From NCBI RefSeq assembly GCF_002095535.1, contig NZ_MLJI01000001.1:2903832-2967831 (forward strand): a stretch of DNA of 64,000 bases, given 5' to 3'. Origin of the DNA: Pantoea cypripedii. GTDB taxonomy: Bacteria > Pseudomonadota > Gammaproteobacteria > Enterobacterales > Enterobacteriaceae. The notes below the pieces were generated by a model. It was not told the origin of the DNA and did not search any database. It was given only the letters and a program-made list of their open reading frames with translations. Below are positions 1-64,000 of the stretch, piece after piece (the stretch's first letter is position 1; each line of letters opens with the position of its first letter). Both the position numbers and the translations under genes were made by a program.

Positions 1-1398
1 CTGTTTATGATGCGCGATCAGGATCGTGAGTTGCTGGTCAACAAAAAGCTGCAAAAAGCCCAGCAGGTACTGGATCGTAATCACCAAATGCGTCAACAGC
101 TGATGCATAACCTCGGCCACGCCCTGCACCGCCCTCTGGAAAGTATGGTGGCGCAGCTGGTCCAGCTCAGCCAACGCGATAGCGATGAAAGCGTGCTCGA
201 TCTGCTCGACGAAAGCCAGGGGCTGGCGCGTCTGGTGGATGACATCGTGCTGCTCAACCGTCTGGAAGCCCATGACTGGTCGCCAGATGCCAGCCGTTTC
301 AACCTGCAGGAGTTGCTGGATGAAATTGCGCTGGAAAGCCTGCCGCTGCTGCGCCGCAAAGGTCTGGCACTGGTGGTGAATAATCATCTCGCCAACGATG
401 AGATGCGTTTTGGCGATCGCCGTGCGCTGCGCAAAGTGCTGACTACCCTGATGCATTACTCGCTGACCACCACGCTGTGGGGCAAGATTTCCCTCGACAT
501 TAAAGCCAGTGAAAGCAAACCAGACCGCATTCTGTTGCAGCTGGTCGATACCGGTTCCGGTCTGACGGTTGACGAGCTGGCCAACGTCGATTTCCCGTTC
601 CTTGGCGACACCACGCAGGATCGTTTTGGTCAGGCATCCGGCATGGCCTTTTTCCTGTGCAAACAGCTGTGTAAACAGATGGGGGGTTCTCTGGAAATTG
701 TGGCAAAACCGGATATCGGCACCCGCTACAATATCCAGTTACCGCTGGCGCTGGAACAGCAGACCGAGCAGGAAGAGAAGCTGCTGGAAGGCGTCAATGT
801 GCTGGTCGATATCGCCATGGAAGATGTGCATAAAATTGTTTGTCGCCACCTGGAGAACTGGGGGGCGAAGTGCCTGACTTCTGACGAACGTTTGTCAGGG
901 CAGGAACATGATGTGCTGGTAACTGACGACCCTTCACGCCTCAACGGCTGGGCGTTGTTACTGGCGGGTGATGAGATGGGTCACCACGCGCTGAACGATC
1001 AACAATTCCGCGTTAACTTTAATCTCAGTAATGCATTACTCGATGCGTTGCTGGCATTGATCGAGAAGCAACTGGCCCATGATTTAATGGAGGAGACTAA
1101 CGAAGATGAGGCTGCCACACCGCTACTAAGCGGAGGCTATTTTCAGCTGTTTACCGAGACAGTTCCGCCTGATGTCAAGAGACTGTATACTGAAGCAGCG
1201 GAGAAGGATTACCCCTCGCTTGCTCAGACAGCGCATCGCCTGAAAGGCGTGTTTGCCATGCTAAATCTGGTGCCAGGTAAACAGCTTTGTGAAGAGTTAG
1301 AACAGCACATTAAAGTATGTGACGATTCAACCATTAAAAATACCACCAGTGAAATTGACGCTTATGTCAATCAACTGCTGCAGCAAGGTAACCCATAA
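1..1398 (+). CDS. rcsD: RcsD phosphotransferase, C-terminal part (cut by window start)
   Basis: The reading frame is open from base 1, so the N-terminal half of RcsD (about 890 residues in E. coli) lies outside the window. The visible 465 residues hold a histidine-kinase-like region with a degenerate ATPase fold, then the RcsB-binding (ABL) region, then the HPt domain. The phosphoacceptor His is codon 1234-1236 in the motif TAHRLKG. RcsD is an inner-membrane protein that passes phosphate from RcsC to RcsB in the Rcs envelope-stress relay, which controls capsule and motility. The stop codon ends one base before the rcsB start, so the two genes are co-transcribed and probably translationally coupled. 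The identification rests on recognised sequence and on rcsB and rcsC beside it. Confidence 0.96.
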   Translation: MFMMRDQDRELLVNKKLQKAQQVLDRNHQMRQQLMHNLGHALHRPLESMVAQLVQLSQRDSDESVLDLLDESQGLARLVDDIVLLNRLEAHDWSPDASRFNLQELLDEIALESLPLLRRKGLALVVNNHLANDEMRFGDRRALRKVLTTLMHYSLTTTLWGKISLDIKASESKPDRILLQLVDTGSGLTVDELANVDFPFLGDTTQDRFGQASGMAFFLCKQLCKQMGGSLEIVAKPDIGTRYNIQLPLALEQQTEQEEKLLEGVNVLVDIAMEDVHKIVCRHLENWGAKCLTSDERLSGQEHDVLVTDDPSRLNGWALLLAGDEMGHHALNDQQFRVNFNLSNALLDALLALIEKQLAHDLMEETNEDEAATPLLSGGYFQLFTETVPPDVKRLYTEAAEKDYPSLAQTAHRLKGVFAMLNLVPGKQLCEELEQHIKVCDDSTIKNTTSEIDAYVNQLLQQGNP

Positions 1399-1399
1399 G

Positions 1400-2050
1400 A
1401 TGAATAACCTGAATGTAATTATTGCCGATGACCATCCAATTGTTCTGTTTGGTATCCGTAAGTCTCTGGAACAGATTGAATGGGTCAACGTTGTAGGTGA
1501 GTTCGAAGACTCAACAGCACTGATTAATAGCCTGTCCAAACTCGATGCCAATGTCCTGATTACTGACCTCTCCATGCCAGGCGAGAAGTATGGTGACGGT
1601 ATCACCCTGATCAAATACATCAAACGTCATTATCCGGACCTCTCGATTATCGTTCTGACCATGAACAATAACCCGGCGATCCTGAGTGCCGTACTGGATC
1701 TGGATATTGAAGGGATCGTGCTGAAACAGGGTGCACCGACTGACCTGCCAAAAGCGCTGGCAGCATTGCAGAAAGGCAAAAAATACACGCCGGAAAGCGT
1801 GGCCAAGCTGCTGGAGAAAATCAGTGCGGGTGGTTATGGCGACAAACGCCTGTCACCGAAAGAGAGTGAAGTGCTGCGTCTGTTCGCCGAAGGTTTCCTG
1901 GTCACCGAAATCGCCAAGAAGCTGAACCGCAGTATCAAAACCATCAGTAGCCAGAAAAAATCGGCAATGATGAAGCTGGGCGTGGATAACGATATCGCGC
2001 TGCTGAATTACCTCTCTTCCGTCAGCGCTACTCAGGTCGACAAAGAGTAA
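1400..2050 (+). CDS. rcsB: RcsB response regulator
   Basis: This is a 216-residue response regulator, the same length as E. coli RcsB. The N-terminal receiver domain has the acidic pair D10-D11 and the phosphoacceptor D56 in the motif LITDLSMPG. The C-terminal LuxR/FixJ-type helix-turn-helix starts near residue 150 with LSPKESEVLRLFAEG. It is the DNA-binding output of the Rcs relay; with RcsA it activates capsule genes and represses flagellar genes. The ATG at 1400 is chosen because it gives the family N-terminus (MNNLNVIIADDHP) and directly follows the rcsD stop; upstream starts would lie inside rcsD. A GC-rich hairpin just after the stop is the likely transcript end. Confidence 0.98.
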   Translation: MNNLNVIIADDHPIVLFGIRKSLEQIEWVNVVGEFEDSTALINSLSKLDANVLITDLSMPGEKYGDGITLIKYIKRHYPDLSIIVLTMNNNPAILSAVLDLDIEGIVLKQGAPTDLPKALAALQKGKKYTPESVAKLLEKISAGGYGDKRLSPKESEVLRLFAEGFLVTEIAKKLNRSIKTISSQKKSAMMKLGVDNDIALLNYLSSVSATQVDKE

Positions 2051-2057
2051 TCTCTGG

Positions 2058-2081
2058 CAGGCGGTGCCAACGCACCGCCTG
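2058..2081 (+). terminator. hairpin downstream of rcsB
   Basis: Perfect 10-bp stem CAGGCGGTGC / GCACCGCCTG with a CAAC loop, starting 8 bases after the rcsB stop and followed by TTATT. The short T tract makes it a moderate intrinsic terminator. Confidence 0.7.
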
Positions 2082-2150
2082 TTATTCCGCGCCACCCTTC
2101 TTTCATATCGCAACTCTATGTTTTATCACATGATACCGATCTGCTATCCC

Positions 2151-2223
2151 GTAGCGGCGCGATTTATCGCGCGTTTTTTCAGGAACGAAAATCCACAAGA
2201 AGCGCGATAAATCGCGCCGCTAC
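2151..2223. repeat. REP-like palindromic element, copy 1 (between convergent rcsB and rcsC)
   Basis: The arms are GTAGCGGCGCGATTTATC... and its reverse complement ...GATAAATCGCGCCGCTAC, about 22 bp each, around a 28-base spacer. It sits between the 3' ends of rcsB and rcsC, where such elements typically act as transcript ends or RNA stabilisers. Related copies lie at 21484-21761, 47911, 53531, 59024 and 63633. Confidence 0.9.
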
Positions 2224-2235
2224 AAGATCCTGCCA

Positions 2236-5094
2236 TTAATCAGCATGCACACGTCCCTTACGCACACGTTCCGCATAGAGCGCCAGCGTGGTTTTCAGCA
2301 CATCCAGCGTCACCGGTTTGGACAGGCAGTTATCCATGCCCGCTTCCATACAACGTTGCTTCTCTTCAGCCAGCGCATTCGCCGTCACGCCAATCACCGG
2401 GAAGGCATGTCCCAGCTGACGCAGACGTTGTGTCAGACGGTAGCCATCCATATTCGGCATGTTAACGTCACTGAGTACGATATCAATGTGGGTACGGCTG
2501 ATGACATTCAGCGCATCAACACCATCCTGAGCGGTTTTCACCTGATAACCGAGCGTACTGAGTTGTTCTGAGAGCAGCATACGGTTGATCGGATGGTCAT
2601 CGACGATCAGGATCATAATATCTTCATAACTGGCTTGCTCTGCTACTGCGCCCGGCAGCGCCAGTGGCGTAGTGGTTTCGCTATCAATCGCGATGCGATA
2701 GATACGTCCCAGCAACACCGGTAATTCGTGCAGCGTAGCGCTACTGTGCAGCCACTGCCCTGCGGCTATCTCCTGCGGCATATCGATGTGATCGCCGCTG
2801 ATGCGGATACGCGCTCTGACGCTTTGCAGCGGCAGGTCTTCATGGTCACTGATGATCACATCGTCGCTACCGGCCTGTCCCTGATAACGGGCCACCTGCA
2901 TGCCCTGTTGCAGCAGCAGGCGCAGCAGGAAGCTGGCGAGGTAATCGTTACGCAGGTCGAGCCAAAGCGCTTTTTCCTGCAACCCCTCCAGCAGAGGCGG
3001 CGCAGCCTGCTGCCCGGCGTAAATCGGGATACGTACCACAAACTGGCTGCCCATACCCGGCTCGGAATCCACCTCAATATCCCCGTCCATCATATTGATC
3101 AGCTTTTCACAGATCGCCAGACCGAGGCCGGTGCCCTGGAAGTTGCGCTGCACGCCACTGCCGACCTGGAAGAACGGGTCAAACAGCCGCGTCACTTCTT
3201 TCGCCGGAATACCGACGCCAGTATCACGCACGCGAAACGCCAGATAGCCTTCTTTCTCATAGGCATGAAGGATGATACACCCGGTATGGGTAAACTTGAT
3301 GGCGTTATTCAGCAGGTTAGAGATGACCTGTTGCAGACGCAGTGGATCGCCATCCAGCGCCAGTGGTACATCATTTTCGATAAACACATACAGCACGAGG
3401 CGTTTGCGCACCACCAGCGAAAGGTAGTTGCCGACGATATGATTGATCACCTCTCGCGGCGAGAAAGGACGCGGTTCAATCTTCAGTTGCTCGGACTCAA
3501 TTTTCGAGAAATCGAGAATGTCGCTGATAATTTTCAGCAGCAGACTGGAGGAGTTATTCATCGCCGTAACCAGCGAATCCACCCCTTTCGGCAGCACTTT
3601 GGTTTGCAACAGATCGAGGTTACCGATGATCCCGTACAGCGGCGTACGCAGCTCATGGCTGACGGTGGCGAGGAACATTGATTTTGATGCACTGGCCTGC
3701 TCCGCCGCCTGCGCCATCTCCTGCAACGACTGCTCCATACGCACGCGTGCCGAAACATCCACCAGCACGCAGATCGCCACGTTTTCATTGCGATAGCGCG
3801 AGTGAACAAAGCTGATTTGCAGGTTGGTATTGCTGCCCGTCAGCACATCAACAAAGTTCACCTGCTGGCCGCCAATGATTTCGTTCAGGCGCTGCCGGTC
3901 TTCCTGGGTAAGCAACGTCAGGTAATTGTGCGCCAGTTCATTGCTGAGGATATTGGTGCCGTCACTGGTACGCAGGATACAAATCCCCACCGGCGCGGAG
4001 GCCACAATCTTACGGTTGAACTGTTCATGTTCTTCCAGCCGATGTGCATTATCTTCCGCTGGCAGAAACATGCGGCGCTCAAATATCCACGCCAGAGTAA
4101 ACAGCAATAATGCGCTGAGAATATTCAGCAGCAGCGCGTTAATCAGCATCAGTTTCAGCTGATCCACCAGCACATCGGTGGAAAGTGACCAGACAATATT
4201 GAGGTCAGACGGCGGCAACGGTTTTTTCAGCACCAGCTGACGGTAACCGTCCAGATAGCCGAACCAGGTTTTGTCGTCAGGCAGATCATCAAGGGAGTAA
4301 CCCGGCCCACCGCGACGTGTGGTCAGCAGAGGGCGATAATTTTCATCAGTGATGGTCGCCACCAGCGGCAATCCACCCGGCTGAATAAATTCATCGAGGC
4401 GAATGTTTTGCTCCACCCCGAGCAGCGCCTGGAGTTTATTCGCCACATAAACCGGCATCACCATATAGAAACTGCCCACCCCTGGCTGGGTGCCTTCGGT
4501 GATCCAGTACATCGGGTTGCGACGTTCATCTTCGTTGCTGCTGCGATAGTGCAGCACCCGCTCGCGCAGTGCTTTCAGGCTGCGATCGCGATCGACTGTA
4601 TTACTGCCAATGGTGAAATCGGCCAGGCACTGATTTTCCCCGCCGATAAAGAACACCCGATTCAGCTCATAGGCCGAAGCAAAGTTACTTTTCCAGTAAT
4701 TGATGTAGTAACTGAGGGAATCGAGGGAGTTACGCCAGGTGCTGCTCATCGAGGTGCAATCACCGTCGGAAAACAGCGGCGTGAATTGCGGCAGCGTGCC
4801 TTTGCTGGTGGGCATGCCGTTGAGTACATCCAGACCACTGGCACTGCTGGTGAGGCGGTTTTCCGTGATGTACTTCAGTTCACGCATCACATCCGCCGAA
4901 TGGCGAACATACCATTCCGCCTGACCGTAGTTGGCGTCAAACTCCTGGCGAACCGCATTCTCTTTCTCGTGCAGCACATTGATGATGTAAAAGGTGGTCA
5001 GCAACGCACCCAGCGACCAAAGCAGCAACGCCAGTGCGCGAAACAGGTAGCGCGAGATACGGAGCGTGGTACGGAAGGAGACGAGATATTTCAA
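2236..5094 (-). CDS. rcsC: RcsC hybrid sensor histidine kinase
   Basis: This 952-residue hybrid kinase (949 in E. coli) starts the Rcs phosphorelay. A transmembrane helix lies near residues 20-40 and another near 310-335, bracketing a periplasmic sensor region. Next come a linker, the HisKA domain with the phosphorylated His in ATVSHELRTPLYG (about residue 474), an HATPase domain with DTGVGIPA and GTGLGLAICEKL motifs, the RcsC-specific ABL region, and a C-terminal receiver domain with the phosphoacceptor Asp in VLSDVNMPNMDG. It faces rcsDB convergently, as in other enterobacteria. All catalytic motifs are present and no lesion is seen. Start chosen for the family N-terminus MKYLVSFRTTL. Confidence 0.97.
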   Translation of the reverse strand: MKYLVSFRTTLRISRYLFRALALLLWSLGALLTTFYIINVLHEKENAVRQEFDANYGQAEWYVRHSADVMRELKYITENRLTSSASGLDVLNGMPTSKGTLPQFTPLFSDGDCTSMSSTWRNSLDSLSYYINYWKSNFASAYELNRVFFIGGENQCLADFTIGSNTVDRDRSLKALRERVLHYRSSNEDERRNPMYWITEGTQPGVGSFYMVMPVYVANKLQALLGVEQNIRLDEFIQPGGLPLVATITDENYRPLLTTRRGGPGYSLDDLPDDKTWFGYLDGYRQLVLKKPLPPSDLNIVWSLSTDVLVDQLKLMLINALLLNILSALLLFTLAWIFERRMFLPAEDNAHRLEEHEQFNRKIVASAPVGICILRTSDGTNILSNELAHNYLTLLTQEDRQRLNEIIGGQQVNFVDVLTGSNTNLQISFVHSRYRNENVAICVLVDVSARVRMEQSLQEMAQAAEQASASKSMFLATVSHELRTPLYGIIGNLDLLQTKVLPKGVDSLVTAMNNSSSLLLKIISDILDFSKIESEQLKIEPRPFSPREVINHIVGNYLSLVVRKRLVLYVFIENDVPLALDGDPLRLQQVISNLLNNAIKFTHTGCIILHAYEKEGYLAFRVRDTGVGIPAKEVTRLFDPFFQVGSGVQRNFQGTGLGLAICEKLINMMDGDIEVDSEPGMGSQFVVRIPIYAGQQAAPPLLEGLQEKALWLDLRNDYLASFLLRLLLQQGMQVARYQGQAGSDDVIISDHEDLPLQSVRARIRISGDHIDMPQEIAAGQWLHSSATLHELPVLLGRIYRIAIDSETTTPLALPGAVAEQASYEDIMILIVDDHPINRMLLSEQLSTLGYQVKTAQDGVDALNVISRTHIDIVLSDVNMPNMDGYRLTQRLRQLGHAFPVIGVTANALAEEKQRCMEAGMDNCLSKPVTLDVLKTTLALYAERVRKGRVHAD

Positions 5095-5211
5095 TGCAGG
5101 CTCAACTCACGGCAAGGGGTAAAGGTCAGGGAATTATTATGCCCATACACTAGCTTTATCATCCCGAAAAAGCCAGACGGAGCGCCGCTTCCGGCCAAAA
5201 CTCAGAAAAAG

Positions 5212-5243
5212 AAACGGCAGGTCGGTTGCCCTGACCTGCCGTT
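5212..5243 (-). terminator. gyrA terminator
   Basis: Read on the minus strand, the stem AACGGCAGGTC / GACCTGCCGTT is followed by a T-rich tract (TTTCTTTTTCT). It lies about 20 bases after the gyrA stop, a standard intrinsic terminator. Confidence 0.85.
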
Positions 5244-5261
5244 GATGATCACCGAGACAGA

Positions 5262-7901
5262 TTACTCTTCTTCGTCTGCTTCCGGTGCATCGTCGTCGTT
5301 GTCTGTTTCCGGCGCGATATCCTCTTCGCCTTCGGCAACGCTACCGTCGATGGCGTCGAGTTCTTCCTCTTCCACCGGTTCGACCACGCGTTGCAGACCC
5401 ACCACGTTTTCATCTTCTGCGGTACGAATCAGAATCACGCCCTGGGTATTACGACCCACGATGCTGACTTCCGACACGCGAGTACGCACCAGCGTACCGG
5501 CATCGGTGATCATCATGATCTGATCGCTGTCGTCCACCTGCACCGCGCCGACTACCGGCCCATTACGCTCGGTGACCTTAATGGAGATCACACCCTGAGT
5601 CGCACGGGATTTGGTCGGGTATTCGCTGTTCGCAGTACGCTTACCATAACCATTCTGCGTTACGGTCAGGATGGCACCTTCTTCACGCGGCACAATCAGC
5701 GATACCACTTTGTCGCTTTCGGCCAGCTTGATACCGCGTACGCCTGACGCTGAACGCCCCATCGCACGGACGGCACTTTCAGCGAAGCGCACCACTTTAC
5801 CGGCGGCAGAGAACAGCATGGTTTCGTCGCTGCCGTTGGTCAGCGCCACACCGATCAGCTCATCATCTTCACGCAGATTGATGGCGATGATGCCAGCACT
5901 ACGCGGACGGCTGAATTCCTGCAACGCGGTTTTCTTCACGGTGCCGTCAGCGGTTGCCATAAAGATGTTGAAGCCTTCGGTGTACTCGCGTACCGGCAGA
6001 ATGGCGGTGATGCGTTCGTTCGCTTCCAGTGGTAACAGGTTAACGATCGGACGGCCACGTGCACCACGGCTGGCTTCCGGCAGTTGATAAACCTTCATCC
6101 AGTACAGACGGCCACGACTGGAGAAGCACAGAATCGTATCGTGGGTGTTGGCCACCAGCAGACGGTCGATAAAGTCTTCTTCTTTGATACGTGCGGCGGA
6201 TTTGCCTTTACCACCGCGGCGCTGGGCTTCATAGTCGGTCAGCGGCTGGTATTTGACATAACCCTGATGCGACAGCGTCACGACCACATCTTCCTGGTTG
6301 ATCAGGTCTTCGATGTTGATGTCAGCGCTGTTGGCGGTAATCTCGGTGCGACGTTCATCGCCAAACTGGTCGCGCATCGCTTCCAGTTCTTCACGGATCA
6401 CTTCCATCAGGCGCTCTGCGCTTGCAAGGATATGCAGCAGCTCAGCGATTTGATCGAGCAGTTCTTTGTATTCGTCGAGCAGCTTCTCGTGCTCCAGGCC
6501 GGTCAGTTTCTGCAAACGCAGATCCAGAATCGCCTGAGCCTGCTGCTCAGTCAGATGATATTGACCGTCGCGAATACCGAACTCGGCTTCCAGCCACTCC
6601 GGACGCGCAGCATCATCACCGGCACGTTCCAGCATCGCGGCCACATTGCCGAGATCCCACGACTGCGCAATCAGGCCTGCTTTCGCTTCTGCTGGCGTCG
6701 GGGCGCGACGGATCAACTCGATAATCGGATCGATGTTAGCCAGCGCAATCGCCAGACCTTCAAGGATATGGGCACGGTCACGCGCTTTGCGCAGTTCGAA
6801 AATAGTACGACGCGTCACCACTTCACGACGATGGCGAACGAAAGCTTCAAGGATCTCTTTCAGCGCCATAATCTTCGGCTGGCCCTGATGCAGCGCCACC
6901 ATGTTGATACCGAACGACACCTGCAACTGCGTCAGCGAGTAGAGGTTATTCAGCACCACTTCGCCGACCGCGTCGCGTTTGATCTCGATAACGATGCGCA
7001 TGCCGTCTTTATCCGACTCATCACGCAGCGCGCTGATGCCTTCGACACGCTTCTCTTTCACCAGCTCGGCAATCTTCTCGATCAGGCGTGCTTTGTTCAC
7101 CTGATACGGCAGCTCGTGAATGATGATGGTTTCACGGCCGCTTTTCGCGTCCGCTTCCACTTCGCCACGCGCGCGGATATAGATTTTGCCGCGACCGGTA
7201 CGGTAGGCTTCTTCGATACCACGACGGCCATTGATGATGGCGGCGGTGGGGAAATCTGGCCCCGGAATGTGCTCCATCAGCCCTTCAACGCTGATGTTTT
7301 CATCATCAATATAAGCCAGGCAGCCGTTAATCACTTCGCGCAGGTTGTGCGGCGGAATGTTGGTGGCCATACCGACGGCGATACCGGAAGAACCGTTTAC
7401 CAGCAGGTTAGGGATTTTAGTCGGCAGAACCTCAGGAATCTGCTCGGTTCCGTCATAGTTAGGAACGAAATCGACCGTCTCTTTTTCCAGGTCCGCTAAC
7501 AGATCATGGGCGATTTTGGCCATACGCACTTCGGTGTAACGCATCGCTGCGGCGGAGTCGCCGTCGATGGAGCCGAAGTTACCTTGACCATCTACCAACA
7601 TGTAACGCAGGGAGAACGGCTGCGCCATACGAACGATGGTGTCATAAACGGCAGAATCACCATGGGGGTGATATTTACCGATAACGTCACCGACCACACG
7701 GGCGGATTTTTTATAGGGTTTGTTCCAGTCGTTACCCAGTTCGCTCATGGCAAAAAGCACACGGCGGTGCACTGGCTTCAGGCCGTCACGGACGTCGGGT
7801 AAGGCTCGGCCAACGATGACCGACATGGCGTAATCGAGATACGAGTTTTTCAACTCTTCTTCGATATTGACCGGTGTAATTTCTCTCGCAAGGTCGCTCA
7901 T
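5262..7901 (-). CDS. gyrA: DNA gyrase subunit A
   Basis: This 879-residue protein is the breakage-reunion subunit of DNA gyrase and forms an A2B2 complex with GyrB to introduce negative supercoils. The catalytic Tyr is residue 122 in [11 protein letters not shown]. The quinolone-resistance region reads [11 protein letters not shown], with Ser83 and Asp87 as in drug-sensitive E. coli. The C-terminal beta-pinwheel domain carries the GyrA box QRRGGKG and ends in a long acidic tail. gyrA is transcribed divergently from ubiG with 177 bp between the starts. Nothing is unusual; length and start match the family. Confidence 0.99.
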
Positions 7902-8078
7902 GGAGCCGCTATCCCTCTACATAATCCCGGAATTCAAAGGTGCGAAAGTATATCACATTGCTTACCCAGGGTGAATGTTAAGCGCGGTTTAATCCGGCTT
8001 TTCCTTTGTTCTGAGAGGTGCGCAGGCCGTGCTTAAGCGTTTATACTGAAGCCACATTTTGTCTGGAGTCATGATTCA

Positions 8079-8810
8079 ATGAATGAACAACCGCAGGAAA
8101 GCCGCCAGAACGTCGATCACAACGAAATTGCCAAGTTTGAGGCAGTCGCATCGCGCTGGTGGGATTTAGAGGGTGAATTTAAGCCGTTACACCGCATTAA
8201 TCCCCTGCGTCTTGGCTGGATTGCCCAGCACAGCAACGGTTTGTTTGGCAAGAAGGTGCTGGATGTGGGCTGCGGCGGCGGCATTCTGGCGGAAAGCATG
8301 GCGCGCGAAGGCGCAGAGGTCACCGGGTTAGATATGGGTGCCGAACCGCTGGAAGTGGCGCGTCTGCATGCGCTGGAGAGCGGTATCAGCGTCAACTACG
8401 TGCAGCAAACGGTGGAAGATCATGCCCTCAGCCATGCGGGTCAATATGACGTGGTGACCTGCATGGAAATGCTGGAACACGTGCCGGACCCACGTTCGGT
8501 GGTGCTGGCTTGTGCGCAGCTGGTGAAACCTGGCGGCGAAGTGTTTTTCTCCACCATCAACCGCAACCCGAAAGCCTGGCTGCTGGCGGTATTTGGTGCC
8601 GAATATGTGATGCGCATGGTGCCGCGCGGTACGCATGACGTGAAAAAGTTTATCCGTCCGGCGGAGTTGCTGAACTGGGTGGATGAAACCCCGCTGCGTG
8701 AGCAGGGGATGATTGGTTTGCATTATAATCCGCTGACGAATCAGTTCCGGTTGGGTCGTGGCGTCGATGTGAATTATATGGTGCATACGCACCGGCAGGC
8801 GGAGGTTTAG
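8079..8810 (+). CDS. ubiG: UbiG, ubiquinone O-methyltransferase
   Basis: This 243-residue class I SAM-dependent methyltransferase carries out both O-methylation steps of ubiquinone synthesis. The SAM-binding motif I is [13 protein letters not shown], about residues 65-77; [11 protein letters not shown] is the post-motif region typical of UbiG. The N-terminal signature [23 protein letters not shown] is the usual family start. The downstream side is unusual: the stop codon lies inside the first copy of a 31-bp tandem repeat that opens a structured non-coding block, so the last few residues (RQAEV) may come from repeat sequence. Confidence 0.97.
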
Positions 8811-8869
8811 CTCCGCAGGGGTTCCGCCCGCCAGCAGCGGTTTAGCTCCGCAGGGGTTCCGCCCGCCAG
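8804..8869. repeat. tandem 31-bp repeat spanning the ubiG stop
   Basis: Two copies of GGTTTAGCTCCGCAGGGG followed by TTCCGCCCGCCAG occupy 8804-8834 and 8839-8869, identical across 31 bp with a 35-bp period. The ubiG TAG (8808-8810) is in copy one. Confidence 0.9.
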
Positions 8870-8908
8870 GCTTTTGGCAGTTTCAGGGCCGCCTGTGCAG
8901 GCGGACGG

Positions 8909-8936
8909 GCAAAGGTCCGAGGGCGCGGACCTTTGC
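8909..8936. repeat. left end hairpin of structured block
   Basis: Perfect 11-bp stem GCAAAGGTCCG / CGGACCTTTGC with loop AGGGCG. It has the same size and outer sequence (GCAAAGG...CCTTTGC) as the hairpin at 9357-9384. Confidence 0.9.
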
Positions 8937-9156
8937 AATCCGCGCCATGCGGCGTCCTCGCGCAGCGCTACGCGCTGTCCCCCTCGCTTATCACTCAGGC
9001 CTGACGGACCGCGCGGATTCGCCCTCCATGGCTCATGCCGCGCTCTCGCCGCATCCATGCGACTCGTCCTGGCCTTCCCTCTGCACTCGGCGCTGTGGAT
9101 GCCGCCAACACCGCCGTTTGCAGGACCAGCGCATAAAAATAAACAACAAAAGAAAA

Positions 9157-9188
9157 CCCCCAGAAAGTCATTGCTGTTGCAGCGGGGG
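9157..9188 (-). terminator. central hairpin with U-rich tail on the minus strand
   Basis: On the minus strand, CCCCC pairs with GGGGG around an inner GCTG-CAA-CAGC hairpin, followed by TTTTCTTTTGTTGTTTA. It could end leftward transcripts from lsrG or mark the 3' end of a small RNA. Confidence 0.5.
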
Positions 9189-9356
9189 TGTGAGCGCCAT
9201 CCGAACTCGCTGAGCGCGGGAACGATTCCAGGATGAGCCGCATGGATGCGGCGAAAGGCGGCGTTGAGCAGGAGCGAATCGACGCCGGTCCGTCGGAAGC
9301 GTGAGTAAGCGAAGGTACCGCGAAGCGGCGAGGAAGGCGGCGCAAGGCCGGGGAAT

Positions 9357-9384
9357 GCAAAGGGGACGGCCAGGTCCCCTTTGC
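9357..9384. repeat. right end hairpin of structured block
   Basis: Perfect 11-bp stem GCAAAGGGGAC / GTCCCCTTTGC with a 6-base loop GGCCAG. It matches the left-end hairpin (8909-8936) in stem length, loop length and outer bases. Confidence 0.9.
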
Positions 9385-9420
9385 TCGGTCGCCGCACCGG
9401 CGAACTGCAACTACCTCAGC

Positions 9421-9480
9421 CCGTAGCGAACGAAAACACTCCATAGCGAATGAAACAACGCCGTGGCGAACGAAACCGTC
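9421..9480. repeat. three 20-bp tandem repeats
   Basis: Units CCGTAGCGAACGAAAACACT, CCATAGCGAATGAAACAACG and CCGTGGCGAACGAAACCGTC lie head to tail with an exact 20-bp period. The core is (G/A)T(A/G)GCGAA(C/T)GAAA. Confidence 0.85.
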
Positions 9481-9515
9481 CCGGAACCGAACTCCTCTCG
9501 GGCTAGCCCGCAACA

Positions 9516-9807
9516 TTAAGGATATATACCTTTAAACACCGTTTTCTTTCTTGGTTCGGTCATCAGCGCCTCAAGCGCCTCCACACAAGCCAGATAATGC
9601 GGTGTTTTTTTATGGGCCAGCACCGCCGCCTCATCCGCATAAGCCTCATAAATAAAAAAACCGCGTCGGCACGTTGCTGTCCTGCAAAACATCAAAACGC
9701 AGGTTGCCGGGCTCCTGTACCGCCCCTAGATGATTTGCATGGAATACCCGTAAAAATTCGTCGATACAGTCGGCTTTTACGTTGATCTCCACCAGAGTGA
9801 CTTCCAT
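9516..9807 (-). pseudogene. lsrG: LsrG, phospho-AI-2 isomerase, frameshifted
   Basis: LsrG (96 residues in E. coli) isomerises phospho-autoinducer-2 during its breakdown. Here the ATG at 9807 opens the family N-terminus [13 protein letters not shown], and codons 1-49 align without gaps to LsrG up to the Arg before the FxIYEAY motif. A run of seven T (minus strand, at 9654-9660) where six are expected then shifts the frame, giving a stop at codon 54. In the shifted frame the rest of LsrG reads through cleanly ([20 protein letters not shown] to the C-terminus) and ends at 9516. The total length is 97 codons plus one base. A strong ribosome site AAGGAG precedes the start, 11 bases after the lsrB stop. 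It is either a real pseudogene, a slippage-prone tract, or a one-base sequencing error. Confidence 0.88.
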
Positions 9808-9818
9808 TCACGTTCTCC

Positions 9819-10826
9819 TTAAAAATCGTAGTTGTCGATGTTGTCTTTGGTAAACACCACGCGCTCAGGCAGCAGCACGATACCGTTGCCTTTGGCTTCA
9901 TAATTGTAGCCCTGCACGCTGTTGTCGGAGACCGTCACTTTGCCCACATCCGGCACCTGTAAACTGTCTCCGGGATTGAGCTCGCCTTTCAACAACTGAT
10001 TCGCCACCGCTATCGAAATCCGGCCCTGCTTCACCACATCCCACAGGCCGAACTGCTGCACCGTACCGCGCTTAACATAGGGCCGCATCACGTTCGGGGT
10101 ACTGAAACCGACAATCGTCACATCCTTCCGTCCGAGATTTTCCGCCGCCTGAGCTGCGGCCGGTAACGCGTTGGCATCCGGGGCGATGATCGCATCCAGA
10201 TCGCTCCAGGATTTCAGGATCCCCTCCGCCGTCTGCAATGATTTGGTGGCATCGTTGTAGCCATACTGCGTGGTGACAATCTCCCAATTAGGGTGATCTT
10301 TGGCGATCTTCGCTTTTGCTTCTTTTACCCATTGATTCTGATCGGTCACCGTCGGGCTGGAATAGAAGAACGCGACCTTCGCTTTATCCTTTTTCACCTG
10401 GCTGGCAGCCATATCCACCAGCATGCCGCCCAGCTGCGCAGGGGTGCCCTGGTTAATATAAATCGAGCGGCATTCCGGTTTGGTGTCGGAGTCCCAGGTC
10501 AGCACCTTCACACCGCGTTGCATGGCGCGTTTCAACGCCGGGCACAGGCCGTCTGGCGAAACCGCAGCCACCACAATGGCGTTATATCCCTGATTCACGA
10601 AGTTATTGATCATCTGCACCTGGCCGGAGACGCTCGGCTCGGTGGGGCCGTCATAGGTCACATCAACGCCGAGGGCTTTTCCGGCCTCGGTGGCCCCTTT
10701 GCCACCGCTGGTGAAATACCCTACCCCCACCAGCTTGGGGATAAAGGCGATACGTTCGGCTGCCTGAACGCTCAGACTGACACCGAGTACACAGCACAGG
10801 GCCAGAGATAACCGCTGCATTTTCAT
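9819..10826 (-). CDS. lsrB: LsrB, periplasmic autoinducer-2-binding protein
   Basis: This 335-residue protein belongs to the sugar-type periplasmic binding family (Peripla_BP_4). A cleavable signal peptide covers about residues 1-22 ([15 protein letters not shown], then [12 protein letters not shown]). LsrB delivers AI-2 to the LsrCD channel. The ligand-region motifs [12 protein letters not shown] and [12 protein letters not shown] are intact, and so are the length and the C-terminus. The start at 10826 has an AGGAGT ribosome site. It is the fourth gene of the leftward lsr operon and follows lsrD by 5 bases. Although this gene is intact, the ATPase needed for transport is broken, so its use for import is doubtful unless another ATPase substitutes. 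It could still act as a periplasmic AI-2 binder. Confidence 0.96.
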
Positions 10827-10831
10827 GATTT

Positions 10832-11845
10832 TTACTCCTGGTAAGATGCGCGATCGCGCGTGAATCGCGCACGCAAACGCCGGCTAAGCTGGCGCACAAT
10901 GCCTGGATTCAGGCTCCAGGAGCGTCCGATCACCGCAAGAATCAGCAGTGCGCCAGAAAGCGCGCTACTGACCTGACTCGACACTCCCACCATTTGCAAA
11001 CCCTGCTGCAAAAAGCCGATCAGCAGCGTAGCCAGCGCGGTGCCCAGCACCGAACCTGCCCCGCCGTAAATATTGGCACCGCCCAGCACCACCGCCGTGA
11101 TCGCAGGCATTAACAGCGGCGCACCCAGGTCGGCACGCGCCGAGCCGAAGTACGCGCTCATCACCGCCGCCGCCAGCGCCGATGCCAGCCCGACCAGGCT
11201 GTAAAGCAGCAGCAAGGTGCGGTTGACCGGCAACGCGCCATAGCGCGCTGCACGCAGGTTCTGGCCGAGCAAAAACACATAGCGTCCGGTACGCGTCCGA
11301 TGCATCAGCAGCCAGAACAGCAGGCAAAGCAGCGTAAATAACAGCAGCGGCATCGGGATACCGAGCGGGGTGAAATTGGCTAAATCGGTAAAGGTCGCCG
11401 GAAAATCCCCGATCCCCTCAAAGCCGGTCGCCCCGGCCAACCCGGAAAGCAGCAGCGCTCCGCCACCGTAGAGATAAAGCGTGCCCAGGGTGATCACCAG
11501 CGGGTTCACGCCGGTCCAGAGGATCAGCGCGCCATTGAGCCAGCCACACAGGCTGCCCAGCAACAGCGTACACAGCAAAGCAACCGGCAACGGCCAGTGA
11601 CTTTGCAGCATGATACCCAGCGCGATAGCGCATAAGCCGGTCACCGCGGCAAAGGAGATGTCGATACCACCACTGACAATCACCAGCGTCAGCGGCAAGG
11701 CGACAATGCCGACGGTGATAAAATCGCTGGTGCTGAACAGCAGGGTGTCGATGTTCAGCATGCGTGGATTACCCCAGCCGAACAGCAGGATTTCCAGCAC
11801 CAGCAGCAGCGCCAGCGCGCCTTCCCAGTTCAGATAGCGCTTCAT
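10832..11845 (-). CDS. lsrD: LsrD, AI-2 importer permease
   Basis: This 337-residue inner-membrane permease has 8-10 hydrophobic helices and the ABC sugar-permease signature seen in RbsC-like proteins (SGGIDISF near residue 60, [15 protein letters not shown] near 245). With LsrC it forms the AI-2 channel. The ATG at 11845 would overlap the expected lsrC stop by four bases (ATGA, 11842-11845), the usual coupling in this operon. In the sequence as given, lsrC instead reads on past it in another frame because of an apparent slip. LsrD itself is full-length with no lesion. Confidence 0.95.
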
Positions 11846-12884
11846 TCGGTCGCTCCCCGGCGCGAGGCCGCTGTCGGCGGTGGTTTAACGGTTTTTTTCG
11901 TGCCGGAGGGGTTAAAAAACGGGCGTACCTTTGCCGATGCAGACGACGGGTCAACGCCTGGCGTAAGCGTCCGTCAATCACCAGCACCGCCAGCAGCACC
12001 AGTCCCGAGATAAAATCATTCCACCATGCCGGTAGCCTGAGCAGCACCAGCACGCTATCAATTTGCGTCAGGAACCAGGCACCGAGGATCGCCCCCAGCA
12101 GGGTGCCGGAACCGCCCAGTAAACTAACACCGCCCAGCACACAGGCCGCGATGGCTTTCATCTCCATCCCGGTGCCGGTTTGGTTGGGCACAAAACCAAT
12201 TTGCGCAGCAAACACCATCCCGGCCAGCGCCGCCAGCGCGCCGTTGGCGGTAAAGGCGAGTAAGCGCACCTGATTGACCGGCACACCCAGCTGGCGTGCG
12301 CCCTGCAAATTATCACCGGTGGCATAAAAGTTGCGGCCGGCAGCGGTCCGCGCGAGGAACAACATCATCACTACCGCAATCAGCAAAATCATGATGCCCA
12401 GCGGTGACAGCCCCGCCACCACCGGCGCGGCCAGGGTTTTCAGTTGCTCCGGCAACCCTTCGATCCATTTGCCGCCCGTCAGCAACAGCATCAGGCCGCG
12501 ATACAGCCCGAGGGTGCCCAGGGTGGCAACAATCGCCGGAATACGCAGCCCGGTGACCAGCACACCATTAAACAATCCGGCTAACATGCCGGTGCCCAGC
12601 GTCGCCAGACAGGCCAGCGGCAGTGCGACTCCCTGATTCAACAGAACGCCCAGCACCGCAGCACACAATCCCATGGTGGAACCGCAGGACACATCAATAT
12701 TGCGCGTCAGCAGCACCAGCGTGGCCCCCATCGCCAGCAGAATGGCGATCTGCGCACTGCCAAAGATCATCCCCACCCATCGCAGGCTGACGTCCTGCCG
12801 CCCCAGCAGCCAGGGCAGCATAAACAGCACCAGGATCGCCAGCAGAGTGCTCAGCTCCCGGTGGGTTTGCAGGTATTTCAGCAT
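11769..12884 (-). CDS. lsrC: LsrC, AI-2 importer permease, with an apparently frame-shifted C-terminal tail
   Basis: This is an RbsC-like permease of 371 residues as read. The membrane core is complete: RNIDVSCGS near residue 65, [21 protein letters not shown] and [13 protein letters not shown]. It aligns with E. coli LsrC (342 residues) up to about residue 325 ([10 protein letters not shown]). Beyond that the tail is Arg/Ala-rich and reads 77 bases into lsrD. In the other frame the tail becomes [18 protein letters not shown] and stops at 11842, overlapping the lsrD ATG by four bases as expected. Loss of one A from a poly-A tract (T7 at 11892-11898 on the plus strand) explains this. The transmembrane part should be functional; coupling to lsrD may be altered. 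The start overlaps the lsrA stop (TGATG). Confidence 0.9.
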
Positions 12885-14419
12885 CAGTATTCTCCTGCCG
12901 CCTGGGCGCTACGTCCCCAGGCCAGCTGAATGATATTTTCCGCACTCACCGCCGCCCCGGATAATTCGCCCACCAACCCTCCCTGATGCATCACCACCAC
13001 ACGATCCGCCAGCAGCGCGACCTCATCCAGATCCGAAGAGATAATGATCAGGCCGATCTGCTGCGCCACCACCGAGCGCAACAACTGATAGATATCGGCG
13101 CGGGCCGCCACATCCACCCCGCGCGTGGGTTCATCAACAATCAGGACTTTCGGCGTTGCCTCCAGGCAATTTGCCAGCAATAACTTTTGCTGATTCCCTC
13201 CGGACAGCGTGCGCGCCAGCTGGTCGTTGTGACTGAATTTGATCCCCAGCGCGCGCTGGTAACGCGTCAGCACCGCCCTCTCCTGCTGGGGTCGCAGCCA
13301 CCAGCTGCGCCGTGGCAGCGTTAATGCGGTGACGTTCCACGCCAGCGGTGCATCCGGATAGAGGCCGGAGGTTTGCCGGTCTTCCGGCAGATAAACCAGC
13401 CCGGCGCGCAGACGCGCCGCTGTCGGCAGCGACAACAGATTCTGCTGCTGCAAACGCGCCGTGCCGCTGCTGGCGGGGCGTAATCCGTACAGCGTTTCCG
13501 CCAGTTCGGTGCGCCCGGCCCCGACAATGCCCGCCAGACCGAGTATCTCTCCCGCTTTCACCTGCAACGAAATCTGACGAAAACCTTCGCCACTTAACTC
13601 ATCAACCTGCAACAGCACCTGGCCTTTTTGCTCCGCAGGCAGGTTACCCGCCTGTAACCACAGCTGCTGCTCTGCGCTCAACGGGGCTTGCCGTTCGGGC
13701 GGCATCATTGCCGCCACCAGCGCGTCATCATCCAGCGCGTCAATGCTGCCCTGTAACACCACGCAGCCGTCACGCATCACGCTGACCTGATGCGCCAGCG
13801 CCCGAATTTCCGGCAGCTTATGGGAAATAAACACCACCCCCACGCCCTGCCCGGCCAGTTGGCGCACCAGACGGAACAGGCGATCGGTTTCCACCGGGGT
13901 TAATGACGCGGTTGGTTCATCGAAAATCACCACTCTGGCGTCGCGCATCAGGCCACGCAGAATCTCCACCTGTTGCTGGTCAGCCACCGCCAGGGTACCG
14001 GCCAGTGCGTCCAGCGGCAGCGCGCTGCCCATCTGGCTGAGTAAGGTTTGCAGTTTTGGTTATCCGTCCTGCGCGCGCGGCAGGCGAAACAGGATGTTTT
14101 CGCGCACCGTCAGGCTGGGGAACAACAATGGCTCCTGCGGCACCAGGTAGATACCGCACTGGTGCGCTTTGGCCGGGGTCATTAACGTCAGGGGCTGATG
14201 CGCGAGGGTAAGCGTGCCGCTATCCGGTTGTTCGATACCGGCAATGATTTTCATCAGCGTCGATTTGCCCGCGCCGTTGCCACCGAGCAAGGCATGAATT
14301 TGCCCCGCGTACAGTTGAAAATCGATGCCGCGTAACACCGGCACACCGGAAAACGCCTTACAGACCGCAGCGATGTGTAACAGCAAGCTGGATTGCCGAT
14401 TGATCTGATCCTGCACCAT
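12884..14419 (-). pseudogene. lsrA: LsrA, AI-2 importer ATPase, split by an in-frame nonsense codon
   Basis: LsrA (511 residues in E. coli) is the double-ABC ATPase that drives AI-2 import. The ATG at 14419 ([10 protein letters not shown]) is preceded by GGGAG. The first 119 codons contain Walker A (GGNGAGKST) and the Q-loop region, then end at a TAA at 14060-14062 after RLPRAQDG. Past that TAA the same frame continues without a gap (PKLQTLLSQMGSALPLDALAG) into the rest of LsrA: the first ABC Walker B (VVIFDEPTASLTP), the second ABC cassette with signature LSGGNQQKLLLA and Walker B LIVDEPTRGVD, ending at 12884. A single substitution such as CAA to TAA accounts for it. Re-initiation at the ATG at 14032 would make a protein lacking the first P-loop. 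Classed as a pseudogene. Confidence 0.9.
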
Positions 14420-14434
14420 TGCCGCTCCCGATAA

Positions 14435-14465
14435 GAACAAATGATTTTCAAATAACATTATGTTC
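14435..14465. promoter_or_regulatory. LsrR operator-like site, lsrA side
   Basis: A 31-bp site starts GAACAAATGATTTTC and ends TGTTC, 15 bases upstream of the lsrA start. A second site of identical length and layout lies at 14603-14633. Assignment to LsrR is inferred from position between the divergent lsr operons. Confidence 0.6.
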
Positions 14466-14602
14466 ACAATCCTGGATAAGCTTTTTCGATAAAACTCTCG
14501 CAGCGGTCACAGATTGTTATTTCGCCAATATGGCGCGTATGATTGTGGCTGACTTGTTGTGCGAACTGCCAGCACGGTCACATTTTCTTCAACAGCCAAA
14601 AC

Positions 14603-14633
14603 GAACAATTGATTTACTTTTTATAAAGTGTTC
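14603..14633. promoter_or_regulatory. LsrR operator-like site, lsrR side
   Basis: Begins GAACAATTGATTTAC (13 of 15 bases match the lsrA-side site) and ends TGTTC, again exactly 31 bp. It overlaps the region just before the lsrR ATG at 14637, which fits autorepression by LsrR. Confidence 0.6.
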
Positions 14634-14636
14634 ATC

Positions 14637-15608
14637 ATGAAAAGCGATCTTAGCCCGGCAACGGGTCTCACTGTGGAAAACAGTATGAGTGAAGAAGAGC
14701 TACTGGCGCGTACCGCCTGGTTCTATTACCACGACGGACTGACACAGAATGAAATTGGTGAGCGACTTGGTCTGACTCGCCTGAAAGTGTCACGCCTGCT
14801 GGAGAAAGGACGCCAGTCCGGGGTGATCCGCGTACAGATTAATTCGCGTTTTGAGGGATGTCTGGCACTGGAACATGCCCTGCTCGAACGCTTCAGTCTG
14901 AAGCAGGTACGGGTGCTGCCGCAGCTTCACGGCCCGAATCTTAGCCAGCGACTCGGGGTGGGTGCCGCCCAGATGCTGATGTCGTTACTCCAGCCGCAAC
15001 AGTTGCTGGGGGTGGGGTTTGGCGAAACCAGTATGAACACCCTGCAACATCTGAGCGGTTTTATCGCTTCGCAGCAGATCCGCATGGTGACGCTCTCGGG
15101 CGGCGTCGGGCCGTATATGACCGGCATCGGCCAGCTTGATCCGGCCTGTGGTATCAGCATTATTCCGGCACCGCTGCGCGCTTCCAGCGCCAGCGTGGCG
15201 CAAATCCTGCGTCAGGAACGCAGCGTGCAGGACGTGATGCTCACCGCCTGTGCCGCAGATGTGGCGATTGTCGGCATTGGTGCGCTCAGCCAAAGGCAGC
15301 AGGCCACCATTTTGCGCTCGGGTTATATCAGCGAGGGTGAACAGCTGATGTATGGCCGCAAAGGCGCGGTGGGTGACATTCTCGGCTTTTTTATGCGTCC
15401 CGATGGACAACTGGCTGAGTCCATGCCGATCCATGATGAACTGATTGCCGTCAGTCCTGCCGAGCTGGCGACGATACCTGTCGTGGTCGGCGTGGCAGGC
15501 GGCACTGAAAAAGCAGAAGCCATCATTGCCGCCCTGAAGGGGGCGCGCATTAATGCCCTGGTAACAGAAGAGGACACAGCCCGCGCGATGTTGGCGTTAT
15601 TGCAGTAG
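14637..15608 (+). CDS. lsrR: LsrR, repressor of the lsr operon
   Basis: This 323-residue protein of the SorC/DeoR family is full-length. The N-terminal helix-turn-helix region reads [32 protein letters not shown] (about residues 25-56), and the C-terminal sugar-phosphate-sensing domain includes [17 protein letters not shown] and [16 protein letters not shown]. LsrR represses lsrACDBFG and lsrRK until phospho-AI-2 binds. A GTG at 14628 is also possible, but the ATG at 14637 is preferred because it gives an N-terminus nearer the family. With lsrK frameshifted there should be no inducer, so LsrR would hold the locus permanently off. It is the only regulatory gene of the locus without a lesion. 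Confidence 0.95.
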
Positions 15609-15656
15609 CCCTGCGGCGGGGTCGATCCGGTCAGATTTCTAACTGGAGAAAAAGAG

Positions 15657-17235
15657 ATGACGCTATCCCACGCCCCGCATTTAATGGCGCTCGACGCCGG
15701 CACCGGCAGCATTCGCGCGGTGATTTTTAACCTGCAAGGTGAGCAAATTGCCGTCGCCCAGGCCGAATGGCAGCACCTGGCCATTCCCGATGTGCCCGGT
15801 TCGATGGAATTTGACCTGAGCAAAAACTGGCAGCTGGCCTGCCAGTGCATTCGCCAGGCGCTGCAACAGGCGCAGCTACCCGCCAGCGCCATCCGTGGCG
15901 TGGCCTGTTGTTCGATGCGTGAAGGTATCGTGTTGTATAACAAAGCCGGTGAGGCGATCTGGGCCTGCGCCAACGTTGATGCCCGCGCCAGTCGTGAAGT
16001 CAGCGAACTCAAAGAAATACATCACGGCAAGTTTGAACGCGAAATCTACCAGTGTTCCGGACAAACCCTGGCACTGGGTGCGATGCCGCGCCTGCTGTGG
16101 CTGGCGCATCACCGTCCGGATATCTATCGCCAGGCCGCCACCCTGACCATGATCAGCGACTGGCTGGCAAAGTGCCTCAGTGGCGAGCTGGCGGTTGATC
16201 CTTCCAATGCCGGAACAACCGGTCTGCTCGATTTACGCAGCCGCAACTGGCGGCCGGAACTGCTGGAGATGGCCGGTTTACGCGGCAATATGCTCTCGCC
16301 GGTGGCGGAAACCGGTACCCCGCTCGGGTACGTCACTGCCGACGCAGCCAATGCCTGTGGCCTGGCACAAGGCACAGTGGGTGGCGATGGGCGGCGGCGA
16401 TGTCCAGTTGGGCACGCTGGGGCTGGGGGTGGTCAGGGCCGGAGAGACAGCGGTGCTGGGTGGCACCTTCTGGCAACAGGTGGTGAATCTGCCACAGCCG
16501 CAGGTCGATCCGGCGATGAATATTCGTATCAATCCGCACGTCATTCCCGGCATGGCGCAGGCGGAAGCCATCAGCTTTTTTACCGGCCTGACCATGCGCT
16601 GGTTCCGTGATGCCTTTTGCGGTGAGGAGAAACTGCTGGCGGAACGGCTGGGGGTGGATTGCTATAGCCTGCTGGAGGAGATGGCCGCCCGGGTTCCGGC
16701 CGGTGCCTGGGGGGTGATGCCGGTATTCTCTGATGCGATGCACTTTAACAAGTGGTATCACGCCGCTCCGTCGTTCATTAATCTCTCCATCGATCCGGAA
16801 CGTTGTAATAAGCAAACCCTGTTCCGCGCGCTGGAGGAGAACGCCGCCATTGTTTCAGCCTGCAATCTTGATCAGGTGGCAGAATTTTCCGGCGTACGGG
16901 CGTCGCATCTGGTGTTCGCAGGCGGTGGATCCAAAGGGAAGCTGTGGAGCCAAATCTTAAGTGACGTGACCGGCCTGACGGTAAAAGTGCCGCAGGTAAA
17001 AGAAGCAACCGCGCTGGGCTGTGCCATTGCGGCGGGCGTCGCTGCCGGACTTTACAGCAACCTGGCGGAGACCGGACGCGACCTGGTGCGCTGGGAACGG
17101 GAATTTCACCCCGATGCCGCTCATCATGCGCTCTATCAGCAACAAAAAGCCGTCTGGCAGAAGGTGTATGCTGACCAGCTGACGCTGGTGGATAACGGGC
17201 TGACCACATCAATGTGGAAAGCGCCGGGGCTGTAA
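15657..17235 (+). pseudogene. lsrK: LsrK, autoinducer-2 kinase, frameshifted
   Basis: LsrK (530 residues in E. coli) is an FGGY-family kinase that phosphorylates AI-2 in the cytoplasm. The start at 15657 gives [22 protein letters not shown], the first ATP-binding motif, and the frame matches LsrK to about residue 240 (ACGLAQGT). It then runs into unrelated sequence and stops at 16610. In the +1-shifted frame the rest of the kinase resumes at once ([17 protein letters not shown], then [25 protein letters not shown]) and ends normally at 17235 with WKAPGL. The junction is within GGCACAGTGGGTGGCGATG at 16371-16389, where one extra G or two missing bases explain the shift. Neither half would be an active kinase. 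Confidence 0.92.
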
Positions 17236-17711
17236 CAATGCCTTATCCTGCTCCCGTCGCGGCGTGATGTCTCGCACCGCGACGGACATCATGAGGACAA
17301 CCGTATCTGCGGCCAGTCATAAATAATTCATAAGTTAACTCGGAAAAATCCGTATCTGCGTAGCTTATCCTGCCATTTTTTCACCAGAAATTTGAGTTGG
17401 TGGAGTAGATTGCATAAGAAATACGCGCTCGATCAAGTTCTGAAAAAAATCTGCATTCCGGTTGACATGATGTCGGGCCTTATAAGACAAGGCCTAAGAA
17501 ATTTCGCAAAAATTACAACCCCTGCAAACATCATTTTTTCCTCTTGTTAACCCGCGCTAAAATACTAAAATATGCCTCCATGTTGTTATGGTTTTGCCCT
17601 TCACCCCCTAGATATAGTGTTTATCCACAACATTATTCACAATGAATATGCTGTGCATAAACCGGGATTTCTTTTAATTTTTGGATACTCACGCAAAGGT
17701 AAAAACGCGAC
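17236..17711. other. lsrK-nrdA intergenic region
   Basis: A 476-bp region with no gene. It opens with a hairpin whose arms CGTCGCGG (17255-17262) and CCGCGACG (17277-17284) could end the lsrRK transcript. The middle is AT-rich with no recognised structure. The last 110 bases hold the nrdA control sites, listed separately. Confidence 0.7.
17605..17655 (+). promoter_or_regulatory. nrdA control region: NrdR-like boxes and DnaA boxes
   Basis: CCCCTAGATATAGTGT (17605-17620) resembles an NrdR box. It is followed directly by a consensus DnaA box TTATCCACA (17621-17629), a second DnaA-like box TTATTCACA (17633-17641), and a CACA...TGTG palindrome (17638-17655) that may be the second NrdR half of a pair. 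DnaA and NrdR control of nrdAB is established in E. coli; occupancy here is inferred. Confidence 0.7.
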
Positions 17712-19997
17712 ATGAACCAAAGTCTGCTCGTTACTAAACGCGATGGCCGCCAGGAGCGCATTGATCTCGACAAAATTCACCGTGTACTGGACTGGGCAGC
17801 CGAAGGGCTGAACAACGTTTCAGTGTCACAGGTTGAACTGCGTTCTCACATTCAGTTCTATGATGGGATTCGGACCTCCGACATCCATGAGACCATCATC
17901 AAGGCCGCTGCAGACCTTATTTCTCGCGATGCCCCGGATTACCAGTACCTCGCCGCACGCCTGGCGATTTTCCATCTGCGCAAAAAAGCCTACGGCCAGT
18001 TTGAGCCGCCGACGCTGTTCGACCAGGTAGTCAAAATGGTCGAGATGGGCAAATACGATCGCCATCTGCTGGAAGACTACAGCAAAGAAGAATTCGAGCA
18101 GATGGACGGCTTTATTGACCACTGGCGCGACATGAACTTCTCCTACGCCGCAGTGAAGCAGCTGGAAGGGAAATACCTGGCACAGAACCGTGTGACCGGT
18201 GAAATCTACGAGAGCGCGCAGTTCCTGTATATTCTGGTGGCTGCCTGCCTGTTCTCCGGCTATCCGCGCGACACGCGCATGGATTACGTCAAGCGTTTCT
18301 ATGACGCGGTTTCTACCTTCAAGATTTCGCTGCCGACGCCCATTATGTCCGGTGTCCGTACCCCGACGCGTCAGTTCAGCTCTTGCGTATTGATCGAATG
18401 TGGCGACAGCCTGGATTCCATCAACGCCACGTCCAGCGCCATTGTGAAATACGTTTCCCAACGTGCCGGTATCGGTATCAACGCCGGTCGCATCCGTGCG
18501 CTGGGCAGCCCGATCCGCGGCGGTGAAGCGTTCCACACCGGTTGTATCCCGTTCTACAAACACTTCCAGACCGCAGTCAAATCCTGCTCGCAGGGTGGCG
18601 TGCGCGGTGGTGCAGCGACCCTGTTCTACCCGATGTGGCATCTGGAAGTTGAAAGCCTGCTGGTGTTGAAAAACAACCGTGGCGTCGAAGGCAACCGCGT
18701 CCGTCATATGGACTACGGTGTGCAGATCAACAAGCTGATGTACCAGCGCCTGCTGAAAGGTGAAGATATCACTCTGTTCAGCCCGTCTGACGTGCCTGGC
18801 CTGTATGATGCCTTCTTCGCCGATCAGGACGAATTTGAGCGTCTGTACACCACTTACGAGAAAGACGACAGCATCCGTAAACAGCGCGTGAAAGCGGTCG
18901 ATCTGTTCTCGCTGATGATGCAGGAACGTGCCTCAACTGGCCGTATCTACATCCAGAACGTTGACCACTGCAACACCCACAGCCCGTTTGATCCGGCTAT
19001 TGCGCCAGTGCGTCAGTCTAACCTGTGCCTGGAAATCGCCCTGCCGACCAAGCCGCTGGATGATGTTAACGACGAAAACGGTGAAATCGCCCTGTGTACG
19101 CTGTCTGCGTTCAACCTCGGTGCGATTGACAGCCTCGACGATCTGGAAGAACTGGCAATCCTGGCCGTACGCGCGCTGGATGCCCTGCTCGACTACCAGG
19201 ATTACCCGATCCCGGCCGCCAAACGTGGCGCTATGGGTCGTCGTACCCTGGGTATTGGTGTGATCAACTTCGCTTACTACCTGGCGAAAAACGGTGTTCG
19301 TTATTCCGATGGCAGCGCCAACAACCTGACGCACAGAACCTTCGAAGCCATTCAGTACTACCTGCTGAAGGCGTCTAACGAACTGGCGAAAGAGCAAGGT
19401 GCCTGCCCGTGGTTCAACGAAACTACCTATGCGCAGGGCATTCTGCCGACCGATACCTATAAAAAGGATCTCGACAGTATCTGCAACGAGCCGCTGCATC
19501 TCGACTGGGAAACGCTGCGTGAGTCGATCAAAACCCACGGCCTGCGTAACTCCACGCTGTCCGCGCTGATGCCGTCTGAGACTTCCTCGCAGATTTCGAA
19601 CGCCACCAACGGCATCGAACCACCGCGCGGTCATATCAGCATCAAAGCCTCGAAAGATGGCATCCTGCGCCAGGTGGTGCCGGAGTATGAGCGTCTGAAA
19701 GATCAGTACGAACTGCTGTGGGAAATGCCTTCCAACGACGGCTATTTACAGCTGGTTGGCGTGATGCAGAAGTTTATCGACCAGGCAATTTCGTCGAACA
19801 CCAACTACGATCCGAACCGCTTCGCCAACGGCAAAGTGCCGATGAAGCAGTTGCTGAAAGATCTGCTGACCGCTTACAAGTTTGGCGTGAAAACCCTGTA
19901 CTACCAAAACACCCGTGACGGTGCTGAGGATGCGCAGGACGATCTGGCCCCGTCCATTCAGGATGACGGCTGCGAAAGCGGCGCTTGTAAGATTTAA
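17712..19997 (+). CDS. nrdA: Ribonucleotide reductase class Ia, large subunit
   Basis: This 761-residue alpha subunit (also 761 in E. coli) reduces ribonucleoside diphosphates to deoxyribonucleotides aerobically. The N-terminal ATP-cone begins LLVTKRDGRQERIDLDKIHR. The active-site cysteines are present, including the one in FSSCVLIECGD, the thiyl-radical Cys in SNLCLEIALP with the NLCLE signature, and the C-terminal redox pair in CESGACKI. It is followed by nrdB and yfaE in the usual operon. Regulation is probably by NrdR and DnaA through the sites just upstream. Confidence 0.99.
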   Translation: MNQSLLVTKRDGRQERIDLDKIHRVLDWAAEGLNNVSVSQVELRSHIQFYDGIRTSDIHETIIKAAADLISRDAPDYQYLAARLAIFHLRKKAYGQFEPPTLFDQVVKMVEMGKYDRHLLEDYSKEEFEQMDGFIDHWRDMNFSYAAVKQLEGKYLAQNRVTGEIYESAQFLYILVAACLFSGYPRDTRMDYVKRFYDAVSTFKISLPTPIMSGVRTPTRQFSSCVLIECGDSLDSINATSSAIVKYVSQRAGIGINAGRIRALGSPIRGGEAFHTGCIPFYKHFQTAVKSCSQGGVRGGAATLFYPMWHLEVESLLVLKNNRGVEGNRVRHMDYGVQINKLMYQRLLKGEDITLFSPSDVPGLYDAFFADQDEFERLYTTYEKDDSIRKQRVKAVDLFSLMMQERASTGRIYIQNVDHCNTHSPFDPAIAPVRQSNLCLEIALPTKPLDDVNDENGEIALCTLSAFNLGAIDSLDDLEELAILAVRALDALLDYQDYPIPAAKRGAMGRRTLGIGVINFAYYLAKNGVRYSDGSANNLTHRTFEAIQYYLLKASNELAKEQGACPWFNETTYAQGILPTDTYKKDLDSICNEPLHLDWETLRESIKTHGLRNSTLSALMPSETSSQISNATNGIEPPRGHISIKASKDGILRQVVPEYERLKDQYELLWEMPSNDGYLQLVGVMQKFIDQAISSNTNYDPNRFANGKVPMKQLLKDLLTAYKFGVKTLYYQNTRDGAEDAQDDLAPSIQDDGCESGACKI

Positions 19998-20001
19998 TTA
20001 A

Positions 20002-20026
20002 AGGGCGGAGCTCGCGGCTCCGCCCT
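20002..20026 (+). promoter_or_regulatory. nrdA-nrdB intergenic hairpin
   Basis: Perfect 10-bp stem AGGGCGGAGC / GCTCCGCCCT with loop TCGCG, 4 bases after the nrdA stop and followed by a weak pyrimidine tract. It may lower read-through or protect the 3' end of nrdA RNA, changing the alpha-to-beta ratio. Confidence 0.6.
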
Positions 20027-20075
20027 CCTGTTTCGGGGTCGACAGCTGTCGGCCCGTTCACATTTGGACATCCCT

Positions 20076-21206
20076 ATGGCTTACACCACATTCTCGCAAA
20101 CCAAGAATGACCAGCTGAAAGAGCCGATGTTTTTCGGTCAGTCAGTCAACGTTGCCCGTTTCGATCAGCAGAAATATGACATCTTCGAAAAGCTGATCGA
20201 GAAGCAACTCTCCTTCTTCTGGCGTCCGGAAGAAGTGGACGTTTCCCGCGATCGCATCGACTATCAGGCGCTGCCGGAACACGAGAAACACATTTTTATC
20301 AGCAACCTGAAGTATCAGACGCTGCTGGATTCGATTCAGGGTCGTAGCCCGAACGTCGCGCTGTTGCCGCTGATCTCGATCCCGGAACTGGAAACCTGGA
20401 TTGAAACCTGGGCGTTCTCCGAGACCATCCACTCGCGCTCCTATACCCACATCATCCGCAACATCGTTAACGATCCGGCGCTGGTGTTTGATGACATCGT
20501 GACTAACGAGCAGATCCTCGCCCGTGCGCAGGATATCTCGAAGTACTACGATGACCTGATTGAGATGACCAGCTACTGGCATCTGCTGGGTGAAGGCACT
20601 CACGAGGTTGCGGGCAAAACCGTCACCGTTGATCTACGCAGCCTGAAGAAGCAGCTCTATATCTGTCTGATGAGCGTCAACGCGCTGGAAGCGATTCGCT
20701 TCTATGTCAGCTTCGCCTGCTCCTTTGCTTTTGCCGAGCGCGAGCTGATGGAAGGTAACGCCAAAATCATCCGCCTGATTGCCCGTGATGAAGCGCTGCA
20801 CCTGACCGGGACTCAGCATATGCTGAACCTGATGCGCACCGGTGAAGACGATCCGGAAATGAAAGAGATTGCGGCAGAGTGCCGTGACGAATGCTTTGAC
20901 CTGTTCAAGAAAGCAGCCGAGCAGGAAAAAGAGTGGGCAGAATATCTGTTCAGCGGCGGCTCGATGATCGGCCTGAACAAAGACATTCTGTGCCAGTACA
21001 TCGAATACATCACCAATATTCGTATGCAGGCGGTCGGTCTTGATCTGCCTTTCCAGACCCGCTCCAACCCGATTCCGTGGATCAACAGCTGGCTGGTGTC
21101 TGATAACGTGCAGGTTGCACCGCAGGAAGTGGAAGTCAGCTCTTATCTGGTGGGTCAGATCGACTCTGAAGTGGGCGAAGACGACTTCAACGATTTCCAG
21201 CTGTAA
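20076..21206 (+). CDS. nrdB: Ribonucleotide reductase class Ia, small subunit
   Basis: This 376-residue beta subunit carries the diiron-tyrosyl radical cofactor. Iron ligands are seen in the [18 protein letters not shown] helix and in [17 protein letters not shown]. The C-terminus [11 protein letters not shown] is the tail that docks on NrdA. The ATG at 20076 is chosen over one 12 bases upstream because it gives the exact family start [12 protein letters not shown] and the E. coli length of 376. It lies 78 bases after nrdA and 2 bases before yfaE. Confidence 0.99.
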
Positions 21207-21208
21207 GT

Positions 21209-21469
21209 ATGAGCCGTTCCGTCGTCATTCTGCGCAGCTCTGGCACCCGGCTGGAGTGCGCAGAAGAACATCCCAACCTGCTCACTACGCTCGAAGCGCA
21301 TAACGTATGTGTTGAGTTCCAGTGCCGCGAAGGCTACTGCGGATCCTGCCGGATGCGTTTGCTGAAGGGCGAAGTGCAGTACGCTGAGACACCGCTGGCG
21401 TTTATTCAGCAGGGCGAGTTTTTGCCCTGCTGTTGTAAAGCCAAAGGCGAGATTGAGATCGAGCTGTAA
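21209..21469 (+). CDS. yfaE: YfaE, 2Fe-2S ferredoxin-like protein for NrdB cofactor maintenance
   Basis: This 86-residue plant-type ferredoxin has the cluster ligands in CREGYCGSCRMRLL plus a downstream Cys in LPCCCKAKG. In E. coli, YfaE supplies electrons to build and repair the NrdB diiron-tyrosyl cofactor. It begins 2 bases after the nrdB stop, so co-translation with nrdB is likely. Downstream, the operon runs into a cluster of REP-like palindromes. Confidence 0.96.
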   Translation: MSRSVVILRSSGTRLECAEEHPNLLTTLEAHNVCVEFQCREGYCGSCRMRLLKGEVQYAETPLAFIQQGEFLPCCCKAKGEIEIEL

Positions 21470-21483
21470 CTTTTGTTCGCTCT

Positions 21484-21554
21484 GTAGCGGCACGATTTAT
21501 CGTGCGGGGTTTCCCGCACCGTGCGCCGGATTGCGCGATAAATCGCGCCGCTAC
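21484..21554. repeat. REP-like palindromic element, copy 2
   Basis: Arms GTAGCGGCACGATTTATC and GATAAATCGCGCCGCTAC. First of three copies lying head to tail after yfaE. Confidence 0.9.
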
Positions 21555-21599
21555 GATAACTGCATAATTCAACTCCGCACTGAAATATCGCACCGGGCT

Positions 21600-21644
21600 G
21601 TAGCGGCACCGTGCGCCGGATTGCGCGATAAATCGCGCCGCTAC
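21600..21644. repeat. REP-like element, copy 3 (left arm shortened)
   Basis: Keeps the outer GTAGCGGCAC and a full right arm GATAAATCGCGCCGCTAC but lacks the CGATTTATC part of the left arm. The sequence CTGAAATATCGCACCGGGCT-type spacer before it is repeated before copy 4. Confidence 0.85.
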
Positions 21645-21689
21645 GATAACTGCCTAATTTAACTCCGTAGTGAAATATCGCACCGGGCT

Positions 21690-21761
21690 GTAGCGGCGTG
21701 ATTTATCACGCGGGGTTTAGCGGCACCGTGCGCTGCATTGCGCGATAAATCGCGCCGCTAC
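21690..21761. repeat. REP-like palindromic element, copy 4
   Basis: Left arm GTAGCGGCGTGATTTATC, right arm GATAAATCGCGCCGCTAC. It follows a near-identical copy of the roughly 46-bp spacer that precedes copy 3, so this cluster grew by tandem duplication. Confidence 0.85.
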
Positions 21762-21776
21762 GCGTGCATATATCAG

Positions 21777-22973
21777 CTACAGCTTCACGGTTTCCAGCAC
21801 ATCAATCCAGCCATGTCCGGTGCTGACTTCACTGCCATGCAGCCAGCGGCGCAGCATATTCATTGCCATCATCGCCACTACCTTCTGGCGAATCTCCAGA
21901 TTATGCCGCCCGTGGTTGAATTTCACCCGCTGACCCCAGCTGGCTTGCGGGGTGTGCAGCGCAATCGACACTTCTCCTTCGCGCAAAGTCCCCACTGCCA
22001 GCGCCACATCGGCCTGCTGCTGCGTGGCAAAATCGCGGATGCGCTGTACCTGCTGCTCCAGCGTTTCCGTCTGCTCTGGCAACACATTACCAGCCCGTAA
22101 CGGCACCTCAGCAGAAGCCAGCTGCCATTGCAGCAAGCCAGCGGTGTACGATTCGCTGATCGCCAGCGTCAACTCACGCGCTGCCAGCTCACGCGCCAGC
22201 AACGCCGGTAGGCCCTCGGTGCCGTGAAAAATGGTGCACTCCGCCAGTTGCAGTTTGACCTGCTGCCACACCTGCTCCATCGCCACACGCTGGCTGGCCG
22301 GACCGGTGAGTTTGATTTCAATAATCGGCATCGAGGAGCGATAGCCCATCACCACGCCTTCGGGTAACGGCAACGGCTCCAGTTCCGCCGCTAAATCGCT
22401 TTCGCCACGACCAAAGGTGGTCAGACGCAGGCACAAGGGTGGCTCCGGTAATTCAAAGCGTGCTTTCAGACGCGGCAGGATCTCCTGTTCGACCATCACT
22501 TTAAATTCGGAGGGGACGCCTGGGGTGAAGAAAATCCAGCAGCGATTGAGTTGCAGCGCAAAACCACAGGCGGTGCCGACCGGGTTATCAATCAGTTCAG
22601 CGTTGGCGGGAATTTCTGCCTGCTTACGGTTGCTCGGTGCCATGATGCGCCCACGTCCGGCAAACCAGGCTTCCATTTTTTCCAGCCATTCCTGATGCAG
22701 CACCAGATGGCTGCCGCTGGCCGTGGCCGCCGCGAGGGCGCTGAGATCGTCGCTGGTGGGACCAAGGCCACCGTTTACAATCAGCACATCGGCAATCTGG
22801 CTACGGCTCTGGAGCGCCTCCACCAGCGATGGCAGAGCATCCCCCACCGTGCTGCGGCTAGTCATCGGCAAACCGTGCTGAAACAACACATCAGCCAGCC
22901 AGGCAGCGTTGGTATCCACAATCTGCCCATGTAACACTTCATCGCCCGTTGAGAGCATTTCAACTCGTATCAC
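21777..22973 (-). CDS. CinA-like protein (YfaY family)
   Basis: This is a 398-residue protein. The N-terminal MoaB/MogA-like (COG1058) domain, about residues 1-165, starts VEMLSTGDEVLHGQIVDTNAAW and includes the VNGGLGPTSDDLSALA loop. The C-terminal CinA domain (about 245-398) is degenerate compared with NMN deamidases such as PncC. The protein closely matches E. coli YfaY; its physiological role is not established, and pyridine-nucleotide metabolism is the family association. The start is set at the GTG at 22973 because AAGGAG lies 7 bases upstream and the N-terminus MIRVEMLSTGDE then matches the family; an upstream ATG would add 19 atypical residues. It is convergent with yfaE across the REP cluster. 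Confidence 0.9.
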   Translation of the reverse strand: MIRVEMLSTGDEVLHGQIVDTNAAWLADVLFQHGLPMTSRSTVGDALPSLVEALQSRSQIADVLIVNGGLGPTSDDLSALAAATASGSHLVLHQEWLEKMEAWFAGRGRIMAPSNRKQAEIPANAELIDNPVGTACGFALQLNRCWIFFTPGVPSEFKVMVEQEILPRLKARFELPEPPLCLRLTTFGRGESDLAAELEPLPLPEGVVMGYRSSMPIIEIKLTGPASQRVAMEQVWQQVKLQLAECTIFHGTEGLPALLARELAARELTLAISESYTAGLLQWQLASAEVPLRAGNVLPEQTETLEQQVQRIRDFATQQQADVALAVGTLREGEVSIALHTPQASWGQRVKFNHGRHNLEIRQKVVAMMAMNMLRRWLHGSEVSTGHGWIDVLETVKL

Positions 22974-23106
22974 GTTTATTCTCCTTATTCCCTGTCGCTT
23001 TACTGTAGGAACCAGGCGAGAGAAACACAATCACTGTGGGTGCGGAAGCAGAGGATTTTCAGTAAGACAGGATGAATGGGCGCGAAGAATTCACGCCCGA
23101 AAAGCA

Positions 23107-23415
23107 TTAACGGCGGGCCAGCAGTAATCCTAAGAACAACCCGGCGGCGGCACCGATGCCAATCCCCTGCCAGGGCTTATCGTGCACATAATCATCGGCA
23201 CGATAAGCGGCTTTTTTCGCCCGATAGTAGTAGCTGTCAGAGGCCTGGCTGACGCGTGATTTCACCTCTTCCAGCGCCTGCTCCGCTTTGGTTTTCAGTT
23301 CGATGTACTTTTGATCGGCTGGATCGCCTGACGAACGCAGCACTTCTTCCAGCGTTTCGGTCAGCAAGGCCAGATCGTCATCAAGACGGCTTTCAAATTG
23401 ATCTGAAGATGACAT
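23107..23415 (-). CDS. elaB: ElaB, tail-anchored ribosome-associated membrane protein
   Basis: This 102-residue protein is of the ElaB/YqjD/DUF883 family. Residues 1-80 are charged and predicted helical or coiled-coil, with the conserved SGDPADQKY and VSQASDSYYYRAK stretches. The C-terminal segment GIGIGAAAGLFLGLLLARR is a single membrane anchor ending in Arg-Arg. In E. coli these proteins anchor to the inner membrane and bind ribosomes in stationary phase, under RpoS control. It lies alone between the cinA-like gene and divergent opgD. Confidence 0.95.
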   Translation of the reverse strand: MSSSDQFESRLDDDLALLTETLEEVLRSSGDPADQKYIELKTKAEQALEEVKSRVSQASDSYYYRAKKAAYRADDYVHDKPWQGIGIGAAAGLFLGLLLARR

Positions 23416-23689
23416 TACGCAGTTCCTCCATGTATTTAACTTACCTGTCGGTTAACTATAGTCACTAAAAACCAGAAGCGGCCAGGAATCGCCCGAGTTT
23501 CGTCGCCAAAGCGTAAAGATCTGAAATCTGCTTCGCTTCCCTGATTAATCTGATAAATTTCTTCCGACTGAATTTTTTCATTCGGCGACTGTCGTATCCC
23601 CCTGTAGCCTGAAGCTATCAGGTCTGAAATGTGTGCATGATGCACGGCAGTCACCTTAAACCCGAGCAGCTAAGGATTAGATTTCTGGC

Positions 23690-25348
23690 ATGAATCGTAG
23701 AAAGTTTATGAAAGCGTCAATGGCCCTCTCTGCCCTGAGCGGCATGACGGGTCTGTCCACGCTGTTTGCGCAGTCCGCCTGGGCCGATGATGGCATCGCC
23801 GACGGCACCGCGGTTCGCTTCGATTTCGATGTACTGAAAAAGAAAGCCGCCGCACTCGCCAAACAGCCCTGGGGTGGCGCGCCTGGCCCGCTGCCTGACA
23901 CCCTGGCCAATCTGACCCCGCAGGCCTATAACGAAATTCAGTACGACGCCAACCATTCGCTGTGGAATAACATCCCCAATCGCGAACTGGATGTGCAATT
24001 TTTCCACGTCGGCATGGGGTTTAAACGCCGTATCCAGATGTTTTCTGTCGATGCCGACAGCCGCGAAGCGCGTGAAATCCACTTCCGCCCGGAACTGTTC
24101 AACTACAACAACGCCAACGTTGATACCAAACAGCTGGTCGGCAAAACCGATCTTGGCTTTGCCGGTTTCCGTGCGTTTAAAAAGCCGGAGCTGGCACGGC
24201 GTGATATCGTCTCCTTCCTCGGTGCCAGCTACTTCCGCGCCGTCGATGAAACTTATCAATACGGCCTATCTGCCCGTGGCGTGGCGGTGAATACCTTCAG
24301 CAACGGTCATGAAGAGTTCCCTGACTTTACCGCCTTCTGGTTTGAAACGCCGAAAGCCGAAGACACCACCTTTGTGGTATATGCCTTGCTGGATGGTGCC
24401 AGCGTCACCGGTGCCTACAAGTTCACCATTCACTGCGAAGCAGAACGCGTGGTGATGGAGGTGGAAAACCACCTGTTTGCCCGCAACGAGATCCGTCAGC
24501 TGGGTATCGCGCCGATGACCAGCATGTTCAGTTGCGGCACCAACGAACGCCGGATGTGCAATACCTATCATCCGCAGATCCATGACTCCGATCGTCTGGC
24601 GATGTGGACCGGTAACGGCGAATGGATCGCCCGTCCGCTGAACAATCCGCAACGTTTGCAGTTCAACGCCTATCAGGATGAGAACCCGCGCGGCTTTGGC
24701 CTGTTACAGCTCAATCATGACTTTAAAGATTATCAGGATGTGATTGGCTGGTATGACAAACGTCCAAGCCTGTGGGTCGAGCCGATTGGCAAATGGGGCA
24801 AAGGGGCCATCAATCTGATGGAAATCCCCACCACCGGTGAAACGCTGGATAACATCGTTTGCTTCTGGCAACCGGCTGAACCGGTGAAAGCCGGCAGCGA
24901 ATTCAACTTCCAGTACAAACTGTACTGGAGTGGTCTGCCGCCGGTGCGTAGCGGTCTGGCGCGTGTTGATGCCACCCGTACCGGTATCGGTGGCTTCCCG
25001 GAAGGCTGGGCACCGGGCGAACATTTCCCGGATCAGTGGTGCCGCCGCTTTGCGGTGGATTTCGTCGGTGGCGACCTGAAAGCCGCTGCACCGAAGGGGA
25101 TCGAACCGGTGATCACCGTGTCAGCCGGTACCATTAAACAGGTTGAGATTCTCTACGTGGAACCGCTGAATGGCTACCGCATCCTGTTTGACTGGTATCC
25201 GAACAGCGATTCCACCAAGCCGGTGGATATGCGCCTGTTCCTGCGTACCAAAGACGAGACTCTGAGTGAAACCTGGTTGTATCAGTACTTCCCGCCGCCG
25301 CCAGATCAGCGTAAATACGTTGATGACCGGCAGATGACGCCGGGCTGA
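23690..25348 (+). CDS. opgD: OpgD (MdoD), periplasmic glucan biosynthesis protein D
   Basis: This 552-residue periplasmic protein acts in osmoregulated periplasmic glucan synthesis, shaping the beta-glucan backbone. The N-terminus [18 protein letters not shown] is a Tat signal (twin Arg then hydrophobic stretch) with a cleavage region near SAWADD. The rest matches the MdoG/OpgG family across its whole length ([33 protein letters not shown]). Start at 23690 with AAGGA about 12 bases upstream. A strong hairpin terminator follows within 10 bases of the stop. Confidence 0.97.
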
Positions 25349-25353
25349 TAAAC

Positions 25354-25385
25354 ATGGCGAGGTGCAAACCTCGCCATTATTTTTG
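25354..25385. terminator. opgD terminator overlapping the elaA stop
   Basis: Stem ATGGCGAGGT / ACCTCGCCAT with loop GCAA, followed by TATTTTT. The right arm shares its last base with the elaA stop codon (25377-25379), so the hairpin serves the convergent pair compactly. Confidence 0.85.
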
Positions 25386-25826
25386 CATGTCGATATGCGG
25401 AATATCATCTTCCAGATAGACGTCACTCACCGCGACAAAGCCATGGCGACCATAGAAAGATTGCAAATGCGCCTGGGCTGAGAGGAATTGCGTATGTTGC
25501 GGCCAGTGCTGCTGGCAAGCCTGCAACGCCTGGGTCATTAAACGGTTACCCAGATTGATACCGCGTGCGCGATCCGAAACGATAACACGACCTATCTTCA
25601 CCGGGCTTTGCGCATCCGCAGGTGATAACAGACGCGCGTAAGCCACCAGTTCATCGTTATACATGCCTAACAGATGACGATTCTCCGCCACCAGATCCTG
25701 CCCATCGACATCAAGGTACGGGCATTGCTGCTCCACCACAAACACTTCACTGCGCAGTGCCAGCAACGCATAAAGTTGTTGCAGGCTCAAATCACGATGA
25801 TGAATATCCAGCCAGTTAATTTCCAT
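25377..25826 (-). CDS. elaA: ElaA, GNAT-family acetyltransferase
   Basis: This 149-residue single-domain GNAT protein has the acetyl-CoA-binding segment VKIGRVIVSDRARGINLGNRLM around residues 78-98 (the R/Q-x-x-G-x-G/A region in modified form). The N-terminal LALRSEVFVVEQQCPYLDVDGQD is diagnostic of the ElaA subfamily. The substrate is unknown. It is convergent with opgD, and the MFS gene starts its 3' end 30 bases upstream on the same strand. Confidence 0.95.
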   Translation of the reverse strand: MEINWLDIHHRDLSLQQLYALLALRSEVFVVEQQCPYLDVDGQDLVAENRHLLGMYNDELVAYARLLSPADAQSPVKIGRVIVSDRARGINLGNRLMTQALQACQQHWPQHTQFLSAQAHLQSFYGRHGFVAVSDVYLEDDIPHIDMQK

Positions 25827-25856
25827 AAAGCCTCCTTGTTAGGCAGTTAATTTACC

Positions 25857-26969
25857 TCACGTACGCCGTTGTTGTAGCGCAAAACCGGTAAAAAAAGCAC
25901 ACAACAACGCCGCCAGCCACGGCAGACCGTGCAGCGTCAGCGACATCGCCAGCCCACCCAATGCCGGGCCAATAAAGGCGCCAATTCCCCAGGCCACTGA
26001 TAACGCGGCATAGGCCGCCGCCAGTTCCGAACCCTGAAAACGCTGCCCCACCAGGGTGATGATAACCGTGTAAATACCGACAAATACCCCACCCCAGCAA
26101 AACAGCAGCAACCGCGCCAGCCATAGCGATTGCAGCGCGAACGGCCAGGCCAGCGCCCCGAGGGTGGATAACGCCGCCAGCCAGACAATTAAGTGATGAC
26201 GATCCATGCGATCGGCCAGCCAGCCGATCGGGAGCTGCAACAGGATTGCCCCGACCATTAAAATGGTGATCAACGATGTCGCCTGCCCTTCAGACCAGCC
26301 AAGATTGATGGCGTACAGCGCCAGCAGATTCATTCCTGCGGCTTCCAGCGCCGCATTGAGGAGGGTGGCCGCCAGCGCCAGAGGTAACAAGCGCAGCCAG
26401 CGCGACAGTTTTCGTGGTGTTCCCTCTTCCGCGCTGAATCGCAGTTTGCCGCTGGCGCATAACGTCAACACCGCAAAGGCAGATAAGGCCGCGCCAGTGA
26501 TAAATGCGCCGTCACCACTGCCCTGTAACGTCAGAATAAAAGGACCGAGCGCGAATCCTGCTGACAGCATCGCGGTGTAAGTTGCCAGCATTTTTGCCCG
26601 GTTATGCTCCGCAGCTTGTTGATTCAGCCAGGTTTCCGTCACCACCAGAATCACTTCTGAGGCCATCCCCAGTAACAGCCGCAGCACGAAGCTGCTGCTA
26701 AGCGGCAGCACAGGAAAAAGGGTCAACAACAACACCGTGACCAGCAGCGACACGGTGAGTAAAAATTTCGGCGCAAAACGACGGATGAGAGCGGGCAATG
26801 CTGGCGCGATAAGCAGCACGCCCAGCGCATGCATTGCTGCGTTGATGCCGATTTGCGTTTCACCGTATCCCGCCTTTGATAACCGCAGCGCAATCAATGG
26901 CGCACTTAAGCCGTAGGTCAAACCAAAGATGGTAATGGCGATGAGGATCATTATGCGGTTACGCGTCAT
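25857..26969 (-). CDS. MFS transporter (YcaD-like)
   Basis: This 370-residue integral membrane protein has about 12 hydrophobic helices in two six-helix halves. The loop after helix 2 and the central LQLPIGWLADRMDRHH motif (a second-half counterpart of motif A) place it in the major facilitator superfamily, close to the YcaD/UMF group. The substrate cannot be inferred. Its ATG overlaps the stop of the upstream membrane-hydrolase gene by four bases (ATGA, 26966-26969), so the two are translated as a unit and probably act together. The only E. coli counterpart I recognise by family is YcaD, at another locus. Confidence 0.85.
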   Translation of the reverse strand: MTRNRIMILIAITIFGLTYGLSAPLIALRLSKAGYGETQIGINAAMHALGVLLIAPALPALIRRFAPKFLLTVSLLVTVLLLTLFPVLPLSSSFVLRLLLGMASEVILVVTETWLNQQAAEHNRAKMLATYTAMLSAGFALGPFILTLQGSGDGAFITGAALSAFAVLTLCASGKLRFSAEEGTPRKLSRWLRLLPLALAATLLNAALEAAGMNLLALYAINLGWSEGQATSLITILMVGAILLQLPIGWLADRMDRHHLIVWLAALSTLGALAWPFALQSLWLARLLLFCWGGVFVGIYTVIITLVGQRFQGSELAAAYAALSVAWGIGAFIGPALGGLAMSLTLHGLPWLAALLCAFFTGFALQQRRT

Positions 26970-28312
26970 TTAACCACGCTGCGCGAAGGCGTCCGCTTCT
27001 GCTGCCACAAGGTATGACGTAAGCGCAAACTCTGCCACAGGCGTACGGGCCATAGCCTGATGGGTTGCGGTTCAATCACCCGCTTGAGCAGGCGTACATA
27101 ATCCAGCACCAGGCCTGGTGTCCAGGCCATCTCCTCTGCCCTGCCGCGTACCACGCCTAATAGCCAAAAATTAGGGTCAGCCAGCAGACGTAAGCCAGCA
27201 TACGGCTGCCGGGCCAGAATCCCCTCAATTGCCACATCCAGCGCCTGGATCACCGCAGATGAACAATTGCGCGCTGTCAGGTTGTAGGTGCTGTCCAGCC
27301 GGTAGCTGTGCCAGAAGTTTTGCAAGGCCTTAAAATTGTAATGCGAAAACAGGATCTGTTTATCGGGCTGACACCAGTCGGCCACCTCCAGTGACAGAGA
27401 GGCCAGGAAACGCCCCGCGACATCGTTATGCTCCCCCGAGCGCAACACAGCACGGAAGTTACTGCTATCGCGATCAATATCGTCGAGCGGATAGTGGCTG
27501 ATATACAGATCCTCTCCGACAGCAAGCGAAGCGTGTCCGGTCGAAATCACCCCATGTTGATCGACCGCAGCGATATAACGATTGATCAGTTGGTAACTCT
27601 CGCGCAGCCTGATCGACCCTAATGGGGTCCAGACATAGACCTTAAGTATCCGGGCAGGCGGGCGATGCGGAAACGGCGGATGCACATACTGGCTGCTGTG
27701 CCATTGCCGCAACCCGCCCACTTTGAATAACGGTAACGTCGTCACCGTGCTGTTGGCCGTCAGCAGGTTCGCCTGACGGGCCATCTGTAGCAGCGTGGTA
27801 CCGATACTCAGCAATAGCAACGCGAAACACAGTGGCACGGCGATGTGATGATGAAACGGCCAGTCACTGATGATCAGAATGCTGATAATCCATTCCACCA
27901 CGCCGGTAACGCATTGCTTCTTCCAGCGCCACCCCCGCAACACGATAGCCGCCACAAAGCGGAACAAACCATCAACCATAAACGCAATGCCAAACAGCAC
28001 TGCCGATACATCATTGTTATCCTGAGGAATATTGAGAATCAGAAAGCCAATGAACCACAAGCCCAGCGCCTTGAGCAGGGTCAACCCGTCAACACGCATT
28101 TCGCGAATAAAGGCCAGTGTCATCTGCACCATGCCTTCAATGATAAAAAATATCGCGAGCATATCCAGCGGAACTGAAAGCAAGCCGTCACTGGCAATAT
28201 CGTAGAGGATCAACGCCGCTAACAGCAGCAACGCCATGCCAGCTAAAGCCAGCCAATACCAGCGCCGACGGATCACCTGGGCACCGGTCAGCAGAAAGAT
28301 CAACTTAATCAC
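26966..28312 (-). CDS. HdeD/DUF308-like membrane protein fused to a putative permuted papain-like hydrolase domain
   Basis: A 448-residue two-part protein. Residues 20-180 hold about six hydrophobic helices arranged in pairs, like HdeD/DUF308 acid-resistance proteins. Residues 222-400 form a soluble domain with TGHASLAVGE (His260) and, 90 residues on, TARNCSSAVIQALD (Cys350). This His-before-Cys order with Asn-Cys at a helix start resembles circularly permuted NlpC/P60-type hydrolases. The catalytic reading is my inference; no substrate is suggested. The start is the GTG at 28312 with GAGGTT just upstream; a nearby ATG is out of frame and stops at once. It overlaps the MFS gene by four bases. 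Confidence 0.75.
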   Translation of the reverse strand: MIKLIFLLTGAQVIRRRWYWLALAGMALLLLAALILYDIASDGLLSVPLDMLAIFFIIEGMVQMTLAFIREMRVDGLTLLKALGLWFIGFLILNIPQDNNDVSAVLFGIAFMVDGLFRFVAAIVLRGWRWKKQCVTGVVEWIISILIISDWPFHHHIAVPLCFALLLLSIGTTLLQMARQANLLTANSTVTTLPLFKVGGLRQWHSSQYVHPPFPHRPPARILKVYVWTPLGSIRLRESYQLINRYIAAVDQHGVISTGHASLAVGEDLYISHYPLDDIDRDSSNFRAVLRSGEHNDVAGRFLASLSLEVADWCQPDKQILFSHYNFKALQNFWHSYRLDSTYNLTARNCSSAVIQALDVAIEGILARQPYAGLRLLADPNFWLLGVVRGRAEEMAWTPGLVLDYVRLLKRVIEPQPIRLWPVRLWQSLRLRHTLWQQKRTPSRSVVK

Positions 28313-28383
28313 ATAACCTCAGCGCAACGGGAGGAGCATGACTTAAAAGTTAGCAACCGGTGGCGAGGTTGTCTGAGATAACA

Positions 28384-28415
28384 GGCAAAAAAAATCAGGC
28401 CCGGGGGCCTGATTT
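28384..28415 (-). terminator. nuo operon terminator
   Basis: On the minus strand, the stem AAATCAGGCCC / GGGCCTGATTT is followed by a run of T (TTTTTTTTG) 19 bases after the nuoN stop. A canonical intrinsic terminator for the 15-kb nuo transcript. Confidence 0.92.
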
Positions 28416-28433
28416 GTCAGTAACGTATCATGC

Positions 28434-29897
28434 TTACATCAGCGGCTGTGCCATTTGCACCAGCGAGATCAGCGGCTGCGGATAGACACCCAACAGCAGG
28501 ACCAGAATGGCGGAAATCAGTACCACCACCCCACCGGCCGTGAAGGCCCAGTTGGCCGGGGTATCACGATCGCGCGTATGCAGTTCCGGCGGGCTGAGGT
28601 ACAGACTCACCGTTACACGCAGGTAGTAGTAAAGACCGATGGCGCTACCCGCCACCACCGCGCCGGTCAGCCACCACAGGTGCGCATTCACACCCGAAGC
28701 GATGACGTAGAACTTACCGATAAAGCCCAGCGTCATCGGGATACCGGCCAGCGACAGCATCATGATAGTCATCACTGCTGACAGAATCGGACGGTGCCAG
28801 AACAGGCCACGATAAGAGTACAGCGTGTCGGCATCCGGGCCACGGTACGGGCTGGACATCAGGCTGACCACACCGAAGGCACCCAGGCTGCTGAACAGGT
28901 AACCAGCCAGATACACTCCGGCAGTTTCCAGTGACAGCTGATGGGTTTTCACCGAAATCAGTGCCACCAGCAGGTAACCCAGGTGGGCGATGGAGGAGTA
29001 ACCCAGCAGACGCTTGATGTTGCTCTGCGATATCGCCATCAGGTTACCGAACAGGATGGAGACGAAGGCAATGACACCCAGCACAGTGCGGACGGCTTCG
29101 CTGTCAGTCACCGGCGCGTACATAAACAGACGCATGATCACGCCGAAGATAGCGATTTTGCTGGCGGTTGCCAGGAAGGTTGAGACCGGAGCAGGTGCGC
29201 CCTGGTACACATCCGGCGTCCACAGATGGAACGGCACCAGCGACAGTTTGAAGCCGAGACCGATAATCATCATGCCGAGGCCAACCAGCAACAGCGGCTG
29301 CTGCATCATGCTGTCGTTCAGGCTTTTACCCAGCTGAACAAAGCTCAGGCTACCGGAATCGGCGTAAATCAGCGCAATACCGAACAGCAGGAACGATGAC
29401 GCTGCTGCCGACAGAATGGTGTATTTCAGTGCCGCTTCCAGCGAACGTTTCTGGCGGAAAGCGTAACCAATCAAACCAAACAGCGGCAGTGACAGCAGTT
29501 CGATACCGATAAACAGCGCCGCCAGATGGTTGGCACTGGCCAGCACGATACCGCCCAGCGCCGCAATCAGCACCAGCAGATAGAACTCATCTTTGTTGTC
29601 CGGGAAACCGGCCAGCCACGGGTAAGCGAAGGTGCAGGTCGCGAGACTCGCCAGCATCACCAGCCCGGTGTAGAAGATGGAGTAGCCATCGACACGCAGC
29701 ATCGGCGTGACATCCATTGGCCCGACATGGGCAACAAACCACAGAGAAAGCAGCGCCAGGTTAAGACCAATGACCGTCAGCGTGGCATTAACAAAATGGT
29801 TGCGTCGCCACGCAATGGACAGCATCACAACCACCACCGTCAATCCGACGATCAACAGCGGCAGTAACGCGATCAATTGTTGAGGAGTTATTGTCAT
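28434..29897 (-). CDS. nuoN: NADH:quinone oxidoreductase subunit N
   Basis: This 487-residue subunit (485 in E. coli) is the smallest of the three antiporter-like membrane subunits of complex I and pumps protons in the membrane arm. About 14 hydrophobic helices are seen. The conserved Glu in [13 protein letters not shown] and Lys in [29 protein letters not shown] segments and in [19 protein letters not shown] are present. It is the last gene of nuo, 6 bases after nuoM, and is followed by a strong terminator. Confidence 0.98.
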
Positions 29898-29903
29898 GGC
29901 GAA

Positions 29904-31424
29904 TTACGGCCTTGTAGTTGAAATTGAAGCGGTAAACCACTGCTGAATGTTGCTCATTGCAGCATGGGAAGTGTCGAGGATCGGCTGCGGATACACCCCG
30001 AGCAGAACCAGCAGCACCACCAGAACCATAATCATAATGAACTCACGCGGTGACATGCCTGGCAGCGGCGTCTGTGATTTTGCTTCACCGTAATAAGCGC
30101 GCTGCATCATCACCAGCGAATAGACCGAGGCGAATACCAGACCAAAAGTGGCAATCACGATAATTACCGGCACCACCTGGAAACTGCCGGTAAGAATCAT
30201 AAATTCCCCGGCAAAGTTACCGGTGCCCGGCATCCCCAGATTGGCAACCGCAAAGAACAGCGACAGTCCCGGAATCCATTTAATGCGTGACCACAAGCCA
30301 CCCATCTGACGCAAATCACGGGTATGCAGACGTTCATACAGCTGGCCACACAGGATGAACAGCGCAGCGGCGGACAGACCGTGCGCAATCATCTGTATCA
30401 CCGCACCCTGGAACGCCAGCTGGCTGCCCGTGTAGATAGCAATCAGTACGAAGCCCATGTGCGAGATAGAGGTGTAAGCGATCAGGCGTTTGATATCGGT
30501 CTGTGCGAATGCCATCCAGGCACCGTAGAAGATACCGATGACGCCCAGCCACATGGCAATCGGTGCAAACTCCGCCGAGGCATGCGGGAACAGCGGCAGA
30601 CTGAAGCGCAGCAGACCATAGGCTGCGGTTTTCAGCAGAATCCCGGCGAGGTCCACCGAACCGGCTGTCGGTGCCTGACTGTGCGCATCGGGCAACCAGC
30701 CGTGCAACGGTACCACCGGCATTTTTACCGCGAAGGCGATAAAGAAGCCCAGCATCAGCAGATATTCCACGGTGTGGGACATCGGCGTTTTCAGCAATTC
30801 TTCGTAGCTGAAGGTCCACACGCCGGTGGCGTTGTAGTGCACAAACACCAGCGCCAGGATGGCAATCAGCATCACCAGGCCCGATGCCTGGGTATAAATA
30901 AAGAACTTGGTGGCGGCAGTGATACGGGTTTTCCCGTCCGACGCTTTATGACCCCAGAGCGCGATAAGGAAGTACATCGGCACCAGCATCATTTCCCAGA
31001 AGAAGAAGAACAGGAACATGTCGATGGAGAGGAACACGCCAATCACACCACCGAGGATCCACATCAGGTTGAGGTGGAAAAAGCCCTGATATTTCTCAAT
31101 TTCTTTCCAGGAACAGAGTACCGCCATCAGACCGAGCAGACCGGTCAGCACCACCATCAGCAGTGACAGGCCATCAATCGCCAGGTGGAAATGGATACCG
31201 AAACGCGGGATCCACGGCACCGAATATTCCGATTGCCACTGCGGCATTCCTGTCGCCTGCGTCAGTGAATAGCCTCCCTGCAACCACAGCTGCATAGAGA
31301 GCACCAACGTCAGCCCCATAGTGATCAGGGCGATCCAGCGCGGCACCTTCGCGCCAAGACGCTCAGCCAGCCAGCACAGCAGCCCACCAACGAATGGGAT
31401 TATTATCAGCCAAGGTAATAACAC
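29904..31424 (-). CDS. nuoM: NADH:quinone oxidoreductase subunit M
   Basis: This 506-residue antiporter-like proton channel belongs to the complex I membrane arm. It has about 14 helices, with the conserved Glu in FFFWEMMLVPMYFLI and Lys in FFIAFAVKMPVVPLHGWLPDAH-type segments. The Proton_antipo_M domain covers most of its length. It lies between nuoL (90-base gap) and nuoN; order and length match E. coli. Confidence 0.98.
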   Translation of the reverse strand: MLLPWLIIIPFVGGLLCWLAERLGAKVPRWIALITMGLTLVLSMQLWLQGGYSLTQATGMPQWQSEYSVPWIPRFGIHFHLAIDGLSLLMVVLTGLLGLMAVLCSWKEIEKYQGFFHLNLMWILGGVIGVFLSIDMFLFFFFWEMMLVPMYFLIALWGHKASDGKTRITAATKFFIYTQASGLVMLIAILALVFVHYNATGVWTFSYEELLKTPMSHTVEYLLMLGFFIAFAVKMPVVPLHGWLPDAHSQAPTAGSVDLAGILLKTAAYGLLRFSLPLFPHASAEFAPIAMWLGVIGIFYGAWMAFAQTDIKRLIAYTSISHMGFVLIAIYTGSQLAFQGAVIQMIAHGLSAAALFILCGQLYERLHTRDLRQMGGLWSRIKWIPGLSLFFAVANLGMPGTGNFAGEFMILTGSFQVVPVIIVIATFGLVFASVYSLVMMQRAYYGEAKSQTPLPGMSPREFIMIMVLVVLLVLLGVYPQPILDTSHAAMSNIQQWFTASISTTRP

Positions 31425-31514
31425 GGCATACTTCCCTTTTTTCTGCCTTTATCAGGCAATTTTTACTTTCTCGACTGGGGTGAGAAAACATCCTCACCCC
31501 CCTCATCAATCTTT

Positions 31515-33350
31515 TTAAACCACCAGCAGCAGAGCCAGAACGACCACAGCACCGACACTCATGGACGCCACATACCAGCGCAGATAGCCGTTTTCGCTGA
31601 CCACCAGCCCCTTGTTGCCAACGCGTGAAATCAGCGCGGGCAGATTCATCAGCGAGTTCAGCGGGTCACGGTGCAACAGCCAGGCAATGCCGAGGAATGG
31701 CTTAACGAACACTTTGTCGTACAGCCAATCGAAGCCCCAGGCCGCAAACCACCAGGTGCCGAAGAAACGGCCCGGCGCACTGTTGGCAACGCGGGTCACC
31801 AGTTGACGTTTGCCCAGCCACAGCGCCGCAGCGATCAGGATACCGACGATAGCCACCACGCCAGAGGTGATTTCCAGCCCCACTTTGCCGCCTTCACCAA
31901 ACTCGTTCTGCGGCAGAACACCTGCCAGCGGTGGAGTAATCAGCGCACCAATGAAGGTCGACAGCACCAGCAGCACAATCAGCGGCAGATGATGAGTAAT
32001 GCCTTTACCGGCATGGGCATGAATTTTTTCTTCGCCGTGGAAGACGATGAAAATCATGCGGAAAGTATAGATAGAGGTCAGGAACGCCCCGACCAGACCG
32101 GCAACCATCAGATTGATGTGGCCATTGGCCAGCGCACCAAACAGGATTTCATCCTTACTGTAGAAACCTGCGGTAATCAGCGGCAGCGCAGCCAGTGCGG
32201 CACCACCCACCAGGAAGCAGGCATACACCAGCGGGATGCTCTTACGCAGGCCACCCATTTTGAAGATGTTCTGCTCGTGATGGCAGGCCAGAATCACCGA
32301 ACCTGAAGAGAGGAACAGCAGCGCTTTAAAGAACGCATGGGTCATCAGGTGGAAAATCGCCGCATCCCACGCCTGTACGCCAAGCGCCAGGAACATGTAG
32401 CCAATCTGGCTCATGGTCGAGTAGGCCAGTACGCGTTTGATATCGGTCTGCACCAGCGCGGCAAAACCCGCCAGCACCAGGGTGATGGCACCCACGATGC
32501 CTACCAGATGCAGCACGTCCGGCGTCAGCAGGAACAGGCCGTGCGTACGGGCGATCAGATAGACACCCGCCGTCACCATGGTTGCGGCGTGGATCAGTGC
32601 AGAAACCGGCGTCGGACCGGCCATCGCATCCGCCAGCCACGTCTGCAACGGCAGCTGTGCTGATTTACCCACCGCACCACCCAGTAACAGCAGGGTCGCC
32701 CACTGCAACATATGGTTGTCTGCCGCAAAGTGTGCCGGAGCCAGTTCCATCAGTTCGCGGAAGTTCAGCGTACCCAGTTCGTTGTAGAGGATGAACAAGG
32801 CTAAAGCCAGGAACACATCACCCACGCGGGTAATGATGAAGGCTTTCATCGCGGCTTTGCCATTTTCCGGGTTGCTGTAGTAGAAACCGATCAGCAGATA
32901 GGAACACAGCCCCACCCCTTCCCAGCCGAGATACATCAGCATCAGGTTATCGGCCAGTACCAGAACTACCATGCTGGCGATAAACAGGTTGGTGTACGCG
33001 AAGAAGCGTGAGTATCCCTCTTCACCGCGCATGTACCAGGAAGCGAACATGTGGATGAAGAAGCCGACCCCGGTCACCACGGACAACATGGTCAGCGACA
33101 GGCCATCCAGCACCAGGTTGACTTTGATGTCGAAGTGCCCGACGTTCATCCAGGTCCAGAGCGCCTGCGTAAACGGCTGCTGCCCCTGGCTGAAGAAATC
33201 CATGCCGACAAAAATGGTGGTCAGGGCAGCCAGACCGACTGACCCCATCCCCACAGCGGCAGACAGGTTCTCCGACCAGCGACCACGGGAAAATGCCAAC
33301 AGCACGAAGCCAATTAGCGGAAATAAAACGGTTAAGTAGAGAAGATTCAT
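31515..33350 (-). CDS. nuoL: NADH:quinone oxidoreductase subunit L
   Basis: This 611-residue distal proton-pumping subunit of complex I (613 in E. coli) has the 14-helix antiporter core, with [19 protein letters not shown] and [36 protein letters not shown] motifs. A C-terminal extension contains the long lateral helix that spans the membrane arm and ends in a final membrane segment. The ATG overlaps the nuoK stop by four bases. Confidence 0.98.
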
Positions 33351-33649
33351 CCGCGCATCTCGCTCACAGTATCAATGTTCAGCGTCTGACGACGACGATA
33401 GAGCTGGAGCAGCAGCGCCAGACCAATACTGGCTTCCGCCGCTGCGAGGCTGATGGCCAGGATATACATCACCTGGCCGTCCGCTTGTCCCCAGTAGCTG
33501 CCTGCCACCACCAGCGCCAGTGCGGCGGCGTTGATCATGATTTCCAGACCAATCAGCATAAACAGCAGGTTACGGCGCAGCACCAGTGAGGTCAGGCCGA
33601 GAACAAACAGCACAGCAGCCAGAATCAGGCCGTGTTGTAACGGGATCAT
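33347..33649 (-). CDS. nuoK: NADH:quinone oxidoreductase subunit K
   Basis: This 100-residue membrane subunit has three transmembrane helices. It carries the two conserved buried Glu residues, in [13 protein letters not shown] and [13 protein letters not shown], which belong to the proton path linking the quinone chamber to the antiporter subunits. It overlaps nuoJ (upstream) and nuoL (downstream) by four bases each, so the three are translationally coupled. Confidence 0.98.
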
Positions 33650-34197
33650 GCGTGCTCCTCTTTTTTCGCTTGCGCCTCTGCCGGACGGTTGCTTAACACT
33701 TCGCCCTGACGCTCTTCACGTCCGATATGGAAGGCCACAACCAGGCCAGCCAGCAGCAGCATTGACGCCAGCTCCACAGCCAGAACATAAGGACCAAACA
33801 GGCTGATACCCACCGCTTTGGCGTCAATAACGGTGCCATCAATACCCTGATCGTGTGCCGTGCTAATGGCATAAATCATCACCACCAGCAGCAGCAAGGA
33901 GACGATGCCCGGACCAATCCACAATGACGGCTTCAGCCACTCACGTTCCTGATCCTGCTGGGTTTTGCCAAGGTTCAGCATCATCACCACGAACACGAAC
34001 AGCACCATAATGGCACCGGCGTAGACGATGATTTCCAGCGCACCGGCAAAGTAAGCGCCCATCGAGAAGAACACACCCGCAATCGACAGCAGCGAAACAA
34101 TCAGGTACAGCAGCGCATGTACCGGGTTGGTGTGAGTGATGACGCGTAGCGTCGTCAGCACCGCCACCAGTCCACAAAGATAAAACGCAAATTCCAT
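33646..34197 (-). CDS. nuoJ: NADH:quinone oxidoreductase subunit J
   Basis: This 183-residue membrane subunit (184 in E. coli) has five helices. The family motif [22 protein letters not shown] forms the helix 3 region with a pi-bulge. The start at 34197 ([13 protein letters not shown]) is chosen because it matches the family and sits 10 bases after the nuoI stop; upstream in-frame starts lie inside nuoI. The hydrophilic tail ends in KKEEHA. Confidence 0.97.
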
Positions 34198-34207
34198 ACC
34201 TGGCTCC

Positions 34208-34750
34208 TTAAGGTAACAAGCCTTTGACGTCGATTGGTTTGGCTTCGTTTTCCGCGTCGCCTTTGCCTTTCCCGTCAATCGCCATACCCGCCATGCGGTA
34301 GAAGTTGTACTCCGGATATTTACCCGGCCCGGAGATCAACAGATCCTGTTTTTCGTACACCAAATCCTGACGCTTAAACTCACCCAGTTCGAAATCCGGG
34401 GTCAGCTGGATAGCCGTAGTCGGACAGGCTTCTTCGCACAGGCCACAGAAGATGCAGCGTGAAAAGTTGATGCGGAAAAATTCCGGATACCAGCGGCCAT
34501 CCTGCATTTCGGCTTTTTGCAGCGAAATACACCCTACCGGACAAGCTACCGCACACAGGTTACAGGCAACGCAACGCTCCTGGCCGTCCGGGTCGCGCGT
34601 CAGCACGATACGGCCACGGTAGCGCGGCGGCAGGTACACCGGCTCTTCCGGGTACATCTGGGTTTCGCGTTTGGCGAAGGCATGCATGCCTATCATCCAG
34701 ATACTGCGCACTGTCGTGCCGAAGCCAACGACAATATCTTTTAAAGTCAT
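34208..34750 (-). CDS. nuoI: NADH:quinone oxidoreductase subunit I (two 4Fe-4S clusters)
   Basis: This 180-residue peripheral subunit carries electrons through clusters N6a and N6b to NuoB. The ligand motifs [12 protein letters not shown] and [12 protein letters not shown] are both intact. The start at 34750 ([16 protein letters not shown]) gives the E. coli length of 180 and lies 11 bases after the nuoH stop; the longer reading frame would begin inside nuoH. Confidence 0.98.
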
Positions 34751-34761
34751 CTCAAAACCCC

Positions 34762-35736
34762 TTACTGCGCAGACAGAATCACTGCGGCGGTCGCCAGCAG
34801 GTTCAACAGCGTCAACGGCAGACACACTTTCCAGCCGAACGACAGCACCTGGTCATAGCGTGGACGCGGAAGCGCAGCACGAATCAGGATAAACATCACC
34901 ATGAAGAACGCGGTCTTAATGGCAAACCAGATGATCGGCGGCAGGAACGGTCCCTGCCAGCCACCGAAGAACAGCGTCACAATCAGCGCTGACACGGTGG
35001 TGATGGCCACGTATTCACCAACAAAGAACAGACCGAACTTCATCCCGGCATATTCGATGTGATAACCATCGGCCAGTTCCTGCTCGGCTTCCGGCTGGTC
35101 AAACGGATGACGGTGACACACCGCAACGCCTGCGATACAGAAAGTCAGGAAGCCAAAGAATTGCGGAATGATGTTCCACAGGTGCGCCTGGCTTTCCACG
35201 ATGGCATTCAGATTGAACGACCCCGCCTGCGCTACCACGCCCATCAGCGACAGACCGAGGAACACTTCGTAGCTCAGGGTCTGCGCGGAAGCACGCATCG
35301 CCCCCAGCAGCGAGTATTTGTTGTTACTCGACCAACCCGCAAACAGCACCGCGTACACCGCCAGACCCGCCATCATCAGGAAGAACAGCAGACCGATGTT
35401 CAGGTCGGTCACCATCCAGGTCGGCGTGACCGGCACAATCGCGAAGGCCAGCAGCAGCGATACAAACGCAATCACCGGGGCAAGGGTAAAGATGAAGCGG
35501 TCGGTAAACGGCGGAACCCAGTCCTCTTTAAAGAACATTTTGATCATGTCCGCTGCCAATTGCAGCGAACCGCCCCAACCTACGCGGTTCGGTCCGTATC
35601 GGTTCTGCCATAAGCCGAGCAGACGACGCTCGGCAAAGCTCATAAAGGCACCACAGCCCACCACCACCAGCAGGATGACGATGGCTTTGCCGATGCTAAT
35701 CAGGATGTCAATAACGTCCGGTGTCAGCCAGCTCAT
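34762..35736 (-). CDS. nuoH: NADH:quinone oxidoreductase subunit H
   Basis: This 324-residue membrane subunit (325 in E. coli) has eight helices and forms the quinone-binding chamber entrance with NuoB and NuoD. The quinone-site loop [23 protein letters not shown] and the [18 protein letters not shown] segment are intact. The ATG overlaps the nuoG stop by four bases. Confidence 0.98.
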
Positions 35737-38456
35737 TGCGCGGCCTCCTGCAATTTGTCAATTTGCGCACCCGAGAGGAACGGCGGTACACCCGGCATAC
35801 CAAGTGGCAGACCGACCTGCCCTGCCTGCAATGACGCGGAGAAACGCACCGGCAGACGCAGCGTTTCACCGGCACACACCAGCTCCACTGCCGCACCGTT
35901 GTTCACGCCGAGCTTCTCAGCGTCGGCTGGGTTGATCACCAGCGTGGCGGGAGACATACGTTTCTGGAACACCGGTGAACGCTGGGTCATCTCTTCACTA
36001 CCGAACAGCTGATAGTAAGGGGCTACACGCCACTGGCTGCCACCGACAAAACTTTCCGGCACGGCACTGAACCACGGCAGTGAACCTTCCGCAGCCTCGA
36101 ACAGACGCACACCCGGATCGCCATTGCGTAGCTTACCGCCCACTTCAGCCTGGAACTTGTTCCATGCCTGCGGGGAGTTCCAGCCTGGCGCCCAGGCAAA
36201 CGGAATCTGCGAACGCGCTGCGCCCGGCTGGTTGTTCCCTTCCATTGAGAAGGCAAACATGGTGTCTTTATCCTGTGGCTGACGCGGTTCGTGCACGCTG
36301 ATATTGGCGCGCGCCGCAGTACGGCCACTGTAACGATGCGGGGAACGCGCCAGTTTCTGACCACGAATACGGAAGCTGGCATCCGGTGCCGCCTCTTTGA
36401 TGCCTTTCAACTGCGGCAGCGCCGCGACGGCGGCATCAATCACATGGTCGAGCAGCGTCCAGTCAATCTGGCGACTTTCCACGGTACTGTGCAGCGAATG
36501 CAGCCAGCGCCAGCTTTCCAGCATCACCACGCTGTTGTCGTAGTAAGCCGGATCGTAAACCTGGAAGAAGCGCTGAGCGCGACCTTCATGGTTGATCGAG
36601 GTACCGTCGCTTTCAGCAAAGCTGGCTGTGGAGAACACCAGATTGGCTTTTTCCAGCGTGGCGGTGCGCTGATGATCAACAACAATCACGTTGGCAGCCT
36701 GCGCCAGTGCCGCGTCCACCGTCGCCTTCGGCGCGTGGCGATACAGATCGTTTTCCAGCACCACCAGCGTATCGGCTTCGCCGTTGCTCAGTTGCGCCAG
36801 GGCGCTATCCAGCGATGCACCGCCCATCAAGCCAAGACCGATGCTGTTAGCCGCTGACGCCAGCAGGGTGATGCCGACATCCGCACCGCGCGCTTTCAGC
36901 GCTTTAGCCACGTTGGCGGCCGCTTCAATCATTGCGGTGCTGCCAGAGTGAGTACCGGAGATGATCAGCGGCTTTTTCGCCCCGGTCAGCGCCTGCACCA
37001 CCACATCCAGCTTACCGTTCAGCGTCTTGTCAAAATCGCCGACCGCTGGCGCGCTTTCATCCAGCGCATGCGCGATGGCAAAACCGAGACGCGCCTGATC
37101 TTCCACCGGAGCGCGATAGCTCCACGCGGCGATATCATCCAGACGGGTTTCATCGACGTTGGTCACGAACAACGGGTGTTTAGCGTGTTGTCCGATGTTG
37201 AGGATCGCCGCGATTTGCCAGTCAGCCACTTTTTGCGCTGCGGCCATTTCGCGTGCTTTACCCTTCACCGCCTGACGCACGGACAGTGCCACGCGCGCGC
37301 CAACCTGAGTCAGATCTTCGCCCAGCACCAGCACCGCATCGTAGCTTTCAATCTCACGCAGTGACGGGGTATAGATACCGCCTTCGCGCAGCACTTTGAG
37401 CATCAGCTCAAGACGCGCCTGCTCACCTGCTGGCATACCGGTGGAGAAGTTTTCTGCTCCCACCAGCTCGCGCAGGGCAAAGTTACTTTCGATGCTGGCA
37501 CGCGGAGAGCCAATCCCGATGACTTTTTTTGCCTGACGCAACACATCTGCCGCTGCGTTCACCGCCTGCTCGGCATTCAGAGTGACCCAGTCATTGCCAC
37601 GCAGCTGTACCGGATGGCGCGGACGGTCTTTCAGGTTGACGTAACCGTAACCAAAGCGACCACGGTCACACAGGAAGTAATGGTTTACCGTGCCGTTATA
37701 ACGGTTTTCGATACGACGTAATTCGCCGTAACGCTCACCGGGGCTGGTGTTACAACCGACGCTGCATTGCTGGCAGATGCTCGGAGCAAACTGCATATCC
37801 CACTTACGGTTATAACGCTCGGAGTGGGTTTTATCGGTGAAGACCCCGGTCGGACAGATTTCTACCAGGTTACCGGAGAATTCGCTTTCCAGCGTGCCAT
37901 CTTCCGGACGACCAAAGTAGACGTTGTCATGCGCGCCATACACGCCGAGGTCGGTGCCATCGGCGTAATCTTTGTAGTAACGCACGCAGCGATAACAGGC
38001 GATGCAGCGGTTCATTTCATGAGAAATGAACGGGCCGAGGTCCTGATTCTGGTGAGTACGTTTGGTGAAACGATAGCGACGGAAGCTGTGGCCCGTCATT
38101 ACCGTCATATCCTGCAGATGGCAGTTACCGCCCTCTTCGCACACCGGACAGTCATGCGGGTGGTTGGTCATCAGCCATTCCACCACGCTTTCACGAAACT
38201 CTTTCGCTTCGCCATCGTCGATGGAAATAAAGGTGCCGTCCGATGCGGGCGTCATGCATGACATGACAAGGCGACCGCGGGTATCTTCGGCATTCTGGAA
38301 TTGCTTTACCGCGCACTGGCGACAGGCACCCACGCTTCCCAGCGCCGGATGCCAGCAAAAATAAGGAATATCAAGGCCCAGAGACAGACAAGCCTGTAGC
38401 AGGTTGTCCGACCCGTTCACTTCATACTCTTTACCGTCTACATGGATAGTAGCCAT
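35733..38456 (-). CDS. nuoG: NADH:quinone oxidoreductase subunit G
   Basis: This 907-residue molybdopterin-oxidoreductase-like subunit belongs to the peripheral arm. The N-terminal region binds 2Fe-2S cluster N1b ([15 protein letters not shown]), N5 ([18 protein letters not shown], with a His ligand) and 4Fe-4S N4 ([15 protein letters not shown]). Next comes the N7 ligand region (CQQCSVGC), found only in some bacteria, and then a large molybdopterin-type domain without cofactor. Sequence and length match E. coli NuoG (908-910). The gap to nuoF is 103 bp, the largest within the operon after that between nuoB and nuoCD. Confidence 0.98.
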
Positions 38457-38559
38457 AGTGAATATGCTTCCGTAAGGCCCGTCCGGGGACGAGCGTTAAA
38501 CATCTATTTCTTTCCCCGCACGATGTCATCGCGCCGGGTAATCCGTGTACGGCGGCTGA

Positions 38560-39906
38560 TTACCAGCGCGCTTTCAGCAGGTTCGGCTGGATACCGCCGA
38601 TGGCGCGGGTATTGCCAAACACCTGCGGCGCAATGCCGGCTTCAAACTCTTCACGGAAATATTTAATGGCACTCTGCAATGGCTCTACCGCGCCAGGCGC
38701 ATGGGCACAGAAGGTTTTACCTGGGCCAAGCTGACGACAAAGCTGTTGCAGGGTTTCGATATCACCCGGCTGGCCTTGCTTCTGTTCCAGCGCACGCAGG
38801 ATCTTCACGCTCCACGGCAGTCCATCACGGCATGGCGTACACCAGCCGCAGGATTCACGGGCAAAGAACTCTTCCAGATTACGCACCAGCGACACCATGT
38901 TGATCTCATGGTCAACCGCCATCGCCAGCGCGGTACCCAGACGGCTACCGGCTTTACCAATGCTGGCAAATTCCATCGGCAGGTCGAGGTGTTGATCGGT
39001 GAGGAAGTCAGTGCCTGCGCCGCCTGGTTGCCAGGCTTTGAACTTCAGACCATCGCGCATGCCACCGGCATAATCTTCCAGGATCTCGCGCGCGGTAATA
39101 CCGAACGGCAGCTCCCAGACACCAGGGTTTTTCACGCGACCCGAGAAGCCCATCATTTTGGTGCCGGTATCGTCACTTTTAGAGATGTTCTTGTACCACT
39201 CCACCCCATTGAGGAAGATGGCCGGTACGTTCGACAGGGTCTCAACGTTGTTAACACAGGTCGGCTTGCCCCAGACACCGGCACTGGCCGGGAACGGTGG
39301 CTTGGAACGCGGGTTAGCGCGACGCCCTTCCAGTGAGTTAATTAACGCGGTTTCTTCACCACAAATGTAGCGACCCGCCCCGGTATGCACGATCAGCTCG
39401 AAATCAAAACCGGTGCCGAGAATGTTCTTGCCGAGAAAACCGGCTTCGGTGGCTTCGGCGATCGCTTTGCGCAGATGCACCGCTGCCTCGATATATTCAC
39501 CGCGCAGGAAGATGTAGCCACGGTAGGCTTTCAGTGCAAAGGCGCTGATCAGCATCCCTTCCACCAGTTGGTGCGGCAGTTGCTCCATCAGCAGGCGGTC
39601 TTTATAGGTGCCCGGCTCCATCTCATCGGCGTTACACAGCAGGTAACGGATGTTCATGGATTCGTCTTTCGGCATCAGGCTCCATTTCAGGCCGGTGTTA
39701 AAGCCTGCACCACCACGACCTTTCAGACCGGAGTCTTTCACCGCCGCGACGATTTCGTCCTGGCTCATGCCTTTCAGCGCTTTTTCCGCGCCAACGTAAC
39801 CGTTTTTGCTGCGATATTCGTCAATCCATACCGGCTGTTTGTCATCGCGCAGGCGCCAGGTCAGTGGATGCGTTTCCGCAGTACGAATGATCTGTTTAAT
39901 GGTCAT
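38560..39906 (-). CDS. nuoF: NADH:quinone oxidoreductase subunit F (NADH dehydrogenase flavoprotein)
   Basis: This 448-residue subunit holds the NADH site, FMN and 4Fe-4S cluster N3. The Gly-rich FMN/NADH motif is [13 protein letters not shown], with [19 protein letters not shown] further on; cluster ligands are in [12 protein letters not shown] plus a downstream Cys. It accepts electrons from NADH and passes them to NuoE/NuoG. The ATG overlaps the nuoE stop by four bases. Confidence 0.98.
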
Positions 39907-40418
39907 TGATACTGCTCCAGTAAATTGGCAATACCTTCCGGCGTCAGATGAACGTGGGTATCTTCATCCACCATCATGGTCGGGCCTTTGTCGCAGTTAC
40001 CCAGGCAGCAGGTTGGCAGCAGCGTGAAGCGGCCATCCGGCGTCGTCTGGCCCGGTTTGATGTGCAGGTTTTGTTCTAACGCGGCCTGAATTCCCTGATA
40101 ACCGGTGATATGGCACACCACGCTGTCGCAGTAGCGAATTACATGACGCCCGACCGGCTGGCGATAGATCTGGCTATAGAATGTCGCCACACCTTCGACG
40201 TCACTGGCCGGAATACCCAGCACCTCGGCAATGGCGTTGATCGCGCCGTCAGGCACCCAGCCACGCTGTTTCTGCACGATCTTCAGCGCTTCGATGGAAG
40301 CGGCACGCGCATCTTCGTAATGGTGTTTTTCGTGCTCAATCGCGTGGTGTTCTGCCTCGCTCAGCACAAAGACCTCATTAGGGTCGATCGTTTGGATGGC
40401 AATTTTTTGATCGTGCAT
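39903..40418 (-). CDS. nuoE: NADH:quinone oxidoreductase subunit E
   Basis: This 171-residue thioredoxin-fold subunit (166 in E. coli) carries the 2Fe-2S cluster N1a. Ligands are in [12 protein letters not shown] and [13 protein letters not shown]. The N-terminal tail is five residues longer than in E. coli and otherwise typical ([20 protein letters not shown]). It starts 2 bases after the nuoCD stop. Confidence 0.98.
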
Positions 40419-40420
40419 AA

Positions 40421-42220
40421 TTAGCGGTCCACGTCTGACATAACAAAATCGATACTACCGAGGTAAACGATCAGATCGGATACCAGGCTGCCACGGATCA
40501 CCGAAGGGATCTGTTGCAGATGCGGGAAGCTTGGCGTACGCACGCGGGTGCGGTAGCTCATGGTGCTGCCATCGCTGGTCAGGTAGTAACTGTTGATCCC
40601 TTTGGTCGCCTCGATCATCTGGAAGGATTCGTTGGCCGGCATTACCGGACCCCAGGAAACCTGCAGGAAGTGAGTAATCAGGGTTTCGATGTGTTGCAGC
40701 GTGCGCTCTTTTGGCGGCGGCGTGGTCAGCGGGTGATCCGCTTTGAACGGCCCTTCCGGCATGTTTTTCAGGCACTGCTCCAGAATACGCAGCGACTGCC
40801 ACATCTCTTCCATTTTCAGCATCACGCGGGTGTAGGCATCGCTGATCCCGGCACCGACTGGAATTTCGAAATCGAAATTCTCGTAACCTGAATACGGACG
40901 CCATTTACGCACGTCAAAATCAAGACCCGTGGCGCGCAGACCGGCACCGGTGGTGCCCCACGCCAGTGCTTCGTCCATGTTGTACGCGGCAACGCCCTGA
41001 GAACGGCCCATCAGCACGCGGTTGCGCAGCGCTGCTTTGTCGTACTCTTTCAGACGTTTTGGCATCCAGTCGAGGAATTCACGCAGCAGACGTTCCCAGC
41101 CTTTCGGCAGATCGTGCGCCACCCCACCAATACGGAACCATGCCGGGTGCATACGGAAACCGGTGATGGCTTCAACCACGTCATAGATTTTCTGGCGATC
41201 GGTAAAGGCGAAGAACACCGGCGTCATCGCACCGACGTCCTGAATAAAGGTAGAGATGTACAGCAGATGGCTGTTGATGCGGAACAATTCCGACAACATC
41301 ACGCGAATCACATTGACGCGATCCGGTACGGTGATACCCGCCAGTTTTTCCACCGCCAGCACATAAGGCATTTCATTAACGCAACCACCGAGATACTCGA
41401 TACGGTCGGTATACGGAATATAGCTGTGCCAGGACTGGCGCTCACCCATCTTCTCGGCACCACGGTGGTGATAACCGACATCCGGCACGCAGTCGACGAT
41501 CTCTTCGCCATCCAGTTGCAGAATGATACGGAACGCACCGTGCGCAGACGGGTGGTTCGGACCGAGGTTCAGGAACATAAAGTCCTCGTTGGCGGTGCTG
41601 CGCTTCATACCCCAGTCTTCGGGTTTGAAGGTCAGCGACTCCATTTCGAGGTCTTCTTTTTGTTTGGTCAGCGTGAAGGGATCAAATTCGGTCGCACGCG
41701 CCGGATAATCCTTGCGCAGCGGATGCCCTTCCCATGTCTGCGGCATCATGATGCGCGTCAGATGCGGGTGACCATCAAAGGTCATGCCAAACATTTCCCA
41801 GGTTTCGCGCTCATACCAGTTGGCATTGGCAAAAATTTTGGTGATGGTCGGCAGACGCATATCGTTTTCAGACAACGCGACCTTGAGCATGATGTCGCGA
41901 TTGCGTTCAATCGATAGCAGATGATAGAAAACGGAAAAATCCGCGGCAGGCAAGCCCGCGCGGTTGGTACGTAAACGCTCGTCCATACCATGCAAATCAT
42001 ACAGCATGACGTAAGGTTTCGGCAGTTTGCGCAGGAATTCGACAATTTCCAGCAATTGTTCACGCTTCACCCACACGACCGGAATACCGGTACGGGTGGC
42101 CTGAACGGTAAAGGCATCCGGCCCAAAACGGTTACGCAGCTCGCCGATCACCGGGTCGTCCAGGTGATCCCGGGTTTGCCATGCAGGCTGAGCGAGATCT
42201 TGCGTGGTTAAATCTGTCAT
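40421..42220 (-). CDS. nuoC: NADH:quinone oxidoreductase fused subunit C/D
   Basis: This 599-residue protein fuses NuoC (about 1-190) to NuoD (about 200-599), as is normal in enterobacteria. The NuoC part has the [24 protein letters not shown] signature region. The NuoD part has [13 protein letters not shown] at the quinone pocket and the HHRGAEK motif, and ends [11 protein letters not shown]. It forms the peripheral-arm base that contacts the quinone. It lies 116 bp downstream of nuoB. Confidence 0.98.
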
Positions 42221-42336
42221 ACGTTACTCACCATTCCGGCCTGTTATCAGGCACTCAAAAGAAGGCGTCAGGATGGCGGCACACATTAAATTGTGGTGTT
42301 CTGCTGTGGCCGTGGCTCCATCCGTGTACGGGTAGC

Positions 42337-43014
42337 TTAAACTTCGTCGGGTGTTCTCAGGTTGGTGACGGCGATACGGTCACCGCGTTTTCTTTCGCGT
42401 TCTGATTGCATATTCGCGCGATAAACGCCCTGATCACCCACCACCCACGAGAGCGGACGACGCTCTTTGCCGATGGATTCGCGTAACAGCAGCAGCGCCT
42501 GCATATAAGCTTCCGGACGCGGCGGACAACCTGGGATATACACATCCACTGGCAGGAATTTATCCACACCCTGCACCACTGAATAGATGTCATACATGCC
42601 GCCGGAGTTGGCACAGGCACCCATCGAGATGACCCATTTGGGTTCGAGCATCTGGTCATACAGACGCTGAATCACCGGGGCCATTTTGGTAAACGGCGTC
42701 CCGGCAATCACCATGAAGTCAGCCTGACGCGGTGAGGCACGCATAACTTCCGCACCGAAACGCGCTACGTCATGCACCGCAGTGAATGACGTGGTCATCT
42801 CCACGTAGCAACAGGAAAGGCCGAAGTTGTACGGCCAGAGAGAGTTTTTACGACCCCAGTTCACCATGTCGTGCAGGGCATTTTCGAGTTTGCCCATATA
42901 GACGCTGCGGTGAACATGCTGCTCCAGTGGATCGGCGACGATCTCCTGTTTTTGCAGCGGATAGCGATCGTTATCGCCCCCATTCGGGTCTACGCGTGTC
43001 AGCGTGTAGTCCAT
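42337..43014 (-). CDS. nuoB: NADH:quinone oxidoreductase subunit B (cluster N2)
   Basis: This 225-residue subunit binds the terminal 4Fe-4S cluster N2 that reduces quinone. The ligands are the tandem Cys pair in [10 protein letters not shown], the Cys in [13 protein letters not shown], and the Cys in [11 protein letters not shown]. It is five residues longer than E. coli NuoB, from a small N-terminal difference ([15 protein letters not shown]). It lies 15 bases downstream of nuoA. Confidence 0.98.
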
Positions 43015-43029
43015 CTTATTGCCTCGCTT

Positions 43030-43473
43030 TTACTGCTTTTGAGGATTGGTGTGGCTGTGACTGACCGGGCTTGACTTGACCACCACGCGACGACGCGCCG
43101 GTGCCCAATCCAGCGCACCGATGCGAACCAGGTAAACCAGGCCTGCCAGTAGCACCAAAATGAAAATTGCGGCTTCGACAAAGCCGACCCAGCCGCTTTC
43201 GCGGATGGAAGTCGACCATGCGTATAAAAAGAGGGCTTCGACGTCGAAAATTACGAAGAACATCGCAACCAGATAGAATTTTGCAGAGAGGCGAATATGG
43301 GTGTCACCGACCGAGTCGATACCCGATTCAAACGGGGTGTTCTTGTAACGCGCGCGGGCACGACCACCTAACAACCAGCCACCGGTCAACATAAAGGCGC
43401 AAAGACCGAACGCGAGAACAATGAAAACAATAAATGCCCAGTGATGAGCGATCACTTCTGTGGTTGTTGACAT
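43030..43473 (-). CDS. nuoA: NADH:quinone oxidoreductase subunit A
   Basis: This 147-residue membrane subunit has three transmembrane helices, and its loop between helices 1 and 2 ([25 protein letters not shown]) contacts the quinone chamber. It is the first gene of nuo; transcription of the whole operon starts in the 660-bp region upstream, next to lrhA, as in E. coli where LrhA and NarL/ArcA act on this promoter. Length matches E. coli. Confidence 0.97.
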
Positions 43474-44030
43474 ACTCTTTGCTTACTCATCAAAAGTGGC
43501 GATGGCATCCTGCACATTCGCAGCAAACGCACCACATCGATTCAAGGGAAGGATAAAAAACCTTATAAACTTTGCTGTCATTAGCAATTAAGCAGCAATT
43601 TTATGGGGTTTTTTACTCCTTTCTATAACCTTTTGTCAACTTTGACAAAAGTATCCAAACATTATTTTACATCCGCAGCATATTATTAACATACAAGGCC
43701 CGTTGCGCCAGCTAAATCGCTTCAGTTTGTGAGGTTACTTTCAGTGTAGCGGGTATTCACATGCATGGATCGTGCATTTAACAATCATATTTTGACAGGA
43801 ATTAACCGGATTTCCTTGTCCTTTTCAGGGCTATTTTCTTGATCCAGGACACATAACAATGCTTTTTGCTGTAAAAAGAGACAATTCTCGCAGGCAGATG
43901 CCCAGGGAAAGATGGCACGAAAAAACAAAATCGTTCCACTTCAGATGAAAATGAAACGCATTTCATTTTTTCGGACAGGGGGAAATTTATTGCCAGCTTG
44001 TCAGCATCATAAAGGCAGAGATAAAGGACA
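43474..44030. other. nuo promoter/leader region
   Basis: An AT-rich region with no gene. By analogy with E. coli it should contain the nuo promoters and a long leader. A clear inverted repeat lies at 43631-43650. I could not place -35/-10 elements with confidence. Confidence 0.6.
43631..43650. promoter_or_regulatory. inverted repeat upstream of nuoA
   Basis: TTTTGTCAA-CT-TTGACAAAA, perfect 9-bp arms, 158 bp upstream of the nuoA start. Shape and position suit a dimeric regulator site; the regulator is unknown. Confidence 0.5.
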
Positions 44031-44036
44031 TAAAAA

Positions 44037-44069
44037 AAGCCTTAGCAGGGAAAAACCATGCTAAGGCTT
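44037..44069 (-). terminator. lrhA terminator
   Basis: Stem AAGCCTTAGCA / TGCTAAGGCTT, 11 bp, followed on the minus strand by TTTTTTT, about 65 bases after the lrhA stop. Confidence 0.9.
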
Positions 44070-44134
44070 ATTTATCTAAGTTTTAACAATTGCCAGGCAT
44101 TCTATTTGAGAAAGATTACCCGCGCAGATTGTGC

Positions 44135-45058
44135 TTACTCTTCGTCGTCCAGCAACAGTGTGCCGTCCGGATTTGCACTCAGATTGTACGGATCGTTAGT
44201 TGACTGCATAGCATTGAAGATGGCCAGCGCCAGTTCGTTATCGCTGTCCGGATTACGGCACAGCAGATATTGGGTATCCGGCAGAACAGGCAAGCCTTCA
44301 GCAGCACCCATCACACGCAGTTCCGGGCTCATCATTTCCACCGGACGCGCGGTAACGCCAAGACCGGCTTTTACTGCCGCACGGACTGCCGCCAGCGTCG
44401 AGGCCACATAGGAAATACGCCACGGAATACCCGCTTCGTTCAGATGGTCAATCGCCATGTCGCGGTACGGGCTTGGTTCATCCAGCAGCACCAGTGGAAT
44501 CGCTTCACCGCGCTGGAAGATGTAATCAGCCGCGCAATACCACAGGGTCGGCGAGGTACGCAGAACCTGGTGGGTAAAGTTACCCGGACTGGAAGTGGTG
44601 ACCACCAAATCCACTTCTCCCTGGTTCAGCATTTCCATCATAAATGGATTACGCTTCACGCGAACATCAATCGCCAGCTTCGGATAGACTGAAGTCACGC
44701 GGTTGAGCAGGAAAGGCAGAATGGTATCTGAGGTGTCATCAGAAGCGCCAATGGTCAGCACGCCCTGAATATTGCTATACATCAGAGAGGTACAAGCTTC
44801 GTCATTGAAACGAAGGATTTTTCTGGCGTAGCCCAGCAGTTGGATGCCATGCTCCGTCAGCAATTTATTACGTCCATGTCTGGCAAACAGCTCTTTACCT
44901 ACCAATTGTTCCAGACGCTGCATCTGCTGGCTTACTGCTGATTGCGTTCTGCACACGGCCGCAGCCGCAGCCGCAAAGGTGTTCAGGTCAGCAACGGCGA
45001 CGAAAGTTCTCAGCAGATCGAGGTCGAGATTCAGTATCGGACGATTTGCATTAGTCAT
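44135..45058 (-). CDS. lrhA: LrhA, LysR-family regulator (HexA/PecT homologue)
   Basis: This 307-residue LysR-type regulator has an N-terminal helix-turn-helix ([40 protein letters not shown], residues 9-50) and a C-terminal substrate-binding-like sensor domain. It is nearly identical to E. coli LrhA in the DNA-binding part. In E. coli it represses flhDC, fimbriae and RpoS production; in plant-associated relatives the homologue influences motility, exopolysaccharide and virulence. The position next to nuo is conserved. The C-terminal tail is shorter and acidic (LLLDDEE). Confidence 0.96.
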
Positions 45059-46026
45059 GTTTTTTCTTCACTTATAAGATTTTTTACAAACTACTACCCT
45101 GGTGTATTACCTTACTTATCATTGGGATAAGAGGTAATGGTGCTTAATGACAGTCCTGTGTGGAGACTGTCATGAAAAAACTGGGTCAGGCGGATTCCAA
45201 CGATTACGTCACTCTGAAAACAGAGCAGCGGCGTCACAAAGACAGAACAACTTCTCGGGCCGAAAGCGTAAATCGCGCAAATGCAGGAAGCTGTGTAGTT
45301 GCCTGGTTTCCCGCCAAAACCGTGCGCGGGTCAAAAAATGATAACTGTATGTTATGGTGATGCGAAGAGGTAAAGTGCATCAAATAATAAATTATACTTA
45401 ATCATTTTTGCGCCAGAAATGGAAATGTTTTTGTTAGAAAGCTCATAATTTTTGACCTGTCCCCTTTTCCCGCACATCCTGCCACAAAGCTGTTCATTTT
45501 TTAAGCCCCCCTGGTTCCGAAACTTCATAGGGAAAGCTTAAGTTTCAGCGCAAATGCTATTTAATACAGACTTCGGACACCGCCCTGCTGCCGATAGTTC
45601 TCTGATTCTGTCTCTGAAACTGAATGAGAATTGGGGACAGTTTCTGACGCCAGCGGACAATAAACCGGCAATGACTAATTATTCGACTTCCTACAAGGAT
45701 TCTTTAACTATTTCATTACGTCGCTAACGATTCGATGCGACAGTTGTGAATAAAAATATGCGCAATCCCCTTCTTTACGTCTGGATTAAGGAGTTTACAG
45801 CTCCCCGCCCCTCCATCAGCATTAAATATCACCCCTGGTAACTTTACTGGATAATTCAACCAGATTAATCAGTGTAAAATGCCTTTTCAGCCAGTATCAG
45901 CATAAAAAATTGCCAAACTCGCCAAAACCTTTCGTTACCCTTCTTTTGTTCCGGGGAGAGGAGTAAATTGGGCGGGTTTGTTTTTTGAGGCAGGTTAAAT
46001 GGACTCTGCCCGTTAAGGCGGTAGCG
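45059..46026. other. lrhA-alaA intergenic region
   Basis: A 970-bp region between divergent genes, unusually long for this window. It contains the lrhA leader, a perfect 9-bp hairpin at 45147-45173 with a small open frame after it, a pair of inverted GGGGACAG motifs at about 45459-45466 and 45634-45641, and AT-rich sequence up to alaA. No recognised gene or transposase remnant is seen. Confidence 0.6.
45172..45360 (+). CDS. possible small protein of 62 residues, unknown
   Basis: Open frame from the ATG at 45172 (MKKLGQADSNDYVTLKTEQR...) to TGA at 45358-45360. GGAG lies 6 bases before the ATG. Both the ribosome site and start codon are in the right arm of a 9-bp hairpin (45147-45155 with 45165-45173), so initiation could be structure-controlled. 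The product is polar and basic with no signal peptide, membrane segment or known domain. I do not recognise a homologue; a chance frame is quite possible. Confidence 0.25.
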   Translation: MKKLGQADSNDYVTLKTEQRRHKDRTTSRAESVNRANAGSCVVAWFPAKTVRGSKNDNCMLW

Positions 46027-47244
46027 ATGAATTTTCAAATTGATAAATCCGGCAAGCTGGATAATGTCTGTTATGACATCCGTGGCCCGGTACTGAAAGA
46101 GGCGAAACGTCTCGAAGAAGAAGGCAACAAAGTTCTCAAACTCAACATTGGCAACCCTGCCCCGTTTGGTTTTGAAGCCCCCGATGAAATCCTGGTTGAT
46201 GTGATCCGCAACCTGCCCAGTGCCCAGGGATATTGTGACTCCAAAGGTCTCTATTCAGCGCGCAAAGCAATCATGCAGCATTATCAGGCGCGCGATATGC
46301 GCGATATGACCGTTGAAGACATCTATATTGGTAACGGTGTTTCGGAGCTGATTGTGCAGGCCATGCAGGCGCTGCTGAACAGCGGTGATGAAATGCTGGT
46401 ACCTGCACCGGATTACCCGTTGTGGACCGCTGCCGTCTCCCTTTCCAGTGGTAAAGCGGTACATTATCTGTGTGATGAATCCGCCGGCTGGTTCCCGGAC
46501 CTGGATGATATCCGCAGCAAAATCACCCCGCGCACGCGCGGCATCGTGATTATCAACCCGAACAACCCCACCGGTGCGGTGTACAGCAAAGAATTGCTGA
46601 TGGAAATCGTTGAGATTGCCCGCCAGCATAACCTGATCATCTTTGCCGATGAGATTTACGACAAGATCCTGTATGACGAAGCGCAGCACCATTCTATTGC
46701 CGCGCTGGCACCCGATCTGTTGACCGTCACCTTTAACGGCCTGTCAAAAACCTATCGCGTTGCCGGTTTCCGTCAGGGCTGGATGGTGCTGAACGGTCCG
46801 AAGAAACACGCCAAAGGCTACATTGAAGGTCTGGAAATGCTGGCCTCGATGCGTCTGTGCGCCAACGTACCCGCACAACACGCGATTCAAACCGCGCTGG
46901 GTGGCTATCAGAGCATCAGTGAATTTATCGTGCCGGGTGGCCGCCTTTATGAGCAACGCCAGCGCGCCTGGGAATTGATTAATGACATCCCTGGCGTCAG
47001 CTGCGTCAAGCCGCAGGGTGCGCTCTATATGTTCCCGCGCATTGATGCGAAGAAATTCAATCTGTTCGACGATCAGAAAATGGTGCTTGATTTCCTGCTC
47101 CAGGAAAAAGTGCTGCTGGTGCAGGGCACCGCGTTCAACTGGCCATGGCCGGACCACGTACGCATCGTTACCCTGCCCCGCGTTGACGATTTGGAAATGG
47201 CCATCACCAAGTTTGGTCGCTTCCTGCAAGGGTATCGTCAGTAA
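46027..47244 (+). CDS. alaA: AlaA, glutamate-pyruvate aminotransferase
   Basis: This 405-residue class I/II PLP aminotransferase makes alanine from pyruvate and glutamate. The PLP Lys is in TFNGLSKTYRVAGFRQGW, and the NPNNPTGAVYS and FADEIYDKILYD motifs are intact. It matches E. coli AlaA (YfbQ) almost throughout. The start at 46027 (MNFQIDKSGKLDNVCYD) is preferred over a longer frame because it has AAGGCGGT upstream and fits the family N-terminus. Confidence 0.97.
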   Translation: MNFQIDKSGKLDNVCYDIRGPVLKEAKRLEEEGNKVLKLNIGNPAPFGFEAPDEILVDVIRNLPSAQGYCDSKGLYSARKAIMQHYQARDMRDMTVEDIYIGNGVSELIVQAMQALLNSGDEMLVPAPDYPLWTAAVSLSSGKAVHYLCDESAGWFPDLDDIRSKITPRTRGIVIINPNNPTGAVYSKELLMEIVEIARQHNLIIFADEIYDKILYDEAQHHSIAALAPDLLTVTFNGLSKTYRVAGFRQGWMVLNGPKKHAKGYIEGLEMLASMRLCANVPAQHAIQTALGGYQSISEFIVPGGRLYEQRQRAWELINDIPGVSCVKPQGALYMFPRIDAKKFNLFDDQKMVLDFLLQEKVLLVQGTAFNWPWPDHVRIVTLPRVDDLEMAITKFGRFLQGYRQ

Positions 47245-47271
47245 CGTCACACGCGTATAGTGAGTGTATTT

Positions 47272-47293
47272 CGGGGAGAGGCCTCTCTCCCCG
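47272..47293. promoter_or_regulatory. 22-bp perfect palindrome between alaA and yfbR
   Basis: CGGGGAGAGGCCTCTCTCCCCG, whose stem CGGGGAGAG / CTCTCCCCG closes on GCCT. There is no T tract after it, and it ends 21 bases before the yfbR start. It could be a weak alaA transcript end, an RNA-processing site or a control element for yfbR. Confidence 0.55.
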
Positions 47294-47314
47294 CCGTCCG
47301 ATCAGGAACTGCTC

Positions 47315-47914
47315 ATGACCCGTAGCCACTTTTTCGCCCATCTCTCCCGTCTTAAATTGATCAACCGCTGGCCGCTGATGCGTAACGTACGCACCGAGAA
47401 TGTCTCTGAGCACAGCCTGCAGGTCGCCATGGTCGCCCATGTGCTGGCCGTGATTAAAAACAAAAAATTCAACGGTAATCTGAATGCCGATCGCATTGCC
47501 ATGCTGGCGCTTTATCATGATGCCAGTGAAGTGCTGACCGGCGATTTACCGACCCCGGTGAAGTATTACAACGCGCAAATTGCCCATGAATACAAAAAGA
47601 TCGAGAAGATTGCCCAACACAAACTGATTGAAATGCTCCCGGCAGAACTGCAGGAGGATTTTCGTCCGTTGCTGGATGAGCATCTGCATAGCGAAGCGGA
47701 ACAGGCGGTGGTGAAGCAGGCCGATGCCCTGTGCGCGTATGTAAAATGCCTTGAGGAACTGTCTGCCGGTAACAATGAGTTTTTGCTGGCAAAAGCGCGA
47801 CTGGAAAAGACGCTGGCGCAACGCCGCTCGCCGGAAATGGATTATTTTGTTGAGGTTTTCATCCCCAGCTTCAGCCTGTCGCTGGATGAAATTTCGCAGG
47901 ATACGCCGCTGTAA
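47315..47914 (+). CDS. yfbR: YfbR, 5'-deoxynucleotidase
   Basis: This 199-residue HD-domain phosphohydrolase (199 in E. coli) removes phosphate from deoxyribonucleoside 5'-monophosphates. Metal ligands are seen in [14 protein letters not shown] (His) and [21 protein letters not shown] (HD pair), with a further Asp in [13 protein letters not shown]. The start at 47315 ([21 protein letters not shown]) is chosen to match the family. The stop codon lies inside the left arm of a compact REP-like hairpin. Confidence 0.97.
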
Positions 47915-47939
47915 CGGCGCGATTTTATCGCGCCGTTAC
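47911..47939. repeat. REP-like palindrome, compact copy 5
   Basis: GTAACGGCGCGAT / ATCGCGCCGTTAC with a short TTT centre. The yfbR TAA (47912-47914) is in its left arm, and hxpA ends 4 bases beyond the right arm. It probably serves as a bidirectional terminator. Confidence 0.8.
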
Positions 47940-47942
47940 GGA

Positions 47943-48602
47943 TTATGCTTGCAGCGACAGGGTAAAACCACCCTTCCCGTCAGCGGTCACCACCAGTGCT
48001 TCCAGCGTGCTCAGCGAAAACGTCACCTCGCCGAGACGCGGGGTGTCTTGCGGCGCATTAACCGCAATCACCGCGCTGCCCGCGTTCAATCCGGCCAGCA
48101 CACCCGCAGGCGCATCTTCCACCACCACGCACTCGCCAGCCGCCAGACCCAGTTTCTCTGCTCCCAGCAAATAGGCATCCGGTTCCGGCTTGCCGCGTTT
48201 TACATTCTCGGCGGTGATAAACACGGCAGGCGCAGGCAGTCCGGCGGCTTTGTGACGCGCATGGGCAACCGGTACTGAACCTGACGTGACAATCGCCCAC
48301 GGAATTTGCAGCTCGTTGAGTGTCGCCAGCAGTGCCTGTGCACCCGGCAAAGCACACACCCCGGCAGTATCTTCCGCTTCGATACGCTCCAGACGCAAAA
48401 ATTCCGCCTGAATCGCCTCCTCGCTCTGGCCCGCCATAAAATGGCGCAGCGAGGTAATTGCCTGTTTACCATGAATGAAGCTCAGGATTTCTTCCGCCGC
48501 AAAACCATGACGTTCACCCCATTGGGTCCATGCGCGCTCTACAGCAGGCAGTGAATCCACCAGCGTGCCATCTAAATCAAACAGAAAACCCCTGTACTTC
48601 AC
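47943..48602 (-). CDS. hxpA: HxpA (YfbT), HAD-family sugar-alcohol phosphatase
   Basis: This 219-residue HAD hydrolase has motif I in GFLFDLDGTLVDSLPAVERAW (nucleophile Asp at residue 9), motif II Thr/Ser in AIVTSGSVPVA, motif III Lys in RGKPEPDAYLLGA, and motif IV Asp in VVVEDAPAGVLAGLNAG. The E. coli homologue dephosphorylates hexitol and sugar phosphates. It is convergent with yfbR and follows yfbU on the same strand with a 14-base gap, so the two are probably co-transcribed. Confidence 0.95.
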   Translation of the reverse strand: MKYRGFLFDLDGTLVDSLPAVERAWTQWGERHGFAAEEILSFIHGKQAITSLRHFMAGQSEEAIQAEFLRLERIEAEDTAGVCALPGAQALLATLNELQIPWAIVTSGSVPVAHARHKAAGLPAPAVFITAENVKRGKPEPDAYLLGAEKLGLAAGECVVVEDAPAGVLAGLNAGSAVIAVNAPQDTPRLGEVTFSLSTLEALVVTADGKGGFTLSLQA

Positions 48603-48616
48603 TCGACGCTCCTTCT

Positions 48617-49111
48617 TCAGGCATTAAGGATTTGCGCGATCTCGTTCGCGCTCAAATGGTACTGACGTGGACAAGTGTGCCACACCGCCAGCATACGTTG
48701 GTATTTTTCCCACATCGGCGTTTGGGCATTAAACCCGTGGGTGCCGGAATCAAAGTGGGTGTAGCGCCCCTCGGTATTGACCATAAAACGCACATAGCCG
48801 AGGTAGCGTGCTTCGGTGGCGGCGTCAAAACCGAGAAAGGCCAGACGACGTTCCTCAATCAGCGCGGAATCTTTGAGATTGGACCAGGAAACATGCAGCG
48901 CGTGGTGCATCTCCATAATATCGATCAGGGTGCGACAGGTGTCTTCGCTCAGCTCGCCGAACTCTTTATCCAGTTCGCGTAACTGCAGGCCATAGCCACG
49001 TTCAATGATGGTCTGATAACGGCGGTAACGTTCAGCGTTGTCCGGCTCCAGCATCGCCATCATTTTGTACTGATTCGACAGGATGAGCCGCTGTGCGTGG
49101 GTCATTTCCAT
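48617..49111 (-). CDS. yfbU: YfbU, UPF0304 family protein
   Basis: This 164-residue soluble, mostly helical protein matches E. coli YfbU along its length ([41 protein letters not shown]). The function is not established; the E. coli homologue has been linked to toxin-antitoxin-like cell death, but nothing in this sequence shows that. It lies upstream of hxpA, 139 bp after yfbV on the same strand. Confidence 0.95.
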
Positions 49112-49250
49112 GGTTGTTCTCCCGGGGCATCAATTTAGGTATAGAGAAATGATTGCACAAGGGAACGGATGCGGGTATGTCCGCACCACTTTTCTTTGAT
49201 TTGAACCGGGATCAGCGGCGAATTCTGTCCCGGTGGGATACGTTTATCGA

Positions 49251-49703
49251 TCAAAGATCGTCAAGGAAGGTCCGATCCAGCTGTTTAAATGCCCGTTTCA
49301 GCACGTCGGCCAGAGCCTGGTAGGTGGGTTTACCTTCGACCGGCGCAATTGCCTGGCCGGCCTCTTCCAGTTTGGCCCGGACCTCATGGAACCATTGCAG
49401 TAAAGAAGGTGGCAACGGAGTCATGGAGCGTTTACCCAGCCACCATAAACCCTGCATCGGCAGGCTACAGGCAAATAGCGCGGTGGCTACCGCAGGCCCA
49501 AGCTGTCCGCCCATGGCGATCTGCCACGTCAGGGTAAAAATCGCCAGCGGCGGCATAAAGCGAATGGAAAAACGTGTCGCCGTCACCACACGATTTTCAG
49601 GGAACACCGGTGCCAGGCGTTTATCGGCTGGCCAGGTCTTCATGTAATGCTGGCCGCGCTGAAATAAGCCGAACCAGCCTGGATTACCTGTATCATTCGC
49701 CAT
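49251..49703 (-). CDS. yfbV: YfbV, UPF0208 membrane protein
   Basis: This 150-residue inner-membrane protein has two hydrophobic segments around residues 45-90 ([17 protein letters not shown] and [19 protein letters not shown]) and a cytoplasmic C-terminal domain ending [12 protein letters not shown]. In E. coli it has been tied to keeping the Ter macrodomain insulated, though the mechanism is unclear. The ATG at 49703 ([10 protein letters not shown]) is preferred because GAGGT lies just upstream. It is divergent from ackA. Confidence 0.94.
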
Positions 49704-50042
49704 GGTAGACCTCAACTATTACTGCAAGATTTAAAATAAACTGACAACCACACAACTTTACGTGACATCCTTCAAAAGTTTTTGTCTTTAAGGGTGACAC
49801 TGGGTATTCTGACGCCGTTTCAGCAACATTACCGGAAGCTTCTGCTCAATTAAAGCGCAGTTTAGAGCCATGTTTCGCTAAGCTGATTTAAAAAAATCGC
49901 GTAAAATTACCAAAATTTTTTTGCGGATCGGTCTCTTTTTGACTACCGCATGATGTTAATCATTAATTTACCAGCTTTCATGAACTACGCTGTTAGTCTG
50001 ATTGCGTTATTTCTCGCCACTATTTAACCAATAGGTACTTCC
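49704..50042. other. yfbV-ackA intergenic region
   Basis: A 339-bp AT-rich region between divergent genes that should contain the ackA-pta and yfbV promoters. TTAATCATTAA (49956-49966) is a small palindrome that could be a regulator site. No gene or strong structure is seen. Confidence 0.6.
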
Positions 50043-51245
50043 ATGTCGACGAAGTTAGTTCTGGTTCTGAACTGCGGCAGCTCCTCACTTAAGTTTGCCA
50101 TCCTCAACCCCGCCAACGGCGACGAATTCCTCTCCGGTTTGGCTGAATGCTTCCACCTGCCTGAAGCGCGTATCAAATGGAAACTTGAGGGTAGCAAACA
50201 GGAAGCTCCTCTGGGTGCAGGCGCGGCACACAGCGAAGCCCTCAACTTCATTGTTAAAACTATTCTGGCACAAAAACCAGAGCTTTCGGCACAAATCGCT
50301 GCAATCGGCCATCGCATCGTGCATGGCGGCGAACAGCTGACAAAATCTGTCGTGATTGATGAGTCCGTTATCCAGGGTATTAAAGATGCCTCTTCATTTG
50401 CTCCGCTGCACAATCCGGCACATCTGATCGGTATTGACGAAGCAATGAAAAATTTCCCGCACCTTTCAGATAAGAATGTGGCGGTTTTTGATACAGCATT
50501 CCATCAGACAATGCCTGAAGAATCGTATCTCTACGCTCTGCCGTACAAATTGTATAAAGAACACGGCGTACGTCGCTATGGTGCCCACGGTACCAGCCAC
50601 TACTACGTGACCCAGGAAGCGGCAAAAATGCTGGGTAAACCGGTAGAAGAACTGAACGTCATCACCTGCCACCTGGGCAACGGCGGTTCTGTTTCCGCGA
50701 TTCGTAACGGTGTTTGCGTCGATACCTCAATGGGTCTGACGCCACTGGAAGGTCTGGTGATGGGCACCCGCAGCGGTGACATCGATCCGGCCATCGTTTT
50801 CTTCCTGCATGACACCCTCGGCATGAGCGTTGATGCGATCAACAAACTGCTGACCAAAGAATCTGGCCTGCTGGGTCTGACCGAAGTGACCAGCGACTGC
50901 CGCTATGTGGAAGATAACTACACCACTAAAGAAGATGCCAAACGCGCCATGGACGTGTTCTGCCATCGTCTGGCGAAATACATCGGCGGCTACACCTCGC
51001 TGATGGAAGGCCGTCTGGATGCGGTGGTCTTCACCGGCGGTATCGGTGAAAATGCCGCGATGGTGCGTGAGCTGTCTCTGCAAAAACTCGGCCTGCTGGG
51101 CTTCGAAGTGGACCACGAACGCAACCTGGCGGCGCGTTTCGGTAAATCCGGCTTCATTAATAAAGAAGGCACCCGCCCGGCGGTGGTGATCCCCACCAAC
51201 GAAGAGTTGGTCATCGCCCAGGACGCCGCGCGTCTCACCGCGTAA
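50043..51245 (+). CDS. ackA: Acetate kinase
   Basis: This 400-residue kinase interconverts acetyl phosphate + ADP and acetate + ATP. The phosphate-binding motif is [34 protein letters not shown] and [14 protein letters not shown] hold substrate residues, and the adenosine motif is [15 protein letters not shown]. Length equals E. coli AckA. It forms the acetate overflow pathway with pta just downstream; acetyl phosphate also feeds phosphate to RcsB-type regulators in E. coli. Confidence 0.99.
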
Positions 51246-51253
51246 ATGCTTCT

Positions 51254-51285
51254 CTCCGTCAGCTCAGGCTGACGGAGTTGTTTTT
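51254..51285 (+). terminator. ackA-pta intergenic terminator
   Basis: Stem CTCCGTCAGC / GCTGACGGAG with loop TCAG, followed by TTGTTTTT. It lies 31 bases before the pta start and so should partly uncouple pta from the ackA transcript. Confidence 0.8.
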
Positions 51286-51315
51286 GACACCCTGCAACAC
51301 CTGAGAGGTTATAAA

Positions 51316-53460
51316 GTGTCACGTACAATTATGCTCATTCCAACCGGCACCAGTGTCGGTCTGACCAGCGTCAGTCTTGGCGTGATCCGTGCGATGGAAC
51401 GCAAAGGCGTTCGCCTGAGCGTATTCAAACCGATTGCGCAGCCACGCACTGGCGGCGACAAACCGGACCAGACCACCACCATCATCCGTAAGAACTCCTC
51501 GATTCCAGCCGCTGAACCGCTGCTGATGTCGCGTGTTGAGTCGCTGCTGGGTTCGAACCAGCAGGACGTGCTGATGGAAGAGATCATCGCCCGCTACCAC
51601 GAAAACACCAAAGATGCCGAAGTGGTGCTGGTGGAAGGTCTGGTGCCGACGCGCAAACACCAGTTTGCCTCCGCGCTGAACTATGAAATCGCCAAAACCC
51701 TGAACGCTGAAATCGTCTTCGTTACCGCACTGGGCAACGATTCTCCGGCCCAGCTGAAAGAACGTATCGAACTGACGCAAAGCAGCTTTGGCGGCAGCAA
51801 GAACAAAAACATCACTGGCGTGATCATCAACAAACTGAATGCGCCGGTGGACGAACAGGGACGCACGCGTCCGGATTTGTCAGAGATTTTTGACGATTCT
51901 TCCAAAGCCAGCATCGCCAACATCGATCCGAAAACGCTGTTCACCAACAGCCCGCTGCCGGTGCTGGGTTGTGTGCCGTGGAGCTTTGATCTGATCGCCA
52001 CCCGCGCGATTGATATGTGCCGCCACCTGAACGCCGACATCATCAACGAAGGTGAAATCCAGACGCGTCGGGTGAAATCCGTTACCTTCTGCGCACGTAG
52101 CATTCCGCACATGCTGGAGCACTTCCGCCCAGGTTCTCTGCTGGTGACCTCCGCAGACCGTCCTGACGTGTTGCTGGCAGCCTGTCTGGCCGCAATGAAT
52201 GGCGTGGAAATCGGTGCCATTCTGCTGACCGGTGGCTACGAGATTGATGAGCGTATTGGTCGTCTGTGCGAGCGCGCCTTCCAGACCGGCCTGCCGGTAT
52301 TTATGGTGAAAACCAACACCTGGCAAACCTCGCTCAGCCTGCAAAGCTTCAACCTCGAAGTCCCGGCTGATGATACCCAGCGTATTGAGAAAGTGCAGGA
52401 ATACGTTGCCAGCTACATCAATGACGACTGGATCGAATCGCTGACTGCCACCTCCGAGCGCAGCCGTCGTCTGTCACCGCCAGCCTTCCGCTACCAGCTG
52501 ACCGAGCTGGCACGCAAAGCAGGCAAGCGTATCGTTCTGCCGGAAGGCGACGAGCCGCGTACCGTGAAAGCTGCCGCCATCTGTGCCGAACGCGGAATCG
52601 CCACCTGTGTGCTGCTGGGTAACCCGGATGAGATCCAGCGTGTAGCCGCCGCGCAGGGTGTGGAACTAGGCAAAGGCATCGTCATTGTCGATCCGGAAGT
52701 GGTGCGCGAGAACTATGTGCCGCGTCTGGTTGAACTGCGTAAGAGCAAAGGCATGACCGAAGTGGTTGCGCAGGAGCAGCTGGAAGACAACGTGGTGCTG
52801 GGCACCATGATGCTGGAAAGTGGTGAAGTGGATGGCCTGGTTTCCGGTGCCGTACACACCACCGCCAACACCATTCGTCCGCCGTTGCAGCTGATCAAAA
52901 CCGCGCCAAACAGCTCACTGGTTTCTTCGGTGTTCTTTATGCTGCTGCCGGAGCAGGTGCTGGTATATGGCGACTGCGCCATCAACCCGGACCCGAACCC
53001 GGAACAGCTGGCCGAAATCGCGATTCAGTCTGCCGATTCTGCCAAAGCTTTTGGTATCGATCCGCGCGTCGCGATGATCTCCTACTCAACCGGTAACTCC
53101 GGTGCCGGTAGCGACGTTGAGAAAGTCCGTGAAGCCACGCGTATCGCGCAGGAAAAACGCCCTGATCTGGTGATCGACGGTCCGTTGCAGTATGACGCCG
53201 CCATCATGGAAGACGTGGCGAAATCCAAAGCGCCGAACTCGCAGGTTGCAGGCCGTGCCACCGTGTTTATCTTCCCGGATCTGAACACCGGTAACACCAC
53301 CTACAAAGCGGTACAGCGTTCAGCAGACCTGATCTCCATCGGACCGATGTTGCAGGGTATGCGCAAGCCGGTGAACGACCTGTCACGCGGTGCACTGGTG
53401 GACGATATCGTCTACACCATCGCCCTGACAGCGATTCAGTCTCAGCAGGCTGAAGGCTAA
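51316..53460 (+). CDS. pta: Phosphate acetyltransferase
   Basis: This 714-residue long-form Pta (714 in E. coli) converts acetyl-CoA + phosphate to acetyl phosphate. The N-terminal P-loop-NTPase-like domain (about 1-190, [23 protein letters not shown]), a central DRTGG domain (about 215-330) and the C-terminal catalytic PTA_PTB domain (about 388-710, starting [24 protein letters not shown]) are complete. It begins with GTG (residues read [11 protein letters not shown]). A strong terminator follows 20 bases after the stop. Confidence 0.98.
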
Positions 53461-53481
53461 TTCCGGTCGTTAAATGCGGAT

Positions 53482-53507
53482 AAGGCGTCCCGCGGGACGC
53501 CTTTTTT
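53482..53507 (+). terminator. pta terminator
   Basis: Stem AAGGCGTCCC / GGGACGCCTT with loop GC, running into TTTTTT. Confidence 0.92.
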
Positions 53508-53530
53508 ACGCGATAAACGCGTGTAATTCC

Positions 53531-53604
53531 GTAGCGGCGCGATTTATCGCGCAGATTTTATCCCTGCGTTGCTGCCAGAGGCGCGCGATAAATCGCGCCG
53601 CTAC
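53531..53604. repeat. REP-like palindromic element, copy 6
   Basis: Full arms GTAGCGGCGCGATTTATC and GATAAATCGCGCCGCTAC, between the convergent pta and polyamine ATPase genes. Confidence 0.9.
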
Positions 53605-53626
53605 AGGTCAGGCCCGCTTGTGGGCT

Positions 53627-54712
53627 TTACTGCAACATCACATCCAGCGCACGCAAATGCTGCGGCTGCCACGACAGGCTTACCTGCGCACCCGGCTGCC
53701 AGTTTTTATCCATCTTCGACGGCGACAGCTTCACCATAAAGTTCCCCTGCCCGGCCACACTGGTCAGCATACGCACATGGTCACCCAGGTAAATAAATTG
53801 CTGGATCTGCGCCTGCACGATCTGATCGCCCTGCTCCGGCGCATTGACGTTCACACGCTCCGGACGAATGCTGAGCTGGATCTTTTTACCTGGTGAACTG
53901 GGGCGCACTTTCAGCGCATCAAGCTGCGTACCATCATCCAGTTTCACCTGATAGAAATCACCGTTCTGCGCCACCTGAGTCGCCAGTAAGCTGTTGTTTT
54001 CGCCGATAAACTGCGCGACAAACGCATTCTCAGGCTGCTCGTAAAGTTTATCCGGGCTGTCCATCTGCTGGATCATGCCATCGTTGAATACCGCAACCCG
54101 ATCGGACATGGTCATTGCTTCGCTCTGATCGTGCGTCACATAGACGATCGTCAGACCCAGCATATCGTGTAACTGTTTGATCTCCATTTGCATATGTTCG
54201 CGCAATTGCTTATCCAGCGCCCCGAGCGGCTCATCCATCAGCACCAGCTTTGGTTCAAACACCAACGCCCGCGCCAGGGCCACACGTTGCTGCTGCCCGC
54301 CGGACATTTGGGCCGGATAACGATCCGCCAGTGACGTCAGTTTGATCATGTCCAGAATGCGATCGACGCGAGCTTTGATGTCGGCTTTGTTCATGCGGCG
54401 AATCGACAGCGGAAAGGCGAGGTTTTCCGCCACCGTCATATGGGGAAACAGCGCATAGTTCTGGAACACCATGCCGATATCGCGCTGGTGCGGTGGCAAG
54501 GTATGCAGCGGTTTATCACGCAATAAAATCTCGCCATCGGTCGGCGTTTCAAAGCCCGCCAGCATCATCAGGCTGGTGGTTTTACCTGAACCGGATGGAC
54601 CAAGCAGCGTGAGAAACTCCCCTTCCTCCACGTCAAGATTGAGGTTACGTACCACCAGCTTATCGCCGTCGTAACTCTTTTTTATGTTCCTGAAACTAAC
54701 GAAATTTCTCAT
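53627..54712 (-). CDS. ABC transporter ATP-binding protein, PotA-type (polyamine)
   Basis: A 361-residue ATPase. Walker A is [15 protein letters not shown] (about residue 38), the Q-loop is in [15 protein letters not shown], the signature is [16 protein letters not shown], Walker B is [14 protein letters not shown], and the H-loop is in [13 protein letters not shown]-terminal TOBE_2 domain (about 275-361) places it with PotA/YdcT polyamine importers. The start at 54712 ([14 protein letters not shown]) is chosen over a longer atypical frame. It faces away from the matching binding-protein and permease genes, with the regulator and aminotransferase between, but is the only ATPase in the cluster. 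Substrate (putrescine, spermidine or GABA-like) is inferred from context. Confidence 0.88.
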
Positions 54713-54987
54713 GACGTTCTCTCGTAAAGCGTGAAGGAAAAGTAATCCGGCACGATTCCTGCATCGACATGTCTGACATGCGCATGCTGGCGGCTCTTTT
54801 TTTAGCACTACCACAACGCATTTCAGGAACACAAGAGAAATTTGACAATTTGAATACAAAGTTAGCCTGAATCAAAAATCGCAGGCTATTGATTTCTATT
54901 GTCTTTTAAAATTAAACGTTACAGAAATGTTAATAATGCCGCTAATGCACTGATTACGTGCCCTGCACCGGGACAGGGCAGCGTCGG

Positions 54988-56484
54988 TCACATCGGCACC
55001 GGTGTAGTTTTGAGATGGTGTTGCAGGCGTTGCAGAATCGGCGCAAATGCGGCGGCCATCTGCGCTTCGTCAACGCAGGCGTAGCCTAGCAGCAGGCCGC
55101 GGCGTAGCGTCCCGCGCTGGTAGTACGAGGAGAGCGGACGCGTCAGCACGCCGTTCTGCTCCAGCTCAGCGCTGAAGGCCACATCGTCGATGCTTTCCGG
55201 CAGGCCGAGAATCAGGTGCAGCCCGGCGTTGCTGTGATGCACCACCCAGGATGCGCCGAGGGTGTCGGTAATCAGCGCCACCAGCGCCGCACGCCGACGA
55301 CTGTAAATCTGCCGCATCCGCCGCACATGCGCCGCGTAATGCCCTTCACGAATAAACTCCGCCAGCGTCAGCTGCACCAGGCCATATCCGCCACGATACA
55401 GCTCCGAATGGGCCATTTTCATCCGCGTCGCCAGGGGTTTGGGCACCACCATGTAACTCAGGCGAATCCCCGGATAGAGCGTCTTGCTGAAGGTGCCGAG
55501 ATAAATTACCGGCGCATCCGGCGACAGTCCCTGCAAAGCCGGAATCGGGCTACCGGCAAAGCGGAACTCACCATCGTAATCATCCTCAACCACCCAGCTA
55601 CCGGTACTTTTGGCGCGGTTTAATAACTCATGACGGCGTTGCAGGCTCATCACCGCCCCCAGCGGATATTGGTGCGAAGGGGTGACGCAAATCAGGCGCG
55701 GCGCAGGACGGTCGCTCTGCTCCGCAGGCAGCACCAGCCCCTGCTCGTCCACTTCGGTGGGGATCAGGTCGATACCATTGACCGCCAGCACGTTGCGGAT
55801 GCCCCAGTAACCCGGCTCCTCCACCAGCGCACTGTCGCCCGGATCGCACAGCATTTTCGCCAGCAAATCAAGCGACTGATGGGTGCCCGCTGTCACCAGC
55901 ACCTGCTCCGCCGTGCAGTTGACCGAGCGGATCACCCGCAGATACTCAGCCAGCGCCTGTTGCAGCTCGACGCATCCGCCGTGGTTGGCATAGCTCAGTG
56001 ATTCCACCGGCAGGCGACGGCTGATGCGCAGCTGGATTTTGCGCCAGATATCGTGCGGCATGTAACTCACATCCGGTACGCCCGGCATAAACGCGCCCCA
56101 CTGAAACGCCCCGGCACCACTTTGTGACAGCAGACGCGCCCCGCGTCGTGACAGGCGGATAGTATTCATACCACGGGCACGCGGAGCAGGCGTCGGGGCC
56201 ACTTCCGGGCTTTGTTCCGGTAGCACCAGGCAGACGAAGGTACCACTTCCGGTCCGGGTTTCCAGATAGCCTTCCGATTGCAGTTTTTCGTACGCCGCCA
56301 GTACGGTATTACGCGACACCGAAAGCTCGCGCGCCAGGTCACGGCTGGCGGGCAGCCGCACCCCGGTGGCGATGGCACCTTCCTGAATCGCCCCCTGCAA
56401 AACGTCGTACAGGCGCTTGGCCAGCGAGCCGCCGGAAAGCTGATTTAAACGCTGAAACAGCAGGTCACCCAGTAGGCTGCGCAA
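54988..56484 (-). CDS. MocR-family regulator (GntR helix-turn-helix fused to aminotransferase-like domain)
   Basis: This 498-residue chimeric regulator has a GntR winged helix in residues 15-85 (LAKRLYDVLQGAIQEGAIATGVRLPASRDLARELSVSRNTVLAAYEKL), a linker of about 45 residues, and a fold-type I aminotransferase domain with the PLP Lys in YLGTFSKTLYPGIRLSYMVVP. Such proteins (PdxR, GabR) sense PLP and an amino compound such as GABA. It is divergent from the GABA aminotransferase gene with 122 bp between, so it most likely controls that gene and the transporter. An inverted repeat in the gap is the likely operator. Confidence 0.9.
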   Translation of the reverse strand: MRSLLGDLLFQRLNQLSGGSLAKRLYDVLQGAIQEGAIATGVRLPASRDLARELSVSRNTVLAAYEKLQSEGYLETRTGSGTFVCLVLPEQSPEVAPTPAPRARGMNTIRLSRRGARLLSQSGAGAFQWGAFMPGVPDVSYMPHDIWRKIQLRISRRLPVESLSYANHGGCVELQQALAEYLRVIRSVNCTAEQVLVTAGTHQSLDLLAKMLCDPGDSALVEEPGYWGIRNVLAVNGIDLIPTEVDEQGLVLPAEQSDRPAPRLICVTPSHQYPLGAVMSLQRRHELLNRAKSTGSWVVEDDYDGEFRFAGSPIPALQGLSPDAPVIYLGTFSKTLYPGIRLSYMVVPKPLATRMKMAHSELYRGGYGLVQLTLAEFIREGHYAAHVRRMRQIYSRRRAALVALITDTLGASWVVHHSNAGLHLILGLPESIDDVAFSAELEQNGVLTRPLSSYYQRGTLRRGLLLGYACVDEAQMAAAFAPILQRLQHHLKTTPVPM

Positions 56485-56505
56485 AATTGGTACCTCAAAA
56501 TAAAA

Positions 56506-56563
56506 AAAACTGGCTCTGGATTATAAAACCCTGAAAACGCTAAAAAGCAAGCAGGGCAGTTTT
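56506..56563. promoter_or_regulatory. inverted repeat between mocR-type gene and aminotransferase gene
   Basis: AAAACTGGCTCTG (56506-56518) and CAGGGCAGTTTT (56552-56563) are inverted copies with one gap, flanking TTATAAAACCC, which looks like a -10 region. Candidate MocR operator. Confidence 0.45.
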
Positions 56564-56606
56564 CCGGCGTGAAGTCAGCCGGCGAATCACATGATGAGGT
56601 TGAGCT

Positions 56607-57866
56607 ATGAGTAACAGCGAATTACAGGCACGTCGTTTAAACGCCACCCCACGCGGTGTCGGTGTGATGTGCGATTTCTATGCCGTGAAAGCGGAAAACG
56701 CCACGCTCTGGGATCATCAGGGCCGTGAATACACCGATTTTAGCGCCGGTATTGCGGTGCTGAACACCGGCCACCGTCACCCGAAAGTGATGGCTGCGGT
56801 GAAACAGCAGCTGGATTGCTTCACCCACACCGCGTTCCAGGTGATCCCTTACGAGAATTACATCAGCCTGGCCGAGCGCCTGAATGAGCGCGTACCGGTT
56901 ACCGGTCCGGCCAAAACCACTTTCTTCTCCACCGGTGCCGAAGCGGTGGAAAACGCGGTGAAAATTGCCCGCGCGGCTACTGGTCGTCCCGGCATCATCG
57001 CTTTTACCGGCGCGTTTCATGGCCGCACCCATATGACCATGACGCTGACCGGCAAAGTGGTCCCCTACAAGACCGGCTTTGGTCCGTTCGCCAGCTCAGT
57101 ATTCCATGCCCGCTATCCCAATGCACTGCATGGCCACAGCGTGGCAGCGGCACTGGAAAGTATCGAGTCAATTTTCCGCTGCGATATCAGCCCGCAGCAG
57201 GTCGCGGCAATTATTTTCGAGCCGATTCAGGGCGAAGGCGGTTTCAACGTGGCACCCGTGGAATTCGTCACTGCGCTGCGTAAGCTGTGCGACCAGCACG
57301 GCATTTTGCTGATTGCTGACGAGATTCAGAGCGGCTTTGCCCGCACCGGTAAGCTGTTTGCCAGCGAATATTATGACGTGAAGCCTGACCTGATCACCAT
57401 GGCGAAAAGCCTGGCAGGCGGCATGCCGTTGTCAGCGGTGTCCGGACGCGCTGAGGTGATGGATGCACCGCAACCGGGCGGTCTCGGCGGCACTTATGCC
57501 GGTAGCCCGCCAGCGATTGCTGCGGCCCACGCCGTGCTCGACGTGATCGACGAAGAACAACTGTGTCAGCGCGCGAACCAGCTCGGCGCAAAATTGAGTG
57601 AAACCCTACAGGGTGCCGGGTGCCGTTCACTGGCTGAAGTACGCGGTCGCGGTTCAATGATTGCGGCGGAGTTTAATGACGCCGCAGGTAAACCTTCCGC
57701 CGATATCGCCCGCGCCATCCAGCAGCAGGCACTGGCACAGGGGCTGATTCTGCTGACCTGTGGCGTGCACGCTAACGTGATCCGCTTCCTTTACCCGCTC
57801 ACCATTCCGGACGCGCAGTTCAACAGCGCATTGCAACTGCTGTCCGGCATTCTGGCGCAACACTAA
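56607..57866 (+). CDS. 4-aminobutyrate aminotransferase (PuuE/GabT type)
   Basis: This 419-residue class III PLP aminotransferase converts GABA and 2-oxoglutarate to succinate semialdehyde and glutamate. The start is RLNATPRGVGVMCDF, close to E. coli PuuE. STGAEAVENAVKIAR binds phosphate, LLIADEIQSGFARTG contains the Asp that pairs with the PLP ring, and the PLP Lys is in TMAKSLAGGMPLS. The sequence is closer to PuuE than to GabT. It heads a rightward run with the polyamine transporter, which fits putrescine-to-GABA catabolism. No succinate-semialdehyde dehydrogenase lies nearby. Confidence 0.93.
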   Translation: MSNSELQARRLNATPRGVGVMCDFYAVKAENATLWDHQGREYTDFSAGIAVLNTGHRHPKVMAAVKQQLDCFTHTAFQVIPYENYISLAERLNERVPVTGPAKTTFFSTGAEAVENAVKIARAATGRPGIIAFTGAFHGRTHMTMTLTGKVVPYKTGFGPFASSVFHARYPNALHGHSVAAALESIESIFRCDISPQQVAAIIFEPIQGEGGFNVAPVEFVTALRKLCDQHGILLIADEIQSGFARTGKLFASEYYDVKPDLITMAKSLAGGMPLSAVSGRAEVMDAPQPGGLGGTYAGSPPAIAAAHAVLDVIDEEQLCQRANQLGAKLSETLQGAGCRSLAEVRGRGSMIAAEFNDAAGKPSADIARAIQQQALAQGLILLTCGVHANVIRFLYPLTIPDAQFNSALQLLSGILAQH

Positions 57867-57983
57867 GTCTCTCCCCTGATGCATAGCGCCGTTCCCGCTA
57901 TGCATCGGTACCTGGCATAAAAGCTGCATTGCAAACACTACGCAGGTTCGCCTGCACATCAATAATAATTCAGGAGTTGTGGG

Positions 57984-59009
57984 ATGGTTAAAAAGTTAGC
58001 TGTACTCATTTTCGCTACCATAGCACTGCAAGCACAGGCAGAAACCCTGACTGTGATCTCTTTTGGTGGCACCAACAAGGACGCCCAGGACAAAGCATTC
58101 TATAAACCCTTTACCGCCGCCGGGAAAGGCACCATCGATGCTGGCGAATACAACGGAGAGATGGCGCGTATCCGTGCCATGGTGGAGACCAAACAGGTCG
58201 GCTGGGATGTGGTTGAGCTGGAAACCCCGGAACTGCTGCGTGGTTGTGATGAAGGGCTGTTCGAGACGCTCGACTGGAGCAAGCTGGGCAACAAAAGTGA
58301 TTTCATTCCTGGCAGCGTCAGCGAATGTGGTGCCGGGATTTTTGTCTGGTCTACCGTGCTGACCTACGACGCCGACAAACTGAAAGCCGCCCCCACCAGT
58401 TGGGCTGATTTCTGGGATGTGAAGAAATTCCCTGGCAAACGCGCGCTGCGTAAGAGCGCCAAATATACCCTCGAAATCGCGCTGATGGCGGATGGCGTCA
58501 AGCGTGAGGATGTCTACAAAGTGCTGGCGACGCCAGCCGGTGTCGACCGCGCCTTCAAAAAGCTGGATGAGCTGAAACCGAATATCCAGTGGTGGGAATC
58601 CGGCGCACAGCCGCTGCAATGGCTGGTATCGGGTGACGTGGTGATGGCATCGGCGTACAACGGCCGTGTCGGCACCGCGCAAGCGGAAGGTCATAACTTC
58701 AAAATCGTCTGGGACGGCGGCCTGTATGACCTGGATAACTGGGCCATCGTCAAGGGCTCGAAACATAAAGCCCTGGCAGAACAGTTTATCGCCTTCGCCA
58801 ACCAGCCCGAAAACCAGAAAGTCTACGCCGAAAATATTCCTTACGGCCCGACCAATATCAAAGCCGGTTCCCTGCTGGCACCTGACCGCCTGAAGCAGCT
58901 GCCCACCTCGCCGGATAACCTGGCGAAATCGGTGCAGGTGGATGCCAATTTCTGGCTGGAACACGGCGAAGAACTGGAACAGCGCTTTAACAGCTGGGCC
59001 GCCAAATAA
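57984..59009 (+). CDS. Polyamine-type periplasmic substrate-binding protein (PotD-like)
   Basis: This 341-residue protein has a signal peptide (MVKKLAVLIFATIALQAQA, cut before ETLTVISFGG). The mature part is an SBP_bac_8/PotD-type bilobed binding protein with FVWSTVLTYDADKL, WADFWDVKKFPGKRALRKS and VWDGGLYDLDNWAIVKGSKHK. It is near the YdcS/PotD group. GGGATGG-type spacing with CAGGAGTTG just upstream gives a good ribosome site at 57984. A REP-like hairpin immediately downstream separates it from the permeases and may protect the RNA so that binding protein is made in excess. Confidence 0.92.
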   Translation: MVKKLAVLIFATIALQAQAETLTVISFGGTNKDAQDKAFYKPFTAAGKGTIDAGEYNGEMARIRAMVETKQVGWDVVELETPELLRGCDEGLFETLDWSKLGNKSDFIPGSVSECGAGIFVWSTVLTYDADKLKAAPTSWADFWDVKKFPGKRALRKSAKYTLEIALMADGVKREDVYKVLATPAGVDRAFKKLDELKPNIQWWESGAQPLQWLVSGDVVMASAYNGRVGTAQAEGHNFKIVWDGGLYDLDNWAIVKGSKHKALAEQFIAFANQPENQKVYAENIPYGPTNIKAGSLLAPDRLKQLPTSPDNLAKSVQVDANFWLEHGEELEQRFNSWAAK

Positions 59010-59023
59010 TCGCAGGCAATGAC

Positions 59024-59095
59024 GTAGCGGCGCGATTTATCGCGCGGATTTTTCCGGCACAACGCACGGGACTGCGCGATAAATCGCGCCGCTAC
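59024..59095. repeat. REP-like palindromic element, copy 7 (inside the transporter operon)
   Basis: Full arms GTAGCGGCGCGATTTATC and GATAAATCGCGCCGCTAC, 14 bases after the binding-protein stop and 43 bases before the permease start. The position is like malE-malF REPs that raise binding-protein levels. Confidence 0.9.
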
Positions 59096-59138
59096 GGTGT
59101 ATTCCCCCGATGTTGAAACATCAGTAAGGAGTCCGGCC

Positions 59139-60407
59139 ATGAGCCAAAATCCCGTTTTGGATCCCCCAGCACAATCAGTGCCCAACCCGCGCGTCCCGAC
59201 GCTGCGTCAGCGTCTGCAACGCAGTGAGTTTGCGAAGACGCGCCGTTCGCTGCTGCTGATTGCACCTCTGCTGGTGTTCGTGGTGGTCTGCTTCCTGTTC
59301 CCGATTGGCTCGATCCTGAGCATGAGCGTTAACAACCCGGAGTTGCCGGAGGCATTGCCGCAAACCAGCAAAGCGTTGCAGCAGTGGTCTGGCGAGGCGC
59401 TACCGGATGAGCGCGTCTATGCGTTGCTGGCGAAAGAGTTGATCGCCGCCCGCGATCAGGGGCAAATCTCCAGCGTGGCGAAACGCCTCAGCTATGAAGA
59501 TGCCAGCTACCGTCGCCTGATCCTCGCCGTCCCGCGCATCGCGCCTGCCGACGGTGTGGATGTGAAAAATACCATGATGGCTAAACAGCCGTTGTGGGGC
59601 GACCTCACCACCTGGCGCACACTGCAACGCGCCGCAAAACCCTTCACCAGCCTCTATCTGCTGTCGGTGTTTGACCGTAAAGTCGATGCCAAAACCGGTG
59701 ATATCGTCAGCCAGCCTGCTGACCAGGCGCTGTACGTAAATGTACTGCTGCGCACCTTATGGATGGCGACAGTGGTGACCCTGCTGTGCGTCGGTATCGG
59801 TTATCCGTTGGCCTACTGGCTGGCGAAGCAACCTTCTGGCCGCGCCAATCTGCTGATGATTCTGGTGCTGCTGCCGTTCTGGACCTCACTGATTGTGCGC
59901 ACCGCCAGCTGGATTGTGCTGCTGCAATCGGGTGGCCTGATTAACCGTGCGCTGATGGGAGTCGGTATCATCGACCATCCCCTGACGCTGGTGTTTAACC
60001 GCCTGGGCGTCTATATCTCGATGACCCACATTCTATTGCCGTTTATCGTGTTGCCGCTGTACGCCGTGATGAAAGGCATCTCTCCCAGCTATATGCGCGC
60101 GGCTATTTCACTCGGTGCGCATCCGTTCCTCGCCTTCTGGCGCGTCTACGTGCCGCAAACTTTCGCAGGCATCACCGCCGGTGCGCTGCTGGTGTTTATG
60201 ATGGCGATTGGTTACTACGTCACCCCGGCGCTGCTCGGCGGTCCGGATGACCAGATGGTCAGTTACTTCGTCGCCTTCTTTACTAACAGCACCATGAACT
60301 GGGGCATGGCCGCCGCGCTGGGTAGCCAGCTGCTGATTATCGTGATGCTGCTGTACATCGTTTATATCCGTGTCACCCGTACCTCCGCAGAAGCGGCGGC
60401 GCGCTAA
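59139..60407 (+). CDS. Polyamine-type ABC permease (PotB-like) with a large periplasmic insert
   Basis: This 422-residue membrane permease has the EAA loop near RAAISLGAHPFLAFWRVYVPQTFAG and about six helices. A first helix at about residues 38-60 is followed by a soluble stretch of about 150 residues before the second helix, making it much longer than classical PotB (about 275). The start at 59139 has TAAGGAG upstream. It pairs with the PotC-like gene 11 bases downstream. Function as half of a polyamine channel is inferred from family and neighbours. Confidence 0.9.
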   Translation: MSQNPVLDPPAQSVPNPRVPTLRQRLQRSEFAKTRRSLLLIAPLLVFVVVCFLFPIGSILSMSVNNPELPEALPQTSKALQQWSGEALPDERVYALLAKELIAARDQGQISSVAKRLSYEDASYRRLILAVPRIAPADGVDVKNTMMAKQPLWGDLTTWRTLQRAAKPFTSLYLLSVFDRKVDAKTGDIVSQPADQALYVNVLLRTLWMATVVTLLCVGIGYPLAYWLAKQPSGRANLLMILVLLPFWTSLIVRTASWIVLLQSGGLINRALMGVGIIDHPLTLVFNRLGVYISMTHILLPFIVLPLYAVMKGISPSYMRAAISLGAHPFLAFWRVYVPQTFAGITAGALLVFMMAIGYYVTPALLGGPDDQMVSYFVAFFTNSTMNWGMAAALGSQLLIIVMLLYIVYIRVTRTSAEAAAR

Positions 60408-60418
60408 GGAGCGAAGAA

Positions 60419-61246
60419 ATGAGACAACAAGGTTCTACCCTGCTGCGCCTGTGGGGCGCGTTCTTCAACTTCTATGGCGCGGCGGTGCTGCTGTTTTTGA
60501 TTCTGCCGATTCTGGTGATCGTGCCGCTGTCGTTTAACTCCAGCTCGTTTCTCAGCTATCCGCTGAGTGGCTTTTCGCTGCGCTGGTATCAAACCTTCTT
60601 TCACTCACAGGAGTGGCTGGGGGCGCTGGGGAACAGTTTGCTGATTGCGCCGCTGGCGACCCTGCTCGCCACTATTCTTGGCGTTCTGGCATCCATGGGG
60701 CTGGTACGCGGCGAATTTCGCGGCAAAGGTATCGTAATGGCGATTATCATCTCGCCGATGGTGGCGCCGGTGGTGATTATTGCGGTAGGGATGTTCTTCT
60801 TCTTCGCCCGCTTATCGCTGCTGAATAGCTATCTCGGACTGGTACTGGCGCATACGCTGCTGGGCGTACCCTTTGTGGTGATTACCGTGGTGGCGGTGCT
60901 GAAAAGCTATGACACCAACCTGTCACGCGCGGCAGCCAGCCTGGGCGCATCCCCGCTGCTGACCTTTCGCAAAATCACCCTGCCGCTCATCGCTCCGGGC
61001 GTGTTTTCTGGTGCGTTGTTTGCCTTTGCCGCCTCGTTCGATGAAGTGGTGGTGACATTGTTCCTTGCCAGCCCAAGCCAGCGCACCCTGCCGATTCAGA
61101 TGTTCGCCGGGATTCGCGAAAACCTCGATCCCACCATCGCAGCAGCGGCAACGCTGATGATTGCGGCGTCGCTGGTGCTGTTGATTGTGATGGAGATACT
61201 GCGGCGACGGGGTGAGCGCATGCGTCAGTCGCATCCTGCCCATTAA
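60419..61246 (+). CDS. Polyamine-type ABC permease (PotC-like)
   Basis: This 275-residue permease has six helices, with the EAA motif in RAAASLGASPLLTFRKITLPLIAPGV (about residues 174-199). It is a normal-length BPD_transp_1 protein of the PotC/YdcV kind, and forms the channel with the PotB-like protein. It ends the rightward transporter run just before a bidirectional terminator. Confidence 0.93.
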   Translation: MRQQGSTLLRLWGAFFNFYGAAVLLFLILPILVIVPLSFNSSSFLSYPLSGFSLRWYQTFFHSQEWLGALGNSLLIAPLATLLATILGVLASMGLVRGEFRGKGIVMAIIISPMVAPVVIIAVGMFFFFARLSLLNSYLGLVLAHTLLGVPFVVITVVAVLKSYDTNLSRAAASLGASPLLTFRKITLPLIAPGVFSGALFAFAASFDEVVVTLFLASPSQRTLPIQMFAGIRENLDPTIAAAATLMIAASLVLLIVMEILRRRGERMRQSHPAH

Positions 61247-61250
61247 AGCA

Positions 61251-61280
61251 AAAGGCACCGCAAGCGGTGCCTTTACTTTT
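61251..61280. terminator. terminator between potC-like gene and yfcD
   Basis: Stem AAAGGCACCGC / GCGGTGCCTTT with loop AA, followed by ACTTTT on the plus strand. It serves the convergent genes on both sides. Confidence 0.88.
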
Positions 61281-61797
61281 ATGATTCGCTATTGCGACTC
61301 AGCCATAACGACAAGGCTTTCAGTGAATCATCAGTGAACTCATCACAGCGGGCGGTGATCTCTTCCGGTGTCATCCAGAAGACTTCATCCACCTCCTCTT
61401 CCTGCATCGCAAAAGGACCGTGCGACACGCAGCTGAACAAACCGCCCCAGACGCGGCAATGTTCATCTTCGAAGTAGAATTTTCCATGCTCAGCAAACGG
61501 CACCGCGGCGATACCCAGTTCTTCTTCCGCTTCACGACGCGCTGATTCCAGCATGTCTTCACCGCTCTGCACCACACCACCAGCGGTCGCATCGAGCATA
61601 CCAGGCATGAAGTCTTTGATTTCGGTACGACGCTGCACCAGAATCTTGCCCATGCCGTCATGCACCACGATATAGGTGGCGCGATGACGCAGGCACTGCG
61701 CACGCATCTGCGCGCGACTGGCCTGCGCAATCACTTCATTCTCTTCGTTAACGATATCTACCCATTCGATACCGCTATCTGCAGGTTGATCCACCAT
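61279..61797 (-). CDS. yfcD: YfcD, Nudix hydrolase
   Basis: This 172-residue protein has an intact Nudix box ([23 protein letters not shown], with the REAEEELG metal site, about residues 81-103). The flanking [35 protein letters not shown] is typical of YfcD. The substrate is not established; isopentenyl-diphosphate isomerase-like folds are its closest relatives. The C-terminus is about eight residues shorter than E. coli. It is convergent with the permease operon. Confidence 0.95.
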
Positions 61798-61908
61798 CCG
61801 TAACCCTTTTCTGTTTAGGCGTGCCGGGCACGCGCCTGTTTACTGTTCTTTATTAGAGTGTGCGGTAAGGTAAAGGGTTCTTTTCCCCATCGCAAGACCT
61901 CTTCGTGC

Positions 61909-62580
<672 letters not shown>

Positions 62581-62742
62581 TCATGTTTACCGATTTTTAT
62601 TTAGTAAGGCAATGTGGATCTGAACCGGTAAGACCAGCACAGACTACGGTTTTTTCATCGTAAGCGTCGGCGCGGTCACGCCAGCCGTACGCTTCTCTTC
62701 TATGCTGAAACTGAGCACATAACAAGCACAAGGAGGCTCAAC

Positions 62743-63636
62743 ATGCATCTGCTTATTACCGGCGGCACGGGTTTGATTGGCCGCCATCTGATCCCGCGCC
62801 TGTTGCAACTTGGTCAACAGGTGAGCGTGGTGACGCGTGATGTAGCAGCAGCACGCGAGAAGCTGGACCCACGCGTTGCCTGCTGGTCCGGCCTTGCACA
62901 GCAGCAGGATCTCAATGGTGTCGATGGGATCATTAATCTCGCCGGTGAACCCATCGCTGACAAACGCTGGACCGCAGAACAGAAACAACTGCTGTGCGAA
63001 AGCCGCTGGCAGATCACCGAACGCCTGGTGTCGCTGATCCATGCCAGCAGCCAGCCACCGAAATTTTTGATCTCCGGCTCAGCCACTGGCTTCTATGGTG
63101 ATACCGGCGATCTGGTGCTGACCGAAGACGATCCCGGCCATGAAGAGTTTACCCATACGCTATGTGCCCGCTGGGAGCAGCTGGCGCTGGCGGCGCAGAG
63201 CGAGCGCACCCGGGTGTGCCTGCTACGTACCGGCGTGGTACTGGCGAAGGAAGGCGGTGCGCTGGCAAAAATGAAGTTGCCGTTCAGGCTCGGCGTCGGT
63301 GGTCCCATCGGCAGCGGCAAACAATATCTGCCGTGGATTCATATCGACGACCTGGTGAACGCCATCTGGTGGCTGATTGATAATCCGTTACAGGGGCCAT
63401 TCAATCTGGTGTCACCCTATGCGGTGCGCAACGAACAATTTGCTGCCACACTCGGCCAGGTGATGCATCGCCCAGCCTTTATGCGCACCCCAGCCAGCGC
63501 CATCAGGCTGATGATGGGTGAGTCAGCCGTGCTGGTGCTCGGCGGCCAGCATGTGCTGCCAAAACGGCTGGAGGAGTCAGGATTTGGTTTTCGCTGGTAT
63601 GACTTGCAGGAAGCATTGCAGGATACAGCGGCGTAA
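62743..63636 (+). CDS. yfcH: YfcH, NAD(P)-binding epimerase-family protein (TIGR01777)
   Basis: This 297-residue SDR-type protein has the N-terminal nucleotide motif [20 protein letters not shown] (residues 4-23) and the family GSATGFYGD loop, with no typical YxxxK pair, as in other TIGR01777 members. It matches E. coli YfcH along its length. The biochemical role is unknown. AAGGAGG lies just upstream of the start. Its stop codon lies inside the left arm of a REP-like repeat. Confidence 0.95.
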
Positions 63637-63680
63637 CGGCGCAGATTTGCTAAAAAACGCGCGATAAATCGCGCCGCTAC
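63633..63680. repeat. REP-like palindromic element, copy 8
   Basis: Left arm GTAACGGCGCAGATTT (degenerate), right arm GATAAATCGCGCCGCTAC. The yfcH TAA (63634-63636) lies within the left arm. Confidence 0.8.
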
Positions 63681-63724
63681 GGATTCGTGGAGATGTCAGC
63701 CAGGGGGAATCTGGCTGACATCGG

Positions 63725-64000
63725 TTATTTCAGCGAACCTTTCAGGAACTGCTGCAAGCGCGGGCTTTTCGGGTTGTTGAACACTTCATCGGGCGCACCC
63801 TGCTCTTCAATTTTCCCCTGATGCAGGAAAATCACATGGCTGGAAACATGGCGGGCAAACTCCATTTCGTGGGTGACCACCACCATGGTTTTCCCTTCTT
63901 CAGCCAGCTTCTGCATGATGCGCAGCACTTCACCGACCAGCTCCGGATCGAGCGCCGACGTCGGTTCATCAAATAACAACACTTCCGGCTCCATCGCCAG
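63725..64000 (-). CDS. hisP: HisP, histidine transport ATPase, C-terminal part (cut by window end)
   Basis: The frame is open to the window edge; 91 residues are visible from ALAMEPEV to the C-terminus GSLK. It contains Walker B ([17 protein letters not shown]) and the H-loop ([18 protein letters not shown]). It closely matches HisP, the ATPase of the HisQMP importer for histidine, arginine and lysine; the Walker A half lies outside the window. Position after yfcH fits the E. coli order yfcH-hisP. Confidence 0.94.

Follow-up and report, generated by a model that had tools for sequence, protein, structure and literature searches.

The lsr locus of Pantoea cypripedii, which handles autoinducer-2 (AI-2), contains three broken genes in the present genome record, and the interruptions are probably assembly artifacts, namely one-base consensus errors clustered locally. 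We favor this reading over a very recent real inactivation of the genes, which is possible but rather unlikely. The preliminary description of the window (the 64,000-nucleotide stretch analyzed here) had presented the locus as decaying in place through four separate lesions. Decay in place is not borne out: the disabling changes are all one base long, there is no clear loss of constraint, and pyrG, elsewhere in the genome, is cut in the same manner. As for the count, lsrA, lsrK and lsrG are indeed broken, but lsrC is not a demonstrated lesion, which leaves three broken genes.

The locus lies between ubiG and nrdA and is of the ordinary Pantoea type: lsrG-B-D-C-A diverges from lsrR-K, with lsrF missing. 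The divergent layout of lsrRK and lsrACDB around a control region, by which an lsr locus is recognized, is present. The same genes in the same layout, lsrRK diverging from the transport operon, are known from Salmonella and E. coli (lsrK, lsrR, lsrACDBFG); unlike those systems, the locus in the window lacks lsrF, and its lsrA, lsrK and lsrG are interrupted in this record. The features, in window coordinates, are as follows.

9516..9807, minus strand: lsrG (phospho-AI-2 isomerase), cut, with residues 1-51 in one frame and 50-96 in another
9819..10826, minus strand: lsrB (AI-2 binding protein), open; NCBIfam LsrB 650.9 bits against a cut-off of 384; 98.8% to locus L009
10832..11845, minus strand: lsrD (permease), open; 543.9 bits against a cut-off of 500
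11769..12884, minus strand: lsrC (permease), open over its conserved part (residues 1-331); 542.9 bits against a cut-off of 388, profile positions 1-336 of 344
12884..14467, minus strand: lsrA (ATPase), split by TAA at 14060-14062 into frames 14060-14467 and 12884-14032
14468..14627, no strand: lsrA-lsrR divergent control region; 160 bases, 99.4% identical to relative G001
14628..15608, plus strand: lsrR (repressor), open; 558.9 bits against a cut-off of 486; 99.7% to L009
15657..17235, plus strand: lsrK (AI-2 kinase), split by a one-base change around 16371-16389 into frames 15657-16610 and 16180-17235

LsrB, LsrC, LsrD and LsrR pass their NCBIfam equivalog cut-offs; the earlier statement that lsrB, lsrD and lsrR remain is thus correct, all three being open. 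LuxS is encoded, in an open frame, elsewhere in the same genome (G000:C1:3322220-3322663), in which no second copy of lsrK or lsrB was found at the limits used. An Rfam search of the window gave no match. Rezzonico et al. 2012 (PMC3386761) list Pantoea sp. At-9b as the only lsr-positive Pantoea. The lsr locus of relative G045 has the same genes, again without lsrF; its lsrA, lsrK and lsrG are open, and its lsrC has an altered tail frame.

The TAA in lsrA, described earlier as an in-frame stop, does split the gene, but it is not a simple nonsense change: it sits in an out-of-frame stretch of about nine bases flanked by two mutually compensating one-base differences relative to G001. The single frameshifts reported for lsrK and lsrG were both found. 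The two lsrK frames match positions 4-237 and 235-521 of the LsrK profile, and the change in lsrG adjoins a run of A at about 9654-9662. Neither LsrA nor LsrK is therefore encoded full-length in one frame; the larger LsrA piece scores 571.7 bits against a cut-off of 586, while the C-terminal LsrK piece just reaches its cut-off of 528 (528.1 bits) and the N-terminal one stays below it (403.5). When the cut LsrK was used as a protein query for a shared break, with 120 of 2876 matches listed, near copies were hidden by clustering at 90%. All disabling changes in lsr alter the length by one base and fall within or next to short runs or repeats, and the several kinds of lesion that mark a pseudogene (nonsense changes, deletions, insertions) are not seen.

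The suggested loss of one A near the end of lsrC corresponds to a run-length difference near 11892-11898, past which the tail is read in another frame and extends into the start of lsrD. However, the change is limited to the variable tail beyond about residue 330. A disabling lesion was rejected in view of the score of the conserved part, well above the family cut-off, together with the G045 tail (locus L160), which is in the same frame. Codons 28-36 of lsrC, considered as a second compensated pair, proved on inspection to be plain substitutions. As to lsrF, it is indeed not found at the locus, and the genome's best match outside the locus is 30% identical. Because lsrF (at least 50% identity) is missing from all six nearest loci (L009-L014) and also from L153, L155, L159-L162, L165 and L166, its absence is, judging from these loci, a trait of the clade and not a local loss.

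The three breaks, by contrast with the lsrC tail frame and the missing lsrF, which recur in relatives, turned out to be private in the alignment with related Pantoea that had been proposed as a check. All three genes, lsrG included, are open in five close relatives, G001 (95.4%), G017 (about 93%), G045, G036 and G035, and lsrA is open at loci L009, L010 and L159-L162. Our survey of lsrK covered 61 genomes of the genus, that of the window included; the gene is in one frame in 16 of the 18 that carry it. Apparently cut parts occur in haifensis (L013; lsrK and lsrC) and in P. rwandensis (L011/L155; a single cut lsrG). The four-genome comparison covered 49 of the 57 genes called in the window, eight being dropped for incomplete matches. 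All three window-private frame-breaking indels fall within the 7.5 kb of lsr, and the other 42 genes (48.4 kb) have none; in this count the alignment left the lsrA pair ungapped, and 10 columns at each gene end were not counted. The earlier remark that other window genes show no similar lesions thus holds for these 42. A 180-residue G001 frame interrupted in the window at about 61543 was taken as no gene, since it is also broken in G017 and G045 and has a 172-residue frame opposite to it.

The second part of that remark, that clean window genes argue against sequencing error, is weakened once the whole genome is considered. Two adjacent conserved genes, one for a cytochrome-c-assembly family protein and the other for a CNNM/CorC family protein, carry three one-base differences within 1.6 kb; G001 and G017 have both genes open. 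The breaks of the CNNM-family gene are at about G000:C1:3320740-3322090. Moreover, the only full copy of pyrG (CTP synthase; G000:C1:3359181-3360816) is cut by a one-base run-length difference, its halves both being 100% identical to G001, and no other full copy was found in the genome at the limits used. pyrG is a gene the cell cannot do without. A break of the same kind in an indispensable gene is what assembly error would produce, and false breaks very probably do occur in this genome record. A raised rate of cut genes, which assembly error would also be expected to give, is not observed (5 of 210 testable genes, versus 6 of 213 in G001 and 8 of 215 in G017). The frames of mutS and mutL are uninterrupted across their profiles, so a mutator strain is not indicated.

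Outside the lesions, constraint on lsr is largely preserved, with no clear loss on this branch. With lesions masked, lsr has 37 synonymous and 14 non-synonymous changes here versus 204 and 44 for G001 plus G017 (P = 0.12). Constraint would predict 8.0 non-synonymous changes and its complete absence 108.7, compared with the 14 seen; the share of the branch without constraint is estimated at 6% (upper limit 15%), and falls below zero (upper limit 5%) when three codons of the lsrA lesion and a stretch of lsrC are excluded. Compared with the other genes, lsr shows more frequent non-synonymous changes on this branch (P = 0.0012, lesions masked), but it is faster in G017 too (P = 0.015). The available time can be gauged by intergenic sequence, where this genome has two private one-base indels per 133 private substitutions and G001 has four such indels; this yardstick is small, and the branch comparisons rest on two to four relatives. 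Within 13% of the branch, P for at least four one-base indels in lsr is about 2e-5 with the point rate and 0.002 with its upper limit; for at least three it is 5e-4 and 0.018, respectively. Were lsr unconstrained over the whole branch, at least four would have P of 0.03 (point rate) or 0.6 (upper limit) and so not be very improbable; what speaks against that case is the constraint still seen.

These figures make it very improbable that the locus has long been decaying in place, with LsrK lost first, the locus silenced and the rest drifting. It is true that several genes are cut and that the non-synonymous share, 0.143, is about twice that of the relatives (0.064 and 0.076). However, the excess comes mostly from the three lsrA lesion codons and one nine-codon lsrC stretch, the private changes of lsrK are six synonymous and one non-synonymous, full neutrality over the branch would have given about 109 non-synonymous changes, and the loci of relatives lack lsrF as well. 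Slow decay is disfavored because preserved constraint leaves too short a time for four natural one-base indels at the intergenic rate of this lineage. A very recent real inactivation, in which this strain lost lsrA, lsrK and lsrG once it had separated from G001, fares better, yet we still hold it to be the less probable account. Without LsrK there would be no phospho-AI-2, LsrR would stay bound, the operon would be silent and LuxS-made AI-2 would stay in the medium. This account fits three genes cut in one unit against none of the other 42 compared, the intact regulator, control region and LuxS, the cut parts in L013 and L011, and a cut-gene count that is not raised. Whole or partial loss of lsr is also known: E. 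coli 83972 is reported to be missing the whole locus with luxS kept (PMC12263705) and avian E. coli to have incomplete operons in 5 of 41 lsr-positive isolates (PMC6909531). In these reports genes were undetected by PCR or the locus was missing, whereas the window has one-base changes only. Against recent inactivation stand also the small share of the branch, at most, over which constraint was lost, the excess of one-base events over what that time allows at the lineage's own rate, and the pyrG break.

The favored reading, local assembly error, has its own difficulties. Cut genes are no commoner here than in two relatives, intergenic one-base indels are not in excess (2 versus 4 in G001), and a uniform error rate would not give an lsr cluster next to 42 clean window genes. 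Errors would have to be locally clustered, of which one other example was found, the three changes in two adjacent genes, and real decay would be expected to concentrate breaks in a single functional unit. Frameshifts and stops that falsely break genes are reported from contiguous long-read assemblies (PMC12007338), although the sequencing method used here may differ. A mixture, one break real and the remaining ones errors, seems quite unlikely; the sites are independent and a single real break would be unremarkable, as the one cut lsrG of P. rwandensis illustrates, but no site stands out and all breaks are of the same kind.

If the breaks are indeed assembly errors, LsrA, LsrK and LsrG probably work in the living strain and AI-2 would be handled in the usual way. 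LsrB would bind AI-2 and LsrACD import it, LsrK would phosphorylate it, phospho-AI-2 would relieve LsrR, and LsrG would process the AI-2 phosphate. Both this working locus and a common cause of the lsr changes and the pyrG break are what we infer. A tale of lost quorum sensing, along with several pseudogene annotations, would then rest on a few miscalled bases, and, given the pyrG break, reads should be checked before loss of function is claimed from this record. If the breaks are real, the strain would be an exceptionally recent example of AI-2 uptake lost while production continues.

The order of events proposed earlier, LsrK loss first, does not match six of the 18 lsrK-bearing genomes, where the same chromosomal site has lost lsrR and the importer genes and keeps only lsrK and lsrG, both intact and divergent. 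Neither LsrB nor LsrR was found elsewhere in these six genomes; LuxS is present. No such lone arrangement was named in the titles or abstract openings listed from the open PMC literature. The conserved intergenic region of about 205 bases retains 24 bases of the lsr control region (14489-14512 in the window). It gave no Rfam match, none of 30 predicted pairs covaries, and a small frame within it is in frame with lsrK in five of the six, with variation not biased to third positions (4, 4, 6). The two genes themselves are under strong constraint (dN/dS about 0.03). There is about an even chance that lsr in this genus is being reduced to a processing pair, in which LsrK and LsrG would phosphorylate and isomerize AI-2, self-made or entering by another route, as metabolite disposal without signaling or Lsr import.

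The lsr locus for uptake and processing of AI-2 lies between gyrA-ubiG on one side and nrdAB on the other, the flanking genes being named from their translations:

Within 9516-17235, minus strand: lsrG, lsrB, lsrD, lsrC and lsrA
Within 9516-17235, plus strand: lsrR and lsrK

In a profile search, LsrB, LsrD, LsrC and LsrR passed the NCBIfam cut-offs. LsrA is split over two frames (profile positions 5-115 and 128-505), as is LsrK (4-237 and 235-521), and LsrG is likewise in two frames. A single one-base difference is found in each of lsrG and lsrK, while the lsrA stop sits within a stretch of about 9 bases that has a one-base difference at either end, each compensating the other. None of the three genes is interrupted in the closest relatives, all Pantoea: the metagenome-assembled genome Chal_Metagen_Bin9 (G001, locus L009; 95.4% identical to the window over 9.7 kb), G017 (about 93%), G045, G036 and AS-PWVM4 (G035, locus L010). 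The preliminary description had counted four lesions plus a missing lsrF. The breaks in lsrA, lsrK and lsrG remain; lsrC drops out, as its conserved 331 residues are kept and its altered tail is non-conserved, the G045 tail being in the same frame. Nor was lsrF lost in this genome, since all six nearest loci (L009-L014) lack the gene, sought at ≥50% identity; of the 36 loci overall, 8 lack it. Across the genus, lsrK (E 1e-100) is present in 18 of 61 genomes, the window genome included, and is in one frame in 16 of these. The exceptions are the window genome and Candidatus Pantoea haifensis, whose record (L013/L166) has lsrC cut as well. In P. rwandensis LMG 26275 (L011/L155), lsrG is cut and the remaining locus is open.

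The breaks are concentrated in lsr. Gene calling gave 57 genes in the G017 stretch, and 49 of them were comparable across the window, G001, G017 and G045. Frame-breaking indels private to the window branch number three in lsr (7.5 kb) versus none in the 42 other genes (48.4 kb), the four-genome alignment scoring the lsrA one-base pair as mismatches rather than indels. For these 42 genes, this bears out the earlier remark that other genes of the window carry no similar lesions. One further G001 frame seemingly cut in the window was set aside: it is cut in G017 and G045 too and lies opposite another frame.

We consider a local assembly error the probable source of the breaks. A uniform error rate would not yield the lsr cluster, so that such an error has to be local, and the average quality of the window genome's record (6.55 Mb, 3 contigs) is not unusually low. 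Of 210 genes that are open in G001 as well as in G017, over the stretch covered in all three genomes, 205 are open in the window genome and 5 are cut; cut genes are equally common in G001 (6/213) and G017 (8/215), which speaks against assembly error. In its favour, pyrG (G000:C1:3359181-3360816, L085) is cut by the same kind of one-base difference, here in run length, each half matching G001 at 100% identity. No other pyrG copy was found in the genome, the remaining four matches being weak (26-38% identity). Because a cell could hardly live without CTP synthase, the pyrG break at least should be false. Two more of the cut genes are adjacent and together carry three one-base differences in a span of 1.6 kb:

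G000:C1 about 3319855-3322093 (L083/L084): cytochrome-c-assembly family gene and CNNM/CorC family gene, open in G001 and G017

If the cause is the same as in pyrG, this pair shows that one-base changes can be grouped. Nothing was inferred from the remaining two, a 4951-residue and a 102-residue frame. G001 has a run of cut genes as well, three adjacent ones in several frames (G001:C12 about 76400-81000), whose counterparts are open in the window genome (G000:C1 about 3911700-3916300). One N, at G000:C1 about 3390800, interrupts 400 kb of sequence that is clean apart from it. Both mutS and mutL are open.

The alternatives in which the breaks are real differ in their age. On the window branch, lsr has 38 synonymous and 16 non-synonymous private changes, giving a pN/pS of 0.143, compared with 0.064 in G001, 0.076 in G017 and 0.036 in the window's non-lsr genes. 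With the lesion surroundings masked, 37 and 14 remain; the difference from the two relatives then has P = 0.12, and lsr is faster than other genes of the window genome (P = 0.0012), as G017 lsr is faster than G017's other genes (P = 0.015). The 14 include three lsrA lesion codons, and a further five fall in lsrC codons 28-36 (window 12777-12803), nine codons of an otherwise constrained gene; these five are plain substitutions, and the stretch was rejected as a second compensated pair. Full constraint would predict 8.0 non-synonymous changes and none 108.7. The part of the branch without constraint is estimated at 6%, with an upper limit of 15%; leaving out both sets of codons brings the estimate below zero, with an upper limit of 5%. 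In 81 intergenic segments (12.9 kb), private changes number 133 substitutions and 2 one-base indels in the window genome, and 158 and 4 in G001. By this yardstick, small and filtered for good alignment and hence giving rough probabilities, at least four one-base indels in 7.5 kb have P of about 2e-5 (point rate) or 0.002 (upper limit) within 13% of the branch, and 0.03 or 0.6 over the whole of it. Decay begun long ago would therefore accommodate the indels, but not the preserved constraint, and we regard slow decay as very improbable. A very recent real loss ranks second to local assembly error and is possible, though rather unlikely; a mixture comes third and is improbable. The weights behind these gradings total slightly over one, since the readings shade into each other. 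Were the breaks real, the lack of LsrK would mean no phospho-AI-2, LsrR would stay bound and AI-2 would stay outside, a chain that was proposed earlier and that follows from lsr behaviour in E. coli and Salmonella, as summarised in PMC3386761 and PMC3420918. The window genome has one LuxS, which is open.

Six Pantoea genomes (G023, G042, G051, G063, G050 and G040) have only lsrG and lsrK beside ubiG-gyrA, divergent and both open. LsrR, LsrA, LsrC, LsrD and LsrB are absent from this site, the only place where LsrA, LsrC and LsrD were sought; elsewhere in these genomes, neither LsrB (best matches 25-31% identical) nor LsrR (at most 35%) was found. LuxS is present in all six. Among the matches listed in a search of open PMC papers, judged by titles and abstract openings, we did not find this arrangement named. 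The intergenic region of about 205 bases (203-205 when measured from where G001 has its start, an ATG lying 6 bases further) can be aligned across all six. A 24-base block has been kept in it, with 0-1 differences among the six; this block recurs in the window's lsr control region (14489-14512) with one base different (95.8% identity) and is not seen in the complete loci of G015 and G041, two genomes that group with the six by lsrK. A second block, of 33 bases, precedes lsrK:

L151:3075-3200, minus strand (the G023 locus), with the corresponding segments of the five remaining loci: region of the 33-base block

The block is exact in five genomes and has one change in the sixth, although synonymous sites are near saturation among these species. 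It was not found in any other sequence compared, with five mismatches allowed, and its region yielded no Rfam match and no covariation; a coding frame there shares the lsrK frame in five of the six. Constraint on both genes is evident from dN/dS (at dS 0.7-1.0, pairs with dS outside 0.02-1.5 left out): 0.033 for lsrK (15/15 pairs) and lsrG (14/15) among the six, and 0.062 (19/45) and 0.065 (16/45) among ten complete loci, the cut lsrG of P. rwandensis entering with its longer piece. Three label changes are needed on the lsrK tree, two of them forced, and three on the ubiG-gyrA tree, one forced. The arrangement may have had one or more origins, and the shared junction favours one.
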